NCBI RefSeq assembly: GCF_030419005.1
Contig: NZ_CP106951.1
Span: 3,720,001 to 3,784,000 of the forward strand
Source of the DNA: Eleftheria terrae
Lineage (GTDB): Bacteria; Pseudomonadota; Gammaproteobacteria; Burkholderiales; Burkholderiaceae_C
DNA: 64,000 bases
Direction: 5' to 3'
The notes below the pieces were generated by a model, which saw nothing but the letters and a program-made list of their open reading frames with translations, searched no databases and was not told the DNA's origin. The translations under genes were made by a program, and so were the position numbers. This document shows positions 1-64,000 of the stretch, piece by piece; position 1 is the first letter of the stretch; every line of letters starts with the position of its first letter.

Positions 1-1218
1 CATCTCCACCATCTTCTCCATCGTGCCCTTGTAGGTGCCCGAGAAGTCCGGCTCGTTCCACAGCTCGTAGTACTTGATCTTGCCGGCGTAGCGGCGGGCG
101 ATGGTGCGCACATAGTCGCGCCAGTCGTCCATGTTGGCCGGGTGCATGTTGGCGCCCATGCCGTACTGGCCCACCGAGCTGGGGTTGGCCGAGGCCCAGG
201 TCGGCGTCTGGCCCAGGGTGTACAGCATCTGGCCACCGTTGCGGCGCACGTAGTCCACGTACATGTCCAGGCGCAGGCCGTGGCCACCGCTCCAGTCCCA
301 CACGTTGTTGGCGCGCTCCAGGTCGGCCCAGGTGGTGCCGGTGTTCCACAGCCGCACGATGCCCTGGCCCAGCGTCGGCCAGTTGGAGTGCTCGCCCAGC
401 TTGTTCACGTGCACGCCGAACAGGGTGTCCGGGGCCGCGGCCTTGCTGACGGGGGCCATCTCGTTGTAGTCGACCTCGGCAATGCTCATGTTGTCGATCC
501 ACACGTTGGCGCCGGCCGTCTTGGAGTTCACCCGCAGGGTGCCCAGCACGTCGCCGACATAGGTGCCCTGGATCTCGATCTTCTGCCAGCTGGTGCCGAC
601 CTGCACGGTCTTGGCGGCTGCCGCGTCCCAGGGGTGGGCGTCGCGGCGGATCAGCAGTTCCACCGAGGCATTGCCGTCCGAGCGCACATAGGCGCTGGCA
701 CGGTAGGCCCGGCCCTTCTTGAAGGCGAACGGGAAGGTCAGGTGGCCACCGCCGCCGCCGCTGGACAGCATGCGAAAGCGCTGCGAGGTGGCACCGGCGT
801 AGACATAGCCGCTGCGGGTCTCGCGCTCGGTCTCGAAGGTGCCCGCCGGGCTGCCCCAGATGTTCATCTTCCAGCCCGGGGCGGTCTTGCTCCAGCTGCC
901 TTCGAAGTCGGAGCCCGCCACCGGGGTCACGGTGACCGAGGCGCCGCCGGCCACCGGCAGCGCCAGCGCGCCGCTCAGGCTCGCCGCCGCGCCGTAGCTG
1001 GCCACGGCCTGGGCCCGCTCCACCGGGGTGGTGTTGGGTTGCAGCAGCAGCGGGGCCGCCGCTTCGATGGCCACCGGCTGCTCGGCCGCGGCCACGCTGT
1101 CTTGCCCGGCCGCCACATCGGCCGCCACTTCGCTTTGCTCGGTGCCGGAGCCGCCGCCGCATGCTGCAAGCAGGACGACGCTGAAAGACACGGCCCAACG
1201 GTAGACGCTCGAATTCAT
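1..1218 (-). CDS. Secreted glycoside hydrolase lipoprotein (GH39-like), 3' part cut by the window edge
   Basis: Reading leftward from an ATG at 1218, 406 codons stay open to the window edge, so the C-terminus is missing. The protein begins with a lipoprotein signal (VVLLAAC, then a Gly-Ser-rich linker), predicting a lipid-anchored exported protein. A beta-sandwich carbohydrate-binding-like domain follows (about residues 80-270, including FAFKKGRAYRASAYVRSD and the closing segment WIDNMSIAEVD). The start of a (beta/alpha)8 catalytic domain comes next (FGVHVNK, VRLWNTGTTWADLE). The last visible part has YYELWNEPDFSG, where NEP is the acid/base signature of clan GH-A and resembles family 39 xylosidases. 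The substrate cannot be read from this fragment. The start follows a weak Shine-Dalgarno. Confidence 0.75.
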   Translation of the reverse strand, partial: MNSSVYRWAVSFSVVLLAACGGGSGTEQSEVAADVAAGQDSVAAAEQPVAIEAAAPLLLQPNTTPVERAQAVASYGAAASLSGALALPVAGGASVTVTPVAGSDFEGSWSKTAPGWKMNIWGSPAGTFETERETRSGYVYAGATSQRFRMLSSGGGGGHLTFPFAFKKGRAYRASAYVRSDGNASVELLIRRDAHPWDAAAAKTVQVGTSWQKIEIQGTYVGDVLGTLRVNSKTAGANVWIDNMSIAEVDYNEMAPVSKAAAPDTLFGVHVNKLGEHSNWPTLGQGIVRLWNTGTTWADLERANNVWDWSGGHGLRLDMYVDYVRRNGGQMLYTLGQTPTWASANPSSVGQYGMGANMHPANMDDWRDYVRTIARRYAGKIKYYELWNEPDFSGTYKGTMEKMVEM

Positions 1219-1608
1219 TCTCTGTTCCAGTCTGATGTGCTGAATGAATGGCCAAACAAGCTCCGCCTCGCGCCTTGCGGCGTGATCAAAGGGACGGGGT
1301 GTTTGGACAAATAAGCGGGCGCGCGATCGAGGGTTACCAACTGCGGTCGGTGTGGCGTCCTGGCGGACGCTGCCTCGGTCTTCCCGCTACGGTGTTGTCA
1401 GACTGGCGCCTGAGCGTCTTTCACCGGTGCGATGCTGAGATAAACGGCGCTTTGCCGGCTGACTTGATAGCGGCAAATGAAACAAATTGTGAAACAGGCG
1501 GCGACGCCACCGGCGTTCGGCGTCTGGGCCTTGCGGCCGGACGCCTCCACTCGACCGTCCGGCCCCGGGCCGCCCCACCCGGCGGGCGGGCGCCAGCGGC
1601 GTCCCAAG
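1219..1608. other. Intergenic region without a gene
   Basis: About 390 bases lie between the start of the leftward glycoside hydrolase gene and the terminator of the ompW-like gene. The open frames here have no family features and overlap each other on both strands. The region should hold the promoter of the hydrolase gene. It has a locally AT-richer patch around 1470-1500, but I see no convincing -35/-10 pair. Confidence 0.5.
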
Positions 1609-1635
1609 AAAAAAAGCAGGCGCTCTCGCGCCTGC
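1609..1635 (-). terminator. Rho-independent terminator after the ompW-like gene
   Basis: On the minus strand an 8-bp GC-rich stem (GCAGGCGA pairing with TCGCCTGC, positions 1635-1628 with 1623-1616, 4-base loop) is followed directly by seven T (complement of 1609-1615). This is a classic intrinsic terminator about 50 bases downstream of the ompW stop codon, so the esterase-ompW transcript ends here. Confidence 0.85.
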
Positions 1636-1684
1636 CAGGAGGATGAACCGTCAAAGCTCGCGCCGCCCGGCGGCAGCGCGGGAC

Positions 1685-2368
1685 CTAGAAGTGGTAGCCG
1701 GCCGACAAGGTGAACACCGTCGGGTTGAAGTCGATGGTGGTGCGCCGCTCCACCACCGAGCCGCCCGGCCGGGTGGTGGTGGCCTTGAGGTCGCTCTTGA
1801 CCTTGGCGGTGGCCACGGTTGCATTGATGGACCAGGCCGGCGTGACGGCATAGCTGAGCCCGGCTTGTGCCGCCAGGCCCCAGGAGTCGGACAGGTCCAG
1901 CTCGGTCTTGCCGCCGCTGGCCCAGTCGCCGGAGGTGGTGCTCTTGCTGTCGATGAAGCGGGTGTAGTTGATGCCGACGCCGACGAAGGGCCGCAGCTTG
2001 TCGCCGGCGCTGCCGAAGCGGTAGTTGGCGAACAGCGTGGGCGCGAGCTGCCGTGACGACGAGATCTGCTTGAAGCCTTCAAGCGTGCCGCGGCCATAGA
2101 CGCGGTGCTTGGGCGGCAGGCCAAGCGCCAGGTCCACGCCCCAGTGGTCGTCGAAGTAGCGCTGGTAGCCGAAGATGATGGTGCGGGCATCGTCGACATC
2201 CAGCCGCGAGTTGGGCGGCGTCACGCCCGGCCCGCCGCCGACCAGCGGGTCCGACTTCGAATCGATGTTGATGTAGCCGCCGCCGATGTAGACGTTCTGG
2301 TCCTGGGCGCAGGCGGCACCGGCCGACAGCGCAAGGGCGGCTGCCAGCAGCGGGAATGCGGTGTTCAT
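1685..2368 (-). CDS. ompW: OmpW-family outer membrane beta-barrel protein
   Basis: A 227-residue protein with a cleavable signal peptide (ALSAGAACA, cleavage before QDQNVY). It is a small barrel of alternating hydrophobic/polar strands (YIGGGYINI, IIFGYQRYF, PFVGVGINYTRF) and ends in the aromatic C-terminal residue (SAGYHF) used by the outer membrane assembly machinery. Length and pattern fit the eight-stranded OmpW family of channels for small hydrophobic molecules. The start at 2368 has a GGAAGGA ribosome site. It lies 27 bases downstream of the lipoprotein hydrolase gene and is probably co-transcribed with it. The transported substrate is unknown. Confidence 0.8.
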   Translation of the reverse strand: MNTAFPLLAAALALSAGAACAQDQNVYIGGGYINIDSKSDPLVGGGPGVTPPNSRLDVDDARTIIFGYQRYFDDHWGVDLALGLPPKHRVYGRGTLEGFKQISSSRQLAPTLFANYRFGSAGDKLRPFVGVGINYTRFIDSKSTTSGDWASGGKTELDLSDSWGLAAQAGLSYAVTPAWSINATVATAKVKSDLKATTTRPGGSVVERRTTIDFNPTVFTLSAGYHF

Positions 2369-2395
2369 GGCAGGGGTCCTTCCGGATTCCGGGGC

Positions 2396-3799
2396 TCAAA
2401 GGCCCGGCTGCTGTGCCACTTGCTGGAAGAAGGCGCGCACCAGCGCGTTGCAGAACGGCGGCACCAGGCTGCCGTGGTATTGCTTGGCCACCTCGGTCGG
2501 ACCGCCTGCGGCCGCCAGTGCGGCCTTGTTGTCGGCGAACTTTTGCGCCATCAGGTCGACCGCCGTGCCGGGTGGCAGCGTCGCGCGGTTCTCCAGGTCG
2601 AAGGCCGGCACCTGGGCCTGCACCGGCCGTCCTTCGTTGATCTGTGCCTGCATCGCGCCGGTGTTGATGCTGTAGAAGACCGTCGGGTCCTGGCTGCCAC
2701 CGCACAGGGCCACCGGCCGGCTGGGCTTGAAGCTGGTCAGGTCGTTGGCGACCAGGGCCTTGCGGAAGCCGTTGTTCTCGTTGGTCAGGAAGTCCTGCCG
2801 GAAGCTGTCGGTCAGCAGGCCGCCTTCGCCGAAGAGCCGCGTCAGCGTGGGGTCCTTCGGCAGGCGGGTGTCGTCCAGCAGCGACTCCAGCGCCTCGTCA
2901 CTCGGCAGCAGCGCCTCGATGGTCTTGGCATAGGGCTCGCGGTAGGCGTCGCTGGCCTTGGCGTAGACGTTGCCGTAGCTGTTCTGGTAGGACGTCAGCA
3001 GCATCGGCGTGAAGAGCAGCGCCCCGGCATTGACGCGGCCCCCCTCGCTGGCGGGGGCGTTGACGACGCGGGCGAAGCCGCTGAGGTTGTAGGGCCCCGA
3101 CATGCCGGCCGCGGCGGTCACGCTGAACTCGCCGGCATGCTCGGTCTGGATCTCGCGCTGCGTGGCCAGTGCCACATGGCCGCCTTGCGAATAGCCGGCG
3201 ATGAACAGCTGTGACGAGGCGGTGCTGCCGCTCTTGGCGTCCTTCAGGTGGGTCTTGGCGGCGCGCAGGCCGTCCACCATGTCGACCGCCTGGGCCTTGG
3301 CATTCAGGTAGGGATGCCAGGCAAGGCTGGACTTCTCGTAGCCCAGGTAGTTGGGGGCCACCACGATGTAGCCCTGCGCCGCATACATGGCCATCAGCAG
3401 GCTGGCCTCCTTGTCGTTGCGCACGTCGGCCATGTTCTTGGCGCGGCTGGTGGTGGTGCCGTGGGCGTAGAGCAGCACCGGGCGCTCGCCACTGCACTGG
3501 CTGCCGCTGCCACTGGGCACCAGCACGCCGGCCGAGGCCGTGGCTTGCGCGCCCTTCGGGTCACGCGTGGTGTAGAGCACGTAGCGCACGTCGACGTTGC
3601 AGGCCGCCGGGCCGGACAGGGCCTGCAGGCCGCTGGCTGCGGTGCCCGCGTCGATCTGGGCGGTGCTCACCTGGGCCGCCAGCGAGGCGGCCAGCACGTT
3701 GCCGCGCTCGGACGGAGGCGCGTCTTCACCGCCGCCACCGCAGGCGGCGAGAAACAGGGTGGCCGCGGCAAGCGGGCCGCAGGTGCGCATGGCAGGCAT
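2396..3799 (-). CDS. Alpha/beta-hydrolase lipoprotein (secreted lipase/esterase-like)
   Basis: This 467-residue protein has a lipoprotein signal peptide with lipobox LAAC (Cys20) followed by a Gly-rich linker, so it should be exported and lipid-anchored. The alpha/beta-hydrolase fold shows in PVLLYAHGTTT (oxyanion region), YIVVAPNYLGY, and the nucleophile elbow GYSQGG with Ser204. The layout resembles secretory lipases or large extracellular esterases. The start at 3799 is preceded by AGAGG at good spacing; a second ATG lies nine bases inside. It is the first gene of a two-gene unit with the ompW-like gene, which suggests uptake plus hydrolysis of a hydrophobic ester. The substrate is not readable. 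Confidence 0.75.
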   Translation of the reverse strand: MPAMRTCGPLAAATLFLAACGGGGEDAPPSERGNVLAASLAAQVSTAQIDAGTAASGLQALSGPAACNVDVRYVLYTTRDPKGAQATASAGVLVPSGSGSQCSGERPVLLYAHGTTTSRAKNMADVRNDKEASLLMAMYAAQGYIVVAPNYLGYEKSSLAWHPYLNAKAQAVDMVDGLRAAKTHLKDAKSGSTASSQLFIAGYSQGGHVALATQREIQTEHAGEFSVTAAAGMSGPYNLSGFARVVNAPASEGGRVNAGALLFTPMLLTSYQNSYGNVYAKASDAYREPYAKTIEALLPSDEALESLLDDTRLPKDPTLTRLFGEGGLLTDSFRQDFLTNENNGFRKALVANDLTSFKPSRPVALCGGSQDPTVFYSINTGAMQAQINEGRPVQAQVPAFDLENRATLPPGTAVDLMAQKFADNKAALAAAGGPTEVAKQYHGSLVPPFCNALVRAFFQQVAQQPGL

Positions 3800-3839
3800 G
3801 GGTTTCCTCTTTCGATGAACTGCGATCGTGGGAGGTCAG

Positions 3840-3874
3840 CGAACGATCGTTCGTTTCCACCGCTGGCGACTATA
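3840..3874 (-). promoter_or_regulatory. Putative promoter -10 box and palindromic operator upstream of the hydrolase gene
   Basis: A perfect 14-bp palindrome CGAACGATCGTTCG (3840-3853) lies 40 bases upstream of the hydrolase start. On the minus strand a TATAGT element (3874-3869) sits just upstream of it, so the palindrome would fall directly after the transcription start. The AACGxxCGTT form is typical of TetR-family operators, but no tetR gene is adjacent. No good -35 is visible. The regulatory role is inferred. Confidence 0.45.
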
Positions 3875-4005
3875 GGGAGCGCTGTTGCGGTCGAGCAGAA
3901 GGGGAAACCCGGCGTGGGCAGGCACCAACCTGGCGGTGGTGTTTTCGTGCCGCTGCGGGCGCAGGCCCGAGCCGCCACAGCAAGAACGAAGCCTGGCGCG
4001 GTAGC

Positions 4006-4725
4006 TCAGGCCTTGGCGCCGCCGAGCGGGCCGCAGGCGTATTCGGCGCGCTCGCTGTCGACCTGGCGGAACAGGTCGGCCAGCGTGCGGCCTGGCTCAT
4101 CGTGGAAGCGTTCGCCGGCCGACTCGAGACGGGTGATGCGGTCGATGCGGAAGCTGCGGAAGTCCTCGCGCGCTTCGCACCAGGCGCCCAGCGTCCACAC
4201 CTTGCCCCAGTAAAAGCAGCCCAGCGGCCGCACGCAGCGTTCGCTGCACTGGCCATGCACATCCTGGTAGCCGATGCGCAGCTTGGCACGTGACTCGATC
4301 GCTTCGCGCAGCTCGGCCAGGCGCTGCAGCGTGGCCGGGTCGCCGACCGGTGGCGCGTACAGCGCCAGGCTCTCTGCTGCCGCCCGCGCGGTGGCTGGCA
4401 GCACCGCCATGATCTTGCCAAGCGCAGTCTCGGCCTGGCGCGCCAGGGCCGGATCGAGCCAGCCTTGCGCCAGCCGCACTGCGGCCGCCAGGGCCTGGGC
4501 CTCACCGCCGCTGAACATGAGCGGTGGCAGGTCGTAGCCGGCCCGCATGCGGTAGCCCATGCCCGCTTCGCCTTCGATCGGCACGCCTTGCAGCTGCAGG
4601 TCGGCGATGTCGCGATAGACGGTGCGCTCCGACACCTCCAGCCGCGTCGCGATCCAGGCGGCCGTGCTCAGGCGGCGGCCGCGGATCAGCTGCACCAGCT
4701 CGAACAGGCGTTCAGCGCGTCGCAT
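4006..4725 (-). CDS. YafY-type transcriptional regulator (HTH plus WYL domain)
   Basis: A 239-residue regulator. Residues 1-60 form an HTH_11-type winged helix (RLFELVQLIRGRRLSTAAWI, then VSERTVYRDIADLQ). A WYL-type ligand-sensing half follows, with RIGYQDVHGQ, RCVRPLGCFYWGKVWTLGAW and RSFRIDRI, in the typical order for this family. The ATG at 4725 is chosen because the open frame beyond it relies on a TTG. The gene lies upstream of a VOC-domain gene on the same strand direction. WYL/VOC gene neighbours are common in proteobacteria, but the regulated genes and the ligand are unknown. Confidence 0.85.
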   Translation of the reverse strand: MRRAERLFELVQLIRGRRLSTAAWIATRLEVSERTVYRDIADLQLQGVPIEGEAGMGYRMRAGYDLPPLMFSGGEAQALAAAVRLAQGWLDPALARQAETALGKIMAVLPATARAAAESLALYAPPVGDPATLQRLAELREAIESRAKLRIGYQDVHGQCSERCVRPLGCFYWGKVWTLGAWCEAREDFRSFRIDRITRLESAGERFHDEPGRTLADLFRQVDSERAEYACGPLGGAKA

Positions 4726-4963
4726 GGCGGGGCGGGCCGTCAGGGGTGGCAAGGGAGGATGGGCGCGGTGGCTTCATGGCAGGAGGGCGGTCGGGATGCG
4801 CAATGCTAGGGCCAATGGCGGGACGCTGCACCGCCGCGGCGGCCGGTGCTGCCGGCGCTGCCGGCGCGCTTGCGGCGGGCCGGCGGGCGCCCTCCGGTCC
4901 TCGGCGGCAGGGGGGCGGTTCGACGCGGGCCGCCGCGCCTCTCGGCCGCCTGTCCTCGCCGGC

Positions 4964-5347
4964 TCAGGCCATCGCGTGCAGCCCGACCCGGTTGCCTTCG
5001 GTGTCGACGATGTAGGCGCAGCAGCCCAGTTCTCCGGGGAGGTCGATGCGAGGTGCGGCAATGCGCCCGCCAGCGGCCTCGACGCGGGCCAGCACGGCGT
5101 CCAGCGAGGGCTCGGCATTCAGGTAGACGAGGGTGCCGGACTGCGCCGGCTCGGGTGCGTCGCCGCCACGCAGCAGGCAGCCGTTGGCGCCGCCGTTGGC
5201 GCTCGGGAAGACGGCCATTGTGTAGGCGCCCATTTGCTCCCGCTTGAGCGGCGTGGCCAGCATTTTTTCGTAGAAGGCCTGTGCCCGCTCCATGTCGGTG
5301 ACGGGAATCTCGAACCAGTTGATGGCGTGGGTGGGGGTGGTCTGCAT
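4964..5347 (-). CDS. VOC-family (glyoxalase/dioxygenase fold) protein
   Basis: A 127-residue single VOC module. It opens with the paired beta-alpha pattern INWFEIPVTDMERAQAFYEK and closes with YIVDTEGNRVGLHAMA. These are the N- and C-terminal signatures of the glyoxalase/bleomycin-resistance superfamily. Such small proteins often bind a metal, but the usual His/Glu ligands are only partly recognisable, so catalytic activity is uncertain. The start at 5347 has a GGAG-like site. It precedes the YafY-type regulator on the same strand, separated by about 240 bases. Confidence 0.75.
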   Translation of the reverse strand: MQTTPTHAINWFEIPVTDMERAQAFYEKMLATPLKREQMGAYTMAVFPSANGGANGCLLRGGDAPEPAQSGTLVYLNAEPSLDAVLARVEAAGGRIAAPRIDLPGELGCCAYIVDTEGNRVGLHAMA

Positions 5348-5584
5348 GAAGGGGCTCCTGATCGTTGTTGATGGGAAGCGGCATGGTGCGGCGGGCCCCC
5401 TGACACCGTTCTGTCAGCAGGCTGGCGGTGGCACATGGGGCACCGCGGCGGCGTCCGGCGCCTGCCGCCCTACCATGGCGCCTGGTGCGACGCCCACTTC
5501 AACCCACAGACAAGGCAAGCCAGTGATGACGATGATCGGTACACCGGCCGGGAGCCGGCCCGGAGCAGCTCCACGGAGGACGGC

Positions 5585-5713
5585 ATGAAGCTCAAGGGCT
5601 GGCTGATCGTGGCCGCCTGCACCGCCGTGGCGGTGCTGCTGGTGGCCTGGCTGGGGCAGGAATACGGCAACGAGGCGCGGGCCTTCCTGCGCGCGCTGGT
5701 GCGCGCCCTGTAG
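5585..5713 (+). CDS. Small single-span membrane protein
   Basis: A 42-residue open frame starting at ATG 5585 behind a strong GGAGG site (cacggaggacggc). Residues 5-24 form one hydrophobic helix (GWLIVAACTAVAVLLVAWLG) followed by a short, basic amphipathic tail (ARAFLRALVRAL). No family is recognised. The ribosome site and clean TM/tail organisation support a real gene, but no homology can be checked here. Confidence 0.45.
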   Translation: MKLKGWLIVAACTAVAVLLVAWLGQEYGNEARAFLRALVRAL

Positions 5714-5862
5714 CACGCCGGGGCCACGCTGGGTAGGGCGCCCCCGTAGCACGCCCGCATAGCACGCCTTGCGGGCTGCTGGCCGCCCACGGACCGGGCG
5801 GTGGCCGGGCCTGGCACGCCATGGCACACCGGTTGCCCGGCTTGCCTCATCGCAGGAGCACC

Positions 5863-6834
5863 ATGGTTCGCTACAGCTATCACGCCTCTCATGAGCAGTT
5901 CTCGCCCGGCGAGCTGCTGTCGCTCGCCGTCGCCGCCGAGGCGGCCGGCTTCGACGGCATCTTCTGCTCCGACCACCTGCAACCCTGGTCGGTGTCGCAA
6001 GGGCATTCCGGTTTCACCTGGGCCTGGCTCGGCGCCGCGCTGCAGGCGACGCGCCGCCTGAGCTTCGCCACCATCACGGTGCCGGGCGGCTGGCGCTACC
6101 ACCCGGCGGTGCTGGCACAGGCCATCGGCACGCTGTGCCAGATGTTCCCGGGGCGCATGCCGTGGCTGGCCTTCGGCAGCGGCGAAGCGATCAATGAACA
6201 GCTCACCGGGCTGCCCTGGCCGCCCAAGGCCGAGCGCAATGCGCGCCTGCGCGACGGCGTGCAGGCGATCCGGGCGCTGCTGGCCGGCGAGCGGGTGAGC
6301 ACCGATGCCAGCGTGAAGGTGGCCGACGCCCGGCTGTGGGACCGCCCCGCCGAGCCGCCACGACTATTCGGCGCGGCCACCAGCGAGGCCACTGCCCGCT
6401 GGCTCGGCGGATGGGCCGACGGCCTGCTGACCCTGGGCCGCGACCTCGAGCAGCTGCAGCGCGTGATCGCCGCCTTCCGCGAGGGCGGCGGCGAGGGCAA
6501 GCCGGTGCATGTCAAGCTCGACGTCAGCTGGGCGGCCGGCGCGACCGACGCCTTGCTGCAGGCCCACCGCCATTGGCGCTATGCCTGCCTGGGCGGCGAT
6601 GCCAGCTGGGAGCTGCGCCAGCCGGAGGACTTCGAGCGCGCCACCCGCTACATGCGCCCGGAAGACCTCGACGCCCATGTGCTGCCAGGCAACGATGCCA
6701 GTCGCCATGTGGAGCACCTGCAGGCCTGCGCGGCGCTTGGCGTGGCGGCGATCGACATCCACCATGTCGGCCCCGCGCAGCGCGAATTCATCGACGCCTA
6801 CGGCAGCAGCGTGCTGCCGGCGGTGCGTCGCTGA
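5863..6834 (+). CDS. LLM-class flavin-dependent oxidoreductase (non-F420 type)
   Basis: A 323-residue luciferase-like monooxygenase-fold protein. The opening MVRYSYHASHEQFSPGELL, then GFDGIFCSDHLQPWS and GHSGFTWAWLGAALQAT, match the bacterial luciferase-like TIM barrel and the subfamily annotated as probable non-F420 flavinoid oxidoreductase. The expected cofactor is FMN with a separate reductase; the substrate is unknown. ATG 5863 is supported by AGGAG at 5854-5858; the longer frame upstream lacks a ribosome site. The hemerythrin gene follows 60 bases later in the same direction. Confidence 0.8.
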   Translation: MVRYSYHASHEQFSPGELLSLAVAAEAAGFDGIFCSDHLQPWSVSQGHSGFTWAWLGAALQATRRLSFATITVPGGWRYHPAVLAQAIGTLCQMFPGRMPWLAFGSGEAINEQLTGLPWPPKAERNARLRDGVQAIRALLAGERVSTDASVKVADARLWDRPAEPPRLFGAATSEATARWLGGWADGLLTLGRDLEQLQRVIAAFREGGGEGKPVHVKLDVSWAAGATDALLQAHRHWRYACLGGDASWELRQPEDFERATRYMRPEDLDAHVLPGNDASRHVEHLQACAALGVAAIDIHHVGPAQREFIDAYGSSVLPAVRR

Positions 6835-6895
6835 CGCGCCCGGGTATGCGGCTTGCCGCACCTGCCGCATCACCGACCCTCCTTGTTGCGCTGCC

Positions 6896-7489
6896 ATGGC
6901 CGCCTTGCTCCCGCCGCTTTCGCCCAGCATCACCGACATGATCCGCATGGACCACAGCCATGTGCTGGAGACCTTCCACCAGTTCCGCCCCGGCACGGCG
7001 GTCGACAAGAAGACCGCGCTGGTCGACACGGTCTGCCTGGCGCTGGAGGTGCATGCGCAGCTGGAGGAAGAGATCTTCTACCCGGCGGTGCGCGAGGTGG
7101 CCAGCGATGTGGCCGGTGTCGACAAGAGCTATCCCGAGCATGACGAGATGCGCCGGCAGATCGCCTTGCTGCGTGGCATGCGACCGGCCGATCCCGACTA
7201 CGACCGCACCTTCCTCGAGCTGATGCGCGATGTGCTGCACCATGTGGCCGACGAAGAGACCACCCTGCTGCCGGAGGCCGAGCGCCTGATGCCCGAGCGC
7301 CTGCACCGCCTGGGCGGCGAGATGGCGCGCCGCCGCCTGCAGCTGCTCGGCCCGCGGGCCGGCGAGCTGGGCTGGAGCGCGCTGCGCTCCTTCCCCGAGG
7401 GCGCGCTGGTGATGGCAGCCGGTGCGGTGGGCGCCGGCGCCTACCTGATGGGGAGCGTGCGCGACGCCTTGCCGCGGCCGTGGAAGTGA
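6896..7489 (+). CDS. Hemerythrin HHE-domain protein
   Basis: A 197-residue protein with a four-helix hemerythrin fold. The metal-ligand pattern shows in DHSHVLETFHQF, HAQLEEEIFYPAV, PEHDEM and HHVADEETTLLPEAE, where repeated H...E motifs on successive helices would bind a di-iron centre for O2, NO or redox sensing. The last 40 residues contain a hydrophobic stretch (GALVMAAGAVGAGAYLMG) that may be a membrane-associating helix. It is probably co-transcribed with the flavin oxidoreductase upstream. Start chosen at ATG 6896, just before the conserved region; the ribosome site is weak. Confidence 0.8.
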   Translation: MAALLPPLSPSITDMIRMDHSHVLETFHQFRPGTAVDKKTALVDTVCLALEVHAQLEEEIFYPAVREVASDVAGVDKSYPEHDEMRRQIALLRGMRPADPDYDRTFLELMRDVLHHVADEETTLLPEAERLMPERLHRLGGEMARRRLQLLGPRAGELGWSALRSFPEGALVMAAGAVGAGAYLMGSVRDALPRPWK

Positions 7490-7508
7490 GGCCGGTGGGC
7501 GCCGGGGC

Positions 7509-8660
<1,152 letters not shown>

Positions 8661-8762
8661 GCGACCGCATCTTGGCACGTCGTGCCCCCGGCTGGGCACA
8701 CGTGATGCTGCAAGGGTAGCGAGCGGCCCCTGCCGGGCCGCGCCTGATCCTGAGGAGCCGAT

Positions 8763-9029
8763 ATGACCGACAAGCGCACCGCCGCCAGCGCGGACCACAG
8801 CAACATGGAGAAGGACCCGGAGGACTGGGTCACCGGCGAAGAGCCGATGACGGGGGCCCAGCGCTCCTATCTCAAGACCCTGTCGGAGGAAGCCAAGGAG
8901 CCGTTCGACGACCAGCTCACCAAGGCGGAGGCGTCGCGTCGCATCGAGGAGCTGCAGCAGATCACCGGCCGCGGCCAGCCGGCGCCGGGGCAGGGCGGCC
9001 GCGACGAGGGGCGTGCGGGGGCCCGCTGA
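8763..9029 (+). CDS. DUF3072-domain small protein
   Basis: An 88-residue hydrophilic protein with DPEDWVTGEEPMTGAQRSYL and KAEASRRIEELQQITGRG. These features match the DUF3072 family of small proteins found in proteobacteria and actinobacteria, whose function is unknown. The C-terminal 15 residues are Gly/Arg-rich. A GAGGAG ribosome site precedes ATG 8763. It stands alone, divergent from the phosphoesterase gene. Confidence 0.75.
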   Translation: MTDKRTAASADHSNMEKDPEDWVTGEEPMTGAQRSYLKTLSEEAKEPFDDQLTKAEASRRIEELQQITGRGQPAPGQGGRDEGRAGAR

Positions 9030-9130
9030 TAACGGGCCTCATGTGCTGAGGGCGGCCCGGGCGTTGGAGCCGGCCTGGCGGTGCCCGGCCGCTGGCGGCC
9101 CGGCCTGCCGGGCCGTGCAGGCCCGACCCC

Positions 9131-10690
9131 TCAGGCCGCCAGGCGGAACACCGCCACTGTCTGCGTCAGCTTGACGGCCTGGTCCTTCAGGCTTTCGGCG
9201 GCAGCGGCACTCTGCTCCACCAGCGCCGCGTTTTGCTGGGTCATGTGGTCGAGCTGGTCGACCGCGCGGCCGATCTGCGTGATGCCGCTTTCCTGCTCCA
9301 CCGAGGCGCGGTTGATCTCGCCGATCAGTGTCGCCACATGCTGCACCTGGTCGACGATCTCCGACATGGTGCTGCCGGCGTTCAAGACCAGGCGGCTGCC
9401 GCCCTCGACCTTCTCGACGCTGTCGGAGATCAGCGTCTTGATTTCCTTGGCCGCCTCGGCGCTGCGCTGCGCCAGGCTGCGCACTTCGCCGGCCACCACT
9501 GCGAAACCGCGACCCTGCTCACCGGCGCGTGCCGCTTCCACCGCGGCATTGAGCGCGAGGATGTTGGTCTGGAAGGCGATCGCGTCGATCACCGAGATGA
9601 TCTCGGTGATCTTCTGGCTCGAAGTCTGGATCTCGTGCATGCGCTGCACCACCTCGCCCACCACCTGGCCGCCCTTGGCCGCCACGCCCGAGGCGGCCGC
9701 GGCCAGCTCGGTGGCCTGGCGTGCCGAGGCGGTGTTGGTGTGCACGGTGGTGGTCAGCTGCATCATCGACGCCGAGGTCTGCTGCAGGTTGCTGGCCTGC
9801 TGCTCGGTGCGGCTGCTCAGGTCGTGGTTGCCCTGGGCGATCTCGCCGCTGGCCAGCGAGACCGATTCGGCGGCGCCCTGGATGCCTTGCACCACACCGC
9901 GCAGGCTCGTCTGCGTTTCCTTCATCGCCGCCAGCAGGCTGCGGCTGTCGCCGTCGCGCAGCACGATGGTGGTGCTCAGGTCACCGGCTGCCATCTGCCG
10001 CATCACCGAGCGGGCGTACTCCGGCTCGCCGCCCAGCTGGCGCACCAGCGAACGGGTGATCAATGCCGCCAGGGCGGCGCTCAGCGCCACCGCGAGCCCC
10101 ACGCCCAGCAAGAGGCCGGCGCTGGCCGCGGCATAGCCGCGGTTGACGCCCTCGACGCTCTGCTGCGTGTCGGCCGCCTGCAGCGCGATCATGGCGCCCA
10201 GCGCATCGAACCACTGCGTCTGCGGGCCCTGCACCTTGTCCAGCAGGGTCTCGCCGGCGGTTTCCTTCTGGCCCGACAGAGCTTGCTCCAGTGCCTCCTG
10301 AAACAGCGGCAGCACCTGCTTGCGGAAGCCGTCGATGGCCGCGTAGGTCTCGCGTTCCTTGTCGCTCACCAGCAGCTTGCCCAGTTCGGTGTAGGCGGCG
10401 TCGAAGTTCTTCAGCGCCTGGTCCTTCACCGCCTGCTGCGCAGCCTGCACCTCCTGCTGGCGCGAGATGATGACGTTGCGCACCGCGCGGGCCACCGTGT
10501 CGAGCTCGCCGCGCATGCGCCAGGCGAGCTCCGTCTTGCGGTTGTTCTCGGTGACGATGACGTCCACGCCGGACTTCACCGAAGCGAGCACCCACCATGC
10601 GCCGGCTGCCACGAACACCATCAGGCCCACCGCGAGCCCAAAGCCCAGGACCAGCCGTTGGCCCACCTTCATCTTGCTGAACGAAAACAT
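9131..10690 (-). CDS. Methyl-accepting chemotaxis protein
   Basis: A 519-residue transducer. TM1 is at about residues 12-35 ([20 protein letters not shown]). A periplasmic four-helix-bundle sensor domain follows (about 36-185), then TM2 ([20 protein letters not shown]), a HAMP linker, and the cytoplasmic methylation/signalling coiled coil. The hairpin tip is fully conserved ([20 protein letters not shown], then [19 protein letters not shown]), so it should bind CheA/CheW. There is no C-terminal pentapeptide for CheR/CheB tethering. Start at 10690 follows GGAGGG. No che genes are adjacent. The ligand is unknown; its closeness to the glycerol locus may be coincidental. Confidence 0.92.
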
Positions 10691-10874
10691 GCGACCCTCC
10701 GGAGCCGACCGCCATGCCCCGCGAGGGAGCCGTTGGAACAGGGCCTCCGCAGGCCGCACCAGGCGGCAGTCGGAGGCATCTGTCCGGATTTCGGCAGGAT
10801 CGGCCGTGCACAAGAGGACCGCAAACCCCTATAAAGTCCGGCGCGGCCCTGCCGCTAATGCCGGCTTCCGCGCC

Positions 10875-12602
10875 TCACTGCACGCGGCCTTCCTTCCAGG
10901 CCCTGAGCAGCTGCTCGTAAGCGATGGTCTCGCCCTTGGGCTTCTCGTTGGGCAGCTTCTTCCACGGCGCGGCATAGGTCACCAGCCGCTTGGCCGCGTC
11001 CTGCCGCGGGTTGAGCTTCGGCGGGCACTGGGCCATGCCGGCTCGCTCCAACCGGGCCAGCACCTGGTCCATCTCGTCGGCCAGGGTGTCCATCGCGGTT
11101 TGCGGCGTCACCTCGCCGCCGACCGCGGCGGCCACGTTCTTCCACCACAGCTGGGCCAGCTTGGGGTAGTCGGGCACGTTGGTGCCGGTGGGCGTCCAGG
11201 CGGCACGCGCGGGGCTGCGGTAGAACTCGATCAGCCCGCCATAGCGCGCGGCGTTCTTCGTGAAGTACTCGTGGCGAATGTCGCTCTCGCGGATGAAGGT
11301 CACGCCCTTGATGGACTTCTTCAGCGACACCGTCTTACTCGTGACGAACTGCGCATACAGCCAGGCGGCCGCGGTGCGGTCGGCGTTGTGGTTCTTGAAG
11401 AAGGTCCAGGCGCCCACATCCTGGTAGCCGTTCTGCATGCCCGGCTTCCAGTACGCGCCGTGCGGCGAGGGGGCCATGCGCCACTTGGGCGTGCCGTCGG
11501 CATTCATCACCGGCAGGCCCGGCCGCGTCATGTCGGCGGTGAAGGCGGTGTACCAGAAGATCTGCTGTGCCACCTGGCCCTGGGCCGGCACCGGGCCGGC
11601 CTCGGAGAAGGTCATGCCCGCCGCCTCGCGCGGGGCGTACTTCTTGAGCCAGTCGATGTACTTGGTCAGGGCATAGACCGCGGCCGGCGAGTTGGTCGCG
11701 CCGCCACGCTCCACCGAGGCGCCCACCGGCGTGCAGCCGTCCGCCGCCACCCGCAGGCCCCATTCGTCCACCGGCTGGCCGTTGGGCAGGCCCTTGTCGG
11801 CGGTGCCGGCCATCGACAGCCAGGCGTCGGTGAAGCGCCAGCCCAGCGACGGGTCCTTCTTGCCGTAGTCCATGTGGCCGTGGATTGGCTTGCCGTCGAT
11901 CTGCTTCACGTCGGTGCTGAAGAACTCGGCGATGTCCTCGTAGGCGCTCCAGTTCAGCGGCACGCCCAGCTCGTAGCCGTACCTGGCCTTGAACCTCTCC
12001 TTCAGGTCGGCCCGCTCGAAGAGGTCGGCACGGAACCAGTAGAGGTTGGCGAACTGCTGGTCGGGCAGCTGGTAGAGCTTGCCATCGGGCGCGCGGGTGA
12101 AGCGCTGGCCGATGAAGTCGGTCAGGTCCAGCCAGGGATTGGTGAATTCCTTGCCGGCGCCGTCCATGTAGTCGGACAGCGGCAGGATGGCGCCGTAGCG
12201 GTAATGGGTGCCGATCAGGTCGCTGTCGCTGACCCAGCCGTCGTAGATGGAGCTGCCCGACTGCATCGAGGCCTGCAGCTTCTCGACCACCGTGCCTTCC
12301 TGCACCAGGTCGTGCCTGACCCGGATGCCGGTGATCTCCTCGAAGGCGCGGGCCAGTGTCTTGGCCTCGTACTCATGGGTGGCGATGGTCTCCGACACCA
12401 CCTGGATTTCCTTGACGCCGCGCGCCTGCAGCTTGCGGGCCGCCTCGATGAACCACTGCATCTCCAGCATCTGCTGGCGCGGGTTCAGGCTGGAGGGCTG
12501 GAACTCGCTGTCCAGCCATTTCTTGGCCTCGGCTTCGCCGGCGTGGGCGGCAGGGGCGAAGGCGAGCACGGCCAGGGCGACGGCCGTCAGGGTGCGTCTC
12601 AT
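10875..12602 (-). CDS. glpV: Second glycerol ABC transporter substrate-binding protein (paralogue of GlpV)
   Basis: A 575-residue exported binding protein with signal peptide MRRTLTAVALAVLAFAPAAHA, cleaved before GEAEAKKW. It is near-identical in most blocks to the product of 21357-23090 (for example YGKKDPSLGWRFTDAWLSMA and YPKLAQLWWKNVA), so both bind the same or very similar ligands. The unusually long (about 575 residue) binding protein is characteristic of the GlpSTPQV glycerol importer known from rhizobia. It sits downstream of glpK on the leftward arm, separated by about 200 bases, with a GAGGAG ribosome site. No permease or ATPase genes accompany this copy. It may supply the shared permease under different conditions. 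Confidence 0.85.
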   Translation of the reverse strand: MRRTLTAVALAVLAFAPAAHAGEAEAKKWLDSEFQPSSLNPRQQMLEMQWFIEAARKLQARGVKEIQVVSETIATHEYEAKTLARAFEEITGIRVRHDLVQEGTVVEKLQASMQSGSSIYDGWVSDSDLIGTHYRYGAILPLSDYMDGAGKEFTNPWLDLTDFIGQRFTRAPDGKLYQLPDQQFANLYWFRADLFERADLKERFKARYGYELGVPLNWSAYEDIAEFFSTDVKQIDGKPIHGHMDYGKKDPSLGWRFTDAWLSMAGTADKGLPNGQPVDEWGLRVAADGCTPVGASVERGGATNSPAAVYALTKYIDWLKKYAPREAAGMTFSEAGPVPAQGQVAQQIFWYTAFTADMTRPGLPVMNADGTPKWRMAPSPHGAYWKPGMQNGYQDVGAWTFFKNHNADRTAAAWLYAQFVTSKTVSLKKSIKGVTFIRESDIRHEYFTKNAARYGGLIEFYRSPARAAWTPTGTNVPDYPKLAQLWWKNVAAAVGGEVTPQTAMDTLADEMDQVLARLERAGMAQCPPKLNPRQDAAKRLVTYAAPWKKLPNEKPKGETIAYEQLLRAWKEGRVQ

Positions 12603-12804
12603 CACAAGGGTCTCCTCAGCGCGGGGCCCGCTCGGGCCTCCAGTCCAGCCTGCCGTCCGCGGCAGGCGAGGCGTCCGCTTTGTGCACGGACGCCACACCA
12701 TCCCCCCTGGTGGAATCTTCTTCTCTTGTTGTGTTGTTGTTGTCGATCTTCTTGTCGTGCGGCCGGCTCGTGCCGGCCTCCTCATCCGTCGGGCGCGGGC
12801 GGGT
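12603..12804 (-). promoter_or_regulatory. Structured leader between glpK and the second binding-protein gene
   Basis: This 202-base spacer is read after glpK on the minus strand. It contains a hairpin right after the glpK stop (12761-12767 with 12772-12778, 7-bp GC stem, no T tract), then a 40-base A-rich stretch with CAACAACAACA repeats (complement of 12718-12757). Two further hairpins follow: 12670-12677 with 12687-12694 and 12648-12654 with 12661-12667. The hairpins and the ARN-like single-stranded stretch would suit mRNA processing, an attenuator or Hfq binding. All of this is inference. Confidence 0.35.
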
Positions 12805-14298
12805 TCACTCCAGCGTGGCCTGGCGCACCGCATGCTCCCAGCGCTGCATCAGCTCGCGCGCACGCTCGCGCGGCATGGTGGGCAGGAAGCGCCGCTCCAC
12901 CTGCCACTGCGCCGACAGCTCGTCCACGCCCTTGTAGATGCCACAGCTCAGGCCGGCCAGGTAGGCCGCGCCCAGCGCGGTGGTCTCGATCACCTTGGGC
13001 CGCACCACCGGCACGCCCAGCAGGTCGGCCTGGAACTGCATCAGCAGGTTGTTGACGCAGGCGCCGCCGTCCACCCGCAGCTCGGCCACCGGCGCGCCAC
13101 CGGCGGCCTGGGCGTCGCGGCTCATGGCCTGCAGCAGCGCCGCGCTCTGGAAGGCGATGGATTCGAGCGCCGCGCGCGCGATGTGGGCCACCGTGCTGCC
13201 ACGCGTCAGGCCGACGATGGCGCCGCTGGCCTGCGGCTTCCAGTAGGGGGCGCCCAGGCCGGTGAAGGCCGGCACGAACATCACGCCGCCGGAGTCGGGC
13301 ACCGACTCGGCCAGGCCCTGCACCTCGCCCGAGCCCTTGATGGCGCGCAGCCCGTCGCGCAGCCACTGCACCACCGCGCCGCCGATGAAGACGCTGCCTT
13401 CCTGCGCATACAAGGGCCGCGGCGTGCACTGCGCGGCGGCGGTGGTGATGAGGCCGTTGGTGGACAGCTCGCCGCGTTCGCCGGTGTGCATCAGCATGAA
13501 GCAGCCGGTGCCATAGGTGTTCTTGGCCAGGCCGGCACGGAAGCAGGCCTGCCCGAACAGCGCGCTCTGCTGGTCGCCGGCGATGCCGCCGATGCGCAGC
13601 GAATGGCCCAGCAGGTCGGCATCGGTCTCCCCATAGATGTGGGAGGACGGATGCACCTCGGGCAGCAGCGAGCGCGGGATGGCCAGCGCCTGCAGCAGTT
13701 CCTCGTCCCACTCGTTGCGGTGGATGTTGTAGAGCATGGAGCGCGAGGCGTTGGTGACGTCGGTGACGTGCAGCCGGCCGCCGGTGAGCTGCCACACCAG
13801 CCAGGTGTCCACCGTGCCGAAGGCCAGCTCGCCGCGCTCGGCCGCCGCACGCGCGCCGGGCACGTGCTCCAGGATCCAGCGGATCTTGGTGGCCGAGAAA
13901 TAGGCGTCGATCACGAGGCCGGTGCGCTCGCGCACCAGCGGCTCCAGGCCGTCGGCGCGCAGCCGGGTGCAGTCGGGCTCGGCCCGGCGGTCCTGCCAGA
14001 CGATGGCGTTGTAGATGGGCTCGCCGGTCTTGCGGTTCCACAGCAGCGTGGTCTCGCGCTGGTTGGTGATGCCCAGCGCCGCCATCTCGTCGGCATGCAG
14101 GCCGGCCTTGGTCAGCACCTCGCGGGCGGTGGCGAGCTGGCTGCTCCAGATCTCGCGCGGGTCGTGCTCCACCCAGCCGGGCTGCGGGAAGATCTGGCGG
14201 AACTCGCGCTGCGCCATGGCGACGATGTTGCCGTCGGCATCGAACACGATGCTGCGGGAGCTGGAGGTGCCCTGGTCGAGGGCGAGCAGGTAGGTCAT
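12805..14298 (-). CDS. glpK: Glycerol kinase
   Basis: A 497-residue FGGY-family kinase that phosphorylates glycerol to sn-glycerol 3-phosphate with ATP. The N-terminal phosphate motif is [16 protein letters not shown], followed by [20 protein letters not shown], the FGGY block [13 protein letters not shown] and the C-terminal [20 protein letters not shown]. Length matches E. coli GlpK. Start 14298 has AGGAG at nine bases; the in-frame codons upstream belong to no conserved region. It lies 29 bases downstream of glpR and is clearly part of the leftward glpR-glpK unit. Confidence 0.96.
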
Positions 14299-14327
14299 GT
14301 CGTGGGCTCCTGTTGCAGGTGGGCGGC

Positions 14328-15092
14328 TCAGGCCGCCACCTCGCACTGCACGCCGGCTTCACTGAGCAGGCGCGGGTAGGGGTCGGGCGGCGCGGCATCG
14401 GTGAACAGCATGTCCAGCTCGCTCATGTGGCCGAGCTGCACCATGGCCGGGCGGTTGAACTTGCTGTGGTCGGTGGCCAGCCAGACCTCGCGCGAGTGCT
14501 CGATGATGGCGCGCGACACCTTCACCTCGCGGTAGTCGAAGTCGCGCAGGCTGCCGTCGGGCTCGATGCCCGAGATGCCGATCAGCCCGATGTCCACCTT
14601 GAACTGGCGGATGAAGTCCACCGTCGCCTCACCGACGATGCCGCGGTCGCGCGAGCGCACCACGCCACCGGCGACGATCACCTCGCAATCGGGGTTGTCG
14701 CTGAGGATGGCGGCGACGTTGAGGTTGTTGGTGATCACGCGCAGCCCGCGGTGCCGCATCAGCTCATGCGCCACCGCCTCGGTGGTGGTGCCGATGTTGA
14801 GGATCAGCGAGCAGCCGTCCGGCACCGCTTTTGCCACGCTACGGGCAATGCGCTGCTTGGCATCGGCGTTGAGGTTCTGGCGCTGGCGGTAGGCGATGTT
14901 CTCCACCGTCGAGCTGGGCACCCGCACGCCGCCGTGGAAGCGCGCCAGCAGCCCGGCTTCGGAGAGCAGCTTCACGTCGCGGCGCACCGTCTGCAGCGTG
15001 ACGCCGAAGCGCTCGGCCAGCGACTCGACCGACAGAGCGCCGTTGGCGCGCACTTCTTCGAGCAGCTGGGCTTGGCGTGGATTGGGCGTCAT
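14328..15092 (-). CDS. glpR: DeoR-family repressor of glycerol metabolism
   Basis: A 254-residue DeoR-type regulator. The N-terminal HTH is [20 protein letters not shown] with [20 protein letters not shown] (residues 20-60). A sugar-phosphate isomerase-like effector domain follows (INNL-type and [14 protein letters not shown] segments, [20 protein letters not shown]). GlpR of other bacteria responds to glycerol 3-phosphate and represses glp genes. The start at 15092 gives the usual N-terminus; an ATG 54 bases upstream would place codons inside the CGAA-box array. It is transcribed divergently from glpD over a box-rich intergenic region and upstream of glpK. Confidence 0.9.
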
Positions 15093-15147
15093 GGCGTGCG
15101 CGGTCGGTTCGTTCAGGCGATGGTGGAAGGGACGGAATGATTCCATT

Positions 15148-15266
15148 CGAACGCAGCGAACCATAAGCGAACCAAAGCGAAAACGAATTAGGGTAAGCGA
15201 TGCATTGCTTTCCTTTCGCTTGTCCGGTAAAACGAAAAAAGAAGGACGCAAACGAACAAAAGCGAA
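15148..15266. promoter_or_regulatory. GlpR operator array in the divergent glpR/glpD promoter
   Basis: The spacer is unusually AT-rich for this genome and carries repeated CGAA boxes, often preceded by A/G-rich bases. On the + strand CGAA begins at 15148, 15157, 15168, 15178, 15184, 15233, 15253 and 15263, with related CGAT at 15198 and a reversed TTCG at 15216. Most steps are 9-11 or 20 bases, so the boxes lie on one face of the helix. GlpR operators in other bacteria are built from TTCG/CGAA half-sites, so this is very likely a cooperative GlpR-binding region serving both arms. Confidence 0.7.
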
Positions 15267-15359
15267 CATCGCCAACAGGCCCCCGAGAAAGGGCCGGCGA
15301 TGCGAGCGAGGCAAGCACCGGTTCGGCGTCTGTCCCACCCCCATCCAAGGAGACACGAG

Positions 15360-16985
15360 GTGACCGAGCCTCTCGTTGCGTCGCACGGCCGTCAGTCCGC
15401 TTCCGCCGTGAAGGCGGCCGCCGGGGCATTTGCGCGCGACACCAGCTGCGACGTGCTGGTGGTCGGCGGTGGCATCAACGGCGTGGGCATCGCCCGCGAC
15501 CTGGCCGGCCGTGGCCTGAAGGTGGTGCTGTGCGAGAAGGACGACCTGGCCCAGCACACGTCGTCCTCCTCCACCAAGCTGATCCACGGCGGGCTGCGCT
15601 ACCTGGAGTACTACGAGTTCTCGCTGGTGCGCAAGGCCCTCATCGAGCGCGAGGTGCTGCTGCGCAGCGCGCCCCACATCATGTGGCCGCTGCGCTTCGT
15701 GATGCCGCACGACCCCTCGATGCGGCCGGCCTGGATGCTGCGTGCCGGCCTGTTCCTCTACGACCACCTGGCCAAGCGCGAGGTGCTGCCCGGCTCCGCC
15801 GCCATCGACCTGCGCCACCACGAGGCCGGGCAGCCGCTCAAGCCGGTCTACAGCAAGGCCTTCATCTATTCCGACGGCTGGGTCGACGACGCCCGCCTGG
15901 TGGTGCTCAACGCACTGGACGCGGCGGCCCGCGGCGCCCAGATCCACACCCGCACCCGCTGCGTCGATGCCCAGCGCACGGCCAACGGCTGGAAGGCGGT
16001 GCTGCAGGCCAGCGACGGCGACACCTTCACCGTGATGGCGCGCGCGCTGGTGAACGCCGCCGGCCCCTGGACCGGGCAGTTCCTGCGCGAGCATGCCCAC
16101 CAGCCCGACAGCAAGGGCCTGCGCCTGGTGAAGGGCAGCCACATCGTGGTGAAGAAGATGTTCGACCACCCGATGGCCTACATCTTCCAGAACCCTGACA
16201 AGCGCATCATCTTCGCCATTCCCTACGAGCAGGACTACACCCTGATCGGCACCACCGACGTCGAGCACAAGGGCCCCATCGGCGAGGCCCGCATCGACCA
16301 GGGCGAGATCGACTACCTGTGCGAGCAGGCCAGCCGCTACTTCGCGCGCCCGGTGACGCCGGCCGACGTGGCCTGGAGCTACGCCGGCGTGCGCCCGCTG
16401 CTGGACGACGCCTCCGGCAACGCCTCGGCCGTGACGCGCGACTACCTGCTGGAGCTGGACACCCGCGAGGCGCCCTTGCTGTCGGTCTGGGGTGGCAAGA
16501 TCACGACCTTCCGCAAGCTGGCGGAGGAGGCGGCCGACCGGCTCTGCCCGACGCTTGGCAACCGCTCCACCGCCTGGACCGCGAGCGAGTCGCTGCCCGG
16601 TGGCGACCTGCGGGCCTACATCGGCACGCCGCAGCGGCCCGACACCGACTTCGAGCGTTTCGACCAGGCGCTGGCCGACCGCCACCCCTGGCTGCCGCCG
16701 GTGCTGCGCCGGCGCCTGGCGCGCAACTACGGCAGCCGCATCGACCTGGTGCTGGGCAAGGCGGCCCGGCTGGAAGATCTGGGCGACGAGGTGGCGCCCA
16801 ACCTGCGGGTGGCGGAGCTGAGCTACCTGTGCAATCACGAGTGGGCCTGCAGCGCCGCCGACGTGCTGTGGCGGCGCACCAAGCTCGGGCTGCACCTGAG
16901 CCCGGAACAGCGCAACGCGGTGGCGCTGTGGTTCGAACGCAGTTCGGCGCCGACCCAGCCGGCTTCGCTGGCCTCGGCGCGCTGA
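15360..16985 (+). CDS. glpD: Glycerol-3-phosphate dehydrogenase (FAD, respiratory)
   Basis: A 541-residue flavoprotein oxidising glycerol 3-phosphate to dihydroxyacetone phosphate and passing electrons to quinones at the inner membrane. The dinucleotide fold is at residues 31-60 (DVLVVGGGINGVGIARDLAG), followed by SSSSTKLIHGGLRYLEYYEF and VNAAGPWTG. The C-terminal cap domain is also complete. The GTG start at 15360 follows an excellent AAGGAGA ribosome site; the earlier ATG at 15300 has none and adds a non-conserved leader. glpS follows 34 bases later, so glpD opens the rightward operon with the importer genes. Confidence 0.95.
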   Translation: MTEPLVASHGRQSASAVKAAAGAFARDTSCDVLVVGGGINGVGIARDLAGRGLKVVLCEKDDLAQHTSSSSTKLIHGGLRYLEYYEFSLVRKALIEREVLLRSAPHIMWPLRFVMPHDPSMRPAWMLRAGLFLYDHLAKREVLPGSAAIDLRHHEAGQPLKPVYSKAFIYSDGWVDDARLVVLNALDAAARGAQIHTRTRCVDAQRTANGWKAVLQASDGDTFTVMARALVNAAGPWTGQFLREHAHQPDSKGLRLVKGSHIVVKKMFDHPMAYIFQNPDKRIIFAIPYEQDYTLIGTTDVEHKGPIGEARIDQGEIDYLCEQASRYFARPVTPADVAWSYAGVRPLLDDASGNASAVTRDYLLELDTREAPLLSVWGGKITTFRKLAEEAADRLCPTLGNRSTAWTASESLPGGDLRAYIGTPQRPDTDFERFDQALADRHPWLPPVLRRRLARNYGSRIDLVLGKAARLEDLGDEVAPNLRVAELSYLCNHEWACSAADVLWRRTKLGLHLSPEQRNAVALWFERSSAPTQPASLASAR

Positions 16986-17019
16986 AGCGCCGGACGATAA
17001 AGACGACGATGGAGAGAAC

Positions 17020-18108
<1,089 letters not shown>

Positions 18109-18109
18109 C

Positions 18110-19207
<1,098 letters not shown>

Positions 19208-19238
19208 GGCTGGGCCCGAGCGCGACGGAGACGATCGA

Positions 19239-20928
<1,690 letters not shown>

Positions 20929-20951
20929 CGTATTGCCCAAGGAGCGTATAG

Positions 20952-21260
20952 ATGTTTGCCTGGATGGTGTGGACCCCGCCGGTCGCCGTATTCTTCAGCT
21001 GCATCGTGCTGATGCTGATCGGCATGACGGTGTGGGAGATCAAGTCGCCGACCACGACGCGCAAGGGCTGGCTGCCGATGGAGACGACCCGCGGCGACCG
21101 CCTCTTCATCGGCCTGCTCACCGCCGCGTATGTCAACCTCGCCTGGGTCGGCCTGGGTGAGAAGATGGTGAGCTGGTTCTCGCTGGAGCAGGAGCCCACG
21201 GTGTGGATCAGCTTCGGCATCTCGATGGCCCTGCTCGTGTTGATCATGCGCAAGGGCTGA
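20952..21260 (+). CDS. DUF2160 small membrane protein of the glycerol importer operon
   Basis: A 102-residue protein with three hydrophobic helices (about residues 5-28, 50-68, 82-98) and a hydrophilic loop KSPTTTRKGWLPMETTRGDR. It matches the DUF2160 family of predicted small integral membrane proteins that sit between the permease and binding-protein genes of GlpSTPQV-type importers. The start has AAGGAG at seven bases. Its function is unknown; a role as an accessory subunit of the importer is inferred only from its position. Confidence 0.8.
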   Translation: MFAWMVWTPPVAVFFSCIVLMLIGMTVWEIKSPTTTRKGWLPMETTRGDRLFIGLLTAAYVNLAWVGLGEKMVSWFSLEQEPTVWISFGISMALLVLIMRKG

Positions 21261-21356
21261 GTGGTTCCCCACGGAAGAATCTTGGAATTCGGGCCGGTGC
21301 TTCCCGCGGCCTGTGTTCTTGTGCGACCCGGGAAGAAGACGAATGAGGAGACCTAC

Positions 21357-23090
<1,734 letters not shown>

Positions 23091-23174
23091 TGCGAGCCTG
23101 AGCGTCGGCCACCGCTTCGGCGGCCGCTGACGCCGGCCTTCGGGGCCGTGCCACCCGGGCGCTCCAGCGCCATC

Positions 23175-23208
23175 AACCGCCCGCCGGGGACACCCGGCGG
23201 GCGGTTTT
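23175..23208 (+). terminator. Strong terminator of the glp importer operon
   Basis: A perfect 14-bp stem, AACCGCCCGCCGGG (23175-23188) with CCCGGCGGGCGGTT (23193-23206), loop GACA, ends in TTTT. It lies about 85 bases after glpV. A-richness on the 5' side is too short for a good opposite-strand terminator. Confidence 0.9.
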
Positions 23209-23411
23209 CATTGGCGTGCGCCGTGGCGGCGCCAGCCCTTCCTCGCTGCGACCTGGCCGTGGCCGATTGGCCGGGAACGGCGCGCGCGCAGTTCTTGGGA
23301 AGCGCGCCATGTCGCGAGCACGATCCTTCGCGCCCCTCCTGCCCACCGGCCGGCCGCACCGGTGCCGATCGAGCACACGCGGACACGCGGGTGGGCCGGG
23401 GGCTGCCCACA

Positions 23412-24389
23412 ATGCGGCGCATGACCACCACCACACGCCACCTCAAGCCCCGGCCCGGCCCTGCCGGCGACCGGGGCGGCGAGTTGATCTCCCGCGCACT
23501 CGCCTACATCGACGCCCATCTCGAGCAGCCGCTGGATGCCCCCACGCTGGCCGACCGCGCGGCCATGTCGCGCCACCACTTCCACCGCATGTTCCGCGCG
23601 TATGTCGGCTGCAGCGTGGGCGGCTACATCACCTGGCGGCGGCTGCAGCGCGCTTGCGCCCTGCTGGCCAGCGGCCCGGAGCCGGTGATCGACATCGCGC
23701 TGAGCGTGGGCTACGAATCGGCGCAGTCGCTGGCCAAGGCCATGCGGCGCGAACTGGGCACCACCCCCACCGCGGTGCGCCGCGGTGCTGCCGCGCCATG
23801 GACCAGCCTGCTGCAGCCAGCCCGGCTGCCCGGGCCCGACCCACTGTCATCACCTGGAGACGTTCCCATGCAAGTGACCCGCCACGCCATCCTGCCGCCC
23901 GGCCTCGTCGCCCTGACCGCCACCGCGCGGGGCATCGTCGCGCACCAGATGACCCGTGCCGCCCAGCAGGCCTTTGGCGAGCTGATGCCCGCCGTGGGAG
24001 CAGCCGGCCTGATGCCGCAGGTGAGGAGCCTGGTGAGCATCGTGCCCGACGACCCGCAGGGACCGGACGATCCGCATTGCCGCTTCGTGGCCGGCGTGGT
24101 GTTCGGCTATGCGATGGCGGACGGCAGCGGCACCTGCCGGCAGCCCGAGCTGCCGCTGTCGGGCACGCTCGCCTGGCAGCCGCTGGCGCCGGGTCGCCAT
24201 GCGGTGTTCACCCACATGGGCCCTTACACGACGCTGCACCTGAGCTGGGCGGCGATCTACCGCGACTGGCTGCCGGCCTCGGGCGAGCGGCTGCGCGATG
24301 CGCCGCCGCTGGAGCTGTGCATCAACAACCCGGCGACGACAGCGCCCGATGCGCTGCATACGGAGATCTGGGTGCCGGTGGAGGGGTGA
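23412..24389 (+). CDS. AraC-family regulator with GyrI-like effector domain
   Basis: A 325-residue protein of the Rob/SoxS-like plus GyrI type. Residues 25-125 form a two-HTH AraC DNA-binding domain at the N-terminus (RALAYIDAHLEQPLDAPTLA, MSRHHFHRMFRAYVG, IALSVGYESAQSLAKAMRRE). Residues 155-325 form a GyrI/SOUL-like small-molecule-binding domain (LVALTATARGIV, HAVFTHMGPYTTLHLSW, ELCINNP, TEIWVPVEG). Such proteins act as drug or metabolite sensors. Start 23412 gives a natural N-terminus with a second ATG nine bases on; no clear ribosome site decides between them. The target genes are unknown. Confidence 0.82.
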   Translation: MRRMTTTTRHLKPRPGPAGDRGGELISRALAYIDAHLEQPLDAPTLADRAAMSRHHFHRMFRAYVGCSVGGYITWRRLQRACALLASGPEPVIDIALSVGYESAQSLAKAMRRELGTTPTAVRRGAAAPWTSLLQPARLPGPDPLSSPGDVPMQVTRHAILPPGLVALTATARGIVAHQMTRAAQQAFGELMPAVGAAGLMPQVRSLVSIVPDDPQGPDDPHCRFVAGVVFGYAMADGSGTCRQPELPLSGTLAWQPLAPGRHAVFTHMGPYTTLHLSWAAIYRDWLPASGERLRDAPPLELCINNPATTAPDALHTEIWVPVEG

Positions 24390-24546
24390 GGCGCAAGGCC
24401 CGCTGCAGCGCTGCGGCGGCGGGATGGTCGCCGCCACGCTTGCCTGCCCCGCCCGCCCGCGGTACAACCCTTGCCACTTTGGCTCCCGGCCGGCCCTGCA
24501 CCTGGGGCCCCAGGGCCGCCCCCAGGAACAGCACGGAGCGAAGCTG

Positions 24547-24894
24547 ATGAAATACCAAGGGAGTTGTCATTGCGGGCGCATCGCCTTCGAGGTCGAAGGC
24601 GAGCTGGGTGACGTGATGGAATGCAATTGCTCGCACTGCCAGCGCAAGGGCTTCCTGCTGTGGTTCGTCGGGCGTGACCAGTTCCGCCTCACGACGCCGG
24701 AAGACCAGATCGCCACCTACCTCTTCAACAAGCACGTGATCCGCCACCGCTTCTGCGCGAACTGCGGCACCCAGCCCTTCGGCGAAGGGGTGGACCCGCA
24801 GGGCCGCGAGGTGCGGGCGGTCAACGTGCGCTGCCTCGATCCGGTCGACCTGGCGGCACTGCGCCGCATCCCGTTCGACGGCCGCAGCCTCTGA
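24547..24894 (+). CDS. GFA/CENP-V-fold zinc protein
   Basis: A 115-residue protein of the Gfa-like family. Zinc-binding cysteines are in CHCGRIAFEVEG, ECNCSHCQRKG and FCANCGTQPFG, the complete pattern of the fold. These proteins are annotated as glutathione-dependent formaldehyde-activating-like, but that activity is doubtful for most members. ATG 24547 follows GGAG. It converges closely with the GlxA-type regulator. Confidence 0.85.
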   Translation: MKYQGSCHCGRIAFEVEGELGDVMECNCSHCQRKGFLLWFVGRDQFRLTTPEDQIATYLFNKHVIRHRFCANCGTQPFGEGVDPQGREVRAVNVRCLDPVDLAALRRIPFDGRSL

Positions 24895-24901
24895 GGCGGC
24901 T

Positions 24902-25906
24902 TCAGCGCGTCGGCCGCAGCCGCCCGGGCGCGCTCTGCAGCACCTTGCTGGTCAGCCGGTGCAGCCCGGAAGGATCGGTGTAGCCGACCCGCGCCGCCAC
25001 TTCGGCGAGCGCCAGCGGGGTGGTCTCGATCAGGTGCCGGGCGCGCCGCAGCCGCACCGCCTGCACCAGCGCCAGCGGCGTCTGGCCGGTGGCGCGTTGC
25101 ACCCGCCTGGCCAGCGTGCGCTCCGACACGTGCAGCTGGCGGGCCAGCTCTGCCAGCGTGGGCAGCTGTGGCAGGCTCGCGTCGACAATCGCTTCGATGC
25201 GGCCGACGATCTCGTCCTGCGAGGCCAGCTGGCTCCAGATCGCATAGGTCGCCTGCGAGGGGCGGCTGTCGAGCAGCAGGTAGCGCATCACGTTGTCGGT
25301 CACCGCATGCCCGATGCAGCGTCTCAGCAACAGCAACATCAGGTCCATTTGGGCCATCGCGGCGCCGGCGGTGAGGATGCGGCTGTCCTCCACCACCATG
25401 CGCGAGATGTCCAGCCGGCAATCGGGATAGCGTGACTGCAGCAGGCCGGCGAGCGCCCAGTGGGTGGTAGCGGCCCGCCCCGCCAGCAGGCCCGCCTCGC
25501 CCAGCATCAGCACCGAGGTGCAGGACGCCGCCACCGTGCCGCCGCGTTCATGGTGGGCCCGCATCAGCATGGCCAGGCAGGCCGCGTCCGGCGCAGCCAG
25601 CCGCTCCGCCAGGAAGGCAGCGGTGCGCTGCCCCATGCCACCGGTGAGCTGGCCGGCCGGCACCGGCTGCAGCCCCGGCACCACCAGGACGGAGCGGCCG
25701 AAGCGCATGCGCGGCGACAGTGGCTCTGCGGCCAGCGACAGTCCCTGGCCCAGGTCGATGTTCGGGTGGCTGCCCACCACCCGCCACGTGAGCGGCCGCT
25801 GTCCATGGCGGTCGGCGCCACGGTTGGCGGCAACGAGCGTGTCCAGCGTGATGGCGAGGGCGGCCGGCAACACGCCGTCCAACACGGCGATGGTCAGGTC
25901 TGGCAT
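24902..25906 (-). CDS. GlxA-family AraC-type regulator (DJ-1/PfpI-like plus HTH)
   Basis: A 334-residue regulator. The N-terminal 190 residues form a DJ-1/PfpI-like domain (MPDLTIAVLDGVLPAALAIT, VAASCTSVLMLGEAGLLAGR, where the nucleophile elbow SCTSV has Cys). The C-terminal AraC HTH pair follows (ERTLARRVQRATGQTPLALV, VAARVGYTDPSGLHRL). Start 25906 is chosen as the natural start of the domain. It is divergent from a cupin gene across about 105 bases with an inverted repeat, suggesting that it controls that gene and itself. Confidence 0.85.
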   Translation of the reverse strand: MPDLTIAVLDGVLPAALAITLDTLVAANRGADRHGQRPLTWRVVGSHPNIDLGQGLSLAAEPLSPRMRFGRSVLVVPGLQPVPAGQLTGGMGQRTAAFLAERLAAPDAACLAMLMRAHHERGGTVAASCTSVLMLGEAGLLAGRAATTHWALAGLLQSRYPDCRLDISRMVVEDSRILTAGAAMAQMDLMLLLLRRCIGHAVTDNVMRYLLLDSRPSQATYAIWSQLASQDEIVGRIEAIVDASLPQLPTLAELARQLHVSERTLARRVQRATGQTPLALVQAVRLRRARHLIETTPLALAEVAARVGYTDPSGLHRLTSKVLQSAPGRLRPTR

Positions 25907-25924
25907 GGCAGGTTCAGCAATGAA

Positions 25925-25942
25925 ATTGTCGATTGGGACAAT
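25925..25942. promoter_or_regulatory. Inverted repeat between the GlxA-type regulator and the cupin gene
   Basis: ATTGTC, a six-base spacer and GACAAT form an inverted repeat in the short divergent spacer, about 20 bases upstream of the regulator start. It is a plausible autoregulatory operator or part of a promoter. The role is inferred from position only. Confidence 0.4.
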
Positions 25943-26011
25943 AGCCGAAACAGGGCCGCGCTGCTGCAATCACGCCAAACCATCACTCACCACCCCGGCA
26001 GGAGGCCGTCT

Positions 26012-26491
26012 ATGTCGTTCGTCCAACATGCAGTGCGGTTCAGCGTCGCCAATCCCGGCAGCTTCGAGGCGCTGATGGAGCATCGGTTCTTCCACCCGGC
26101 TCTGGACCGGGCCGCGTCGGGCAAGCTCTTCCTGCGGGAAGCCATGCGCCTGACGGGTGCCGAGATTTCGATGAACCGGATGCCGCCCGGCCGAGCGGTT
26201 CCCTTCATGCACCGGCACCGCGTCAACGAGGAGATCTACATCTTTATCGCCGGCGAGGGGGAGTTCCAGGTGGACGACGAACACTTCCGGGTGCGCGCCG
26301 GCACGGTGGTGAGGGTGGACCCGGTGGCGGCCCGCAGCTGGCGCGCCACCGGGGCGGCGCCGCTCGACTACATCGTCATCCAGGTGCCGGCCGGTGGCTA
26401 TGTGGGCGCGGGCGCCATCGACGACGGGGTGTTGCTGGACAAGAAGCCGGCCTGGAGCCCCAATGCGCCGGTCGATGCGCCGACCGCATAG
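26012..26491 (+). CDS. Cupin-domain protein
   Basis: A 159-residue single-domain cupin. The conserved metal motif is HRHRVNEEIYIFIAGEGEFQ (His/His/Glu) followed by the second motif DEHFRVRAGTVVRVDP, so a metal site is likely. The start at 26012 has GGAGG. It is divergent from the GlxA-type regulator and probably controlled by it. The substrate is unknown. Confidence 0.78.
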   Translation: MSFVQHAVRFSVANPGSFEALMEHRFFHPALDRAASGKLFLREAMRLTGAEISMNRMPPGRAVPFMHRHRVNEEIYIFIAGEGEFQVDDEHFRVRAGTVVRVDPVAARSWRATGAAPLDYIVIQVPAGGYVGAGAIDDGVLLDKKPAWSPNAPVDAPTA

Positions 26492-26602
26492 CCCCCGGAG
26501 CGATGAGGGCCGGGTCCGGTCCCCACCGGCGGCGAGTCGCAGAATTTGCGACGTGGCCCGCCGGTCGGGCTGGACCGCATGCCATCGAGATCGGAGGTCA
26601 GG

Positions 26603-26848
26603 ATGGACAAGAAGCTGCATTTGCTGGAGAGCTTCACCGCCATGGGCAGCGACGGGGGCAGCTACAAGGTGCTGGGCTACGAGCACCTGGTGCGCGACCC
26701 GAGCCTGAACGAAGCACTTGATCGCTGGGAGCCCAGCGGGCTGTCGGAATACAAGCTGGCCACCGGCGAGCATGTCGACCTGCTGCCGGACGGCGCCCTG
26801 CTGGTGCCAAGCACCGGCCTGCGGCTGCAGCGCCAGGCACCGGCCTGA
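26603..26848 (+). CDS. Hypothetical small protein
   Basis: An 81-residue protein, MDKKLHLLESFTAMGSDG through LLVPSTGLRLQRQAPA. It contains tyrosine- and glycine-rich turns and the segment SEYKLATGEHVDLLPDGALL, which looks like a small beta-rich domain. A clean GGAGGT ribosome site precedes ATG 26603. No family is recognised. It stands between the cupin gene and the DNA glycosylase gene. Confidence 0.6.
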   Translation: MDKKLHLLESFTAMGSDGGSYKVLGYEHLVRDPSLNEALDRWEPSGLSEYKLATGEHVDLLPDGALLVPSTGLRLQRQAPA

Positions 26849-26887
26849 CGGCGGCCCGGCGGCCTCCCGGCAGGGGCCGGCCGGGCC

Positions 26888-27454
26888 TCAGCGGAACGGC
26901 CGGCTCACGAAGCGCGAGCCGCGCTCGCCAAACCGCCACGGCACGTCGATCGCCTTCGAAATGCCGATGCGTGGCCCGGCCACCACGTCGCTCGGTTGCT
27001 CCGGCGCCACCACCTCGAAGGGCGCCCGGTCGAGCGGCAGGCCATCGAAGCTGCCATCCACGCCGAGCGCCTGGCACAGCCGGCCCGGGCCGGCGCACAG
27101 CAGGCGCACGTCCTGCATGCCGCGCCGTTGCCGCATCCGGTCCAGGCCGGCCGTCGGCTCCAGCGCGCGGATGAGGACACCGGCACCGTGGCCCGCCTCC
27201 CGGCACACGAAGTTGAGGCACCAGTGGATGCCGTAGGAGCGGTACACATACGCATGGCCCGAGGGGCCGAACATCGAGGCATTGCGCGGCGTGAGGCCGG
27301 CGAAGGTGTGCGACGCCGGGTCTTCACGGTCGTAGGCCTCGGTCTCGACGATGCGCCCGCCGACACCGTCCACCAGCACGGTGGCGCCAATGAGGGCGCG
27401 GGCTACCTCGGGTGCGGGGGCATCGAAATCGATGGATGGCGACAACTGCAGCAT
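26888..27454 (-). CDS. 3-methyladenine DNA glycosylase (AAG/Mpg family)
   Basis: A 188-residue monofunctional glycosylase that excises alkylated purines. The catalytic segment is RIVETEAYDREDPASHTF (Glu as general base). It is followed by NASMFGPSGHAYVYRSYGIH, LNFVC and VLIRALEP, all typical of the human AAG family and of bacterial homologues. LLCAGPGRLCQALGV is the conserved core helix region. It is complete and stands alone. Confidence 0.92.
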   Translation of the reverse strand: MLQLSPSIDFDAPAPEVARALIGATVLVDGVGGRIVETEAYDREDPASHTFAGLTPRNASMFGPSGHAYVYRSYGIHWCLNFVCREAGHGAGVLIRALEPTAGLDRMRQRRGMQDVRLLCAGPGRLCQALGVDGSFDGLPLDRAPFEVVAPEQPSDVVAGPRIGISKAIDVPWRFGERGSRFVSRPFR

Positions 27455-27592
27455 GCCGCGAGCTTAAAGGCGGTGGCGTGATGCTTCCGTAGGGCCCTTG
27501 GCCACCGCCGTGGCGGCCGCGGCTGACAGCCGTGGACCGGCGTTGGCCGGCGTTGCGCGGGGCGTGGCAGCAAGTTGCGGTACAACCCCGGC

Positions 27593-27910
27593 ATGTCCGA
27601 CGAATACCAGATCGATATCCCGCCCTCGTTCTTCGAGGTCTACACCGACGCCCGCCGCCGCCTGACGGAGCCGCTCGCGGTGGTGCGCGCTCGCTACGAG
27701 ATCTGCGAGGACCTGGCCCACCACCTGGTGGAGCACGGCAAGACCATGCTGTTCAGCGTGGGCATCAACGAGGACGAGGTGCTGCGGCGCATCCACCTGG
27801 GCCTGTGCGTGCCGGAGTCGGGGGTGGCACCCGCCGAAGCGGTGTGGGTCGTGCGCCGCCTGGCCGAGCTGCTCGGCTGGGACAGCCCGGCCTTCGACAC
27901 GCCGGCCTGA
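27593..27910 (+). CDS. Conserved hypothetical protein (Burkholderiales type)
   Basis: A 105-residue acidic protein starting SDEYQIDIPPSFFEVYTD, with RYEICEDLAHHLVE and GINEDEVLRRIHLGL in a predicted helical arrangement and a C-terminal WVVRRLAELLGWDSP. I recall similar proteins from Burkholderiales with uninformative names and no proven function. ATG 27593 is the only start near the conserved region. Nothing in the context suggests a role. Confidence 0.65.
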   Translation: MSDEYQIDIPPSFFEVYTDARRRLTEPLAVVRARYEICEDLAHHLVEHGKTMLFSVGINEDEVLRRIHLGLCVPESGVAPAEAVWVVRRLAELLGWDSPAFDTPA

Positions 27911-28119
27911 GTGGCGCTGCCGCCGCGTCGCCGGTGGAGCGGGCGCGCGCCGGCTCGGCGGGCCGGTACCGTGGTCGCCCTGCAGCCCGTGCCCTCACGG
28001 GGGCTCGCGCCAGGGGAGGCGTGAGCCGGCGCATGGGAATACGGTTTGCCGGTCCGGCTGGATCCGGGCTGGCGGCGTGCTGGGTGGGCCGCGCTGGCTG
28101 CAGTGCATGGAGTACCGAG

Positions 28120-28464
28120 ATGGCACACGAACTGATCCGCACCTATGACCGATTCGACGACGCCGAGGCCGCGCGCCAGGCCTTGCTGGGCTCCGGCTTC
28201 AGGCCGGACGCCGTGCACCTGTCGGTGAGCGGGGACGAGGCCGGCCCCGTCGAAGGCAACTTCGTGGTGGGCAATGGCGAGCCAAGCGCAGGCGGGGCCG
28301 ACGCCTACGACAGCAACTATGCCGATCCGGTGCACCGCGGCATCTACCGCCTGATCGTCGACGCCGAAAGCGAAGCACAGGACGCGCGTGCCCGCGCTGT
28401 CCTCGACGGCCGCGGCGCCACCGATCCACAGGCCCGCGCCGACGCTGCACCACGCCCGAGCTGA
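28120..28464 (+). CDS. Hypothetical protein, general-stress-protein-like N-terminus
   Basis: A 114-residue protein. The first half has a RYDRFDDAEAARQALLGSGF-like pattern (here TYDRFDDAEAARQALL, then FRPDAVHLSVSGDE), reminiscent of YflT/heat-induced stress domains that recur as ferredoxin-like alpha/beta modules. Residues 82-92 have YRLIVDAESEA, the matching second strand. The C-terminal 20 residues are low-complexity. A GGAG-like site precedes ATG 28120. The family assignment is tentative. Confidence 0.55.
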   Translation: MAHELIRTYDRFDDAEAARQALLGSGFRPDAVHLSVSGDEAGPVEGNFVVGNGEPSAGGADAYDSNYADPVHRGIYRLIVDAESEAQDARARAVLDGRGATDPQARADAAPRPS

Positions 28465-28886
28465 GGCGGCGGGCCGCCGGCGGGCGGGGGCAACCGCCGC
28501 GGCATGCCGGCATGCGCTGCGGCGCATCGTGGCCCATGCCGTGCCACCCGGCGGTTGCCGGCAGGTTCCTGGCCATGTCCGCATGCGGACGGTTGGCGCC
28601 TTGTCCGCGCGATGCGGGTGATGCGGCCCCGCTTGGCGTTCCGCGCTGCCGGCTCGACACCCCCGCGACGCAGGCCGGCAATCTGCGGCGTCGGGGGGCG
28701 ACACGCCGGGCACGCCGCGGCTCGAGAGCCTCTGCTGCAAGTCATGCCATCCGGCCCGGTGGTTGGTGGGCTCTTTGATAATGCCCAGCGTCACTCGCAC
28801 CTTGCCGAGCCGATCGGGTGTGGAGCCGGACCGGCCCGCCAATGCGCCAGCGCCGCCTGATCATCAAACACTGTCCGGGGCATGCC
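28465..28886. other. Intergenic region upstream of the HTH gene
   Basis: About 420 bases with no convincing gene. The frames here are fragmented on all strands. A GATAAT element at 28777-28782 could be a -10, but no -35 stands at proper distance. Reading through to the HTH gene from an in-frame ATG at 28818 is possible but the added residues are not typical of the family. Confidence 0.4.
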
Positions 28887-29141
28887 GTGATCCGCTTCAA
28901 ACTGGGCGAACAGATCGAGAAGAAGCAGTTCCAGGAAGGCCGCCACATCACCGTGCAGGAGGTGGCGGCCGGCTCCGGCGTCAACCGCATGACGCTGTCC
29001 AAGATCCTCAACCAGCGCGGCTACAGCACCGGCACCGAGATCGTCGACAAGCTCTGCCGCTATTTCGGCTGCCCGGTCGGCGACCTGCTCGAGTACGTGC
29101 CGGACGAGGCGGAGTCGCCCCGCGCGCCGCCACCGGCCTGA
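28887..29141 (+). CDS. Helix-turn-helix XRE-type regulator
   Basis: An 84-residue Cro/CI-type DNA-binding protein. RHITVQEVAAGSGVNRMTLS is the HTH (residues 19-38), followed by LNQRGYSTGTEIVDKLCRYF and VGDLLEYVPDE. This is a family of stand-alone HTH proteins common in proteobacteria. GTG at 28887 gives the usual IRFKLGEQI-type N-terminus; an ATG at 28818 would add 23 atypical residues. The target is unknown. Confidence 0.8.
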   Translation: MIRFKLGEQIEKKQFQEGRHITVQEVAAGSGVNRMTLSKILNQRGYSTGTEIVDKLCRYFGCPVGDLLEYVPDEAESPRAPPPA

Positions 29142-29189
29142 GCCCGTTGCCGGCCGGCACGGCCACCGGGCGGGGCCGCCCCTCCTCCT

Positions 29190-30746
29190 TCAGCGCTGCG
29201 CCCCGCCCGGCGGCCGGGCGGCGACCAGCGCGGCGAGCTGGCGCGCCTTGGCGCGCGCCGCCTCGCGGTCGCTCAGCTGCAGCTTGCCGTAGAGGTGGTT
29301 GACATGGCTCTTCACGGTGGCCAGTGACACCTGCAGGCGGGTGGCGATCTGCTCGTTGGTCCAGCCGTCGCCGATGGCCTGCAGCACCCGCCACTCCTGC
29401 GGCGTCAGGCCGGCCGGCGGTGGACGGTTGGCTGGCGGCGCGGGCTGTGGTGGCACCGGGGTGGCCAAGCGCTGAGCCAGTGCCAGCGCGCGCTCGCGGG
29501 CCTCCGGGTGTCGTGCGCTGTCGGTGGAGCGCAGGAAGGCCTGCAGGCAGGGCAGCACCCGGGGCGCCAGCCACAGCGCCTCCAGCCGGTCCGGCTCGCC
29601 GTCTGTCTCGAGCCAGGACCGCAGGCTGCTCGCCACTCCGGCCAGCGCCTGCAGCAGCTGCACGCGGCGCACCAGCCGGCGCAGGCCACGGCCTTGCAGT
29701 TCGGCGAGCAGGGCCGGCGCCTGCCGCAGCACGGCATCGCCACCGAGCCAGCAGTCAGCCACCAGGGCCTGCAGGGCGGCATGGCAATCGGCCAGGTCGG
29801 CGCCCGGTGCCGGCAACTGGAAGGCGCCGGCTTCGCGGGCCAGCGCGCTGCGGTCGTCCTGCAGGCCCAGGCACCACACCCGCAGCAGGCCCAGGTCGGA
29901 GCGCCAGCGGCGGCAGTGGAAGTCGAAGCGCAGCCGGTTTTCCAGGGCCCGCCAGCCGGCCTGGCCGGCATCGAGCCGTCCCTCGGCCAAGTCGAGCTGG
30001 GCGCGCAGCAGAAGGTCCGGGAAGGCCCAGTAGCCCTCTGGCAGCGCCTGCGCCTCGGCCAGGCGGCGAGCCTCCTCCAGTTGCAGCCGGCCGAGGGTTC
30101 GCCGCAGCTGCAGCCGCTGCAGCGCCTGGCCCACCGGCCACGCGGCGAGGGCCGGTGCCGGATCCTGTAGCGCCAGCGCGGTGGCGCTGTCGGCCAGGGC
30201 GTCGTCGCCAGCGTCGCCGGCGGTGCGGGCCAGCGCATGCAGGCCCAGCCATTCGAGCAGTCGCAGCCGGTCGCGCCGGGCGGCCCGCACCGCCTGCTGC
30301 AGCACCGGCAAGGCCTCGTCGGGGCGGCCGAGCTCGGCCAGGCAGAGGCCGCGGGTGAAGCCGGCCGCCACGGCCAGCGGGTGCAGGTCGCCCGGCCAGG
30401 CCTGCAGCACCTGGGAGGCATGGGTAAGGGCGGCTTCGAAATGGTCGAACATCTGCTCCGCGCGCGCCTGCAGCCAGTGCTGCAAGGGCGCGGCCGCACC
30501 CGCCGCCTCGGGCAGGCGCCGCATGGCCTCGTGGGGCAGCTGTTCCAGCTCGATCAAGCGGCCCAGCCGCAGGCAGGTCCACTCGGGGCCGGCGGCGCCG
30601 TCCAGCCGCTGATCGAGCGCGGCCGGGTCGGGCGCATACAGCAGCCGAAAGCCGTCGGCCAGCGGCGCGCAGGCCGCAACCGGCCCGTCGTGCGTCGGGC
30701 CGGCGGGGCCACCTGGGGGGTGGAGGACGGTGGAAACAAGGCTCAT
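29190..30746 (-). CDS. LuxR-type regulator with TPR-like region (MalT-like, no NTPase domain)
   Basis: A 518-residue protein. The C-terminus carries a LuxR/GerE HTH (LTPQEWRVLQAIGDGWTNEQ, LQVSLATVKSHVNHLYGKLQ, about residues 440-500). The preceding 400 residues are helical Leu/Ala-rich repeats resembling the TPR-like arm of MalT/LAL regulators (FDHFEAALTHASQVL, GRPDEALPVLQQAV). The STAND ATPase domain expected at the N-terminus of full MalT-type proteins is absent. Start 30746 (MSLVSTVLHPP) was picked over an upstream start because of the shared 5' region with the divergent gene at 30853. Confidence 0.72.
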   Translation of the reverse strand: MSLVSTVLHPPGGPAGPTHDGPVAACAPLADGFRLLYAPDPAALDQRLDGAAGPEWTCLRLGRLIELEQLPHEAMRRLPEAAGAAAPLQHWLQARAEQMFDHFEAALTHASQVLQAWPGDLHPLAVAAGFTRGLCLAELGRPDEALPVLQQAVRAARRDRLRLLEWLGLHALARTAGDAGDDALADSATALALQDPAPALAAWPVGQALQRLQLRRTLGRLQLEEARRLAEAQALPEGYWAFPDLLLRAQLDLAEGRLDAGQAGWRALENRLRFDFHCRRWRSDLGLLRVWCLGLQDDRSALAREAGAFQLPAPGADLADCHAALQALVADCWLGGDAVLRQAPALLAELQGRGLRRLVRRVQLLQALAGVASSLRSWLETDGEPDRLEALWLAPRVLPCLQAFLRSTDSARHPEARERALALAQRLATPVPPQPAPPANRPPPAGLTPQEWRVLQAIGDGWTNEQIATRLQVSLATVKSHVNHLYGKLQLSDREAARAKARQLAALVAARPPGGAQR

Positions 30747-30852
30747 GGCAGGTAGGAAGGGCTCCACCCGCACGCCTCCACCGCCAAGGTGGATGCGCGC
30801 TGGCGAGGCGGCCGACACAATGCCGCGACTCTACCGCTTGCCCGACCTCACC

Positions 30853-31953
30853 ATGTCCTCCCTCGATCTGCAACGACAACTGGCCCATCTTCGTTTCCTG
30901 GCCGAAGGCCGCGACTTGGTCTTCGGCGATCCGGCCGACTGCCCCCTGCCGCCGCAACGGCTGGCCGGGCTCGCCCCCGGCGCGCCGGAGGCCGCCGCGG
31001 TGGTGGAGTCCGGCCTGACGGCGCGCGTCTTCCGGGTCGAGGGGCCTGCGGGCGCCTATGCCGTGAAGCAGGCCCGGCCGGCCTGCCTGGTGCAGAACCG
31101 GGACGGCGAGACCTCCTTCGTCAATGAACTGCAGCGCCACCTGGAGCTGCGCCGGCTGCGGGAAGCCGGCACGACGCTCGGCGGCATCTCGCAGCCGCTG
31201 TACGGCTCGCTGCGGCAAGGGCTGTTGGTCTCGCGCTGGATCGACGGGGCCCCGCCCGCTGACTGGACCGAGCGGCAGCTGCAGCAGGCCTTCGAGACCG
31301 GCCGGCAGCTGCTGCTGCACGGGTTCTTCGAATGGGACTGGAGCCCCGGCAATCTGCTCGACGATGGTCGCCAGCTGTGGTTGTTTGATTTCGGCTACAT
31401 GTACCGCTTCGATCCCCTGCACCAGTTCAACTCGGCCGGCCGCGGCGACGACCGGCCGATGTTCCACCTGGCCGAGCGCATCGAGACGCGCAACCTGTTC
31501 GGCTGGCTGCTGGGCGTCGAGCGCGAGCAGGGCCAGGACGCGGCGCTGGCGCGCTTCGCCCGCGTGAAGGAGATCGCCATCGACACCTACTGCCGCCTGC
31601 GCACCGGGCTGGCGGCCCGCGGCGCCAGCAGCGTGGTGCTGGACTGGCTGGGTGGCATCGTGGCGCACTGGCAGGCGGGCCTGAAGGGCAGCCTGGACGG
31701 GCTCTATCTGCAAGAAGGCTGGCGCTCGCACCTGCTGGACCTGGAGGACGACCTCAGCGGCCGCACCTGCACGCCGCGCACGCTGGAGCGCTGTGACTGG
31801 CTGCTGCGCACGGTGCGCGAGCACCACGCCACCTTGCAGCGGGTGCAGGCGCTGTTCGGCGAGGATGCTGGCGCGACCCGGGCGCAGCTGCTGGAGCGTG
31901 GACTGCACCGCCGGGCGCTGGCCGAGCGCTACCAGGTCGAGGCGACCGCCTGA
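30853..31953 (+). CDS. Kinase-fold phosphotransferase-like protein
   Basis: A 366-residue protein with hallmarks of the protein-kinase-like fold. A lysine-containing strand (GAYAVKQARPA) and an adjacent Glu helix are followed by the catalytic loop FEWDWSPGNLLDDG and metal loop LWLFDFGYMYRFDP. In kinases these correspond to HxDxxxxN and DFG; here the loop His position is Trp and Asp/Asn are kept. It resembles the APH/LPS-kinase group. The substrate is unknown. It is divergent from the LuxR-type gene across 106 bases, which suggests common control. Confidence 0.65.
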   Translation: MSSLDLQRQLAHLRFLAEGRDLVFGDPADCPLPPQRLAGLAPGAPEAAAVVESGLTARVFRVEGPAGAYAVKQARPACLVQNRDGETSFVNELQRHLELRRLREAGTTLGGISQPLYGSLRQGLLVSRWIDGAPPADWTERQLQQAFETGRQLLLHGFFEWDWSPGNLLDDGRQLWLFDFGYMYRFDPLHQFNSAGRGDDRPMFHLAERIETRNLFGWLLGVEREQGQDAALARFARVKEIAIDTYCRLRTGLAARGASSVVLDWLGGIVAHWQAGLKGSLDGLYLQEGWRSHLLDLEDDLSGRTCTPRTLERCDWLLRTVREHHATLQRVQALFGEDAGATRAQLLERGLHRRALAERYQVEATA

Positions 31954-32427
31954 GCCCTGGCGAACGGGGGCCGTGTGTCGGCGCTGACACGCAGCGGCAA
32001 CATGCTGGGCCAGCGGCGGGCGTGCAATGCGGGGCCGGCGGCGACGAGCCGCCTTCTTCCCTTCTTCATCTGCAGGAAGGACCCGCATTGCACGCTGACG
32101 ATCGTCCCTGCGGCCAGGGACTGGCCCACGACCTTGAAAACGGCTGTGGTCCAGCACCGCCCGGTGCCACGGCGCGCTGCGCCGGCTGGCGGCCTTCGCG
32201 GCTTCTCGCACTGCAAACAGTGGCGGCACCGGCCTCGGCTTGCGCATCGCGCGCGACCTGAGCTGGCGCTGCGGCGGCAGCCTGCGTCTGCGCAACCGCA
32301 ACCGCAACCGCAGCGGCGGCGGCGGCCGCTTGCAGTCCGAGCTGCTCTTGCCTGCCGCCCCTGTCACCTTCACCGTTTGACGGGGGGATTGCAGCCTTCA
32401 TAAAGTGCACCACTTGTAGAAGGGTGC
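31954..32427. other. Gene-poor spacer holding a histidine-kinase remnant
   Basis: A 474-base gap between the kinase-fold gene and the AAA-like gene. The first 180 bases have only broken frames. The right half holds a reading frame with a histidine-kinase C-terminal signature, listed separately. The CGCAAC hexamer repeated three times at 32289-32308 lies inside that remnant. Confidence 0.5.
32138..32380 (+). pseudogene. Remnant of a sensor histidine kinase (C-terminal ATPase end)
   Basis: Between two stop codons in one frame, about 80 codons encode RLAAFAASRTANSGGTGLGL, then RIARDLSWRCGGSLRLRN, then GGGGRLQSELLLPAAP and a stop at 32378-32380. GGTGLGL plus IARDL, GG-L-L and LLLPA are the G2 box and final strands of HATPase_c domains. 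The preceding N, G1 and H boxes are missing and a stop interrupts the frame at 32135. No start or ribosome site is present. The identification rests on this short stretch; a chance match is possible but unlikely. Confidence 0.6.
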
Positions 32428-33642
32428 ATGCGCATGCATTTCGCTCGTCCCGAACTCGCCAGCGAGCTGGCCCGCCAGTTGCGAGGCGATGCCGTTGTCG
32501 GTGGCCTGCAGCATGGCCTGTTCCTCGCAGCGCCGCGTGGCACCGGCCTCTCCACCTTCCTGCGCCGCGACCTCGAGCCGCAGCTGGCGCGGGCCGGCGC
32601 GGTGGTGGTGCATGTGGAGCTGAGCGCCGACCGTCGCCGCGACGGCGGGCAGCTCATCGTGGACGCCATTGCCCGTGCCCTCGGCTGGCAGCTGCGAGCC
32701 CTGGCCGGCTCGGTGTCCAAGGCCCGGCTGGCCGCCCTGGGCCGGGCCTTCTGGCCGGACGCCGCCGACCCCCAGCCCGGTACCGCCGGCGGCACCACGC
32801 TGACCGATGCCATCTGTGCGCTGCAGGACCTGTGCGCCCGCCCGGTCGCCCTGGTGATCGACGATGCCCACCATGCGCTCGACAGCCCGCCCGGCGAAGC
32901 CGCCATGGCGTCGTTGAAGCAAGCCAGCGGCGAGCTCAACCGCCGTGGCACGGTGCGGCTGCAACTGGTGCTCGCCGGCTCCCATCGCGACAAGCTGCTG
33001 CGGCTGATGGACACCGCCGGCGCGCCGTTCCAGGGCGCCACCATCCACAGCCTGCCCAAGCTGGGCGTGCCCTATGTGGATCATGTGGTGGGCCTCATCG
33101 AGGCACGCCGGCCGGAGTTGCGGCCGGTGAACGGGGTCTTGCTGGCCGAGGCGTTTCGCGCCTTCCGCCAACGGCCGGGGTGCTTCGGCGCGGCCATTGC
33201 CGAGGCACTCAACCCATTGAACGACGCCGAAGGGCGCTTCGAGCACCAGGTGCGGGCGGCGGCCGGGCGCGAGCAGGCTGCCGAGACCGCGCGGCGCCGC
33301 GACGACTACCTGGGGCTGCGCCCGCTGGAGCAGGCGGTGCTCGGCCGCCTGCTGGAGGAGGGCCGGCGCTTTCGGCCGGACGATGCCGACACCCAGGCCT
33401 TCTGCCAGCAGCGTTGTCCGGGCATGTCGGTGTCGTCGCTGGAGGTGATCGCCGCGCTGGAGCGCCTGCGCGACCATGCGCCGCCGCTGGTCTGGCGCTC
33501 GCCGCGGGGCGAGTACGCGGTGGAGGATCCCGGCCTGCTGGTGTGGTACCAGGAATGCTCGCGGTCGGGTGAATGGCCGCCGATCGAGGCTCAGGCGAGC
33601 TGCGTCGCGGCCTTGCTGTCGGAGTCCGGCGCGGCCGGCTGA
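32428..33642 (+). CDS. AAA-like ATP-binding protein with altered P-loop
   Basis: A 404-residue protein. The P-loop region reads LFLAAPRGTGLSTFLRRDL, where the lysine of GxGK[ST] is replaced by Leu41. The Walker B-like strand PVALVIDDAHHAL is intact, and LQLVLAGSHRDKL is a sensor-1-like strand. The C-terminal 150 residues are helical with a winged-helix-like character (DYLGLRPLEQAVLGRLLEEG). It resembles ORC/STAND-type ATPases that open prokaryotic AAA families. The Lys loss predicts weak or no ATP hydrolysis. ATG 32428 has AAGG at five bases. Its end overlaps the convergent HAD gene by 52 bases. Confidence 0.65.
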   Translation: MRMHFARPELASELARQLRGDAVVGGLQHGLFLAAPRGTGLSTFLRRDLEPQLARAGAVVVHVELSADRRRDGGQLIVDAIARALGWQLRALAGSVSKARLAALGRAFWPDAADPQPGTAGGTTLTDAICALQDLCARPVALVIDDAHHALDSPPGEAAMASLKQASGELNRRGTVRLQLVLAGSHRDKLLRLMDTAGAPFQGATIHSLPKLGVPYVDHVVGLIEARRPELRPVNGVLLAEAFRAFRQRPGCFGAAIAEALNPLNDAEGRFEHQVRAAAGREQAAETARRRDDYLGLRPLEQAVLGRLLEEGRRFRPDDADTQAFCQQRCPGMSVSSLEVIAALERLRDHAPPLVWRSPRGEYAVEDPGLLVWYQECSRSGEWPPIEAQASCVAALLSESGAAG

Positions 33643-34280
33643 GCGGGCGGCAGGCCAAGCACCACCTCGGCGATATGCCGCATCTCGCCGAACAGGTGCC
33701 GGGGCCCCGCTTGAGCCAGCGCCTCCGGGGTGGCGTAGCCCCAGGTCACGGCGCCGAAGGCCATGCCGGCGTGGTGGGCCGCTTCGGCGTCGGCGCCCTG
33801 GTCGCCGATGTACAGCACCTGGCCGCCTGGCACAGCGGCGCGGCGTGCCAGGCGGCGCAGCCGGGGCGCCTTGCCGAGGATGGAGGCACCGCAATCGACG
33901 TGTGCGAACAAGGCCATCAGCTGCGGCCCGAGCACCGCCTCCACATTGACCCGGGCGTTGGATGTGACCAGGGCCAGCGGCACCTGGTGCGCCGCCAGCG
34001 TGCGCAGCAACTCGGCGCTGCCGGGAAACAAGGGCACCCGCTGGCTGGAGTGCTGCATGCGCCCCATGAAGCTGCGCGCCACCGCCGGCAGCTTCCAGGC
34101 CGGCACCTGCAGCCGCCGCATCACTTCGCGGGTGCTGCATTGCCGCAGCAGCGGCACTTCCTCGGGGGCCGGGGCGCGAAAGCGGTGCTCGCGCGCGACC
34201 TCGCCCAGGGCGCCGAGGAAAAAGGCAAAGGAGTCGGCCAGGGTGCCGTCGAAATCAAAAGCGACCAGTCGGTATGGCAT
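33591..34280 (-). CDS. HAD-family phosphatase (Gph-like)
   Basis: A 229-residue haloacid dehalogenase hydrolase. Motif I is VAFDFDGTLADS with two catalytic Asp, motif II is LALVTSNA, and motifs III and IV appear as LGKAPRL and VLYIGDQGADAEAA. An alpha-helical cap (MRRLQVPAWKL, FMGRMQHSSQ) sits between motifs I and II as in phosphoglycolate phosphatase-like enzymes. The C-terminal tail is extended by about 25 residues (PPAQPAAPDSDSKAATQLA) which makes it overlap the convergent ATPase gene. The substrate is unknown. Confidence 0.82.
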   Translation of the reverse strand: MPYRLVAFDFDGTLADSFAFFLGALGEVAREHRFRAPAPEEVPLLRQCSTREVMRRLQVPAWKLPAVARSFMGRMQHSSQRVPLFPGSAELLRTLAAHQVPLALVTSNARVNVEAVLGPQLMALFAHVDCGASILGKAPRLRRLARRAAVPGGQVLYIGDQGADAEAAHHAGMAFGAVTWGYATPEALAQAGPRHLFGEMRHIAEVVLGLPPAQPAAPDSDSKAATQLA

Positions 34281-35060
34281 GAATCGCTCGGGGACCGCCG
34301 CTGCTGCTGCGCCGGGCGGCAAGAAGGAAAAGAGCGGCATTGTCCCTGCCGGAACGCCCGAGTGGTCGGCGCCGGTCGCCCGCGGTGGCGGCATGCCGCC
34401 CGGGCACCGGGCGCTGCCTGCCTGGCTCGGCATGCCAGGGCGCCATGGCCGCGCGCTGGTGGGCGTGGTGGGGCTGGCCAAGCGGCAGGCGGCTATGACA
34501 GCCCTCCGCTGCGCGGGCTCGATGGAGGTCAGCAGCATGCCCGGGCAGGCCTGCGGCCTGGAGACGCAGGGCGGAGGGCGGAGGGCGGAGGGCGAAGGCA
34601 GGCTCCCGCACGTGGTACAGGGGCGCGACCGGAGCGGGTGCCCGGCAGCGGTGGACAGCGCCCCGGGGCAGCGCGTTGCCGCCTGCGGGAGGGTGGCTGC
34701 AGCACCCGGTGCCGGTGCCGGGGCAGGGGCAAGGGCAAGGGCAAGGGCAAGGGCAAGGGCAAGGGCAAGGGCAAGGGCAAGGGCAAGGGCAAGGGCAGGG
34801 GCAGGGGCAGGGGCAGGGGCAGGGGCAGGGGCAGGGGCAAGGGCAGGGGCAGGGGCAGGGGCAGGATGCGCGTGGTCCGGCCACCCTGCCTGCACCATGC
34901 CGCCGCGGACCCGCGTCCATCCAGTGGCTTCGACCGCGGTCGCGGCGAGCCGCGACCGGCCTGCACACCGCGCAGGGCCTGGCCTGGCGCGACCGATGCT
35001 CACCTGGCGCGTATAGTGCGGCTCCGTCCCGTTTCCTGAACGCTTTCCGCGCAGAGCCCC
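34281..35060. other. Long intergenic region with simple repeats
   Basis: A 780-base gap between the HAD gene and the acetyltransferase gene. It holds four head-to-tail copies of a 7-bp GGCGGAG unit at 34569-34596 and the large GGGCAR hexanucleotide repeat at 34720-34864. Very long open frames cross this region on all strands, because the repeat has no stops. They encode Pro-Leu, Pro-Cys or Ala/Gly repeats and are artefacts. A TATAGT element (35012-35017) stands about 45 bases upstream of the acetyltransferase start and may be its -10. Confidence 0.55.
34720..34864 (+). repeat. Hexanucleotide tandem repeat GGGCAA/GGGCAG
   Basis: About 24 head-to-tail copies of a 6-bp unit. The first unit is GGGCAG, then a block of about ten GGGCAA units, then GGGCAG units with one GGGCAA inside. 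The block structure suggests expansion by slippage from two unit variants. On the plus strand each unit has a G3 run, so G-quadruplex or triplex formation is possible. No gene is disrupted by it. Confidence 0.92.
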
Positions 35061-35582
35061 ATGCAGTTGGTCGATTGCACCCCCGAGCGCCATGCCGGCG
35101 CCATCCTGGACATCTTCAACGACGCCATCGCGAATTCGACCGCGCTGTACGACTACCGGGCCCGCACGCCCGAGATGATGACGGCCTGGTTCGAGGCCAA
35201 GCGGCAGGGCCGCTGGCCGGTGATCGGCATGGAGGACGAGTCCGGCGCGCTGATGGGCTTCGCCAGTTTCGGCACCTTCCGGGCCTGGCCGGCCTACAAG
35301 TACACGGTGGAGCATTCGATCTACATCCATCGCGACCATCGTGGCAAGGGCCTGGGCCGCGAGCTGCTGCAGCAGCTCATCGAACGGGCCCGCCGGCAGG
35401 AGGTGCACGTGATGGTTGGCGGCATCGACGCGAGCAACGAGGCGAGCATCGCGCTGCACCGGCAACTGGGCTTCGAGCATGCCGGCACCGTGCACCAGGC
35501 CGGCTACAAGTTCGGCCGCTGGCTCGACCTGGCCTTCTACCAGCGGGTGCTGGACACGCCGCTGCAGCCGGTGGAGGGCTGA
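35061..35582 (+). CDS. GNAT N-acetyltransferase (phosphinothricin acetyltransferase-like)
   Basis: A 173-residue GNAT protein. The beginning (MQLVDCTPERHAGAILDIFN, then DAIANSTALYDY) and the acetyl-CoA loop HRDHRGKGLGRELLQQLIER are typical of the Pat/Bar (phosphinothricin or methionine sulfoximine) N-acetyltransferase group. The conserved IDASNEASIALHRQLGFEHA follows. It probably acetylates a small amine; real substrates of chromosomal members are uncertain. No strong ribosome site is visible before ATG 35061. Confidence 0.85.
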   Translation: MQLVDCTPERHAGAILDIFNDAIANSTALYDYRARTPEMMTAWFEAKRQGRWPVIGMEDESGALMGFASFGTFRAWPAYKYTVEHSIYIHRDHRGKGLGRELLQQLIERARRQEVHVMVGGIDASNEASIALHRQLGFEHAGTVHQAGYKFGRWLDLAFYQRVLDTPLQPVEG

Positions 35583-35711
35583 AGCCGGCGGCGCGGCCGC
35601 TGTACCTGTCCCGGCACTGACACAGTCGGGCGGCTGTACCGGGCGGCTGTGCCTTCGCGCCCGGGCCGGGCCTGCCTATCGTGGCGACACCTGCCATGAG
35701 AGGAGCCCGCC

Positions 35712-35918
35712 ATGACCGCCACCACGCTGACCGCCCCCGCCCCCGCGCCCGGCCGCGCCGCCCGCCTTGCCGGGCACCTGTACCAGCTGCTGCGCCAGCG
35801 CAGCATGACGCCGGAGGAGCGCTTCTTGCGCAACGCCACCGACCTGGTCGACCTGGAGCGCCGCTTGCGCTGGCTGGACCGCAGCGCCCCCATTGCGCTG
35901 GAGCAACTGCCGAGGTGA
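35712..35918 (+). CDS. DUF3563-like small protein
   Basis: A 68-residue protein with a low-complexity Ala/Pro N-terminus and the conserved half LRQRSMTPEERFLRNATDLV followed by DLERRLRWLDR. This is very close to the small DUF3563 proteins of Burkholderiales, whose function is unknown. A GAGGAG ribosome site precedes the start. It stands alone between the acetyltransferase and the MocR-type regulator. Confidence 0.65.
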   Translation: MTATTLTAPAPAPGRAARLAGHLYQLLRQRSMTPEERFLRNATDLVDLERRLRWLDRSAPIALEQLPR

Positions 35919-35973
35919 GGCCGCGGTCTTTGCCACAATCGCTTCCTCGCTGTCCCACCCCGCCGAGGCGCCC

Positions 35974-37431
35974 ATGCTGATGCTCGACCGTCGCTCCGCC
36001 GTGCCGCTGGCCGAGCAGATCGAAGCCGGCCTGCGTGCCCTCATCGAGGCCGGCCGCCTGGCGCCGGGAGTGCGCCTGACGTCCATCCGCCAGCTGGCGG
36101 CCCAACTGGCCGTCAGCCCCAACACCGTGGTGAGTGCCTACGACCGCCTGATGGCCGATGGGGTGATCGAGTCACGCGGCACCGCCGGCTACTTCGTTTG
36201 CGAAACCGGCCCGGCCTGGGTGCACGACGGCCTGCTGGAGGCTGGCGAAGAGCAGGACGCGGTCTGGCTGGCCCAGCAGTCGCACGACCAGCCGGCCGGC
36301 GTGCTGCTGGCCAGCAGCGGCGCCTTGCCGCCGGCCTGGCTGGAGGACGCGGTGCCGGCCTCGCTGGTGCACCGGGCGCTCGCGCAGTGCGTGGGCGGCA
36401 TGGCGGCGCGCTGCCCGCCACAAGGCCTGCCGGCCTTGCGCGAGCGGCTGGCGATGTTGATGCGGTCCAACGGAGTGGCGGTCGATGCCAGCCGGGTGCT
36501 GACCACCCAGGGCGGCACCCAGGCCATCGACCTGATCTGCCGGGCGCTGTTGCAGCCGGGCGACGCGGTGGTGGTGGAAGACCCGGGCTACCACCTGCTC
36601 TTCGGCCGGCTCAGGCAGGCCCGGGTGCGCATCGTGCCGGTGGCGCGCGGCCCCGAGGGGCTGGACCTGCAGCAGCTGGAGGCGGCCTGCATCGAGCACC
36701 GGCCGCGCCTGATGTTCGTGCAGAGCGTGCTGCACAACCCCACCGGCTGGAGCTGCAGCGCCGCCAACCTGCACCGGGTGCTGATGCTGGCCGAGCGGCA
36801 CGACGTGCTGATTGCCGAAGACGATGCGCACGGCCAGCTGCATCCCGGGCAGCCGACCCGGCTGGCGCAACTGTCGGGCCTGGCGAGGGTGGTGTACTAC
36901 TCCAGCTTCTGCAAGGTGCTGAGCCCGGCCTTGCGCATGGGCTGGCTGGCGGCCGAGCCGGAGCTGCTCAAGCCACTGCTGCGCGAGAAGATGTACTCCA
37001 TCCTCACCACACCGGCGCTCAACGAGCAGGTGCTGCTGCAGGTGCTGAGCACCGGGCGCCTGCGCAAGCACATCGAGCGGCTGCAGCAGAAGCTGGGTCT
37101 CGCCCGCGTGGTGGCGGCGCGCCAGCTGCGGCAGGCCGGCATCGTGCTGGATCATCCGGCCGAAGGCGGCCTGTGGCTGTGGGGCCGGGTGCCCGACGGC
37201 GTGGACCTGGGGCTGCTGACGCGCGATGCCTACCGCAACGGCATCCTGCTGGCCGGTGGCACCACCTTCCGCGCCGAGCCCGCACCGGCCGACGGCCACC
37301 TGCGCTTCAACGTGGTCTACAGCCAGCATGTGCGGCTGGCCGAGTACCTGTCGCAGCGCCTCCAGGCGGTGCAGGCGGCCAGCGCGGCCCTGGGGCGGCT
37401 GGCCGCCGCCGGCAGCGCCTCGTCGTCCTGA
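35974..37431 (+). CDS. MocR-type regulator (GntR HTH plus aminotransferase domain)
   Basis: A 485-residue protein. The N-terminal winged helix is PLAEQIEAGLRALIEAGRLA with LAVSPNTVVSAYDRLMADGV (residues 10-75). A class I aminotransferase-like domain follows (about 110-470), including TTQGGTQAIDLICRALLQPG, VQSVLHNPTGW, IAEDDAHG and the PLP lysine region VVYYSSFCKVLSPALRMGWL. Such regulators sense PLP-bound amino acids or vitamins (PdxR, GabR, TauR types). ATG 35974 gives the usual N-terminus. Its target is unknown; no pdx or gab genes are adjacent. Confidence 0.88.
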   Translation: MLMLDRRSAVPLAEQIEAGLRALIEAGRLAPGVRLTSIRQLAAQLAVSPNTVVSAYDRLMADGVIESRGTAGYFVCETGPAWVHDGLLEAGEEQDAVWLAQQSHDQPAGVLLASSGALPPAWLEDAVPASLVHRALAQCVGGMAARCPPQGLPALRERLAMLMRSNGVAVDASRVLTTQGGTQAIDLICRALLQPGDAVVVEDPGYHLLFGRLRQARVRIVPVARGPEGLDLQQLEAACIEHRPRLMFVQSVLHNPTGWSCSAANLHRVLMLAERHDVLIAEDDAHGQLHPGQPTRLAQLSGLARVVYYSSFCKVLSPALRMGWLAAEPELLKPLLREKMYSILTTPALNEQVLLQVLSTGRLRKHIERLQQKLGLARVVAARQLRQAGIVLDHPAEGGLWLWGRVPDGVDLGLLTRDAYRNGILLAGGTTFRAEPAPADGHLRFNVVYSQHVRLAEYLSQRLQAVQAASAALGRLAAAGSASSS

Positions 37432-37446
37432 GGGCCGCGGCCCGCC

Positions 37447-38661
37447 TCAGCCGGGGCCGATGACACCGGCCTCGCGCAGCGCCGCGATCTCGCCATCTCG
37501 GTAGCCGAGTTCGCGCAGCAGGGCGGTGGTGTGCTCGCCGGTGGACGGCGGCGGCGAGCGCAGGGGCAGGCGCTGGCCGTCGAGTGCGATCGGCAGCAAG
37601 GCGGTGTGCGTGTCGATGGCCTGGCCGGCGCTGCTGGCATCGGCCGGCAGGCGCACGGGTGCCAGGCCGCCGGTGGCGCGCAGGTGGGGGTCGTCGAACA
37701 GCGCGTCGGGCCGGGTGATGGGCGCATAAGGCAGGCCCTGGCGCTCGAAGATCGCGGCGATCTCCGCTGCACTGCGGCTGGCCAGGGTGTCGCGCAGCTG
37801 CGGCAGCAGCCAGTCGCGCGCCTGCACACGCAGGTTGTTGCTGGCAAGCCGGGGGTCGGCCTTGAGGGCCTGCAGTTCAAACGCCTCGCAGAAGAGCGCC
37901 CATTGCGTGTCGGACACCACCGCCAGGAAGATCTGCTCGCCGTCCTGCACCTGGAAGACGTCGTAGATGCCCCAGGCCGACACCCGGTTCGGCATGGGCG
38001 CCGCGGGTTGCCCGGTGACGGCGAACTGCATCATGTGCTGGGCGACCAGGAAGACGTTGTTCTCGAACAGCGCACTCTGCACTTCCTGGCCGCGCCCGGT
38101 CTTCTCGCGCTGCGCGAGGGCCGCCATCACGCCGAGCGCGCCGAACAGGCCGCCCATGATGTCGTTGACGCTCGCGCCGGCGCGCAGTGGCCGGCCCTCG
38201 GGCCCGGTCATGTAGGCCAGGCCGCCCATCATCTGCACCACCTCGTCGAGCGCCGTGCGGTGCTCATAGGGGCCGGGCAGGAAACCCTTCATCGAAACAT
38301 AGACCAGCCGCGGGTTGAGGGCAGACAGCCAGGCCGGGTCCAGGCCCAGCGAAGCCATCGTGCCGGCCTTGAAGTTCTCGCTGAAGACATCGGCGCCGGC
38401 CACCAGCTTGAGCACGATCTCGCGGCCCCGTGCGTCACGGGCGTCCACGGCCAGGCTTTTCTTGTTGCGGTTGAACAGCGAGAAGAACCCGGCCCCGGCA
38501 CCCAGCAGGCGGCGCGTGCCGTCACCGTGCAGGGGCTCGACCTTGATGACGTCGGCGCCGAGGTCGGCCAGCAGCAGGCCGCAGGTCGGGCCCATCACCA
38601 TGTGCGTGAACTCCACCACCCGCAACCCGGCCAGGGGCAGGGTGGACCGCTCGGTGCTCAT
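37447..38661 (-). CDS. CaiB/BaiF-type CoA transferase
   Basis: A 404-residue class III CoA transferase. The N-terminal LAGLRVVEFTHMVMGPTCGL, LGADVIKVEPLHGDGTRR, LFNRNKKSLAVD and the region GASVNDIMGGLFGALGVMAA (catalytic Asp in ND) follow the family order. The C-terminal segment GLPYAPITRPDALFDDPHLR closes the fold. It transfers CoA between carboxylic acids, but the acid pair cannot be read. It converges tightly (15 bases) with the MocR-type gene; no acyl-CoA genes are adjacent. Confidence 0.9.
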   Translation of the reverse strand: MSTERSTLPLAGLRVVEFTHMVMGPTCGLLLADLGADVIKVEPLHGDGTRRLLGAGAGFFSLFNRNKKSLAVDARDARGREIVLKLVAGADVFSENFKAGTMASLGLDPAWLSALNPRLVYVSMKGFLPGPYEHRTALDEVVQMMGGLAYMTGPEGRPLRAGASVNDIMGGLFGALGVMAALAQREKTGRGQEVQSALFENNVFLVAQHMMQFAVTGQPAAPMPNRVSAWGIYDVFQVQDGEQIFLAVVSDTQWALFCEAFELQALKADPRLASNNLRVQARDWLLPQLRDTLASRSAAEIAAIFERQGLPYAPITRPDALFDDPHLRATGGLAPVRLPADASSAGQAIDTHTALLPIALDGQRLPLRSPPPSTGEHTTALLRELGYRDGEIAALREAGVIGPG

Positions 38662-39488
38662 CGTTGCGGCTCCTGGGCATGGGTCGCGAAGCGGGGGGCG
38701 AGTGCGTGGGGGCGGGTCAGTGTGGCGACCGGTTCGACGGCAGTGGCTGGCAAGGGCGGGACTCCTGGACGAGGGCGATGCGGCATGCGGGCGAAGGCCG
38801 CCCGAGGCAGGCAGGTGTGGCGGCAAGGCCAGCGCTGGCCGGCTGCGTGTGGACAGCGGCCAACAGCGCCGGCCTGTGCGGGCGCGCCCGGGTGGGGCGG
38901 GGCCATCTTAATGGAGCGCCGGCAGGCCATGGTTCGGCGCGCGCGCCGCTGCCGGCAGCGGGCTCGCGGACGTGTCCGCCCTGCCATGTGCAGGAGCCGG
39001 CAGAGGACCGGCGGCGGCAAGGCAGGCCGCCCGGTGTCGACGCAGCGTGCCGCGGCCGCCTCGCACGGGCGGTGGCCGGCTCGCCCGGCAAGGGGCGCCG
39101 CCGGCTTCGATGCGGCACGCAGGCGCCGGGCCGGTTCGTCGTGCACGCCTCCTCCGGTCGACCCAAGCGTTGCGGCCACGTCGAGGCCTTGCGATGTGCG
39201 TCCTTCGGTGCGCCGGCTTCGTGGCTGATACCCAGTGCTGATACCCAGTGCTGATACCCAGTGCTCACCCGGCGCTCTTACCCGGCACTCTTACCCGGCA
39301 CTCTTACCCAGCGCTGATACCCGGCGATGGTGCCTCCGTGCTCCGGCCGCGGTGCCCACGCTGCAATGCCGACTGCTGCAATGCCGAGACGGAACTGTCG
39401 ACGCTGAACTGCCGCGGCTGCTGTGCGGCCACTGCCGCCAGGCGTTCACCCGCGCCGCATCGAAGGCGGCCTGCCGAGCGCCCCCCGC
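38662..39488. other. Long intergenic region with a 13-bp tandem repeat
   Basis: A gap of 827 bases between the CoA transferase and the small gene at 39489. No convincing protein gene is seen: the frames lack family motifs and start sites. It contains the tandem repeat at 39224-39325 and, to its right, a duplicated CTGCAATGCCGA (39361-39387 area). Confidence 0.5.
39224..39325 (+). repeat. 13-bp tandem repeat (about eight copies)
   Basis: Units run head to tail. Three are identical GCTGATACCCAGT (39224-39262), one is shortened to 11 bp, then come GCTCTTACCCGGC, ACTCTTACCCGGC, ACTCTTACCCAGC and GCTGATACCCGGC, ending at 39325. The core TACCC is invariant except in the short copy. The spacing is constant and there are no spacers, so it is not a CRISPR array. 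It lies in a non-coding region. Confidence 0.9.
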
Positions 39489-39956
39489 TCAGTGCGGTTC
39501 GCCGCTTGAATGGCTGGACTGGCCGGTGCCCCCGCTGCCGCCGCCACCGCCACCACTGCCCGGCAGGCGCGACAGCCTCAGCACCCGCCGCACCGCGGCG
39601 GCCTCGTCCTGCCCGGTGCCGCCGGGCCAGGACACCAGGTGCAGTTCACTCACCTCGGGAAGATCGGGCAGCAGCAGTTCCAGCAACCGGTCGTGCGGCG
39701 GCGGGGAGCCGCTGTCGGGCAACGGGTCGTCCATCACGATGCGGTGGTACACCCGGCCCCGGTTGTCCCGGGCTTCGACCCAGAAACAGGGATGTGGTCC
39801 GCGCTCGGGCTCGGCATGGGGGTCCGGCAGCGGCACCTGCTCGAGCCGTTGCTCGCGCACCACCCGCCATGCCTGGCCATCCCAGCCAAGGACAAGGCGG
39901 CGCACGGGGGTGGCTCGGGGTGCGGCAGGCGGTGATGGTGGGTTCTCGGCGGACAT
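39489..39956 (-). CDS. Hypothetical protein divergent from the SNF2 helicase
   Basis: A 155-residue protein with a strong AAGGAGAA ribosome site before ATG 39956. The core is VRRLVLGWDGQAWRVVREQR, FWVEARDNRGRVYHRIVMDD and LLPDLPEVSELHLVSWPGGT, a mixed alpha/beta pattern. The C-terminus ends in a Gly/Ser tail (GSGGGGGGSGGTGQ). No family is recognised. It is encoded head-to-head with the helicase gene, 277 bases away, so the two may share regulation. Confidence 0.65.
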   Translation of the reverse strand: MSAENPPSPPAAPRATPVRRLVLGWDGQAWRVVREQRLEQVPLPDPHAEPERGPHPCFWVEARDNRGRVYHRIVMDDPLPDSGSPPPHDRLLELLLPDLPEVSELHLVSWPGGTGQDEAAAVRRVLRLSRLPGSGGGGGGSGGTGQSSHSSGEPH

Positions 39957-40233
39957 GAGCGTTCTCCTTGTGAAGAAGGTGGGACGCACTGCCGCATGCC
40001 GTGACGATGGAGCGGACCAGGGCCCCCACCCTCCTGACGCAGACACGCTGCAGCACCTAGATCGTCTTTGTTGTCTTGAGAAGCCGCTTGTGCGATCTGC
40101 GGCTTCCGTCATTGAACATCGTCGAGGGCCGCATGGGACGCTATCCCTACAAATCCCTAGTGAATACGATGCACGCGCAGCGATCTGTGCAAGCAGGCCG
40201 GCTGGCCTGGCGCAGCCGGCAGAATCGCGTCTG

Positions 40234-43200
40234 ATGTCTCAGTTCCTAGACCCTCCTGCGCCTGCCGACAGCGAGCCGCGCCTGTGGCCGCCCACGGCCG
40301 GCATGCTGCGCCGGCTGTTCGACGCGGTGGAGCTGCAGGGGGGCCGGGCACTGGGAGGTGGTGCGGTGCATGAGCTGCAGGTGGATGCCCATGGCGCTAC
40401 CGCGCGGGTGCACGGCCTGGACCATCGGCCTTACGAAGTGGCGGTGCACGCGGGCCGCGATGCGCAGGGCCGCCCGCACTACAGCGCCCGCTGCAGCTGC
40501 CGCGTCGGGCGCTTCTGCCGGCATGCGGCGGCGGTGCTGTTGCGGCTGCAGGAAGGGGCCGATGCCGAGCAGCGCGGCGCCGCCGTACAGGCGTGGGCGC
40601 AGGCGCTGCGCCTGCACGCCGACCGCGAGCAGCTGCGCCGGCTGCCGGAGCTGGATGCGGCCGATGCAGCGCGTGTGCTGGGCCTGCTGCGCGAGGCCAC
40701 GGCACTGACCGATGCGCCCGATGCGCCCGATGCGCCGGCCGAGTCCCCTGCGCCCCAGGCGCCCGCGCCCACTCCGCCAGCACCGGCCGCATCGGCGCCC
40801 GCGCTGCCGGGCAGGCCAAGGACCGCTGAGGCCGAGGCCGCGCGTTTCCAGCCCCGCCTCACGCTGCAGACCCTCGGCCGGGGCGACGGCCTGCTCGGCC
40901 TGAAGCCCTCCGGTCCCTTCGGTCCCCGCGGGGACCCGGTCACCGTTGCGCGGGTCGACTGGACCTACCGGGGCAATGCGGGCTTGCGCTGGGAGACCGC
41001 GGCACCGGTGTCGGTGCTGAACAGCCGGCCGCCAGCGGTCGAGCGGGTTCCCGGGCCGCAGGGCCGGCCGGTGTGGCTGCAGCGCGACCGGGCCGCCGAG
41101 GCCGATGCGATGGATCGCCTCTGGGCCACCGGCCTGCTGCCGCTGCCCGCGCAGCTGCTGCAATGGCGCAGCCGCGAGGCGGGCGAGGGCTGCGGGCCGC
41201 TGTGGACGCTGACGCAGGAAGAACGATTCGGCGATTTCTGGGCCGAGCAGGTGCCGGCCTTGCGGGCCGCGGGCTGGTCAGTGGTGGTCTGCCCCGGCTT
41301 CGCGCATGAGAGCGTGCCGGTGACGGCTTGGCGGCTGGTGGTCGATGCCGACAGCGGCGAGGTGCTGGGCAAGGAGATCGACGGGCCCGCCGCGGCGCCT
41401 CGTCGCACCGTGCAGGCCCTGCGCCTGCCGGGGCGCACCGGCTCCTGGCTGGTGACTTTGGGCATCGAGGTGGACGGCCAGCGGATGGACCTGGCGCCGC
41501 TGCTGGCCGACCTGCTGGCGCGCGACACGCGCTGGCTGGACGCATCCCGCATCGCCGCCATCGACGACCAGGCCGTGGTGCTGCTGCGTGCGCCGGGGGG
41601 GCGACGCATCGAGGCGCCGGCTGCGCCGCTCAAGGCCATCGTCGGCGCCATGGTGGACCTGCTGACCGACCCGCAGCGTCGCGATGGACCCTTGCGGCTG
41701 TCGCCCTGGGACATGCATCGCCTGGAAGCGCTGCAGCAGGGCCTGCTGGACGCGCCGGCCGGGGCCGCTGCAGGAGGCTGGCAGCTGCAGGGCGAGGCCG
41801 GGCTGCTGGCGCTGGCGCGTCGCCTGCAGCACAGCGGCAGCCCGCGGCCGGTGGCGCCGCCGGCCGGGCTGGGCCTGTCGCTGCGGCCCTACCAGCGCGA
41901 AGGCCTGGCCTGGCTGCAATACCTGCGCGAGCAGGGGCTGGCCGGCATCCTGGCCGACGACATGGGGCTGGGCAAGACCGCACAGGCCCTGGCCCATGTG
42001 CTGCTGGAGCGCGAGGCCGGCCGGCTCGACCGGCCAGCCCTGGTGGTGCTGCCGACCTCGCTGCTGTTCAACTGGCAGGCCGAGGCGGCCCGCGTGGCGC
42101 CCGGCCTGCGCGTGCTGGCCCTGCAGGGGCCGCAGCGGGCGCTCGGTTTCGAGGCCATCGCCCGCCACGACCTGGTGCTCACCACCTACCCGCTGCTGTG
42201 GCGCGACCTCGAGGTGCTGCAGGCGCAGCCGTTTCACCTGTTGATCCTCGACGAGGCGCAATCGGTGAAGAACCCGGCCAGCCGCAGCGCACGGGCCTTG
42301 CGCCAGCTGCAGGCGCGCCATCGGCTGTGCCTCACCGGCACGCCGCTGGAAAACCACCTTGGCGAGCTGTGGGCGCACTTCGACTTCCTGATGCCTGGCT
42401 TCCTGGGCGATGCACGCAGCTTCGCCCGCCAGTGGCGCAAGCCCATCGAAGTGAATGGCGAGACCCTGCGTGCGCGCTTGCTGGCGCAGCGCGTGCGGCC
42501 CTTCATCCTGCGCCGGCGCAAGCAGGACGTGGCCAGCGAGCTGCCCCCCAAGACCGAAGTGATCGAGCGGATCCAGCTGCAGGGTCGCCAGCGCGACCTG
42601 TACGAGAGCGTGCGGGTGGCGGCGGACGAACTGGTGCGTCGGGCCCTGGCGCGCCAGGGCTTCGCGGGGGCGCAGATCAGCATCCTCGACGCCCTGCTGA
42701 AGTTGCGCCAGGTCTGCTGCGATCCGCAGCTGGTGAAGGGCGCGGCCCTGCCGCCCGGCATGGAGCGGGCCAAGCTGGAGCGGCTGCTGGAGATGCTGCA
42801 GGAGCTGGTCGCCGAAGGCCGCCGCGTGCTGGTGTTTTCACAGTTCACCGAGATGCTGTCGCTGATCGAGGCCGAGCTGGATCGCCTGCGGCTGCCCTGC
42901 CTGGTGCTCACCGGCGAGACGCCGGCGGCCGAGCGGGGCGAGCGGGTGCGGCGCTTCCAGGCGCGCGAGCGGCCGGTAATGCTGGTGAGCCTGAAGGCCG
43001 GTGGCGTCGGGCTCAACCTCACGGCGGCCGACACGGTGATCCACTTCGACCCCTGGTGGAACCCTGCCGTCGAGCAGCAGGCCACCGATCGGGCGCACCG
43101 CCTCGGGCAGGACCAACCGGTGTTCGTCTACAAGCTGGTGGTGGAAGGCAGCATCGAGGAGCGCATGCTCGAATGGCAGGCCCGCAAGGCCGCACTGGCC

Positions 43201-43293
43201 GAGGGCGTGCTGGGGCAGGACAGCGAGGGCGCCACCAAGTTCAGCGCCGAAGAACTGCAGGCCCTGCTGGCGCCGCTGCGGTCGCCGCAGTGA
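40234..43293 (+). CDS. SWI2/SNF2-type helicase with an N-terminal SWIM zinc finger
   Basis: A 1019-residue ATPase. A SWIM finger is at residues 89-105 (CSCRVGRFCRHAAAVLL, C-x-C then C-x-H). The central segment (about 200-540) is a bacterial SNF2-associated region. Helicase motifs are all present: Q/I LRPYQREGLAWLQYL and ILADDMGLGKTAQALA (Walker A), II LLILDEAQSVKN, III LTGTPLENHL, IV-VI VFSQFTEML, LKAGGVGLNLT and DRAHRLGQDQPVFVYKL. It is a DNA translocase or remodeller related to HepA/RapA-like proteins; its partner is unknown. Start 40234 is inferred from the conserved N-terminus. Confidence 0.9.
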   Translation: MSQFLDPPAPADSEPRLWPPTAGMLRRLFDAVELQGGRALGGGAVHELQVDAHGATARVHGLDHRPYEVAVHAGRDAQGRPHYSARCSCRVGRFCRHAAAVLLRLQEGADAEQRGAAVQAWAQALRLHADREQLRRLPELDAADAARVLGLLREATALTDAPDAPDAPAESPAPQAPAPTPPAPAASAPALPGRPRTAEAEAARFQPRLTLQTLGRGDGLLGLKPSGPFGPRGDPVTVARVDWTYRGNAGLRWETAAPVSVLNSRPPAVERVPGPQGRPVWLQRDRAAEADAMDRLWATGLLPLPAQLLQWRSREAGEGCGPLWTLTQEERFGDFWAEQVPALRAAGWSVVVCPGFAHESVPVTAWRLVVDADSGEVLGKEIDGPAAAPRRTVQALRLPGRTGSWLVTLGIEVDGQRMDLAPLLADLLARDTRWLDASRIAAIDDQAVVLLRAPGGRRIEAPAAPLKAIVGAMVDLLTDPQRRDGPLRLSPWDMHRLEALQQGLLDAPAGAAAGGWQLQGEAGLLALARRLQHSGSPRPVAPPAGLGLSLRPYQREGLAWLQYLREQGLAGILADDMGLGKTAQALAHVLLEREAGRLDRPALVVLPTSLLFNWQAEAARVAPGLRVLALQGPQRALGFEAIARHDLVLTTYPLLWRDLEVLQAQPFHLLILDEAQSVKNPASRSARALRQLQARHRLCLTGTPLENHLGELWAHFDFLMPGFLGDARSFARQWRKPIEVNGETLRARLLAQRVRPFILRRRKQDVASELPPKTEVIERIQLQGRQRDLYESVRVAADELVRRALARQGFAGAQISILDALLKLRQVCCDPQLVKGAALPPGMERAKLERLLEMLQELVAEGRRVLVFSQFTEMLSLIEAELDRLRLPCLVLTGETPAAERGERVRRFQARERPVMLVSLKAGGVGLNLTAADTVIHFDPWWNPAVEQQATDRAHRLGQDQPVFVYKLVVEGSIEERMLEWQARKAALAEGVLGQDSEGATKFSAEELQALLAPLRSPQ

Positions 43294-43513
43294 ACCGGCG
43301 GTGGCGCCGGCATGCGGCGGCGCGCCACCGGGCCGGCTGCCATGCGGCCATGGCCGGCCGGGCTGGGGCCCGGCCTCCCGGGTGGCTCGTCTCATCGCGG
43401 CGTGCCAGCCAGGCCACGCCACTCCGCACTGCACTGCAGCCAGCCGGCAGCTCCTCTATATTGAGGCCCACCGCCCGCGGCGCCGCCGGCGGTGCACCTT
43501 GATGGAGAACCCG

Positions 43514-44497
43514 ATGCTGTCCCCCTTGTCCTCCCGTCGCCGCCTGCTGCGCAGTGCGGCTGTCCTGCTGGCCTCGCTGGGGCTGCTGCCCGCCGTGCAG
43601 GCGCAGAGCTGGCCGCAGCGGCCGGTCACGCTGGTGGTGCCGTTCCCGCCCGGCAGCGCCACCGATGTGCTGGCCCGCGTGCTGGCCGAGCAGATGACGC
43701 GCAGCCTGGGCCAGCCGGTGATCGTCGAGAACAAGGCGGGTGCCAACGGCATGATCGGCACCGCCATGGCCGCCAAGGCGGCGCCTGACGGACACACCCT
43801 GCTGGTGGCGACCAGCACCACCCACGCGGCCAATGCCTCGCTCTACCGGCGCCTGTCCTACGACCCGATCAAGGACTTCACGCCGGTGACCCGGCTCGCG
43901 CAGATTCCCTTCGTGATGTTGGCCAACCCGCAGGTGCCGGCGCAGACCGCGGCTGCGCTGGTGGCGCATGTGCGCCAGAACCCGGGCAAGCTGGCCTGGG
44001 GGTCGGGCTCGAGCGGCAGCCTGATCCCGGGCCATGCCTTCGTGACCGCCAACCGGCTCGACATGCTGCACGTGCCCTACAAGGGCGTGCCGCCGGCCAT
44101 CATGGACGCGGTGGGGGGCAGCATCCAGCTGGTGTTCGGCGACCTGTCCACCGCGGTGCCGCAGGTCAAGGGCGGCAAGCTGCGGGCACTGGCGGTCACT
44201 TCGGCGGCGCCGCACCCGATGCTGCCCGGCATCCCGCCGTTGTCCAGCGTGGTGCCGGGCTTCGAGATGACGGCCTGGTTCGCGCTCTATGCCCCGGCCG
44301 GCACGCCGCCGGCGCTCGTGCAAAAGATCAACCAGGCCGCCGCGGCCGGCCTGCGCAGCCCCGCCGCGCAGCAGAAGCTGGCGCCCGGCGGCTTCGAGGT
44401 CACGGTCGGCACGCCGGAGGAGCTCGGGCTGTTCGCGGCGAAGGAAACGGTCAAGTGGGCCAAGGCGGTGAAGCAGGCCGGCATTGCGCCGGAGTGA
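43514..44497 (+). CDS. Bug/TctC-family tripartite tricarboxylate transporter substrate-binding protein
   Basis: A 327-residue periplasmic binding protein with signal peptide RRRLLRSAAVLLASLGLLPA ending VQA. The mature chain starts QSWPQRPVTLVVPFPPGSAT, the Bug signature, followed by VENKAGANGMIGT and VPYKGVPPA. These proteins bind small carboxylates for TctAB-type permeases. No tctA/tctB genes are adjacent, as is common in Burkholderiales with their many orphan copies. The start at 43514 is favoured by GGAGA six bases upstream over ATG 43502. Confidence 0.9.
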   Translation: MLSPLSSRRRLLRSAAVLLASLGLLPAVQAQSWPQRPVTLVVPFPPGSATDVLARVLAEQMTRSLGQPVIVENKAGANGMIGTAMAAKAAPDGHTLLVATSTTHAANASLYRRLSYDPIKDFTPVTRLAQIPFVMLANPQVPAQTAAALVAHVRQNPGKLAWGSGSSGSLIPGHAFVTANRLDMLHVPYKGVPPAIMDAVGGSIQLVFGDLSTAVPQVKGGKLRALAVTSAAPHPMLPGIPPLSSVVPGFEMTAWFALYAPAGTPPALVQKINQAAAAGLRSPAAQQKLAPGGFEVTVGTPEELGLFAAKETVKWAKAVKQAGIAPE

Positions 44498-44707
44498 GCC
44501 GGCGCAGGGGCGGCTGGCGGTGCGCCGGCGGCCGCCGTGCCGGGCCGCTGCCGTGGCCTTCTTCACGGCATGGCGGCTTTCGCCGCAGCGCGGCGGCGCC
44601 AGGTGTCGGCTTGTGCCTTCCCCTGGCCTGCCGAAGGCGGCTAGGATGGGGCCTGCATGCGCGCTGGCCGCTTCGGCGCGCTTCCATCCAACCGCTGCGT
44701 ACCACCC

Positions 44708-44986
44708 ATGTTCGAGAAGCTGCTTGCCGGCACTGTCCTGGCCGTCTGCCTGGTCCTCCTGCTTCGCATGCTGATGGGCGAGCGGCGGCGCCAGCGCATG
44801 GATGCGGCGCTGCGCCCGCTGCAACAGCGCCTTCGCAGCTGGGCGCACTCGCTGCGCCAGCGGCGTGCGCGGCCGCAGCCGGACGCGGCCCGGGTGGCCG
44901 AGGAAGCCATCGAGCGGGCCCGTCGCGGCAGCTGGAACGGCAACGTCTACACGCCCAAGTCCTTCAAGCGCCCGACCAAGCACTGA
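44708..44986 (+). CDS. Small membrane-anchored hypothetical protein
   Basis: A 92-residue protein with a TM helix at about 3-23 (LLAGTVLAVCLVLLLRMLMG) followed by a basic Arg/Ala-rich stretch and the C-terminal motif GSWNGNVYTPKSFKRPTKH. The C-terminal motif looks conserved, and I recall similar endings in Burkholderiales proteins. No function is known. The ATG at 44708 starts the TM helix; an upstream ATG adds atypical residues. Confidence 0.55.
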   Translation: MFEKLLAGTVLAVCLVLLLRMLMGERRRQRMDAALRPLQQRLRSWAHSLRQRRARPQPDAARVAEEAIERARRGSWNGNVYTPKSFKRPTKH

Positions 44987-44995
44987 GCCCGGGGC

Positions 44996-45637
44996 TCAGG
45001 CGGCAGGCTCCGACAGGATCTGCCGCAGCGCGCGCTCGAACACCTCGGGCGGCTGGCCGCCCTGGATCAGGTGGCGGTCGTTGATGATCACCGCCGGCAC
45101 CGAGCTGATGCCGTTCTCGAGCCACTGGCTTTCGGCTTCCCGCACTTCCCTGGCATAGGCGCCGCTGTCCAGCACCTCGCGGGCGCGTGCGATGTCCAGG
45201 CCGGCAAGCCCGGCCGCGCGCACCAGCACTTCGACGTCGCCCGGGTTCTCGCCTTCGGTGAAGTAGGCAGCGAACAGGGCGTGCTTCAGTTCACGCTGGC
45301 GGCCTTCCAGGCCGGCCCAGTGCAGCAGGCGATGCGCATCGAAGGTGTTGTAGATGCGGTCACGCTTGTCCATCCGGAAGGTGAAGCCCACCGCTTCGCC
45401 GCGCGCGCGGATCTGCTCTCGGGTGCGTTCGCTCTGCTCGGCACTGGCGCCGTACTTCTGCGCCAGGTGCTCGGTGATCTCCTGGCCCTCGGGTCCCATC
45501 TGCGGGTTCAGCTCGAAGGGCTGGAAGTGCCAGTCGACCTCCACCGGGCCGGGCAGGCGCTCGAGGGCCTGCTCCAGCGAGTGCAGGCCGATGGCGCACC
45601 AGGGGCAGGAGATGTCGGAAACGAAATCGATCTTCAT
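44996..45637 (-). CDS. DsbA-family FrnE-like oxidoreductase
   Basis: A 213-residue thioredoxin-fold protein of the FrnE/2-hydroxychromene-2-carboxylate isomerase-like group. The active site is CPWC at residues 11-14 (MKIDFVSDISCPWCAIG). The helical insert (YNTFDAHRLLHWAGLEGRQR) and the C-terminal cis-Pro region ISSVPAVIINDRHLIQGGQP complete the fold. No signal peptide is present, so it is cytoplasmic. It likely acts on glutathione-linked or aromatic substrates; this is unproven. Stop codons of this gene and the 44708 gene converge. Confidence 0.88.
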   Translation of the reverse strand: MKIDFVSDISCPWCAIGLHSLEQALERLPGPVEVDWHFQPFELNPQMGPEGQEITEHLAQKYGASAEQSERTREQIRARGEAVGFTFRMDKRDRIYNTFDAHRLLHWAGLEGRQRELKHALFAAYFTEGENPGDVEVLVRAAGLAGLDIARAREVLDSGAYAREVREAESQWLENGISSVPAVIINDRHLIQGGQPPEVFERALRQILSEPAA

Positions 45638-45768
45638 GGGAGGCCGCAGAGGATGGGTCAAGCCCGACAGGTGAGGGCGCCTGCCGGGCTTGCAAGGCAC
45701 CGGCGCGGCGATCGTCCGGCTTGCAGGCGGGGCGCGGCCACGACCATGGCCATGGCCACTCGCCAGCC

Positions 45769-47676
45769 CTACATCCCCACCGCATACGCCACTGCCGCGC
45801 TCAGCGCGAGCCCCAGCAGGTAGCGCGGCCAGCCGAGCCGGCGCTGCACCAGCGACACGCCCAGCCAGACGGCGCCGAGCATGAACAGCAGCGGGCTTTT
45901 CAGCGTCACCGCCAGCTTCACCAGCAGGCCCACCTGCAGCAGGTAGCGCCACCAGGAGATGGGCGGCAGCTTGTCCTGCGGGGCCGCTGGCGGCGTGGCG
46001 ACTGCGCTGTCGGCCGGCTTGCGCAGGTCGATCGCGCCGCGGCCGGCGACCGGGGTGGCCGGCGCCTCGACGGGCCGGCCTTCGCGCTCGGCACGCTGGC
46101 GGGCCAGGCGCTCGTCCCGCCGGGCCTTGATCTGGCCGGCCGTCAGCTGCAGCACCGGTTCGGGCCGCGGCGCCGGCTGCCACCAGGCGGCTCCACTGGC
46201 GCGCGGTGGCGCCTCGCCGCGGGCGGCATGCTGCCGGAACATTTCCGGGGCCCTGGCGGCCGGGCGCGCGGCCGTGGGCAGCGCCCGGGCCTGGGCCAGC
46301 AGCGTCGCCCCCTGGCGCGGGTTCACCATCTGCACGAACTGCGCATAACCCAGCAGGCGCTCGCGGGTGGCCGGCTCGCCTTGCCAGCGGGCGCTGTCCA
46401 GCCCGCCGGTGTGGGCGCGGTGCAGCGCCGCCCGCAGGGCCCGCCGCTGCTCGCGCGAGGCGGCGGGCTGCTGGTTCACGACCACGCCCGTCACCTCCTG
46501 GCGGCTGCCGGCGCGCATCACCCGCTGCTTGTCGGGATGTGGCACGAAGCCTTCGTCCTCGAGCACGTGGTGCACCTGTCGCAGCAGCCGGCCGACCGAC
46601 TGCGCAGCCTCGCCCGAGGCCGAGAAGGTCAGGTCGTCCGCATAGCGGGTGTAGGCAAAGCCAAGCTTGCGGGCCAGCCCGGCCAGGCGCCGGTCGAGCT
46701 TGCGGCACAGGATGTTGGTCAGCATGGGGCTGGTCGGCGCGCCCTGTGGCAGCACGCGGTCGCGGCCCTTGCCGCCGACGTAGAAGCGCTCGCCGTCCAC
46801 CTGCAGCTCGTCACAGGCGTTCTCGCTGCACAGCAGGGCCAGCACGCTGGCCACGTCCTCGCCATAGCCCAGGCCGGCAAAGACGCCCTTGATGCGCGGG
46901 TAGCCGATGCTCGGGAAGAAGTCCTTCAGGTCCAGGTTGATCACCACCGTCTGGCCGCAATGCGGCGCGGCGTTGGAGACGATGTTGCGGCCCGCAAGGA
47001 AGCCGTGCGCCGCCTCGTGGCAGGGCACCTTGGCCAGCAGCTGGTCCAGCACCCAGTACTGGGCGCGCTTGAGCCGCGGCATGGGCGCCGAGATGATGCG
47101 CTCGCCGCCGGTCTTCTTCGGCAAGGCGAAGCGCCGGTAGTGGGTGGTGCGGGCCACCTCGCGGTGGAAGCTCAGGAACTTCAGCTCCGCCAGGCTGATG
47201 CCCATCGCCTCGGCCAGCGCCTGCGGTGTCTGCAGCTCGGGCAGCCCGTGGCGGCGCAGCTTCTCGCGGGCCGCATCGTCCAGGCCCTGTGGCTGCAGGC
47301 CGCCCGACACCCCTGCGCCCAGGTAGCCGGCCTGCTGCTGGCGCGCCTGGTGCCAGCGCAGCGCCCGTTCATGGCGGCGCCGCTCACGCGCCTGGGCGGT
47401 GGCCTCGCGGCGCTCGCGCGCGCGCGCCATGCGCTCCTGGCGCATGGCCTTGAGTGCGCGTTGCGGGTCGCCCTTTTCGTGCAGCTCCGCCTGCAGCTGG
47501 TTCAGCGCCTGCGCCAGCTCGGCCTCGCGCTCGATCAGTGTCGCCTCGATGCCGGGCGGCCCGCTGTCGGCCGGCCAGAAGCCCAGGCGCTGCATCTCGG
47601 CCAGCACGACCGCGTCCTTGCTGGAGGCCTCGATGCGTTCGAGCAGTTCGGCTCGGGTGGGTTGCCGCTCGCTCAT
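45769..47676 (-). CDS. Retron reverse transcriptase with C-terminal membrane domain
   Basis: A 635-residue RT. Residues 1-165 are a charged, helical extension. The RT core (about 175-455) has motif A NLDLKDFFPSI (Asp249), the retron NAxxH (NAAPH, 235-239), PQGAPTSPMLTN (310-321), the catalytic YADD (345-348) and the retron VTG (395-397). After a basic/proline-rich linker (460-570), residues 576-634 contain two or three hydrophobic helices (YLLQVGLLVKLAV, LLFMLGAVWLGVSL, LLGLALSAAVAYAVG). The RT reverse-transcribes the msd part of the RNA at 47708-47949 into msDNA. Start 47676 follows AAGGAGG six bases upstream. It is last in the operon. Confidence 0.92.
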   Translation of the reverse strand: MSERQPTRAELLERIEASSKDAVVLAEMQRLGFWPADSGPPGIEATLIEREAELAQALNQLQAELHEKGDPQRALKAMRQERMARARERREATAQARERRRHERALRWHQARQQQAGYLGAGVSGGLQPQGLDDAAREKLRRHGLPELQTPQALAEAMGISLAELKFLSFHREVARTTHYRRFALPKKTGGERIISAPMPRLKRAQYWVLDQLLAKVPCHEAAHGFLAGRNIVSNAAPHCGQTVVINLDLKDFFPSIGYPRIKGVFAGLGYGEDVASVLALLCSENACDELQVDGERFYVGGKGRDRVLPQGAPTSPMLTNILCRKLDRRLAGLARKLGFAYTRYADDLTFSASGEAAQSVGRLLRQVHHVLEDEGFVPHPDKQRVMRAGSRQEVTGVVVNQQPAASREQRRALRAALHRAHTGGLDSARWQGEPATRERLLGYAQFVQMVNPRQGATLLAQARALPTAARPAARAPEMFRQHAARGEAPPRASGAAWWQPAPRPEPVLQLTAGQIKARRDERLARQRAEREGRPVEAPATPVAGRGAIDLRKPADSAVATPPAAPQDKLPPISWWRYLLQVGLLVKLAVTLKSPLLFMLGAVWLGVSLVQRRLGWPRYLLGLALSAAVAYAVGM

Positions 47677-47711
47677 GGCCGGCCTCCTTGCGAGGCCGAA
47701 GCGGCGTGAGA

Positions 47712-47728
47712 AGGGAGTGCAGCGCGTT
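47712..47728 (-). repeat. Retron a2 repeat
   Basis: Reads AACGCGCTGCACTCCCT on the minus strand, the exact reverse complement of the a1 segment (47930-47946). It defines the 3' end of the retron RNA. One mismatch/bulge then three more pairs extend the duplex beyond 47711. Confidence 0.88.
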
Positions 47729-47929
47729 TCTCGTCGAAGAGCCCAACGGGCTTGCAGGACGGGGGCTGTCCACTCGACGCCGCGCGTCCCCTGGTGTGCA
47801 CTTGCGCTTGAGGCAAGCCATACCGGCAGTGCACACCAGGGGACAGCGCGGCACAGTGAAGACGGCACCCGTGGCGCATGGAACGGCGGTTGGCAGGGGC
47901 GGCGAAACACCGCCCGGGTTGCAAGAGCC

Positions 47930-47946
47930 AACGCGCTGCACTCCCT
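47930..47946 (-). repeat. Retron a1 repeat
   Basis: Reads AGGGAGTGCAGCGCGTT on the minus strand and pairs with the a2 segment at 47712-47728 over 17 bases. It defines the 5' end of the retron RNA, about 20 bases after the stop of the SWIM gene, so the RNA is expected to be processed from the operon transcript or to start very close to it. Confidence 0.88.
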
Positions 47947-47965
47947 CTCAGTTTAACCATAAAGT

Positions 47966-49669
47966 TCACATCGCCTCCTTCGTGGAGGCGCTCTGCAGTG
48001 CCTGCATGTCGTTGAGCCGGGGCTGCGCCACCTGGCGCAGCGCGAGCATGTGGGCGCAGGGGCCGCGCCGCAGGCGGTTCTGTTGGTGGAAATTGCAGGT
48101 GCAGCGGCCGTCGCGCAGCCGCAGGTCGGCGTCGAGCTGCAGCAGCGGTGCCAGTGGCCGGCCGTGGTCCTTCACGGTGCCGGTGATCTGCAGCCCGCTG
48201 CCCACCGCCTGGATCTCGCCCAGCCGCACGCCGCCGGCATGCACCAGCTCCAGCGCGGCGCTTTCCTCCGGGCTGCTGAAGCGCAGCTGCTCCAGCGGCA
48301 GCGGCTCGCGCGACAGTTCGCGCCAGGCATAGCGGCGCGCCGGCAGGTCGTAGACCGCGCGGCCCGCCTGCACCCACAGCGCCAGCGCGGCCTGCACGTC
48401 CGCCTCGTGCAGCCCGCTGTCGCGTGCCAGCTCGGCCGGCGTGGCCTGCCAGGCGGCCTGCAGCGCGCTGCCGATGCGGTGCTTGGTGGCATCGGCCACC
48501 GTGTGGCGCGGCTGCAGCAGGTCGAAGCGGCCGGCGGCCGACCAGTCGTTGGCGGTCCAGCCCGACAAACCGAGCGTGACGGTGATGTCGTCCATCTCGA
48601 TGACCCAGAAGCTCGGCATGCCGCTGCCCAGCAGGTGCACCCGCACCCGGGTGGCCAGTGCGATCAGCCGCTCCAGCACCAGCAGCCGGCGCCGGCCCCA
48701 CAGCCGCACGGTGCTCGGCCCGGCCAGCGGCGGGCCGACGACGCTGCTGCGGCGCGCCTGCAGCGCCAGCCCCCAGGGCTCGAACACCAGGGTGGCCGGT
48801 GCGCCGGGCCGCAGTTCGAAGCGCAGCGAGCGCGGGCCGGCACGCTCCTTGTGCTGGCGCAGCGTGGCGCAGATGTTATGCAGGTCCATCGGATGCAGCT
48901 CCAGCACGGTGGCCGGTAGCGTCATCGCGCTGGACACCTGCAGGAAGCCGCGCACCCAGCTGTCGGGCAGGTCGATCTTCTCCTCGTGGAAGGCCGGGTC
49001 GTCGCCGCTGGCCACCGTGAAGCCTGCCGGCTCCACCGTGAAGCGGGTGGCCTTGTAGCTGCGGATCTTCTGGAACTCCTCGAACAGGCTGGCGGAGTAG
49101 TCGATGTTGGTGGTGCCGCAGGCCATCTCGCCAGTGCGCTCGAAGACGTCGTGCTTGACGCTGACGGCGCAATAGCTCGACTCGTCCTGGCTGAAGGCCT
49201 CGAACAGCAGGCGGTCGGGGTGCACGGTGATGACTGGGTCGAGCACGTACCAGGCGTCGCGGTTGGCCTGGTACAGCCAGTCGAAGTAGCGCTGCCGTGC
49301 CTGGTAGAACGGCCGCAGCAGCGTCTGCTTGCGGCTGCGCAGCTGCTTCAGCTCCTCGCTGACCTCGCGCAGGTGTGCGGCCAGTGTGTCGGCCTGCTGC
49401 ATGAATTGGGCGAGCAGGCCGCTTTCATTGCCGGCCAGCCATTCCCGGTAGGCGCGCAGGTCGCGGCCGCGATAGCGCTGGTCGCTCACCACCACCGCAT
49501 GCAGCGCCGACAGCGCCTCGCGAAAGCACAGGTGGGCGCTGGAGTCGCGCCGCAGCGTGCCTTCGAACCAGGTGGGCGGGCGCAGCGTGTCGGGCGCGAA
49601 GCTGAAGGACTGGGCCGTGTCGCTGCCGTCCACCGAGGTGCTGCCGAAGTACTTGTAGCGGAATTCCAT
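47966..49669 (-). CDS. Winged-helix plus SWIM zinc-finger protein of the retron operon
   Basis: A 567-residue protein. The C-terminal SWIM finger is C523-x-C525 ... C538-x-H540 (CTCNFHQQNRLRRGPCAHML). A winged-helix-like domain at about 410-452 (TPAELARDSGLHEADVQAAL then WVQAGRAVYDLPARRYAW) precedes it. The rest is mixed helical with a coiled-coil segment near 85-125 (TLAAHLREVSEELKQLRSRK). SWIM fingers bind DNA or proteins. It is encoded between the HEAT/ARM gene (12-base gap) and the retron RNA, as expected for a retron accessory gene; I recall such a WH-SWIM partner in type XIII retrons. Confidence 0.82.
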   Translation of the reverse strand: MEFRYKYFGSTSVDGSDTAQSFSFAPDTLRPPTWFEGTLRRDSSAHLCFREALSALHAVVVSDQRYRGRDLRAYREWLAGNESGLLAQFMQQADTLAAHLREVSEELKQLRSRKQTLLRPFYQARQRYFDWLYQANRDAWYVLDPVITVHPDRLLFEAFSQDESSYCAVSVKHDVFERTGEMACGTTNIDYSASLFEEFQKIRSYKATRFTVEPAGFTVASGDDPAFHEEKIDLPDSWVRGFLQVSSAMTLPATVLELHPMDLHNICATLRQHKERAGPRSLRFELRPGAPATLVFEPWGLALQARRSSVVGPPLAGPSTVRLWGRRRLLVLERLIALATRVRVHLLGSGMPSFWVIEMDDITVTLGLSGWTANDWSAAGRFDLLQPRHTVADATKHRIGSALQAAWQATPAELARDSGLHEADVQAALALWVQAGRAVYDLPARRYAWRELSREPLPLEQLRFSSPEESAALELVHAGGVRLGEIQAVGSGLQITGTVKDHGRPLAPLLQLDADLRLRDGRCTCNFHQQNRLRRGPCAHMLALRQVAQPRLNDMQALQSASTKEAM

Positions 49670-49681
49670 GTCGGGCGGGCC

Positions 49682-52600
49682 TCAGCGAGGCAGGGGCGCG
49701 GGGCGCGTCCATTGCAGGAAGGGCAGCTCGATCTGCGGATGCCGGGCGGCGATGTCGCGCAGGCCGGCAATGAACTGCGGCTTGTCGGTGAGGCTGGCGG
49801 TGACCACCTGGCGCGCGAAGATCTCGGCCACCACTGCGGCGGTCTCGGGGGCGCCGACCTGGCGGCGCAGGAAGTCGATCACCCGGGTCTTGGCGGCGCG
49901 GGCCCGGTGCACCTGGCTCAGCACGGTGAGGAAATAGGGCTTGAGCGCCCGCAGCTGCTGCGCCAGCCGGGCCGGGTCGCCGCTTGGCAGCTCCAGCAGC
50001 CACTGCGTCACGAACAGCTGCACCTGGATGCCCGGGTGCTGGCTGAGCCGGCTCAGGCACAGGCTCGCCTCGCCGGCGTCCATGCGGCGCACCAGCCGGG
50101 CGCGGCCCAGGGCTTGCAGCCACTCCTGTGGATGGTCGATCCAGGCGATCAGCAGCTCCACGCTGAGCGACTCGTCCGGCAGCCGCTCGCCGAACAGTGC
50201 CTGGCCCCAGGCCCGGGCGTCGTCGAACAGGGTGTCGGCGACCGGCAGCAGCTCGGCCGCCTGCCCGGCGCTCGGGCGACCCAGGCGGCGCAGGGCGTCG
50301 TCGATGGCCTGCATGGCCCAGCGGCGCACCGACACGTCGGCATGCCGGGTCAGCGTGGCGAGCTGCTTCAGGCTGAAGTCACCGGCCTCGCGCGCCGCCA
50401 GGGCCCAGGCGCCGTAGCGCTGGGCGCCGGCGCTGCGGGCCTGCAGCGCGCGCCAGACGCTGGCCGGGTCGCGCGCCGGCGCCTGCGGCGCGAGCGGGCC
50501 GGTCAGCAAGCGCAGGATGTCGTCATGCACGCCTTCGGCCGGCTCCGCACTGAACAGCCGTACGTGCAGCGGCTCGGCCAGCTGGCGGGCCAGGTCGGCG
50601 TCCTGCATGGCCAGGCGCTGCAGGGCCGGCGCCACCGCGGCGCGGATCGCGGCATGCGGGTGCACCGCCAGTTCGGACAGCAGCCCGAGCTGGCCGCGCA
50701 GCAGGCGGTCGGGCAGGGCGGCCAGCAGGCGCACGCCCTGGGCGCGCCGCGCGGGATCGGCATCGGCCAGCAGGCCGGTCAGCGTGGCGGCGGGCACCCG
50801 GGAAGCGCCATCGGGCAGCTTCAGCAGCCAGCTGACGGCCAGCCGGACCAAGCTGGTGGCCGGGTGGCCCAGCAGGCACAGCAGGGGTTCGCTGCGGGTG
50901 CGGGCCAGTTGCTCGGCAGCCGGCGCGAGGCGGTCGCCGAGCAGGGCTTCGATCAGCGTGGCGCTGTCGTCCAGGCCGGGGGCGCCGGGGTCGGCGGCCA
51001 GCAGGGCGTTTTGCAGCTCGGCCAGCAGCGGCTCCGCGGCGGCCAGCAGGGCCAGGCCACGACCCTGGCCGCGCAGGCGCTCGTCGGCGCTCAGCAGCAG
51101 GGCCACCGCGAGGTCGGCATGGAGGCTGTAGCGCGCCGGGTCGGCCGCCAGCCGCATCAGCACGAAGTCGCGCGCCGGGGCATGGGGGCTGCGCGCCAGC
51201 AGCTTGAGCCAGGGCAGCTCGGCGGCGCTGTCCTGCCCGCTGTCCTGCAGCCGGATGCGCACCGCCTCGAAGCCGAGCGCTGCAATGGCGGCATGGCGGC
51301 TGCCCAGCAGGCCTTCGAGCTGCGGCGGCGCCAGGCGCGTGATGAAGTCGGCGTGGTCCTGCAGGGCCCGCGCCACCACCGACAGCACCAGCGCGCTGCG
51401 GCCCTGCAGGGCCAGCGTCAGCAGTGCCTCGGGATGGGCATCCCACATGGCACGCAGGCCCTCGCTGCGCTGCGGCATGGCCGTGCCGGTGGGCAGCGGC
51501 TGCGACGTCCACCAGCGGTGCGCGCGTTCACTGCGCTGCACCGGCTCGGGATGGGTCGCCAGCAGCAGCTTGGGCACCAGCAGCCAGCCGGCGCTGGGGG
51601 CGTAATGGCGCCGCACTTGCGTGTAGCGGCCGTCGACGTGGTGCCAGCGGCTTTCCTCGCGGGCCGGTGGCAGTTCCGCATCGTCCAGCTGCAGCAGCAT
51701 CGCCACCGCAAGCGCCGGCGCCTGCGTGTGCTCCAGCGCGGCGAGCCGGCGCAGCTGGCGCCAGCCACGCCGGCGCAGGTAGTCGCGCGTGCGGCTGCCG
51801 TAGGCGAGGCGGGAGCCCGCCATGGCCATCTCGGCACGCACCGGCGTGTTCACCCAGCGCTGCGTGTCGGGCGCGAAGAAGCCGTAGCTGCCGCTGCCGC
51901 CATGGTTGTGAAAGTTGGCCGGCGTGTTCTCGAAGCGGGCATGCAGCACCGCCAGCACGGCGGTGTCGTGGCGGATCTCGGCGGCCTTGTACAGGTGCCG
52001 CACCGCCTGGAAGAAGCCGGCCTTCAGCGGCAGCACCTTCAGCAGGCGCAGCAGGGCCGCATGGCGGGCCGGCTGCGCCAGCGCCAGGTCGTACCAGGGC
52101 GGCAGCAGATCGGTCCAGCCCTGGCCTCGAGTGGCCAGGCGGTGCTGGAGCGCGGCGAGCTGTTCCTCGGCCGGGGCCTCGGGGTGCATGAGGTCTTGCC
52201 AGTCCGGCAGCAGGGCGGCGGCGCGGGCCTCGCGCTCGGTCGGCGCCAGCAGCAGCCACCACGCCTGGTGCGCAGCCCGGCGGGTGGCCGGCGTGCGGCC
52301 GCGGCGCGACAGCTCGGCCATGGCCTCGCCGGCGCCGGCATCGCCAAGGCGGGCGATCGCCACCGCCAGGCAGAGGTCGAGCAGGTCCTTGCCGCTGCCC
52401 AGCAAGTCCACCAGCCGCGGCACCAGGGCGCGCAGCGCCTGCTGGCCGGCCTCGGCCGCGCGGCCGGCATCGACGCATTCGGCCAAGCGCCAGGCCGTGC
52501 GGGCCTGGTGGGCCGGCGGCAGCAGCTTCCAGCGGTCGGGCTGGAAGCGGGCCACCAGGGCCGCCAGGCGCGCAGAGACCGGGGCTGGCGTGGCCGCCGG

Positions 52601-52927
52601 GGGCGCCGCCGGACGCGGCACAAGGGGTGGGGGCACCGCGGCCAGTAGCTCGTCGAAGCCGTCCTGGCGCAACAGCTCGTCGCCTGCGGCCAGGCGGCGT
52701 TGCAGGAAATCGAGCGCACGGCGGCGGGCCTCGGCCAGCGAGACGGGGGCGACGGTCAGCGAGGCGTCCTGCAGTTCGCTCAGGGCGCCGCTGCCGCTCA
52801 GCAAGCCGCGGCGCACGGTGACGAGGCAGCGAGCCTCGGCGGGCTGGTCCAGCTCGATCAGCTCGACCGTGCTTTGCTGCGCGCGCGGCTGCCGGCGGAC
52901 GACACTCGCGGAAGCGATCTTTTTCAT
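49682..52927 (-). CDS. Large HEAT/ARM-like repeat protein of the retron operon
   Basis: A 1081-residue protein built mostly of helical repeats (for example ALRALVPRLVDLLGSGKDLL, LLSELAVHPHAAIRAAVAPA and TLTRHADVSVRRWAMQAIDD), typical of HEAT/ARM solenoids. The first 80 residues (VELIELDQPAEARCLVTVRR, SLAEARRRALDFLQRRLAAG) look like a degenerate WGR-type domain, which is tentative. It lies 12 bases upstream of the SWIM gene, first in the operon. Start 52927 has GAGGG. A role as effector or scaffold of the retron is inferred. No catalytic motif is visible. Confidence 0.75.
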   Translation of the reverse strand: MKKIASASVVRRQPRAQQSTVELIELDQPAEARCLVTVRRGLLSGSGALSELQDASLTVAPVSLAEARRRALDFLQRRLAAGDELLRQDGFDELLAAVPPPLVPRPAAPPAATPAPVSARLAALVARFQPDRWKLLPPAHQARTAWRLAECVDAGRAAEAGQQALRALVPRLVDLLGSGKDLLDLCLAVAIARLGDAGAGEAMAELSRRGRTPATRRAAHQAWWLLLAPTEREARAAALLPDWQDLMHPEAPAEEQLAALQHRLATRGQGWTDLLPPWYDLALAQPARHAALLRLLKVLPLKAGFFQAVRHLYKAAEIRHDTAVLAVLHARFENTPANFHNHGGSGSYGFFAPDTQRWVNTPVRAEMAMAGSRLAYGSRTRDYLRRRGWRQLRRLAALEHTQAPALAVAMLLQLDDAELPPAREESRWHHVDGRYTQVRRHYAPSAGWLLVPKLLLATHPEPVQRSERAHRWWTSQPLPTGTAMPQRSEGLRAMWDAHPEALLTLALQGRSALVLSVVARALQDHADFITRLAPPQLEGLLGSRHAAIAALGFEAVRIRLQDSGQDSAAELPWLKLLARSPHAPARDFVLMRLAADPARYSLHADLAVALLLSADERLRGQGRGLALLAAAEPLLAELQNALLAADPGAPGLDDSATLIEALLGDRLAPAAEQLARTRSEPLLCLLGHPATSLVRLAVSWLLKLPDGASRVPAATLTGLLADADPARRAQGVRLLAALPDRLLRGQLGLLSELAVHPHAAIRAAVAPALQRLAMQDADLARQLAEPLHVRLFSAEPAEGVHDDILRLLTGPLAPQAPARDPASVWRALQARSAGAQRYGAWALAAREAGDFSLKQLATLTRHADVSVRRWAMQAIDDALRRLGRPSAGQAAELLPVADTLFDDARAWGQALFGERLPDESLSVELLIAWIDHPQEWLQALGRARLVRRMDAGEASLCLSRLSQHPGIQVQLFVTQWLLELPSGDPARLAQQLRALKPYFLTVLSQVHRARAAKTRVIDFLRRQVGAPETAAVVAEIFARQVVTASLTDKPQFIAGLRDIAARHPQIELPFLQWTRPAPLPR

Positions 52928-53148
52928 GCGACCCTCAGGTATGTCGGCGAGGCGTCCCGCGCCCCGGCTCGTCCGCCGCGGCCCTGCGGGCCGGGCGGCA
53001 GGCCGCATCGTACCGGGTGTGGCCGCCCGCCTGCCGGCCGGGCCCCCAATCGGGGGAGCCGCCGGACCCTGCGCGGCACCGCGATCCGGGGGGACGCGCC
53101 GCTGCCTTGCGCCGCGACAATCCGCTCACATCGCCCTGCTGCCCCCCC

Positions 53149-54126
53149 ATGCCCGTCTTCTTCCGGCCGTTCACGACCTCACCACTTGCCTCCTGGTGCG
53201 GCGCGCTGGCGCTGGTCTGCTGTGCCGCCGGCCTGCCGGTGGCCGCGGTGGCCGGCGAGCCATCCGCCGCCGGGGCCCGCGACACGCCGGAAGAGGTGCT
53301 GATCGCCGTGCTGCGCACCGAGGCTCAGACCTACGAACACGGCGACGGCGTGCCGCGCGACGGCGGCAAGGCGGCCGAGCTCTACTGCGAGGCGGCCCGC
53401 CTGGGCGACGCCGAATCGCAGTTCAGCCTGGGCTGGATGTACACCAACGGCCGGGGGGTGGAGCGCAGCGATGCGACGGCGGCGTTCTTCTTCCATGCCG
53501 CGGCCGAGCAGGGCCATGAACAGGCGCAGCGCATGTTGCAGGCGGTGGGCGGCCCGCCGACGGAGGTGCCCGATTGCATGCGGGTCGCCGCGCCGGCCGC
53601 GCCACGGCTGCCCGGCCCGGCCGCCCGCACCGCAGCTGCGGCCCGCCTCCCGGCGGCGGCGCCGCGCCGGGTGGTGGAGCTGGTGAACCGCATGGCGCCG
53701 CAATACCGGGTCTGGCCGCAGCTGGCGCTGGCCATCATCGAAGCCGAGTCGAACTTCGACACCGTGGCGCTGTCGCCGCGCCATGCCAAGGGCCTGATGC
53801 AGCTGATTCCGGAAACGGCGGCCCGCTTCCAGGTGCGCAACCCCTACGACCCGGCGGAGAACATCCGCGGCGGCCTGGCCTACTTGCGCTGGCTGCTGGC
53901 CTACTTCGAGGGGGACGTGGCACTGGTGGCGGCCGCCTACAACGCCGGCGAAGGCACGGTGGAGCGCTACCGCGGCGTGCCGCCGTATGCCGAGACGCGA
54001 GCCTACGTGCGCCGCATCCTGGCCGCGGTAGGCGAAACGGTGCACCCTTTCGACGCCGAGGCGGCCCGGCCGTCGCCCGCGCTGCGGCGCATCCGCGACG
54101 GCGAGGCGCTGCAGCGCCGGCCCTGA
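53149..54126 (+). CDS. Lytic transglycosylase with Sel1 repeats
   Basis: A 325-residue exported protein. After a signal peptide (ALALVCCAAGLPVAAVAG) come two Sel1-like repeats (residues 56-125; GDGVPRDGGKAAELYCEAAR, GDAESQFSLGWMYTNGRGVE). The SLT domain follows with catalytic Glu in IIEAESNFDTVALSPRHAKG, LMQLIPETAARFQVRNPYDP, VAAAYNAGEGTVERY and VPPYAETRAYVRRI. It cleaves peptidoglycan glycan strands with anhydromuramyl products. ATG 53149 lies just before the signal peptide. It is divergent from the retron operon. Confidence 0.9.
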   Translation: MPVFFRPFTTSPLASWCGALALVCCAAGLPVAAVAGEPSAAGARDTPEEVLIAVLRTEAQTYEHGDGVPRDGGKAAELYCEAARLGDAESQFSLGWMYTNGRGVERSDATAAFFFHAAAEQGHEQAQRMLQAVGGPPTEVPDCMRVAAPAAPRLPGPAARTAAAARLPAAAPRRVVELVNRMAPQYRVWPQLALAIIEAESNFDTVALSPRHAKGLMQLIPETAARFQVRNPYDPAENIRGGLAYLRWLLAYFEGDVALVAAAYNAGEGTVERYRGVPPYAETRAYVRRILAAVGETVHPFDAEAARPSPALRRIRDGEALQRRP

Positions 54127-54157
54127 GCCGGGCCGCGGCCGCATTTGCGGCGAGGGC

Positions 54158-54664
54158 TCACAGCCGCACTTCGCGGTGCTCGCCCATGTCGTGCGGGCGC
54201 TGGCCGGTCATGGCGGCCTTGGCCATCTTGAAGAGCTGGACCATCTTGCTGCTCTCTACATCCCAGTACTCGGCATGGTCGATGTGCACCGCCAGCAAGG
54301 CGACGTCGGGGTCGTCCGGGCCGTTCGGGAACCAGGCCTGGGTGGCGGTGTTCCACAGCTCCTGCTTGCGGGCCGCGTCATCCGACAGGCGGGCAAAGCC
54401 GGCCAGCGAGATGTAGCGGTCCTTGTCGGGCGAGGCGTAGGCCACGTTCACCGCGCCGTCGTCGCGCAGGTCGGCCGCCAGCTCGCTGCTGCGCGAGATG
54501 AAGAACCACAGCACCGCGCCCTCGTCGATGGAGCGGTTCTGGGTGGTCAGGGGGCGGGAGCGCAGCTGGCCGTCGTTGTGGCGGGTGGTGACCATCGCGA
54601 AGCGGATGTCGCGGATCATGTCCCACAGGCGCTCCTGCGGGGAGGTGTCGTTCAGCAGAGCCAT
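54158..54664 (-). CDS. General stress protein of the PNPOx-like FMN-binding fold
   Basis: A 168-residue protein in the general stress protein 26 group. RFAMVTTRHNDGQLRSRPLT and LWFFISRSSELAADLRDDGA mark the split-barrel. VNVAYASPDKDRYISLAGFA and the C-terminal LAVHIDHAEYWDVESSKMVQ match the family. FMN or a related cofactor is expected; enzymatic activity is not proven in most members. It is transcribed leftward downstream of a small Pro-rich and CsbD pair. Confidence 0.82.
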   Translation of the reverse strand: MALLNDTSPQERLWDMIRDIRFAMVTTRHNDGQLRSRPLTTQNRSIDEGAVLWFFISRSSELAADLRDDGAVNVAYASPDKDRYISLAGFARLSDDAARKQELWNTATQAWFPNGPDDPDVALLAVHIDHAEYWDVESSKMVQLFKMAKAAMTGQRPHDMGEHREVRL

Positions 54665-54741
54665 ATCGCTTGCTTCTCCGTGATGAATGAAGGCAGGCGC
54701 CCGCGGCAGCCGCGCCAGGCGGGCGGCCGCGGGCGGCGGGT

Positions 54742-54966
54742 TCAGGCCATGGGGGTGGGCATCACCGGCGGCTCGTGCACCGGCACCGGGTTGTCCGGCG
54801 GTGGCGGATCGCTCACCGGCGGGGCCGGTATGTCCGGGCCGGGCGGCGGCACCTCCGGCGGGGCCGGAGGCGGGCTGGGCACCGTCGGCGGCAGCGGCGG
54901 ATCGGTGTGCGCCTGCAGCGCGTCCGCCGCCGTGCCCCGGGTGTCAGTGGCGGCGATGAAGGGCAT
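54742..54966 (-). CDS. Proline-rich small protein overlapping csbD
   Basis: A 74-residue peptide, MPFIAATDTRGTAADALQAH followed by a Pro-rich tail (PPPAPPEVPPPGPDIPAPPV and more). The start (54966) overlaps the end of the CsbD gene by 23 bases and has a GGAG-like site at ten bases, so translational coupling is plausible. Pro-rich composition suggests a disordered or surface role. No family is recognised; the GC-rich context makes this call moderate. Confidence 0.5.
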   Translation of the reverse strand: MPFIAATDTRGTAADALQAHTDPPLPPTVPSPPPAPPEVPPPGPDIPAPPVSDPPPPDNPVPVHEPPVMPTPMA

Positions 54967-55132
54967 CCTTCACCTGCTCCTTGGCGTCGCCGTAGTCGGC
55001 CTGCAGGTCACCCGCGTTCTTCTGCACGCGGCCCTTGGCCTCGAGGCTGTGGTTGTCAGTGGCCTGGCCGGCCACTTCCTTGACCTTGCCCTTCGCTTCT
55101 TCCATCCGGCCCTTCACTTGATCTCGGTTCAT
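54944..55132 (-). CDS. CsbD-family stress protein
   Basis: A 62-residue hydrophilic protein, MNRDQVKGRMEEAKGKVKEV then KGRVQKNAGDLQADYGDAKE, the classic CsbD repeat. CsbD-like proteins are abundant under stress in many bacteria; the molecular role is unknown. Start 55132 is followed directly by the Pro-rich ORF. It lies in a small leftward group with the PNPOx-like protein. Confidence 0.85.
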   Translation of the reverse strand: MNRDQVKGRMEEAKGKVKEVAGQATDNHSLEAKGRVQKNAGDLQADYGDAKEQVKDALHRRH

Positions 55133-55304
55133 GGCGAGTCCTTTCTTCAAAGTTGACACAGCCGTACGGGACAGGTGCCCCGCGTCGACAGCTTCACTTT
55201 GCCCGCCGCGGCGCGCCCTGCCTGTCGGCCGGGGAGCTCGGCAGGCGTAGGACAAATGCCCACAGCGCGCCGCGGCTGCGGCGGCGCCGGCCTGGCGCTG
55301 CGTG

Positions 55305-56552
55305 CTAGGCGAGCGCTTGGTCGAGCACCTCGATCCAGTGCTTCACCGGGGTCTGGGTGCCGGTCTGCAGGTGCTGGATGCAGCCGATGTTGGCCGACAC
55401 GATCGCCTGTGGCTGGTGCGGCAGCAGTTGCGACAGCTTGCGGTCGCGCAGGCGGTAGGCGATGTCCGGCTGCAGCACCGAATACGTGCCGGCCGAGCCG
55501 CAGCACAGGTGCGCCTCGCCCACCGCCAGCTCCACCTCGAAGCCCAGTTCGCGCAGGCCCGCCTCGACACCGCCGCGCAGCTTCTGGCCATGCTGCAGCG
55601 TGCAGGGCGGGTGGAAAGCCAGCTTCGGCAGCGGGCCTGCCGCCGACGAGCGGTGCAGCTGCTGGCGCAGGGCCGGCAGCAGCTCGGGCAGCAGCTCCGA
55701 AAGGTCGCGCGTCAGCGCGCCAATGCGCTCGGCCTTCTCGGCATAGGCCGGATCGTGCCGCAGGTGGTGGCCGTAGTCCTTCACCGTGACGCCGCAGCCG
55801 GAGGCATTCATCACGATGGCCTCGACACCGCCGCGCACCACCACCGGCCACCAGGCGTCGATGTTGCGGCGCATGTCGTCGAGGCCGCCTTCGGTGTCAT
55901 TCAGGTGGGTGCGGATGGCGCCGCAGCAACCGGCCTCGTCCGCCACCAGCGTCTGGATGCCGGCGGCGTCCAGCACGCGGGCGGTGGCGCTGTTGATGTT
56001 GGGCATCATGGCCGGCTGCACGCAGCCGGTCAGCATCAGCACCTTGCGGGGATGGTCGCGCGTCGGCCACAGGTGGGCACGGCCGCTGCGGTCGCTCGCC
56101 GGCACCTTGTGCTTCAGCGCTGCAGGCAGCAGCGGGCGCACCGCCTGGCCGAGCTTCATCGCCGGTGCGAACAGCGGCGAGGTGAGGCCTTCCTTCAGCG
56201 CCGTGCGCAGCGCCCGTTCCATGCGCGGGCGCGGCACTTTTTCCTCGACGATCTTGCGGCCGATGTCGACCAGGCGGCCGTACTGCACCCCCGAAGGGCA
56301 GGTGGATTCGCAGTTGCGGCAGGTCAGGCAGCGGTCCAGGTGCAGCTGGGTGCTGCGGGTCACCGGCTCGCCTTCGAGCACCTGCTTCATCAGGTAGATG
56401 CGCCCGCGCGGGCCATCGAGCTCATCGCCCAGCAGCTGGTAGGTGGGACAGGTGGCGGTGCAAAAGCCGCAATGGACGCAGCTGCGCAGGATGGCCTGCG
56501 CCTCCTCGCCTTCGGGCGTGTCCTGGAACTCGGGAGCGAGATGGGTCTGCAT
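55305..56552 (-). CDS. glcF: Glycolate oxidase iron-sulfur subunit
   Basis: A 415-residue subunit with two [4Fe-4S] clusters: C25/C28/C31/C35 (SCVHCGFCTATCP) and CLTCRNCESTCPSGVQ. Two CCG (cysteine-rich) domains follow, with VLMLTGCVQP, ADEAGCCGAIR, FHPPCTLQHG and HLCCGSAG. This subunit transfers electrons from GlcD/GlcE to the respiratory chain during glycolate to glyoxylate oxidation. It is third in glcD-glcE-glcF, 18 bases from glcE. Confidence 0.95.
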   Translation of the reverse strand: MQTHLAPEFQDTPEGEEAQAILRSCVHCGFCTATCPTYQLLGDELDGPRGRIYLMKQVLEGEPVTRSTQLHLDRCLTCRNCESTCPSGVQYGRLVDIGRKIVEEKVPRPRMERALRTALKEGLTSPLFAPAMKLGQAVRPLLPAALKHKVPASDRSGRAHLWPTRDHPRKVLMLTGCVQPAMMPNINSATARVLDAAGIQTLVADEAGCCGAIRTHLNDTEGGLDDMRRNIDAWWPVVVRGGVEAIVMNASGCGVTVKDYGHHLRHDPAYAEKAERIGALTRDLSELLPELLPALRQQLHRSSAAGPLPKLAFHPPCTLQHGQKLRGGVEAGLRELGFEVELAVGEAHLCCGSAGTYSVLQPDIAYRLRDRKLSQLLPHQPQAIVSANIGCIQHLQTGTQTPVKHWIEVLDQALA

Positions 56553-56570
56553 GGTGGGGTGTCCCCGGGC

Positions 56571-57674
56571 TCACAGGCCGGGGTAGAGCCGGCCGGGATT
56601 GAACAGCTGTTGCGGGTCGAAGGCCTTCTTCAGCTCGCGGTGCAGGCGGTCCAGCGGTGCCGGCAGCGGCGCAAAGACGCCCTGGCGCTGCTCGCTGCCA
56701 CGGAACAGCGTGGCATGGCCGCCAGCGGCCCGTGCGGCGTCGCGCACCGCTGCGGCCGGCGCCGCCGTGCACAGCCAGCGCTGGCCCCCGCCCCATTCCA
56801 GCAATTGCTCGCCGGAGAGCTGCAGCGGCGCGGCCGTGGGCGCCACCGACAGGCGCCACAGGCTGGCGCCGCCATCGACCGCCGTTTGTGCCTGCAGGAA
56901 AAACTCGTCGCGCTGGTCGCGCAGGCCGTCCCAGAAGTCGGCGGCCGCCTCGGGCGGCACCCGCTCGCCACCGAGCTTGCGCAGCGCCGCCTGCACCGCG
57001 GCATGCGCGCCGCTCAGCCGCAGCACCAGCATGCCGCTCCACCAGGCACTGGCATGCAGCGGCAGCGGCTGGCCGGCCCACTCATTGACCCGGCGGATGG
57101 CGGTGGCCTGGTCCATCTCGAAGCGCACGGTCGCACTCGCGGGGGCCACCGGCAGGACCTTGAGCGACACCTCCAGGATCACGCCGAGCACGCCCATCGA
57201 GCCCGCCAGCAGGCGCGAAACGTCGTAGCCGGCCACGTTCTTCATCACCTGCCCGCCGAAGCTGAGCACCTCGGCCCGGCCGTTCAGCAAGGTGGCGCCC
57301 AGCACATAGTCGCGCACCGCGCCCACCGCCGCGCGGGCCGGGCCCGACAGCCCGGCGGCCACCATGCCACCGACGGTGCCGCCCTCGGCGTAGCGCGGCG
57401 GCTCGAACGGCAGGCACTGGCCTTTCTCGGCGAGCGCCGCTTCCAGCTCCGCCAGCGGCGTGCCGCAGCGGGCCGTGACCACCAGCTCGGTCGGTTCGTA
57501 GCTGGAGATGCCGGCCAGCGGCCGCACGTCGAGCGGCTCGGCGTCCTCGCCGGGTTCGCCGTAGAAGGCCTTGGTGCCGCCCGCCTGGATGCGCAGGCGC
57601 CGGCCTTCCGCGGCGGCGGCACGGACGCGCTCGACGAGCGCCTGGAGTTCGGGGGAAGACGGGAAACTGCTCAC
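56571..57674 (-). CDS. glcE: Glycolate oxidase FAD-binding subunit GlcE
   Basis: A 367-residue FAD-linked oxidase subunit. PCMH-type FAD domain: GRRLRIQAGGTKAFYG, EPPRYAEGGTVGGMVAAGLS, AVRDYVLGATLLNGRAEVLS and GGQVMKNVAGYDVSRLLAGS. The C-terminal half ends in LKKAFDPQQLFNPGRLYPG. Start is the GTG at 57674 because the open frame upstream belongs to the glcD end and there is no ATG before the conserved region. It forms a complex with GlcD and GlcF. Confidence 0.93.
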   Translation of the reverse strand: MSSFPSSPELQALVERVRAAAAEGRRLRIQAGGTKAFYGEPGEDAEPLDVRPLAGISSYEPTELVVTARCGTPLAELEAALAEKGQCLPFEPPRYAEGGTVGGMVAAGLSGPARAAVGAVRDYVLGATLLNGRAEVLSFGGQVMKNVAGYDVSRLLAGSMGVLGVILEVSLKVLPVAPASATVRFEMDQATAIRRVNEWAGQPLPLHASAWWSGMLVLRLSGAHAAVQAALRKLGGERVPPEAAADFWDGLRDQRDEFFLQAQTAVDGGASLWRLSVAPTAAPLQLSGEQLLEWGGGQRWLCTAAPAAAVRDAARAAGGHATLFRGSEQRQGVFAPLPAPLDRLHRELKKAFDPQQLFNPGRLYPGL

Positions 57675-57712
57675 GGAAAGCGCCTGGAGGTTCGGTCTCG
57701 GGGTCGGCGCGC

Positions 57713-59242
57713 TCAGAAGCGCTCCAGCTCGGGGAAAGGCAGCAGGCCCTTGCGGACGTGCATCTTTCCGTACTCGGCGCAACGATGCAGCGTCGGGATC
57801 ACCTTGCCGGGATTCAGCAGGCCGGCAGGATCGAAGGCCCGCTTGAGCGCCAGCATCTGCTCGCGCTCCTCGGGCGAGAACTGCACGCACATCGAGTTGA
57901 GCTTCTCGATGCCCACGCCATGCTCGCCGGTGACGGTGCCGCCGAGCGCGACGCTGGTTTCCAGGATGTCGGCGCCAAACAGCTCGCAGCGGTGCAGCTG
58001 GTCCGGGTCGTTGGCATCGAACAGGATCAGCGGATGCAGGTTGCCGTCGCCGGCGTGGAACACGTTGGCGCAACGCAGGCCGTACTTCTTTTCCATCCCG
58101 GCGATGGCGAGGAGGATGTCGGCCAGCTTCTTGCGCGGAATGGTGGAGTCCATGCACATGTAGTCGGGGCTCATGCGCCCACTGGCCGGGAAGGCGTTCT
58201 TGCGGCCGCTCCAGAACTTCAGGCGCTGCGCCTCGTCGCGGCTGACCTCGACCCGGGTCGCGCCGGCCGCCACCAGCACGTCGACCATGCGGCCGATCTC
58301 CTCCTGCACCTCCTCCGGCGTGCCGTCGCTCTCGCACAGCAGGATGGCCTCGGCCGCGAGGTCATAGCCGGCATGCACGAAGTCCTCGACGGCGGCCGTC
58401 ATGGGCTTGTCCATCATCTCCAGCCCGGCCGGGATGATGCCGGCGGCGATGATGTCAGCCACCGCCTGGCCGGCCTGGCGGATGTCGTCGAAGCTGGCCA
58501 TGATGCAGCGCGCCAGCAGCGGCTTGGGCACCAGGCGCACGGTGACCTCGGTGACCACACCCAGCATGCCCTCGCTGCCGACGAACACCGCCAGCAGGTC
58601 CAGCCCCGCCGCGTCGAGCGCATCGGCGCCCAGCTCCAGCGGCTCGCCGGCCACCGTGTAGCCGCGCACCTTCAGCACGTTGTGCAGCGTCAGGCCGTAC
58701 TTCAGGCAGTGCACGCCGCCGGAGTTCTCGGCCACGTTGCCGCCGATGGTGCAGGCGATCTGGCTGCTGGGATCCGGCGCGTAGTAGAGACCGTAGGCGG
58801 CTGCGGCCTCGCTGATGGCGAGGTTGCGCACGCCGGCCTGGACCACCGCGGTGCGGGCATGCGCATCGAGCTGCAGGATCTTGTTGAAGCGCGCCAGGCT
58901 CAGCGTCACGCCCAGCCGGTGAGGCAGGGCGCCGCCGCTGAGGCCGGTGCCGGCCCCCCGGGCGACCACCGGCACGCCGAGCTGGTGGCACACGCGCAGC
59001 ACGGCCGCCACCTGCGTTTCGGTGTCCGGCAGGGCCACCGCGAGCGGCAGCTCGCGGTAGGCGGTCAGGCCGTCGCATTCATAGGGGGTGGTGTCCTCGC
59101 GGCGCCACAGCAGCGCGGAGTCGGGCAGGACGCCGCGCAGCGCCCGCACCACCTCGGCTTGCCGCTCGCGCAGCCCGGCCTCGGCGGGGGACGCCGTGCC
59201 GGAGTCGAGGCTCGGGGGCTGCACCGCCTCGGGGGCATTCAT
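57713..59242 (-). CDS. glcD: Glycolate oxidase subunit GlcD
   Basis: A 509-residue FAD subunit. PCMH FAD-binding motifs include VVARGAGTGLSGGALPHRLG, PDPSSQIACTIGGNVAENSG and GSEGMLGVVTEVTVRLVPKP. The C-terminal FAD-oxidase domain has HAGDGNLHPLILFDA and GTVTGEHGVGIEKL. It catalyses glycolate (or D-lactate) oxidation and opens the glcD-E-F operon. Start 59242 has GAGGAGA. Confidence 0.95.
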   Translation of the reverse strand: MNAPEAVQPPSLDSGTASPAEAGLRERQAEVVRALRGVLPDSALLWRREDTTPYECDGLTAYRELPLAVALPDTETQVAAVLRVCHQLGVPVVARGAGTGLSGGALPHRLGVTLSLARFNKILQLDAHARTAVVQAGVRNLAISEAAAAYGLYYAPDPSSQIACTIGGNVAENSGGVHCLKYGLTLHNVLKVRGYTVAGEPLELGADALDAAGLDLLAVFVGSEGMLGVVTEVTVRLVPKPLLARCIMASFDDIRQAGQAVADIIAAGIIPAGLEMMDKPMTAAVEDFVHAGYDLAAEAILLCESDGTPEEVQEEIGRMVDVLVAAGATRVEVSRDEAQRLKFWSGRKNAFPASGRMSPDYMCMDSTIPRKKLADILLAIAGMEKKYGLRCANVFHAGDGNLHPLILFDANDPDQLHRCELFGADILETSVALGGTVTGEHGVGIEKLNSMCVQFSPEEREQMLALKRAFDPAGLLNPGKVIPTLHRCAEYGKMHVRKGLLPFPELERF

Positions 59243-59544
59243 CGATGTGTCTCCTCTGGGGGCTGTCCGGCCGCAGCGCGAAAGTCGGCAAGGGCGGCTG
59301 ACGGCGGGGCAGCCGTCGTGCGGCCTTCGTGGCGCGGCTCTGGTGGTGCGACTGTACCGCCGCCTGGCTGAGACCTGACTGAACTCCGACCGCCAAAGCG
59401 CGGCCGGTGTCGCGGTTGTCGCTGGTTTGGCCGACATGCCGGCCCGGCCGCCGTCGGCCGGCGGGCCCTGTCGGCCACCGGGTCGTACGCACGGTGCTGC
59501 GGCCCGGGCGGCGGCAGGGCGCGCTGGCCTCGTCTCCTTCCAGC
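59243..59544. other. Intergenic region upstream of glcD
   Basis: A 302-base gap between the glcD start and the end of the DUF4124 gene. It must hold the glcDEF promoter. GC-rich imperfect hairpin-like sequences around 59440-59470 are visible but have no T tract, and I see no clear promoter. Confidence 0.4.
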
Positions 59545-60138
59545 TCAGCGCTTGAGGCTCATCGGCGGTTCCGGCGGGCGGCTCGGCGGCGGCTCCTGGA
59601 CCGGCGGCTTCCAGGGCGGCCGGCCGACATGGCGCCCGGGATGGCGCGGGTGGTAGGGCGGGCCCTGCCAGCCGGGCAGCACCAGCACCTCGCTGTCGGG
59701 GCGCACCATGCGTTCGCGCTCGGACCGCTCGCGGGCGGCTCGCTCCCGCTCGGCCGCCAGCGTGGCAGCGGCCTGTTCGCGACGCAGGCGCTCGATCTCC
59801 AGCTCGGCTTCCAGCTGGCGCTGGCGTTCGAGCGACTGCCGGATGCGCTCGTTCACCGCCTCCGCTTCCGCCTGGCTGGCGGCGCGGCGGGCCTGCGCTT
59901 CGGCCTGGGCTTGTGCATCGAGCGGGGGCTCCGCCGGCACGGTCCAGGTGCGCTGCACCGGTGTGCCGGCGCCGGGTCGGTCGGTCAGCAGGATGCGGCC
60001 ATCCGGCAAGCGCTGCTGGTAGATCGAACGGGTGGCTGCCGGCTCCCCGGCCTGGCCACTGGCGCAGGCGAGTCCCAGCAGCAGGAGGGCCGTCAGCCGC
60101 CGCAGCGGATGCGGGCGAAGGCAAGGCAAGGCGGTCAT
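59545..60138 (-). CDS. DUF4124-containing exported protein with coiled coil
   Basis: A 197-residue protein with a signal peptide (LTALLLLGLACASGQA), a DUF4124 segment (RSIYQQRLPDGRILLTDRPG), and an Ala/Gln/Glu/Arg-rich helix at about 75-145 (AEAVNERIRQSLERQRQLEA, LEIERLRREQAAATLAAERE). The tail is Pro-rich. DUF4124 proteins are periplasmic and of unknown function. The start at 60138 fits the signal peptide. Confidence 0.75.
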   Translation of the reverse strand: MTALPCLRPHPLRRLTALLLLGLACASGQAGEPAATRSIYQQRLPDGRILLTDRPGAGTPVQRTWTVPAEPPLDAQAQAEAQARRAASQAEAEAVNERIRQSLERQRQLEAELEIERLRREQAAATLAAERERAARERSERERMVRPDSEVLVLPGWQGPPYHPRHPGRHVGRPPWKPPVQEPPPSRPPEPPMSLKR

Positions 60139-60242
60139 GAGCCCTTAGACGTCGATGGTGGAAAGTCGTTCCCGCCCACTGTAGCGCCAACCGGCGGCTG
60201 CCGGCCTCACTACACTGGCAGCTTTTGGCCCGCAAGTTCCCG

Positions 60243-60920
60243 ATGAACGCTGCTTCCTATCCCGGCGCCTGGCGCCCCTATCTGTCCGTCCAGTTCGTGC
60301 TGCTCGTGGTCGTGTTGGCGACGGCCACCTGGGCGGTGGTGCCGTTTGCCCCCTTGATGGCCTTCATGGCCGAGACCGGGCCCATCGAGCGTGGCACCGC
60401 GGCGCTCTATTTCCTGTCGGCCCTGCTGCTGTGGGGCGTGCCCGCGCCCGGCCTCGACCTGCCGCGGCGCCTTGCCCTGAGCCTGGCCATGCTGGCCTTC
60501 GGTGCGCGCGAGCTCGACCTGCACAAGGCCTGGACCGGCATGAGCGTGCTCAAGGTGAGCTTCTACCTGCACGACGCACCGCTGAAGCAGAAGCTGGTCG
60601 CGCTGGCGGTGCTGCTGCCGGTGGCCGCCGCCTTCGGCTACCTGGTGCTGGCGCACCTGCGCCTGGTCATCGACGGGCTGCGTCGCCGCCATCCGGTGGC
60701 CATCACGGTGGCGGTGTTTTTCGGCACCATCGTCCTGTCGAAGCTGATCGACCGGTCCGAGAACGTCCTGCTGGAGGACTATGGCTTCCAGTTCCCCGAA
60801 TGGCTCAGCGCGCTACGCGCCAGCCTGGAGGAAACCCTGGAGCTTTGCCTGCCCCTGCTGCTGTGGATCGGCCTGCTGCAACAGCGCCGCACGCAGCCGC
60901 CGCTGCTCAAGGGCCGCTGA
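60243..60920 (+). CDS. Multi-spanning membrane protein
   Basis: A 225-residue protein with about six hydrophobic segments (SVQFVLLVVVLATATWAVVP, RGTAALYFLSALLLWGVPAP, LSLAMLAF, LVALAVLLPVAAAFGYLVLA, ITVAVFFGTIVLSKLI, LCLPLLLWIGLLQQ). Between TM3 and TM4 the loop RELDLHKAWTGMSVLKVSFY is charged and looks conserved. No family is recognised. An alternative GTG-type start seven codons upstream is possible. It converges with the FIST gene at 60907, overlapping by a few bases. Confidence 0.65.
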   Translation: MNAASYPGAWRPYLSVQFVLLVVVLATATWAVVPFAPLMAFMAETGPIERGTAALYFLSALLLWGVPAPGLDLPRRLALSLAMLAFGARELDLHKAWTGMSVLKVSFYLHDAPLKQKLVALAVLLPVAAAFGYLVLAHLRLVIDGLRRRHPVAITVAVFFGTIVLSKLIDRSENVLLEDYGFQFPEWLSALRASLEETLELCLPLLLWIGLLQQRRTQPPLLKGR

Positions 60921-62127
60921 AGACCGTCAGCACGCCGGTGTAGCTGTAGAGGTGGTGGCGAGCGATCTCGCCCCCTGCGAAGAAGCCGATCAGCGGCACC
61001 TCGCCCAGCGCATGCCGCACCAGCTGCAGTTCCGCGGAAGGCGCCCCGAAATAGGGGCCGCCGCGGCCCGAACAACTCACGTAGATCGCGCCCTTGATGG
61101 CCGGCGCGGCCGGCATCGCGCCGTCGGGGCCGTCGCGATGGAAGGCCGAGGCCGCCACGGCGGGGGCGGCCGGCCATGCCTCGGGCTCCAGTTCCTCTCG
61201 GATCTCGGCGCAAATGCGCACCAGGTCGCGCCGCGCCGCCTCGGCATGGCGGGCGCAGAAGGCCAGCTGCATGCCGGCCTCCGGCTGCTCGGCCACCGCG
61301 ATGCCGCGCTCGTGGGGGTCGATGCCGATCAGGTGCCGCACCAGCGTGTCGGCTCCGAACTGGCCGTGGCGCGCGATCGGTGCCACGGCCGCATCGCTCA
61401 GCCCGACCAGCGTCGCCTGCAGCCGGGGCAGGGCCTGTCGGGGGTTGTCAGGGTCCAGCTGCAGGTCGCGCAGCAGGCAGTCCAGCGCCGGTTCGCCGTC
61501 GAGCGTGGCGATCACGTTGCGCTCGACGCCGGTGATGCGCCGCGCCGGGCCGACCGGCTGGCAGCCCTGGGTGACCCGCGAGACCAGGGCCACCGAAGCG
61601 TCGAAGGCCACGCCCGAGAGCCCGCCCTCCAGCACCTGGTCGGCCAGCTGCACCGCGCGCGTGCGGGACGCGGCCAGGCCGCCGAACAGGTAGCCGCTGG
61701 CGGTCCGGCCGGCCAGCTCCGCCAGCAGCTCCTGCAGGTCGGGGGCGGCGCCGTCCGCATGCACCAGCGCACTGTGCGCCGCGAAACCGGGCGGCAGCGG
61801 CTGCACCCCTGAAAACACCGCGTGGCTGTGCCGCGGCAGGTCGGTGAGCATCAGGCTGAGGGCCGGCTCGTCGAAGTACTCCACCCCGCTTCCCATCACG
61901 CCGATCCCCACCGAGCCGACCCAGCTCACGTCCGGCGCATAGGCTTGCAGGCCGGCGAGGATCTCGTCGGCATGTGCCGCGTAGTGGTCGGTGAGGTAGA
62001 CGAAGCCGAGTGTGGGCACACCGGCATGGAGGTCCTGCTGCAGCAGGCCGTCCAGCTGGGCCAGGGCCAGCGACAGGCCGGTGCGCCAGTCGGGGTGGGT
62101 GGCGTGGGCGTGGGGATAGCGCTTCAT
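60907..62127 (-). CDS. FIST sensory-domain protein
   Basis: A 406-residue protein with FIST-N and FIST-C segments. LGFVYLTDHYAAHADEILAG, VSWVGSVGIGVMGSGVEYFD, GYLFGGLAASRTRAVQLADQ and the C-terminal GAIYVSCSGRGGPYFGAPSA, EVPLIGFFAGGEIARHHLYS and YTGVLTVF are the family hallmarks. FIST proteins bind small ligands (possibly amino acids) as sensory input. A SCSGRG cysteine is present. No associated signalling protein is adjacent. Confidence 0.88.
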   Translation of the reverse strand: MKRYPHAHATHPDWRTGLSLALAQLDGLLQQDLHAGVPTLGFVYLTDHYAAHADEILAGLQAYAPDVSWVGSVGIGVMGSGVEYFDEPALSLMLTDLPRHSHAVFSGVQPLPPGFAAHSALVHADGAAPDLQELLAELAGRTASGYLFGGLAASRTRAVQLADQVLEGGLSGVAFDASVALVSRVTQGCQPVGPARRITGVERNVIATLDGEPALDCLLRDLQLDPDNPRQALPRLQATLVGLSDAAVAPIARHGQFGADTLVRHLIGIDPHERGIAVAEQPEAGMQLAFCARHAEAARRDLVRICAEIREELEPEAWPAAPAVAASAFHRDGPDGAMPAAPAIKGAIYVSCSGRGGPYFGAPSAELQLVRHALGEVPLIGFFAGGEIARHHLYSYTGVLTVFSGP

Positions 62128-62179
62128 GGTCGCAGTGTGCCGCAGCGCCGGGCGGCAGGCGCCCGGCGGGGGCATCCGA

Positions 62180-62857
62180 TCAGCTCTTGGCGTCCGGGCT
62201 GTCCGGCTCGCCCTTGCCGCCGTTGCCGCGGCGAGCGGCCGGCTTGCGGGCGGCTGCCGGCTGCTGGGCGTTGGCGGCGGCCTCGGTCAAGGGCGCCATG
62301 GTTTGCCGCAAGCCTTCCTGGGCGGCTTCGAAGGACTGCTGCATCAACTGGCTGGCTGAAGCAGCGCCGCGGTCCTTCAGCGCTTCGTTCATCGTGTTGG
62401 CCGCCAGGGTGGCGAACTGCTGGGTCAGCGCCCCCCACCATTGCATCGGGTCCACCAGCCCGGCCGCTGCCGCCGGCGGGGCCGCTGCGGACTGGCCGTC
62501 GGCGCCGGCGCCGCTGCTGCTTGCCGCGGAGGCGGCAGTCGGCGGTGCCGACGGCATCTTCACCTTCATCGACTCGCGCAGGGCGTCCATCGGCACATTC
62601 ATGGTCTGCAGGGTGGACAGCGTCATGCGCTGTACTTCCATCGCCTGCACCGTGGCGGCCAGCATGCGGGCGTTCTGCTCCAGCCAGAACTGCACGGTGC
62701 GCAGCTCGCTGATGCGCTTGTCAAGTTCGGCCGGGTCGAGCGTGGGCGCGATCCATTGGGTGAAGCTGGGCATCGCGCTGTTGGCGCTCTTGACCATCTC
62801 CTGCAGGAAGTCGAAACCGGGCACCAGCTTGCCGATGCCTTGGAGTGGGTCGCTCAT
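62180..62857 (-). CDS. phaM: PhaM-like PHA granule-associated regulator
   Basis: A 225-residue protein. The N-terminal half (FDFLQEMVKSANSAMPSFTQ, LDPAELDKRISELRTVQFWL, AATVQAMEVQRMTLSTLQTM) matches PhaM of Cupriavidus-type bacteria. The C-terminus is Ala/Pro-rich ending in a Lys-rich stretch (KPAARRGNGGKGEPDSPDAKS) that could bind DNA. PhaM activates PhaC1 synthase and helps segregate poly(3-hydroxybutyrate) granules. No pha genes are in this window. The start at 62857 is at the conserved N-terminus. Confidence 0.85.
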   Translation of the reverse strand: MSDPLQGIGKLVPGFDFLQEMVKSANSAMPSFTQWIAPTLDPAELDKRISELRTVQFWLEQNARMLAATVQAMEVQRMTLSTLQTMNVPMDALRESMKVKMPSAPPTAASAASSSGAGADGQSAAAPPAAAAGLVDPMQWWGALTQQFATLAANTMNEALKDRGAASASQLMQQSFEAAQEGLRQTMAPLTEAAANAQQPAAARKPAARRGNGGKGEPDSPDAKS

Positions 62858-62980
62858 GCCGGGTCTCCTTGCTAATGGGTGGGGTGCAGCAACGATTGTG
62901 CGCCAGCGACCGCGCGGTGTGCGCCCGGCCGGCCCCAGGTTTTCTACGAGGGAGGACAGGCAGATCCGGTGCCCGCCCGG

Positions 62981-63466
62981 TCAGCGTTGGTCGCGCAGGT
63001 CGATGGTGAGGGTATCCCCCTGCTGGGAGATGCGCAGGCGGCCGAGCACGTCCATGCCCAGCAGCGCGCCGTCCAGTCCTGGCAGCACCACCACCCGCAG
63101 CCGGCTGGCGCGCACGCCGCCCTGCAGTTCCAGGTCGGCGGTGGCCAGCGTGCCGGTGGCCAGGCCGCCGGCGGTGCTGGAGGTGACCGTGCCGCCTGTC
63201 TCCAGGCGGGCGGCACGGGCCAGCCCGGCGGGCAGCGCCGTGCCGGTGGCACCGGTGTCGACCAGGAAGTCCACCGGCACCCCGTTGATGGTGCCCGGCC
63301 AGTGGTAGTGGCCGTCGGCCGCGCGGCGCAGGGTGACCACCTCGCCATCCGCCTCGAAGCGGGTGCGCTGCTGGCGGTGCTCATGCACCTTGAAGCCGAG
63401 GAAGATCAGCAGACCGACCACCATCCACACGGTGACGATCTTGAGCGTATGAGGGAACTCACTCAT
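62981..63466 (-). CDS. Retropepsin-like aspartic protease (TIGR02281 type)
   Basis: A 161-residue membrane-anchored protein. A TM helix is at about 9-27 (IVTVWMVVGLLIFLGFKVHE). The catalytic motif VDFLVDTGATGTALPAGLAR carries D-T-G-A-T, the clan AA aspartyl signature. GALLGMDVLGRLRISQQGDT is the family's C-terminal loop. The unit probably dimerises in the periplasm. The substrate is unknown. The pirin gene diverges from it 64 bases away. Confidence 0.85.
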   Translation of the reverse strand: MSEFPHTLKIVTVWMVVGLLIFLGFKVHEHRQQRTRFEADGEVVTLRRAADGHYHWPGTINGVPVDFLVDTGATGTALPAGLARAARLETGGTVTSSTAGGLATGTLATADLELQGGVRASRLRVVVLPGLDGALLGMDVLGRLRISQQGDTLTIDLRDQR

Positions 63467-63530
63467 GATGGCAGCTCGGCAAGCGGTTGTTCAAGACTGG
63501 GCGGGCGGACGCCCGCGGACGGGAGGGTAC

Positions 63531-64000
63531 ATGGAACCGGTGCGGCTGCAGTCGCAGATCAAGGCGCTGAGCGCGGAACTGAAGGTGCGTCGCCTGCTGC
63601 CCGCGCGCGAGGTGAGGGCGGTCGGGCCCTTCGTGTTCTTCGACCATATCGGGCCGGCCGACTTCCCGCCCGGTGCAGGCATGGACATCGGCGTGCACCC
63701 GCACATCGGGTTGGCGACGGTGACCTACCTCTTCGAGGGCGCGATTCTGCACCGTGACAGCCTGGGCACGGTGCGCGAGATCCGCCCGGGCGAAGTGAAC
63801 TGGATGAGCGCCGGCCGCGGCATCGCTCATTCCGAGCGCACGCCACCGGCCGAACGGGCGTCCGGCCACCGCCTGCACGGCATCCAGACCTGGATGGCCC
63901 TGCCGCTGGCCGAGGAGCAGTCGCCGCCGCAGTTCTTCCACGTCGACGCCGACGCCTTGCCCCGGCTGGACACCCATGGCGTGGAGTTGCGGGTGGTGGT
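63531..64000 (+). CDS. Pirin-family protein, 3' end beyond the window
   Basis: The first 156 codons of a pirin-type bicupin. The metal site has His56, His58 (GMDIGVHPHIGLATVTYLFE) and His100, Glu102 (GRGIAHSE), almost in human pirin numbering. Bacterial pirins bind iron or act as quercetinase-like dioxygenases and redox-responsive regulators. ATG 63531 follows GGGAGGG. The C-terminal cupin lies outside the window. Confidence 0.9.
   Translation, partial: MEPVRLQSQIKALSAELKVRRLLPAREVRAVGPFVFFDHIGPADFPPGAGMDIGVHPHIGLATVTYLFEGAILHRDSLGTVREIRPGEVNWMSAGRGIAHSERTPPAERASGHRLHGIQTWMALPLAEEQSPPQFFHVDADALPRLDTHGVELRVV

Follow-up and report, generated by a model that had tools for sequence, protein, structure and literature searches.

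The window analyzed here, a stretch of 64,000 nucleotides from Eleftheria terrae, raises the question of whether four closely spaced elements on its minus strand form a retron and, if so, of which type and with which protein as its effector. Read from position 52927 down to position 45769, these elements are the genes for a WGR/HEAT-repeat protein and a winged-helix/SWIM-finger protein, a structured RNA, and the gene for a reverse transcriptase (RT), in this order:

49682..52927, minus strand: WGR/HEAT-repeat protein, 1081 aa (PADLOC WGR_XIII, 843 bits, residues 1-1076)
47966..49669, minus strand: winged-helix/SWIM-finger protein, 567 aa, candidate effector (PADLOC SWIM_XIII, 701 bits)
47708..47949 (about), minus strand: msr-msd RNA (folding, inverted repeats, covariation)
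45769..47676, minus strand: retron-type RT, 635 aa (RT_XIII, 590 bits; Pfam RVT_1, 3e-20)

A preliminary description had presented them as one leftward unit with spacers of 12, 17, and 31 bases, and the coordinates agree: 12 bases separate the WGR/HEAT and SWIM genes, and the other two values hold if the arms of the RNA are extended imperfectly. No promoter or terminator was found inside the operon by consensus.

A search against the PADLOC retron models assigned the RT, the SWIM protein, and the HEAT/WGR protein all to type XIII, bearing out the make-up (HEAT/ARM and winged-helix/SWIM partners) that the preliminary description had given for this type. The second-best family for the RT reached 347 bits, and the SWIM_XIII and WGR_XIII models each covered nearly the whole of the corresponding protein; for the large protein, HEAT-ARM_XIII matched more weakly than WGR_XIII. 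The locus is thus almost certainly a type XIII retron, and probably an anti-phage gene set centered on an RT that turns a small RNA into DNA. The definition of this type reportedly stems from the Mestre 2020 classification; the class is already catalogued, and the evidence that the window operon belongs to it is good. Nor is the operon a chance assembly, since all three proteins find matches in 68 of the 72 related loci, a few of these matches being partial where a contig ends, and the pairs of the RNA covary; the remaining four loci (L007, L015, L049, and L064) are truncated by the end of their contig. Among aligned relatives of the large protein, Pfam HEAT_2 was found in 18 of 29 and Pfam WGR in 6 of 29, the latter not in the window protein itself. 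Neither partner protein had an NCBIfam match above the cut-off or a family in PHROGs, where the RT matched polymerase/RT families only. In the open-license literature searched, the accessible parts of which need not be all that is in print, the sole appearance of type XIII was as an entry among the PADLOC results for a Variovorax strain (PMC11953036), and Variovorax loci are among our 72 relatives. The accessible parts of PMC12548924 and PMC12262390 held nothing relevant on type XIII, SWIM, or WGR, and those of PMC7159879 mentioned neither SWIM nor WGR.

The RT, whose start ATG is preceded by AAGGAGG, carries all the motifs ascribed to it earlier, i.e., NAAPH (matching NAxxH), YADD (46644-46633), and VTG. 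Its profile was far nearer to solved retron RTs (Ec86, E of 3.5e-71) than to the best group II intron RT (E of 3.2e-9), so that its separation from the latter, as well as its placement among retrons, stands when judged by profile rather than by a tree of all retron types. In NCBIfam, six RT families were matched, the top three of them retron families, all under the cut-off. The RT domain and the paired outer RNA arms resemble those of Ec86 and other solved retron RTs, but the latter measure approximately 310 to 380 aa where the RT stands alone, compared to 635 aa in the window. The partner proteins of these retrons differ from those of the window operon, too.

With its type XIII kin the operon shares the best-model proteins and an RNA upstream of the RT; the window RT, however, exceeds the type XIII profile, which matches residues 2-489 and leaves approximately 146 residues beyond. 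The order within the protein is core, linker of approximately 100 residues, and hydrophobic end:

45772..45963, minus strand: hydrophobic C-terminal tail of the RT, residues 572-635, likely a membrane anchor (hydropathy)

Taking the best 19-residue hydropathy mean beyond the VTG motif plus 60 residues as a measure, with a threshold of 1.6, we found that 49 of 50 complete proteobacterial RTs passed (the exception, L015, reached 1.44), versus none of 16 RTs from Bacteroidota and Sericytochromatia (highest value, 1.11); six loci that were cut or had no whole frame (L040, L049, L061, L064, L067, and L072) were left out of this count. The window RT scored 1.81 and a copy on a Methylobacterium megaplasmid (L114) scored 2.70. 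With these two added, 51 of 52 passed, whereas 300 composition-preserving shuffles yielded 11.2 passes on average and 20 at most; the cases are not independent, because the RTs are related. Among the 120 closest database proteins, a near-copy of the window RT included, 119 had the motif, 114 passed, and 5 failed. With little conservation of sequence and strong conservation of hydropathy, the proteobacterial type XIII RT likely ends in a membrane anchor, as judged from hydropathy only, which is no proof of insertion. The genome also encodes a second retron-like RT outside the window (L088:7581-9086; C2:3661580-3663082), located, by eye, between dps-like and ubiA-like genes. Its PADLOC scores were 398 bits for RT_other, 380 for RT_outgroup, and 278 for RT_XIII, and 8 of 150 family genomes contained a relative at an E of ≤1e-60. 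This second family was dropped as a control for the tail, with a usable frame in only one of seven loci (L096).

Between the SWIM gene and the RT gene, the RNA region folded with an energy of -166.4 kcal/mol, compared to -122.1 (standard deviation, 5.4) for shuffled versions (z of -8.2; 0 of 200 as good), and contains the following elements:

47930-47946 and 47712-47728, minus strand: outer arms a1 and a2, 17-nt perfect complements, 201 nt apart
47786..47844, minus strand: long inner hairpin with a 17-nt perfect inverted repeat (47828-47844/47786-47802), presumably the msd part that is copied into DNA

We aligned the window RNA with those of 39 of the 72 loci, leaving out most Bacteroidota and several near-duplicate loci. 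On this 40-sequence alignment, RNAalifold predicted 52 pairs, which were formed in 93.5% of cells (mean of shuffles, 71.6%) and of which 43 showed two-sided changes (shuffled, 31.5), including 11 of 11 outer-arm pairs and 18 of 19 pairs of the helix corresponding to the inner hairpin. The covariation score was 0.581, versus 0.184 for shuffled and 0.067 to 0.140 for slid versions, and on none of the five measures taken did any of 500 shuffles score as high; these controls do favor the predicted structure, because it was derived from the same alignment. The structured RNA is real. The msr-msd RNA proposed upstream of the RT was therefore recovered with its complementary outer arms, covarying pairs, and conservation in relatives, and the claim, which would have fallen had homologous RTs carried no conserved RNA, stands. 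Rfam had no family matching anywhere in the 64-kb window. Directly after a1, the sequence CTTGC is invariant in all 40 aligned RNAs, and the G at 47922 within it is a candidate for the branching guanosine.

A covariance model of the 85-nt RNA core, built from 29 of the aligned sequences, gave the window RNA 96.5 bits and, outside the training set, found the RNA of a Sericytochromatia locus (L055) with 43 bits (E of 1.4e-8). For 15 further Bacteroidota loci, it listed three in the right place, with E values of 0.2 to 0.7 that are weaker than that of a chance-like stretch of the window (32323-32390; E of 0.04). By eye, eight Bacteroidota and Sericytochromatia regions have in common a CTTGC, two hairpins (one short and one long), and a conserved 3' part with ACGAAG at its end. 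Seven of these eight (L052, L053, L054, L055, L060, L064, and L067, but not L066) also appear by eye to have, between the RNA and the RT gene, a hairpin plus T run that resembles a terminator; there, the RNA may therefore be a separate transcript. A hairpin that would mask the ribosome site of the RT in the window was considered but was not seen by eye in 15 relatives. Going by called frames, the WGR gene comes first in 53 of the 72 loci and the RT gene in 14, five loci being incomplete; in RT-first loci, the RNA sits directly before the RT gene, and it is therefore tied to the RT rather than to the SWIM gene.

In a tree of 69 RTs, all of them type XIII apart from one distant RT, the window RT groups with loci of Sphaerotilaceae (support 98/79), within a set of 13 that adds Caenimonas (97/89). 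Identity to the window proteins (29, 29, and 28 relatives) was 47 to 75% for SWIM, 38 to 68% for RT, and 21 to 60% for HEAT/WGR, making SWIM the best conserved of the three in the alignments. Of 299 family genomes, 13 contained the SWIM protein, one of them with a weak match (30% identity; E of 8e-21). It was present in 2 of 9 genomes of its own genus and, in two genera that had been picked because a member carried the gene, in 6 of 53 and 6 of 6 genomes, respectively.

Within the genus, comparison with congeners delimits an inserted stretch:

45638..53142, strand not applicable: inserted stretch between dsbA-like and lytic-transglycosylase-like genes (four congeners have both genes side by side)
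44996-45637, minus strand: dsbA-like gene (named by inspecting its translation)
53143-54126, plus strand: lytic-transglycosylase-like gene (named by inspecting its translation)

Both flanking genes occur in 5 of 9 genus genomes, our own included, and in the other four, their aligned parts lie 22 to 164 bases apart; they are divergent in congener G355, as in the window, and tandem in the other three. The flanks of the empty site in G355 are 82% and 78% identical to those of the window, and G355 carries the retron at another site (SWIM 74% identical). The operon thus fills a site that is empty in this congener, and its site is movable. Neither a tRNA nor a clear composition break was found in the window. 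When seven flanking genes of the window were compared with the 72 loci, only a Bug-type gene, belonging to a large paralogous family, was matched (L013 and L014). Elsewhere, the flanks of the operon are common to members within several genera or families, e.g., Variovorax and Flavobacterium. In 13 of 15 Oxalobacteraceae loci (L020, L021, L024, L026, L027, L029, L030, L031, L032, L035, L041, L043, and L045), a 5S rRNA motif on the opposite strand follows the operon, at a distance of 77 to about 7600 bases past the RT, and the contig of L022 ends just before the motif would be expected. Of 11 loci scanned with Rfam, only L029 showed 5S and 23S, the others being cut inside 5S. The neighborhood of an rRNA operon seems to be a preferred site of the retron in Oxalobacteraceae. 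Near the retron in seven of eight Flavobacterium loci, we found complete or partial genes of the MoxR-vWA-beta-propeller ternary type (L051 [15575-19295; Pfam bpX3 and bpX1], L057, L058, L059, L062, L067, and L068); L052 had none in the stretch examined.

The best-conserved protein also turned out to have relatives that live without an RT. A tblastn search of a plasmid collection with the SWIM protein returned seven records, one holding a full type XIII operon (L114) and six, at 25 to 30% identity, holding a stand-alone SWIM gene followed by a DUF6493-type gene, as recognized by annotation, Pfam, or tblastn (for L113, L116, and L118, by Pfam or tblastn only). Within the 11 to 19 kb of each of these six records, no RT or WGR/HEAT match was found at an E of 1e-3. 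Profile comparison of 30 retron and 3 stand-alone SWIM proteins indicated full-length homology (E of 1e-33; 434 columns), and PADLOC SWIM_XIII matched the three stand-alone proteins as well (165 to 176 bits), so that a match to it is not by itself proof of a retron. The stand-alone pairs (Asticcacaulis, Diaphorobacter, Streptomyces, and Nonomuraea) resemble the window operon in this homology and in near-invariant residues, but differ in having a nonhomologous large partner, neither RT nor WGR/HEAT nearby, and no counterpart of the stretch of residues 61-124. Indeed, the window's HEAT/WGR protein, tried as a DUF6493 relative, was rejected (E of 0.15; probability, 0.4%); what is demonstrably shared is therefore limited to the SWIM half, and the window operon was not filed as a SWIM/DUF6493 pair. 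The pair, which is possibly a system of its own, was seen on plasmids and megaplasmids of Actinomycetota and Proteobacteria (L111, L112, L113, L116, L117, and L118), with toxin-antitoxin genes nearby in L111 and L117 and an integrase in L111. Phages yielded no SWIM match, and viral contigs yielded a single locus of 29 residues. The yeh genes of Escherichia coli MG1655, which we take to encode a SWIM protein (YehQ), a DUF4132 protein (YehI), and YehM, were also tried as relatives of the retron partners and showed no homology (E values of 0.045, 0.36, and 0.26).

When 67 SWIM proteins from retrons were aligned jointly with 124 stand-alone ones, the latter an uneven sample because a single query had supplied 120 of them as its best hits, what is common to both forms could be separated from what is confined to retrons:

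49298..49489, minus strand: SWIM protein residues 61-124, retron form only (gapped in >90% of the 124 stand-alone proteins)
48977..49240, minus strand: residues 144-231, with D144, E157, N188, D190, and E229-x-K231 near-invariant with or without an RT (joint alignment)
48050..48103, minus strand: SWIM finger, CxC ... CxH, with C523, C525, C538, and H540 (Pfam, alignments)

Together, these six residues of the N-terminal part and four of the finger are almost invariant across both forms, and shorter stretches (130-136, 299-316, 514-519, and 557-567) are likewise gapped in >90% of the stand-alone proteins. The finger itself scored 15.0 with Pfam SWIM in the window protein, under the cut-off of 19.6, and was found at an E of ≤0.01 in 20 of 30 aligned relatives. 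Neither Pfam nor the PDB provided an enzyme signature for the N-terminal domain, and no nuclease family or structure was matched that would make it PD-(D/E)xK-like; the D190 and E229-x-K231 (ExK) pattern common to both forms hints only weakly at a nuclease.

How might these parts work together? According to the accessible parts of PMC12548924, the retrons studied so far act by releasing an effector. In the mechanism that we favor, and to which we give an even chance, the RT would bind the RNA and make msDNA, and the HEAT/WGR protein would serve as a scaffold or sensor in the resulting RT-RNA-DNA complex, its WGR part perhaps reading DNA ends. This complex would keep the SWIM protein inactive until a phage harms the msDNA, or a host factor that keeps watch over it, upon which the released SWIM effector would halt the growth of the infected bacterium. 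The RT tail would, in Proteobacteria, hold the complex at the inner membrane, perhaps just to position it, because the RTs of Bacteroidota have no such tail. We assign the effector role to SWIM because, of the three proteins, it is conserved best and has full-length, RT-less relatives beside another large gene and because the retron-only insertion could serve to dock it to the complex. The patchy occurrence and the movable site, as for defense genes, were counted in favor of this mechanism. Weighed against it were the missing enzyme signature in the N-terminal domain of SWIM, the few proteobacterial and database RTs in which the tail fell short, the missing homology between HEAT/WGR and DUF6493 proteins, the fact that no other defense genes were recognized beside the window operon, and the stable placement in some genera, which a movable defense gene need not show. 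A more specific version, in which proteobacterial type XIII systems are membrane-tethered retrons whose SWIM effector, maybe an unrecognized metal-dependent nuclease, was drawn from an RT-independent pair and is docked by the insertion, is a tentative proposal that we consider rather doubtful.

The roles of the two partners could also be reversed, the HEAT/WGR protein acting as effector and SWIM as regulator or docking factor. The HEAT/WGR protein is, after all, the largest and fastest-changing part and, as far as tested, specific to retrons, sharing no homology with the large protein that accompanies stand-alone SWIM; yet fast change would suit a sensor equally well, the protein gave only repeat and WGR matches and none to an enzyme, and it is the SWIM family that also lives without an RT. 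We therefore regard such a reversal as unlikely. Less probable still is that the RT tail itself is the toxic element, damaging the inner membrane once freed from its partners. Its near-universal presence in complete proteobacterial RTs, with hydropathy rather than sequence conserved, would fit this explanation, but the Bacteroidota and Sericytochromatia RTs, none of which passed, have kept both partners and the RNA. Just as improbable, in our estimate, is that the retron is maintained for a host function unrelated to phages, such as DNA repair or stress control. While the flanks shared within genera such as Variovorax and Flavobacterium, the SWIM gene in every genome of one genus, and the stable site near an rRNA operon in Oxalobacteraceae would be in line with such a function, the gene is rare in the family as a whole and in another of the genera, and it is absent from seven of nine genomes of its own genus, in which the two carriers use different sites.

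Beyond membership of a known class, three features of the operon are notable, namely, the RT tail, the retron-specific insertion in SWIM, and the existence of RT-less SWIM relatives. The covarying RNA, the RT tail, and these relatives offer direct handles on which part of such a retron senses, which part acts, and whether a retron operates at the membrane.
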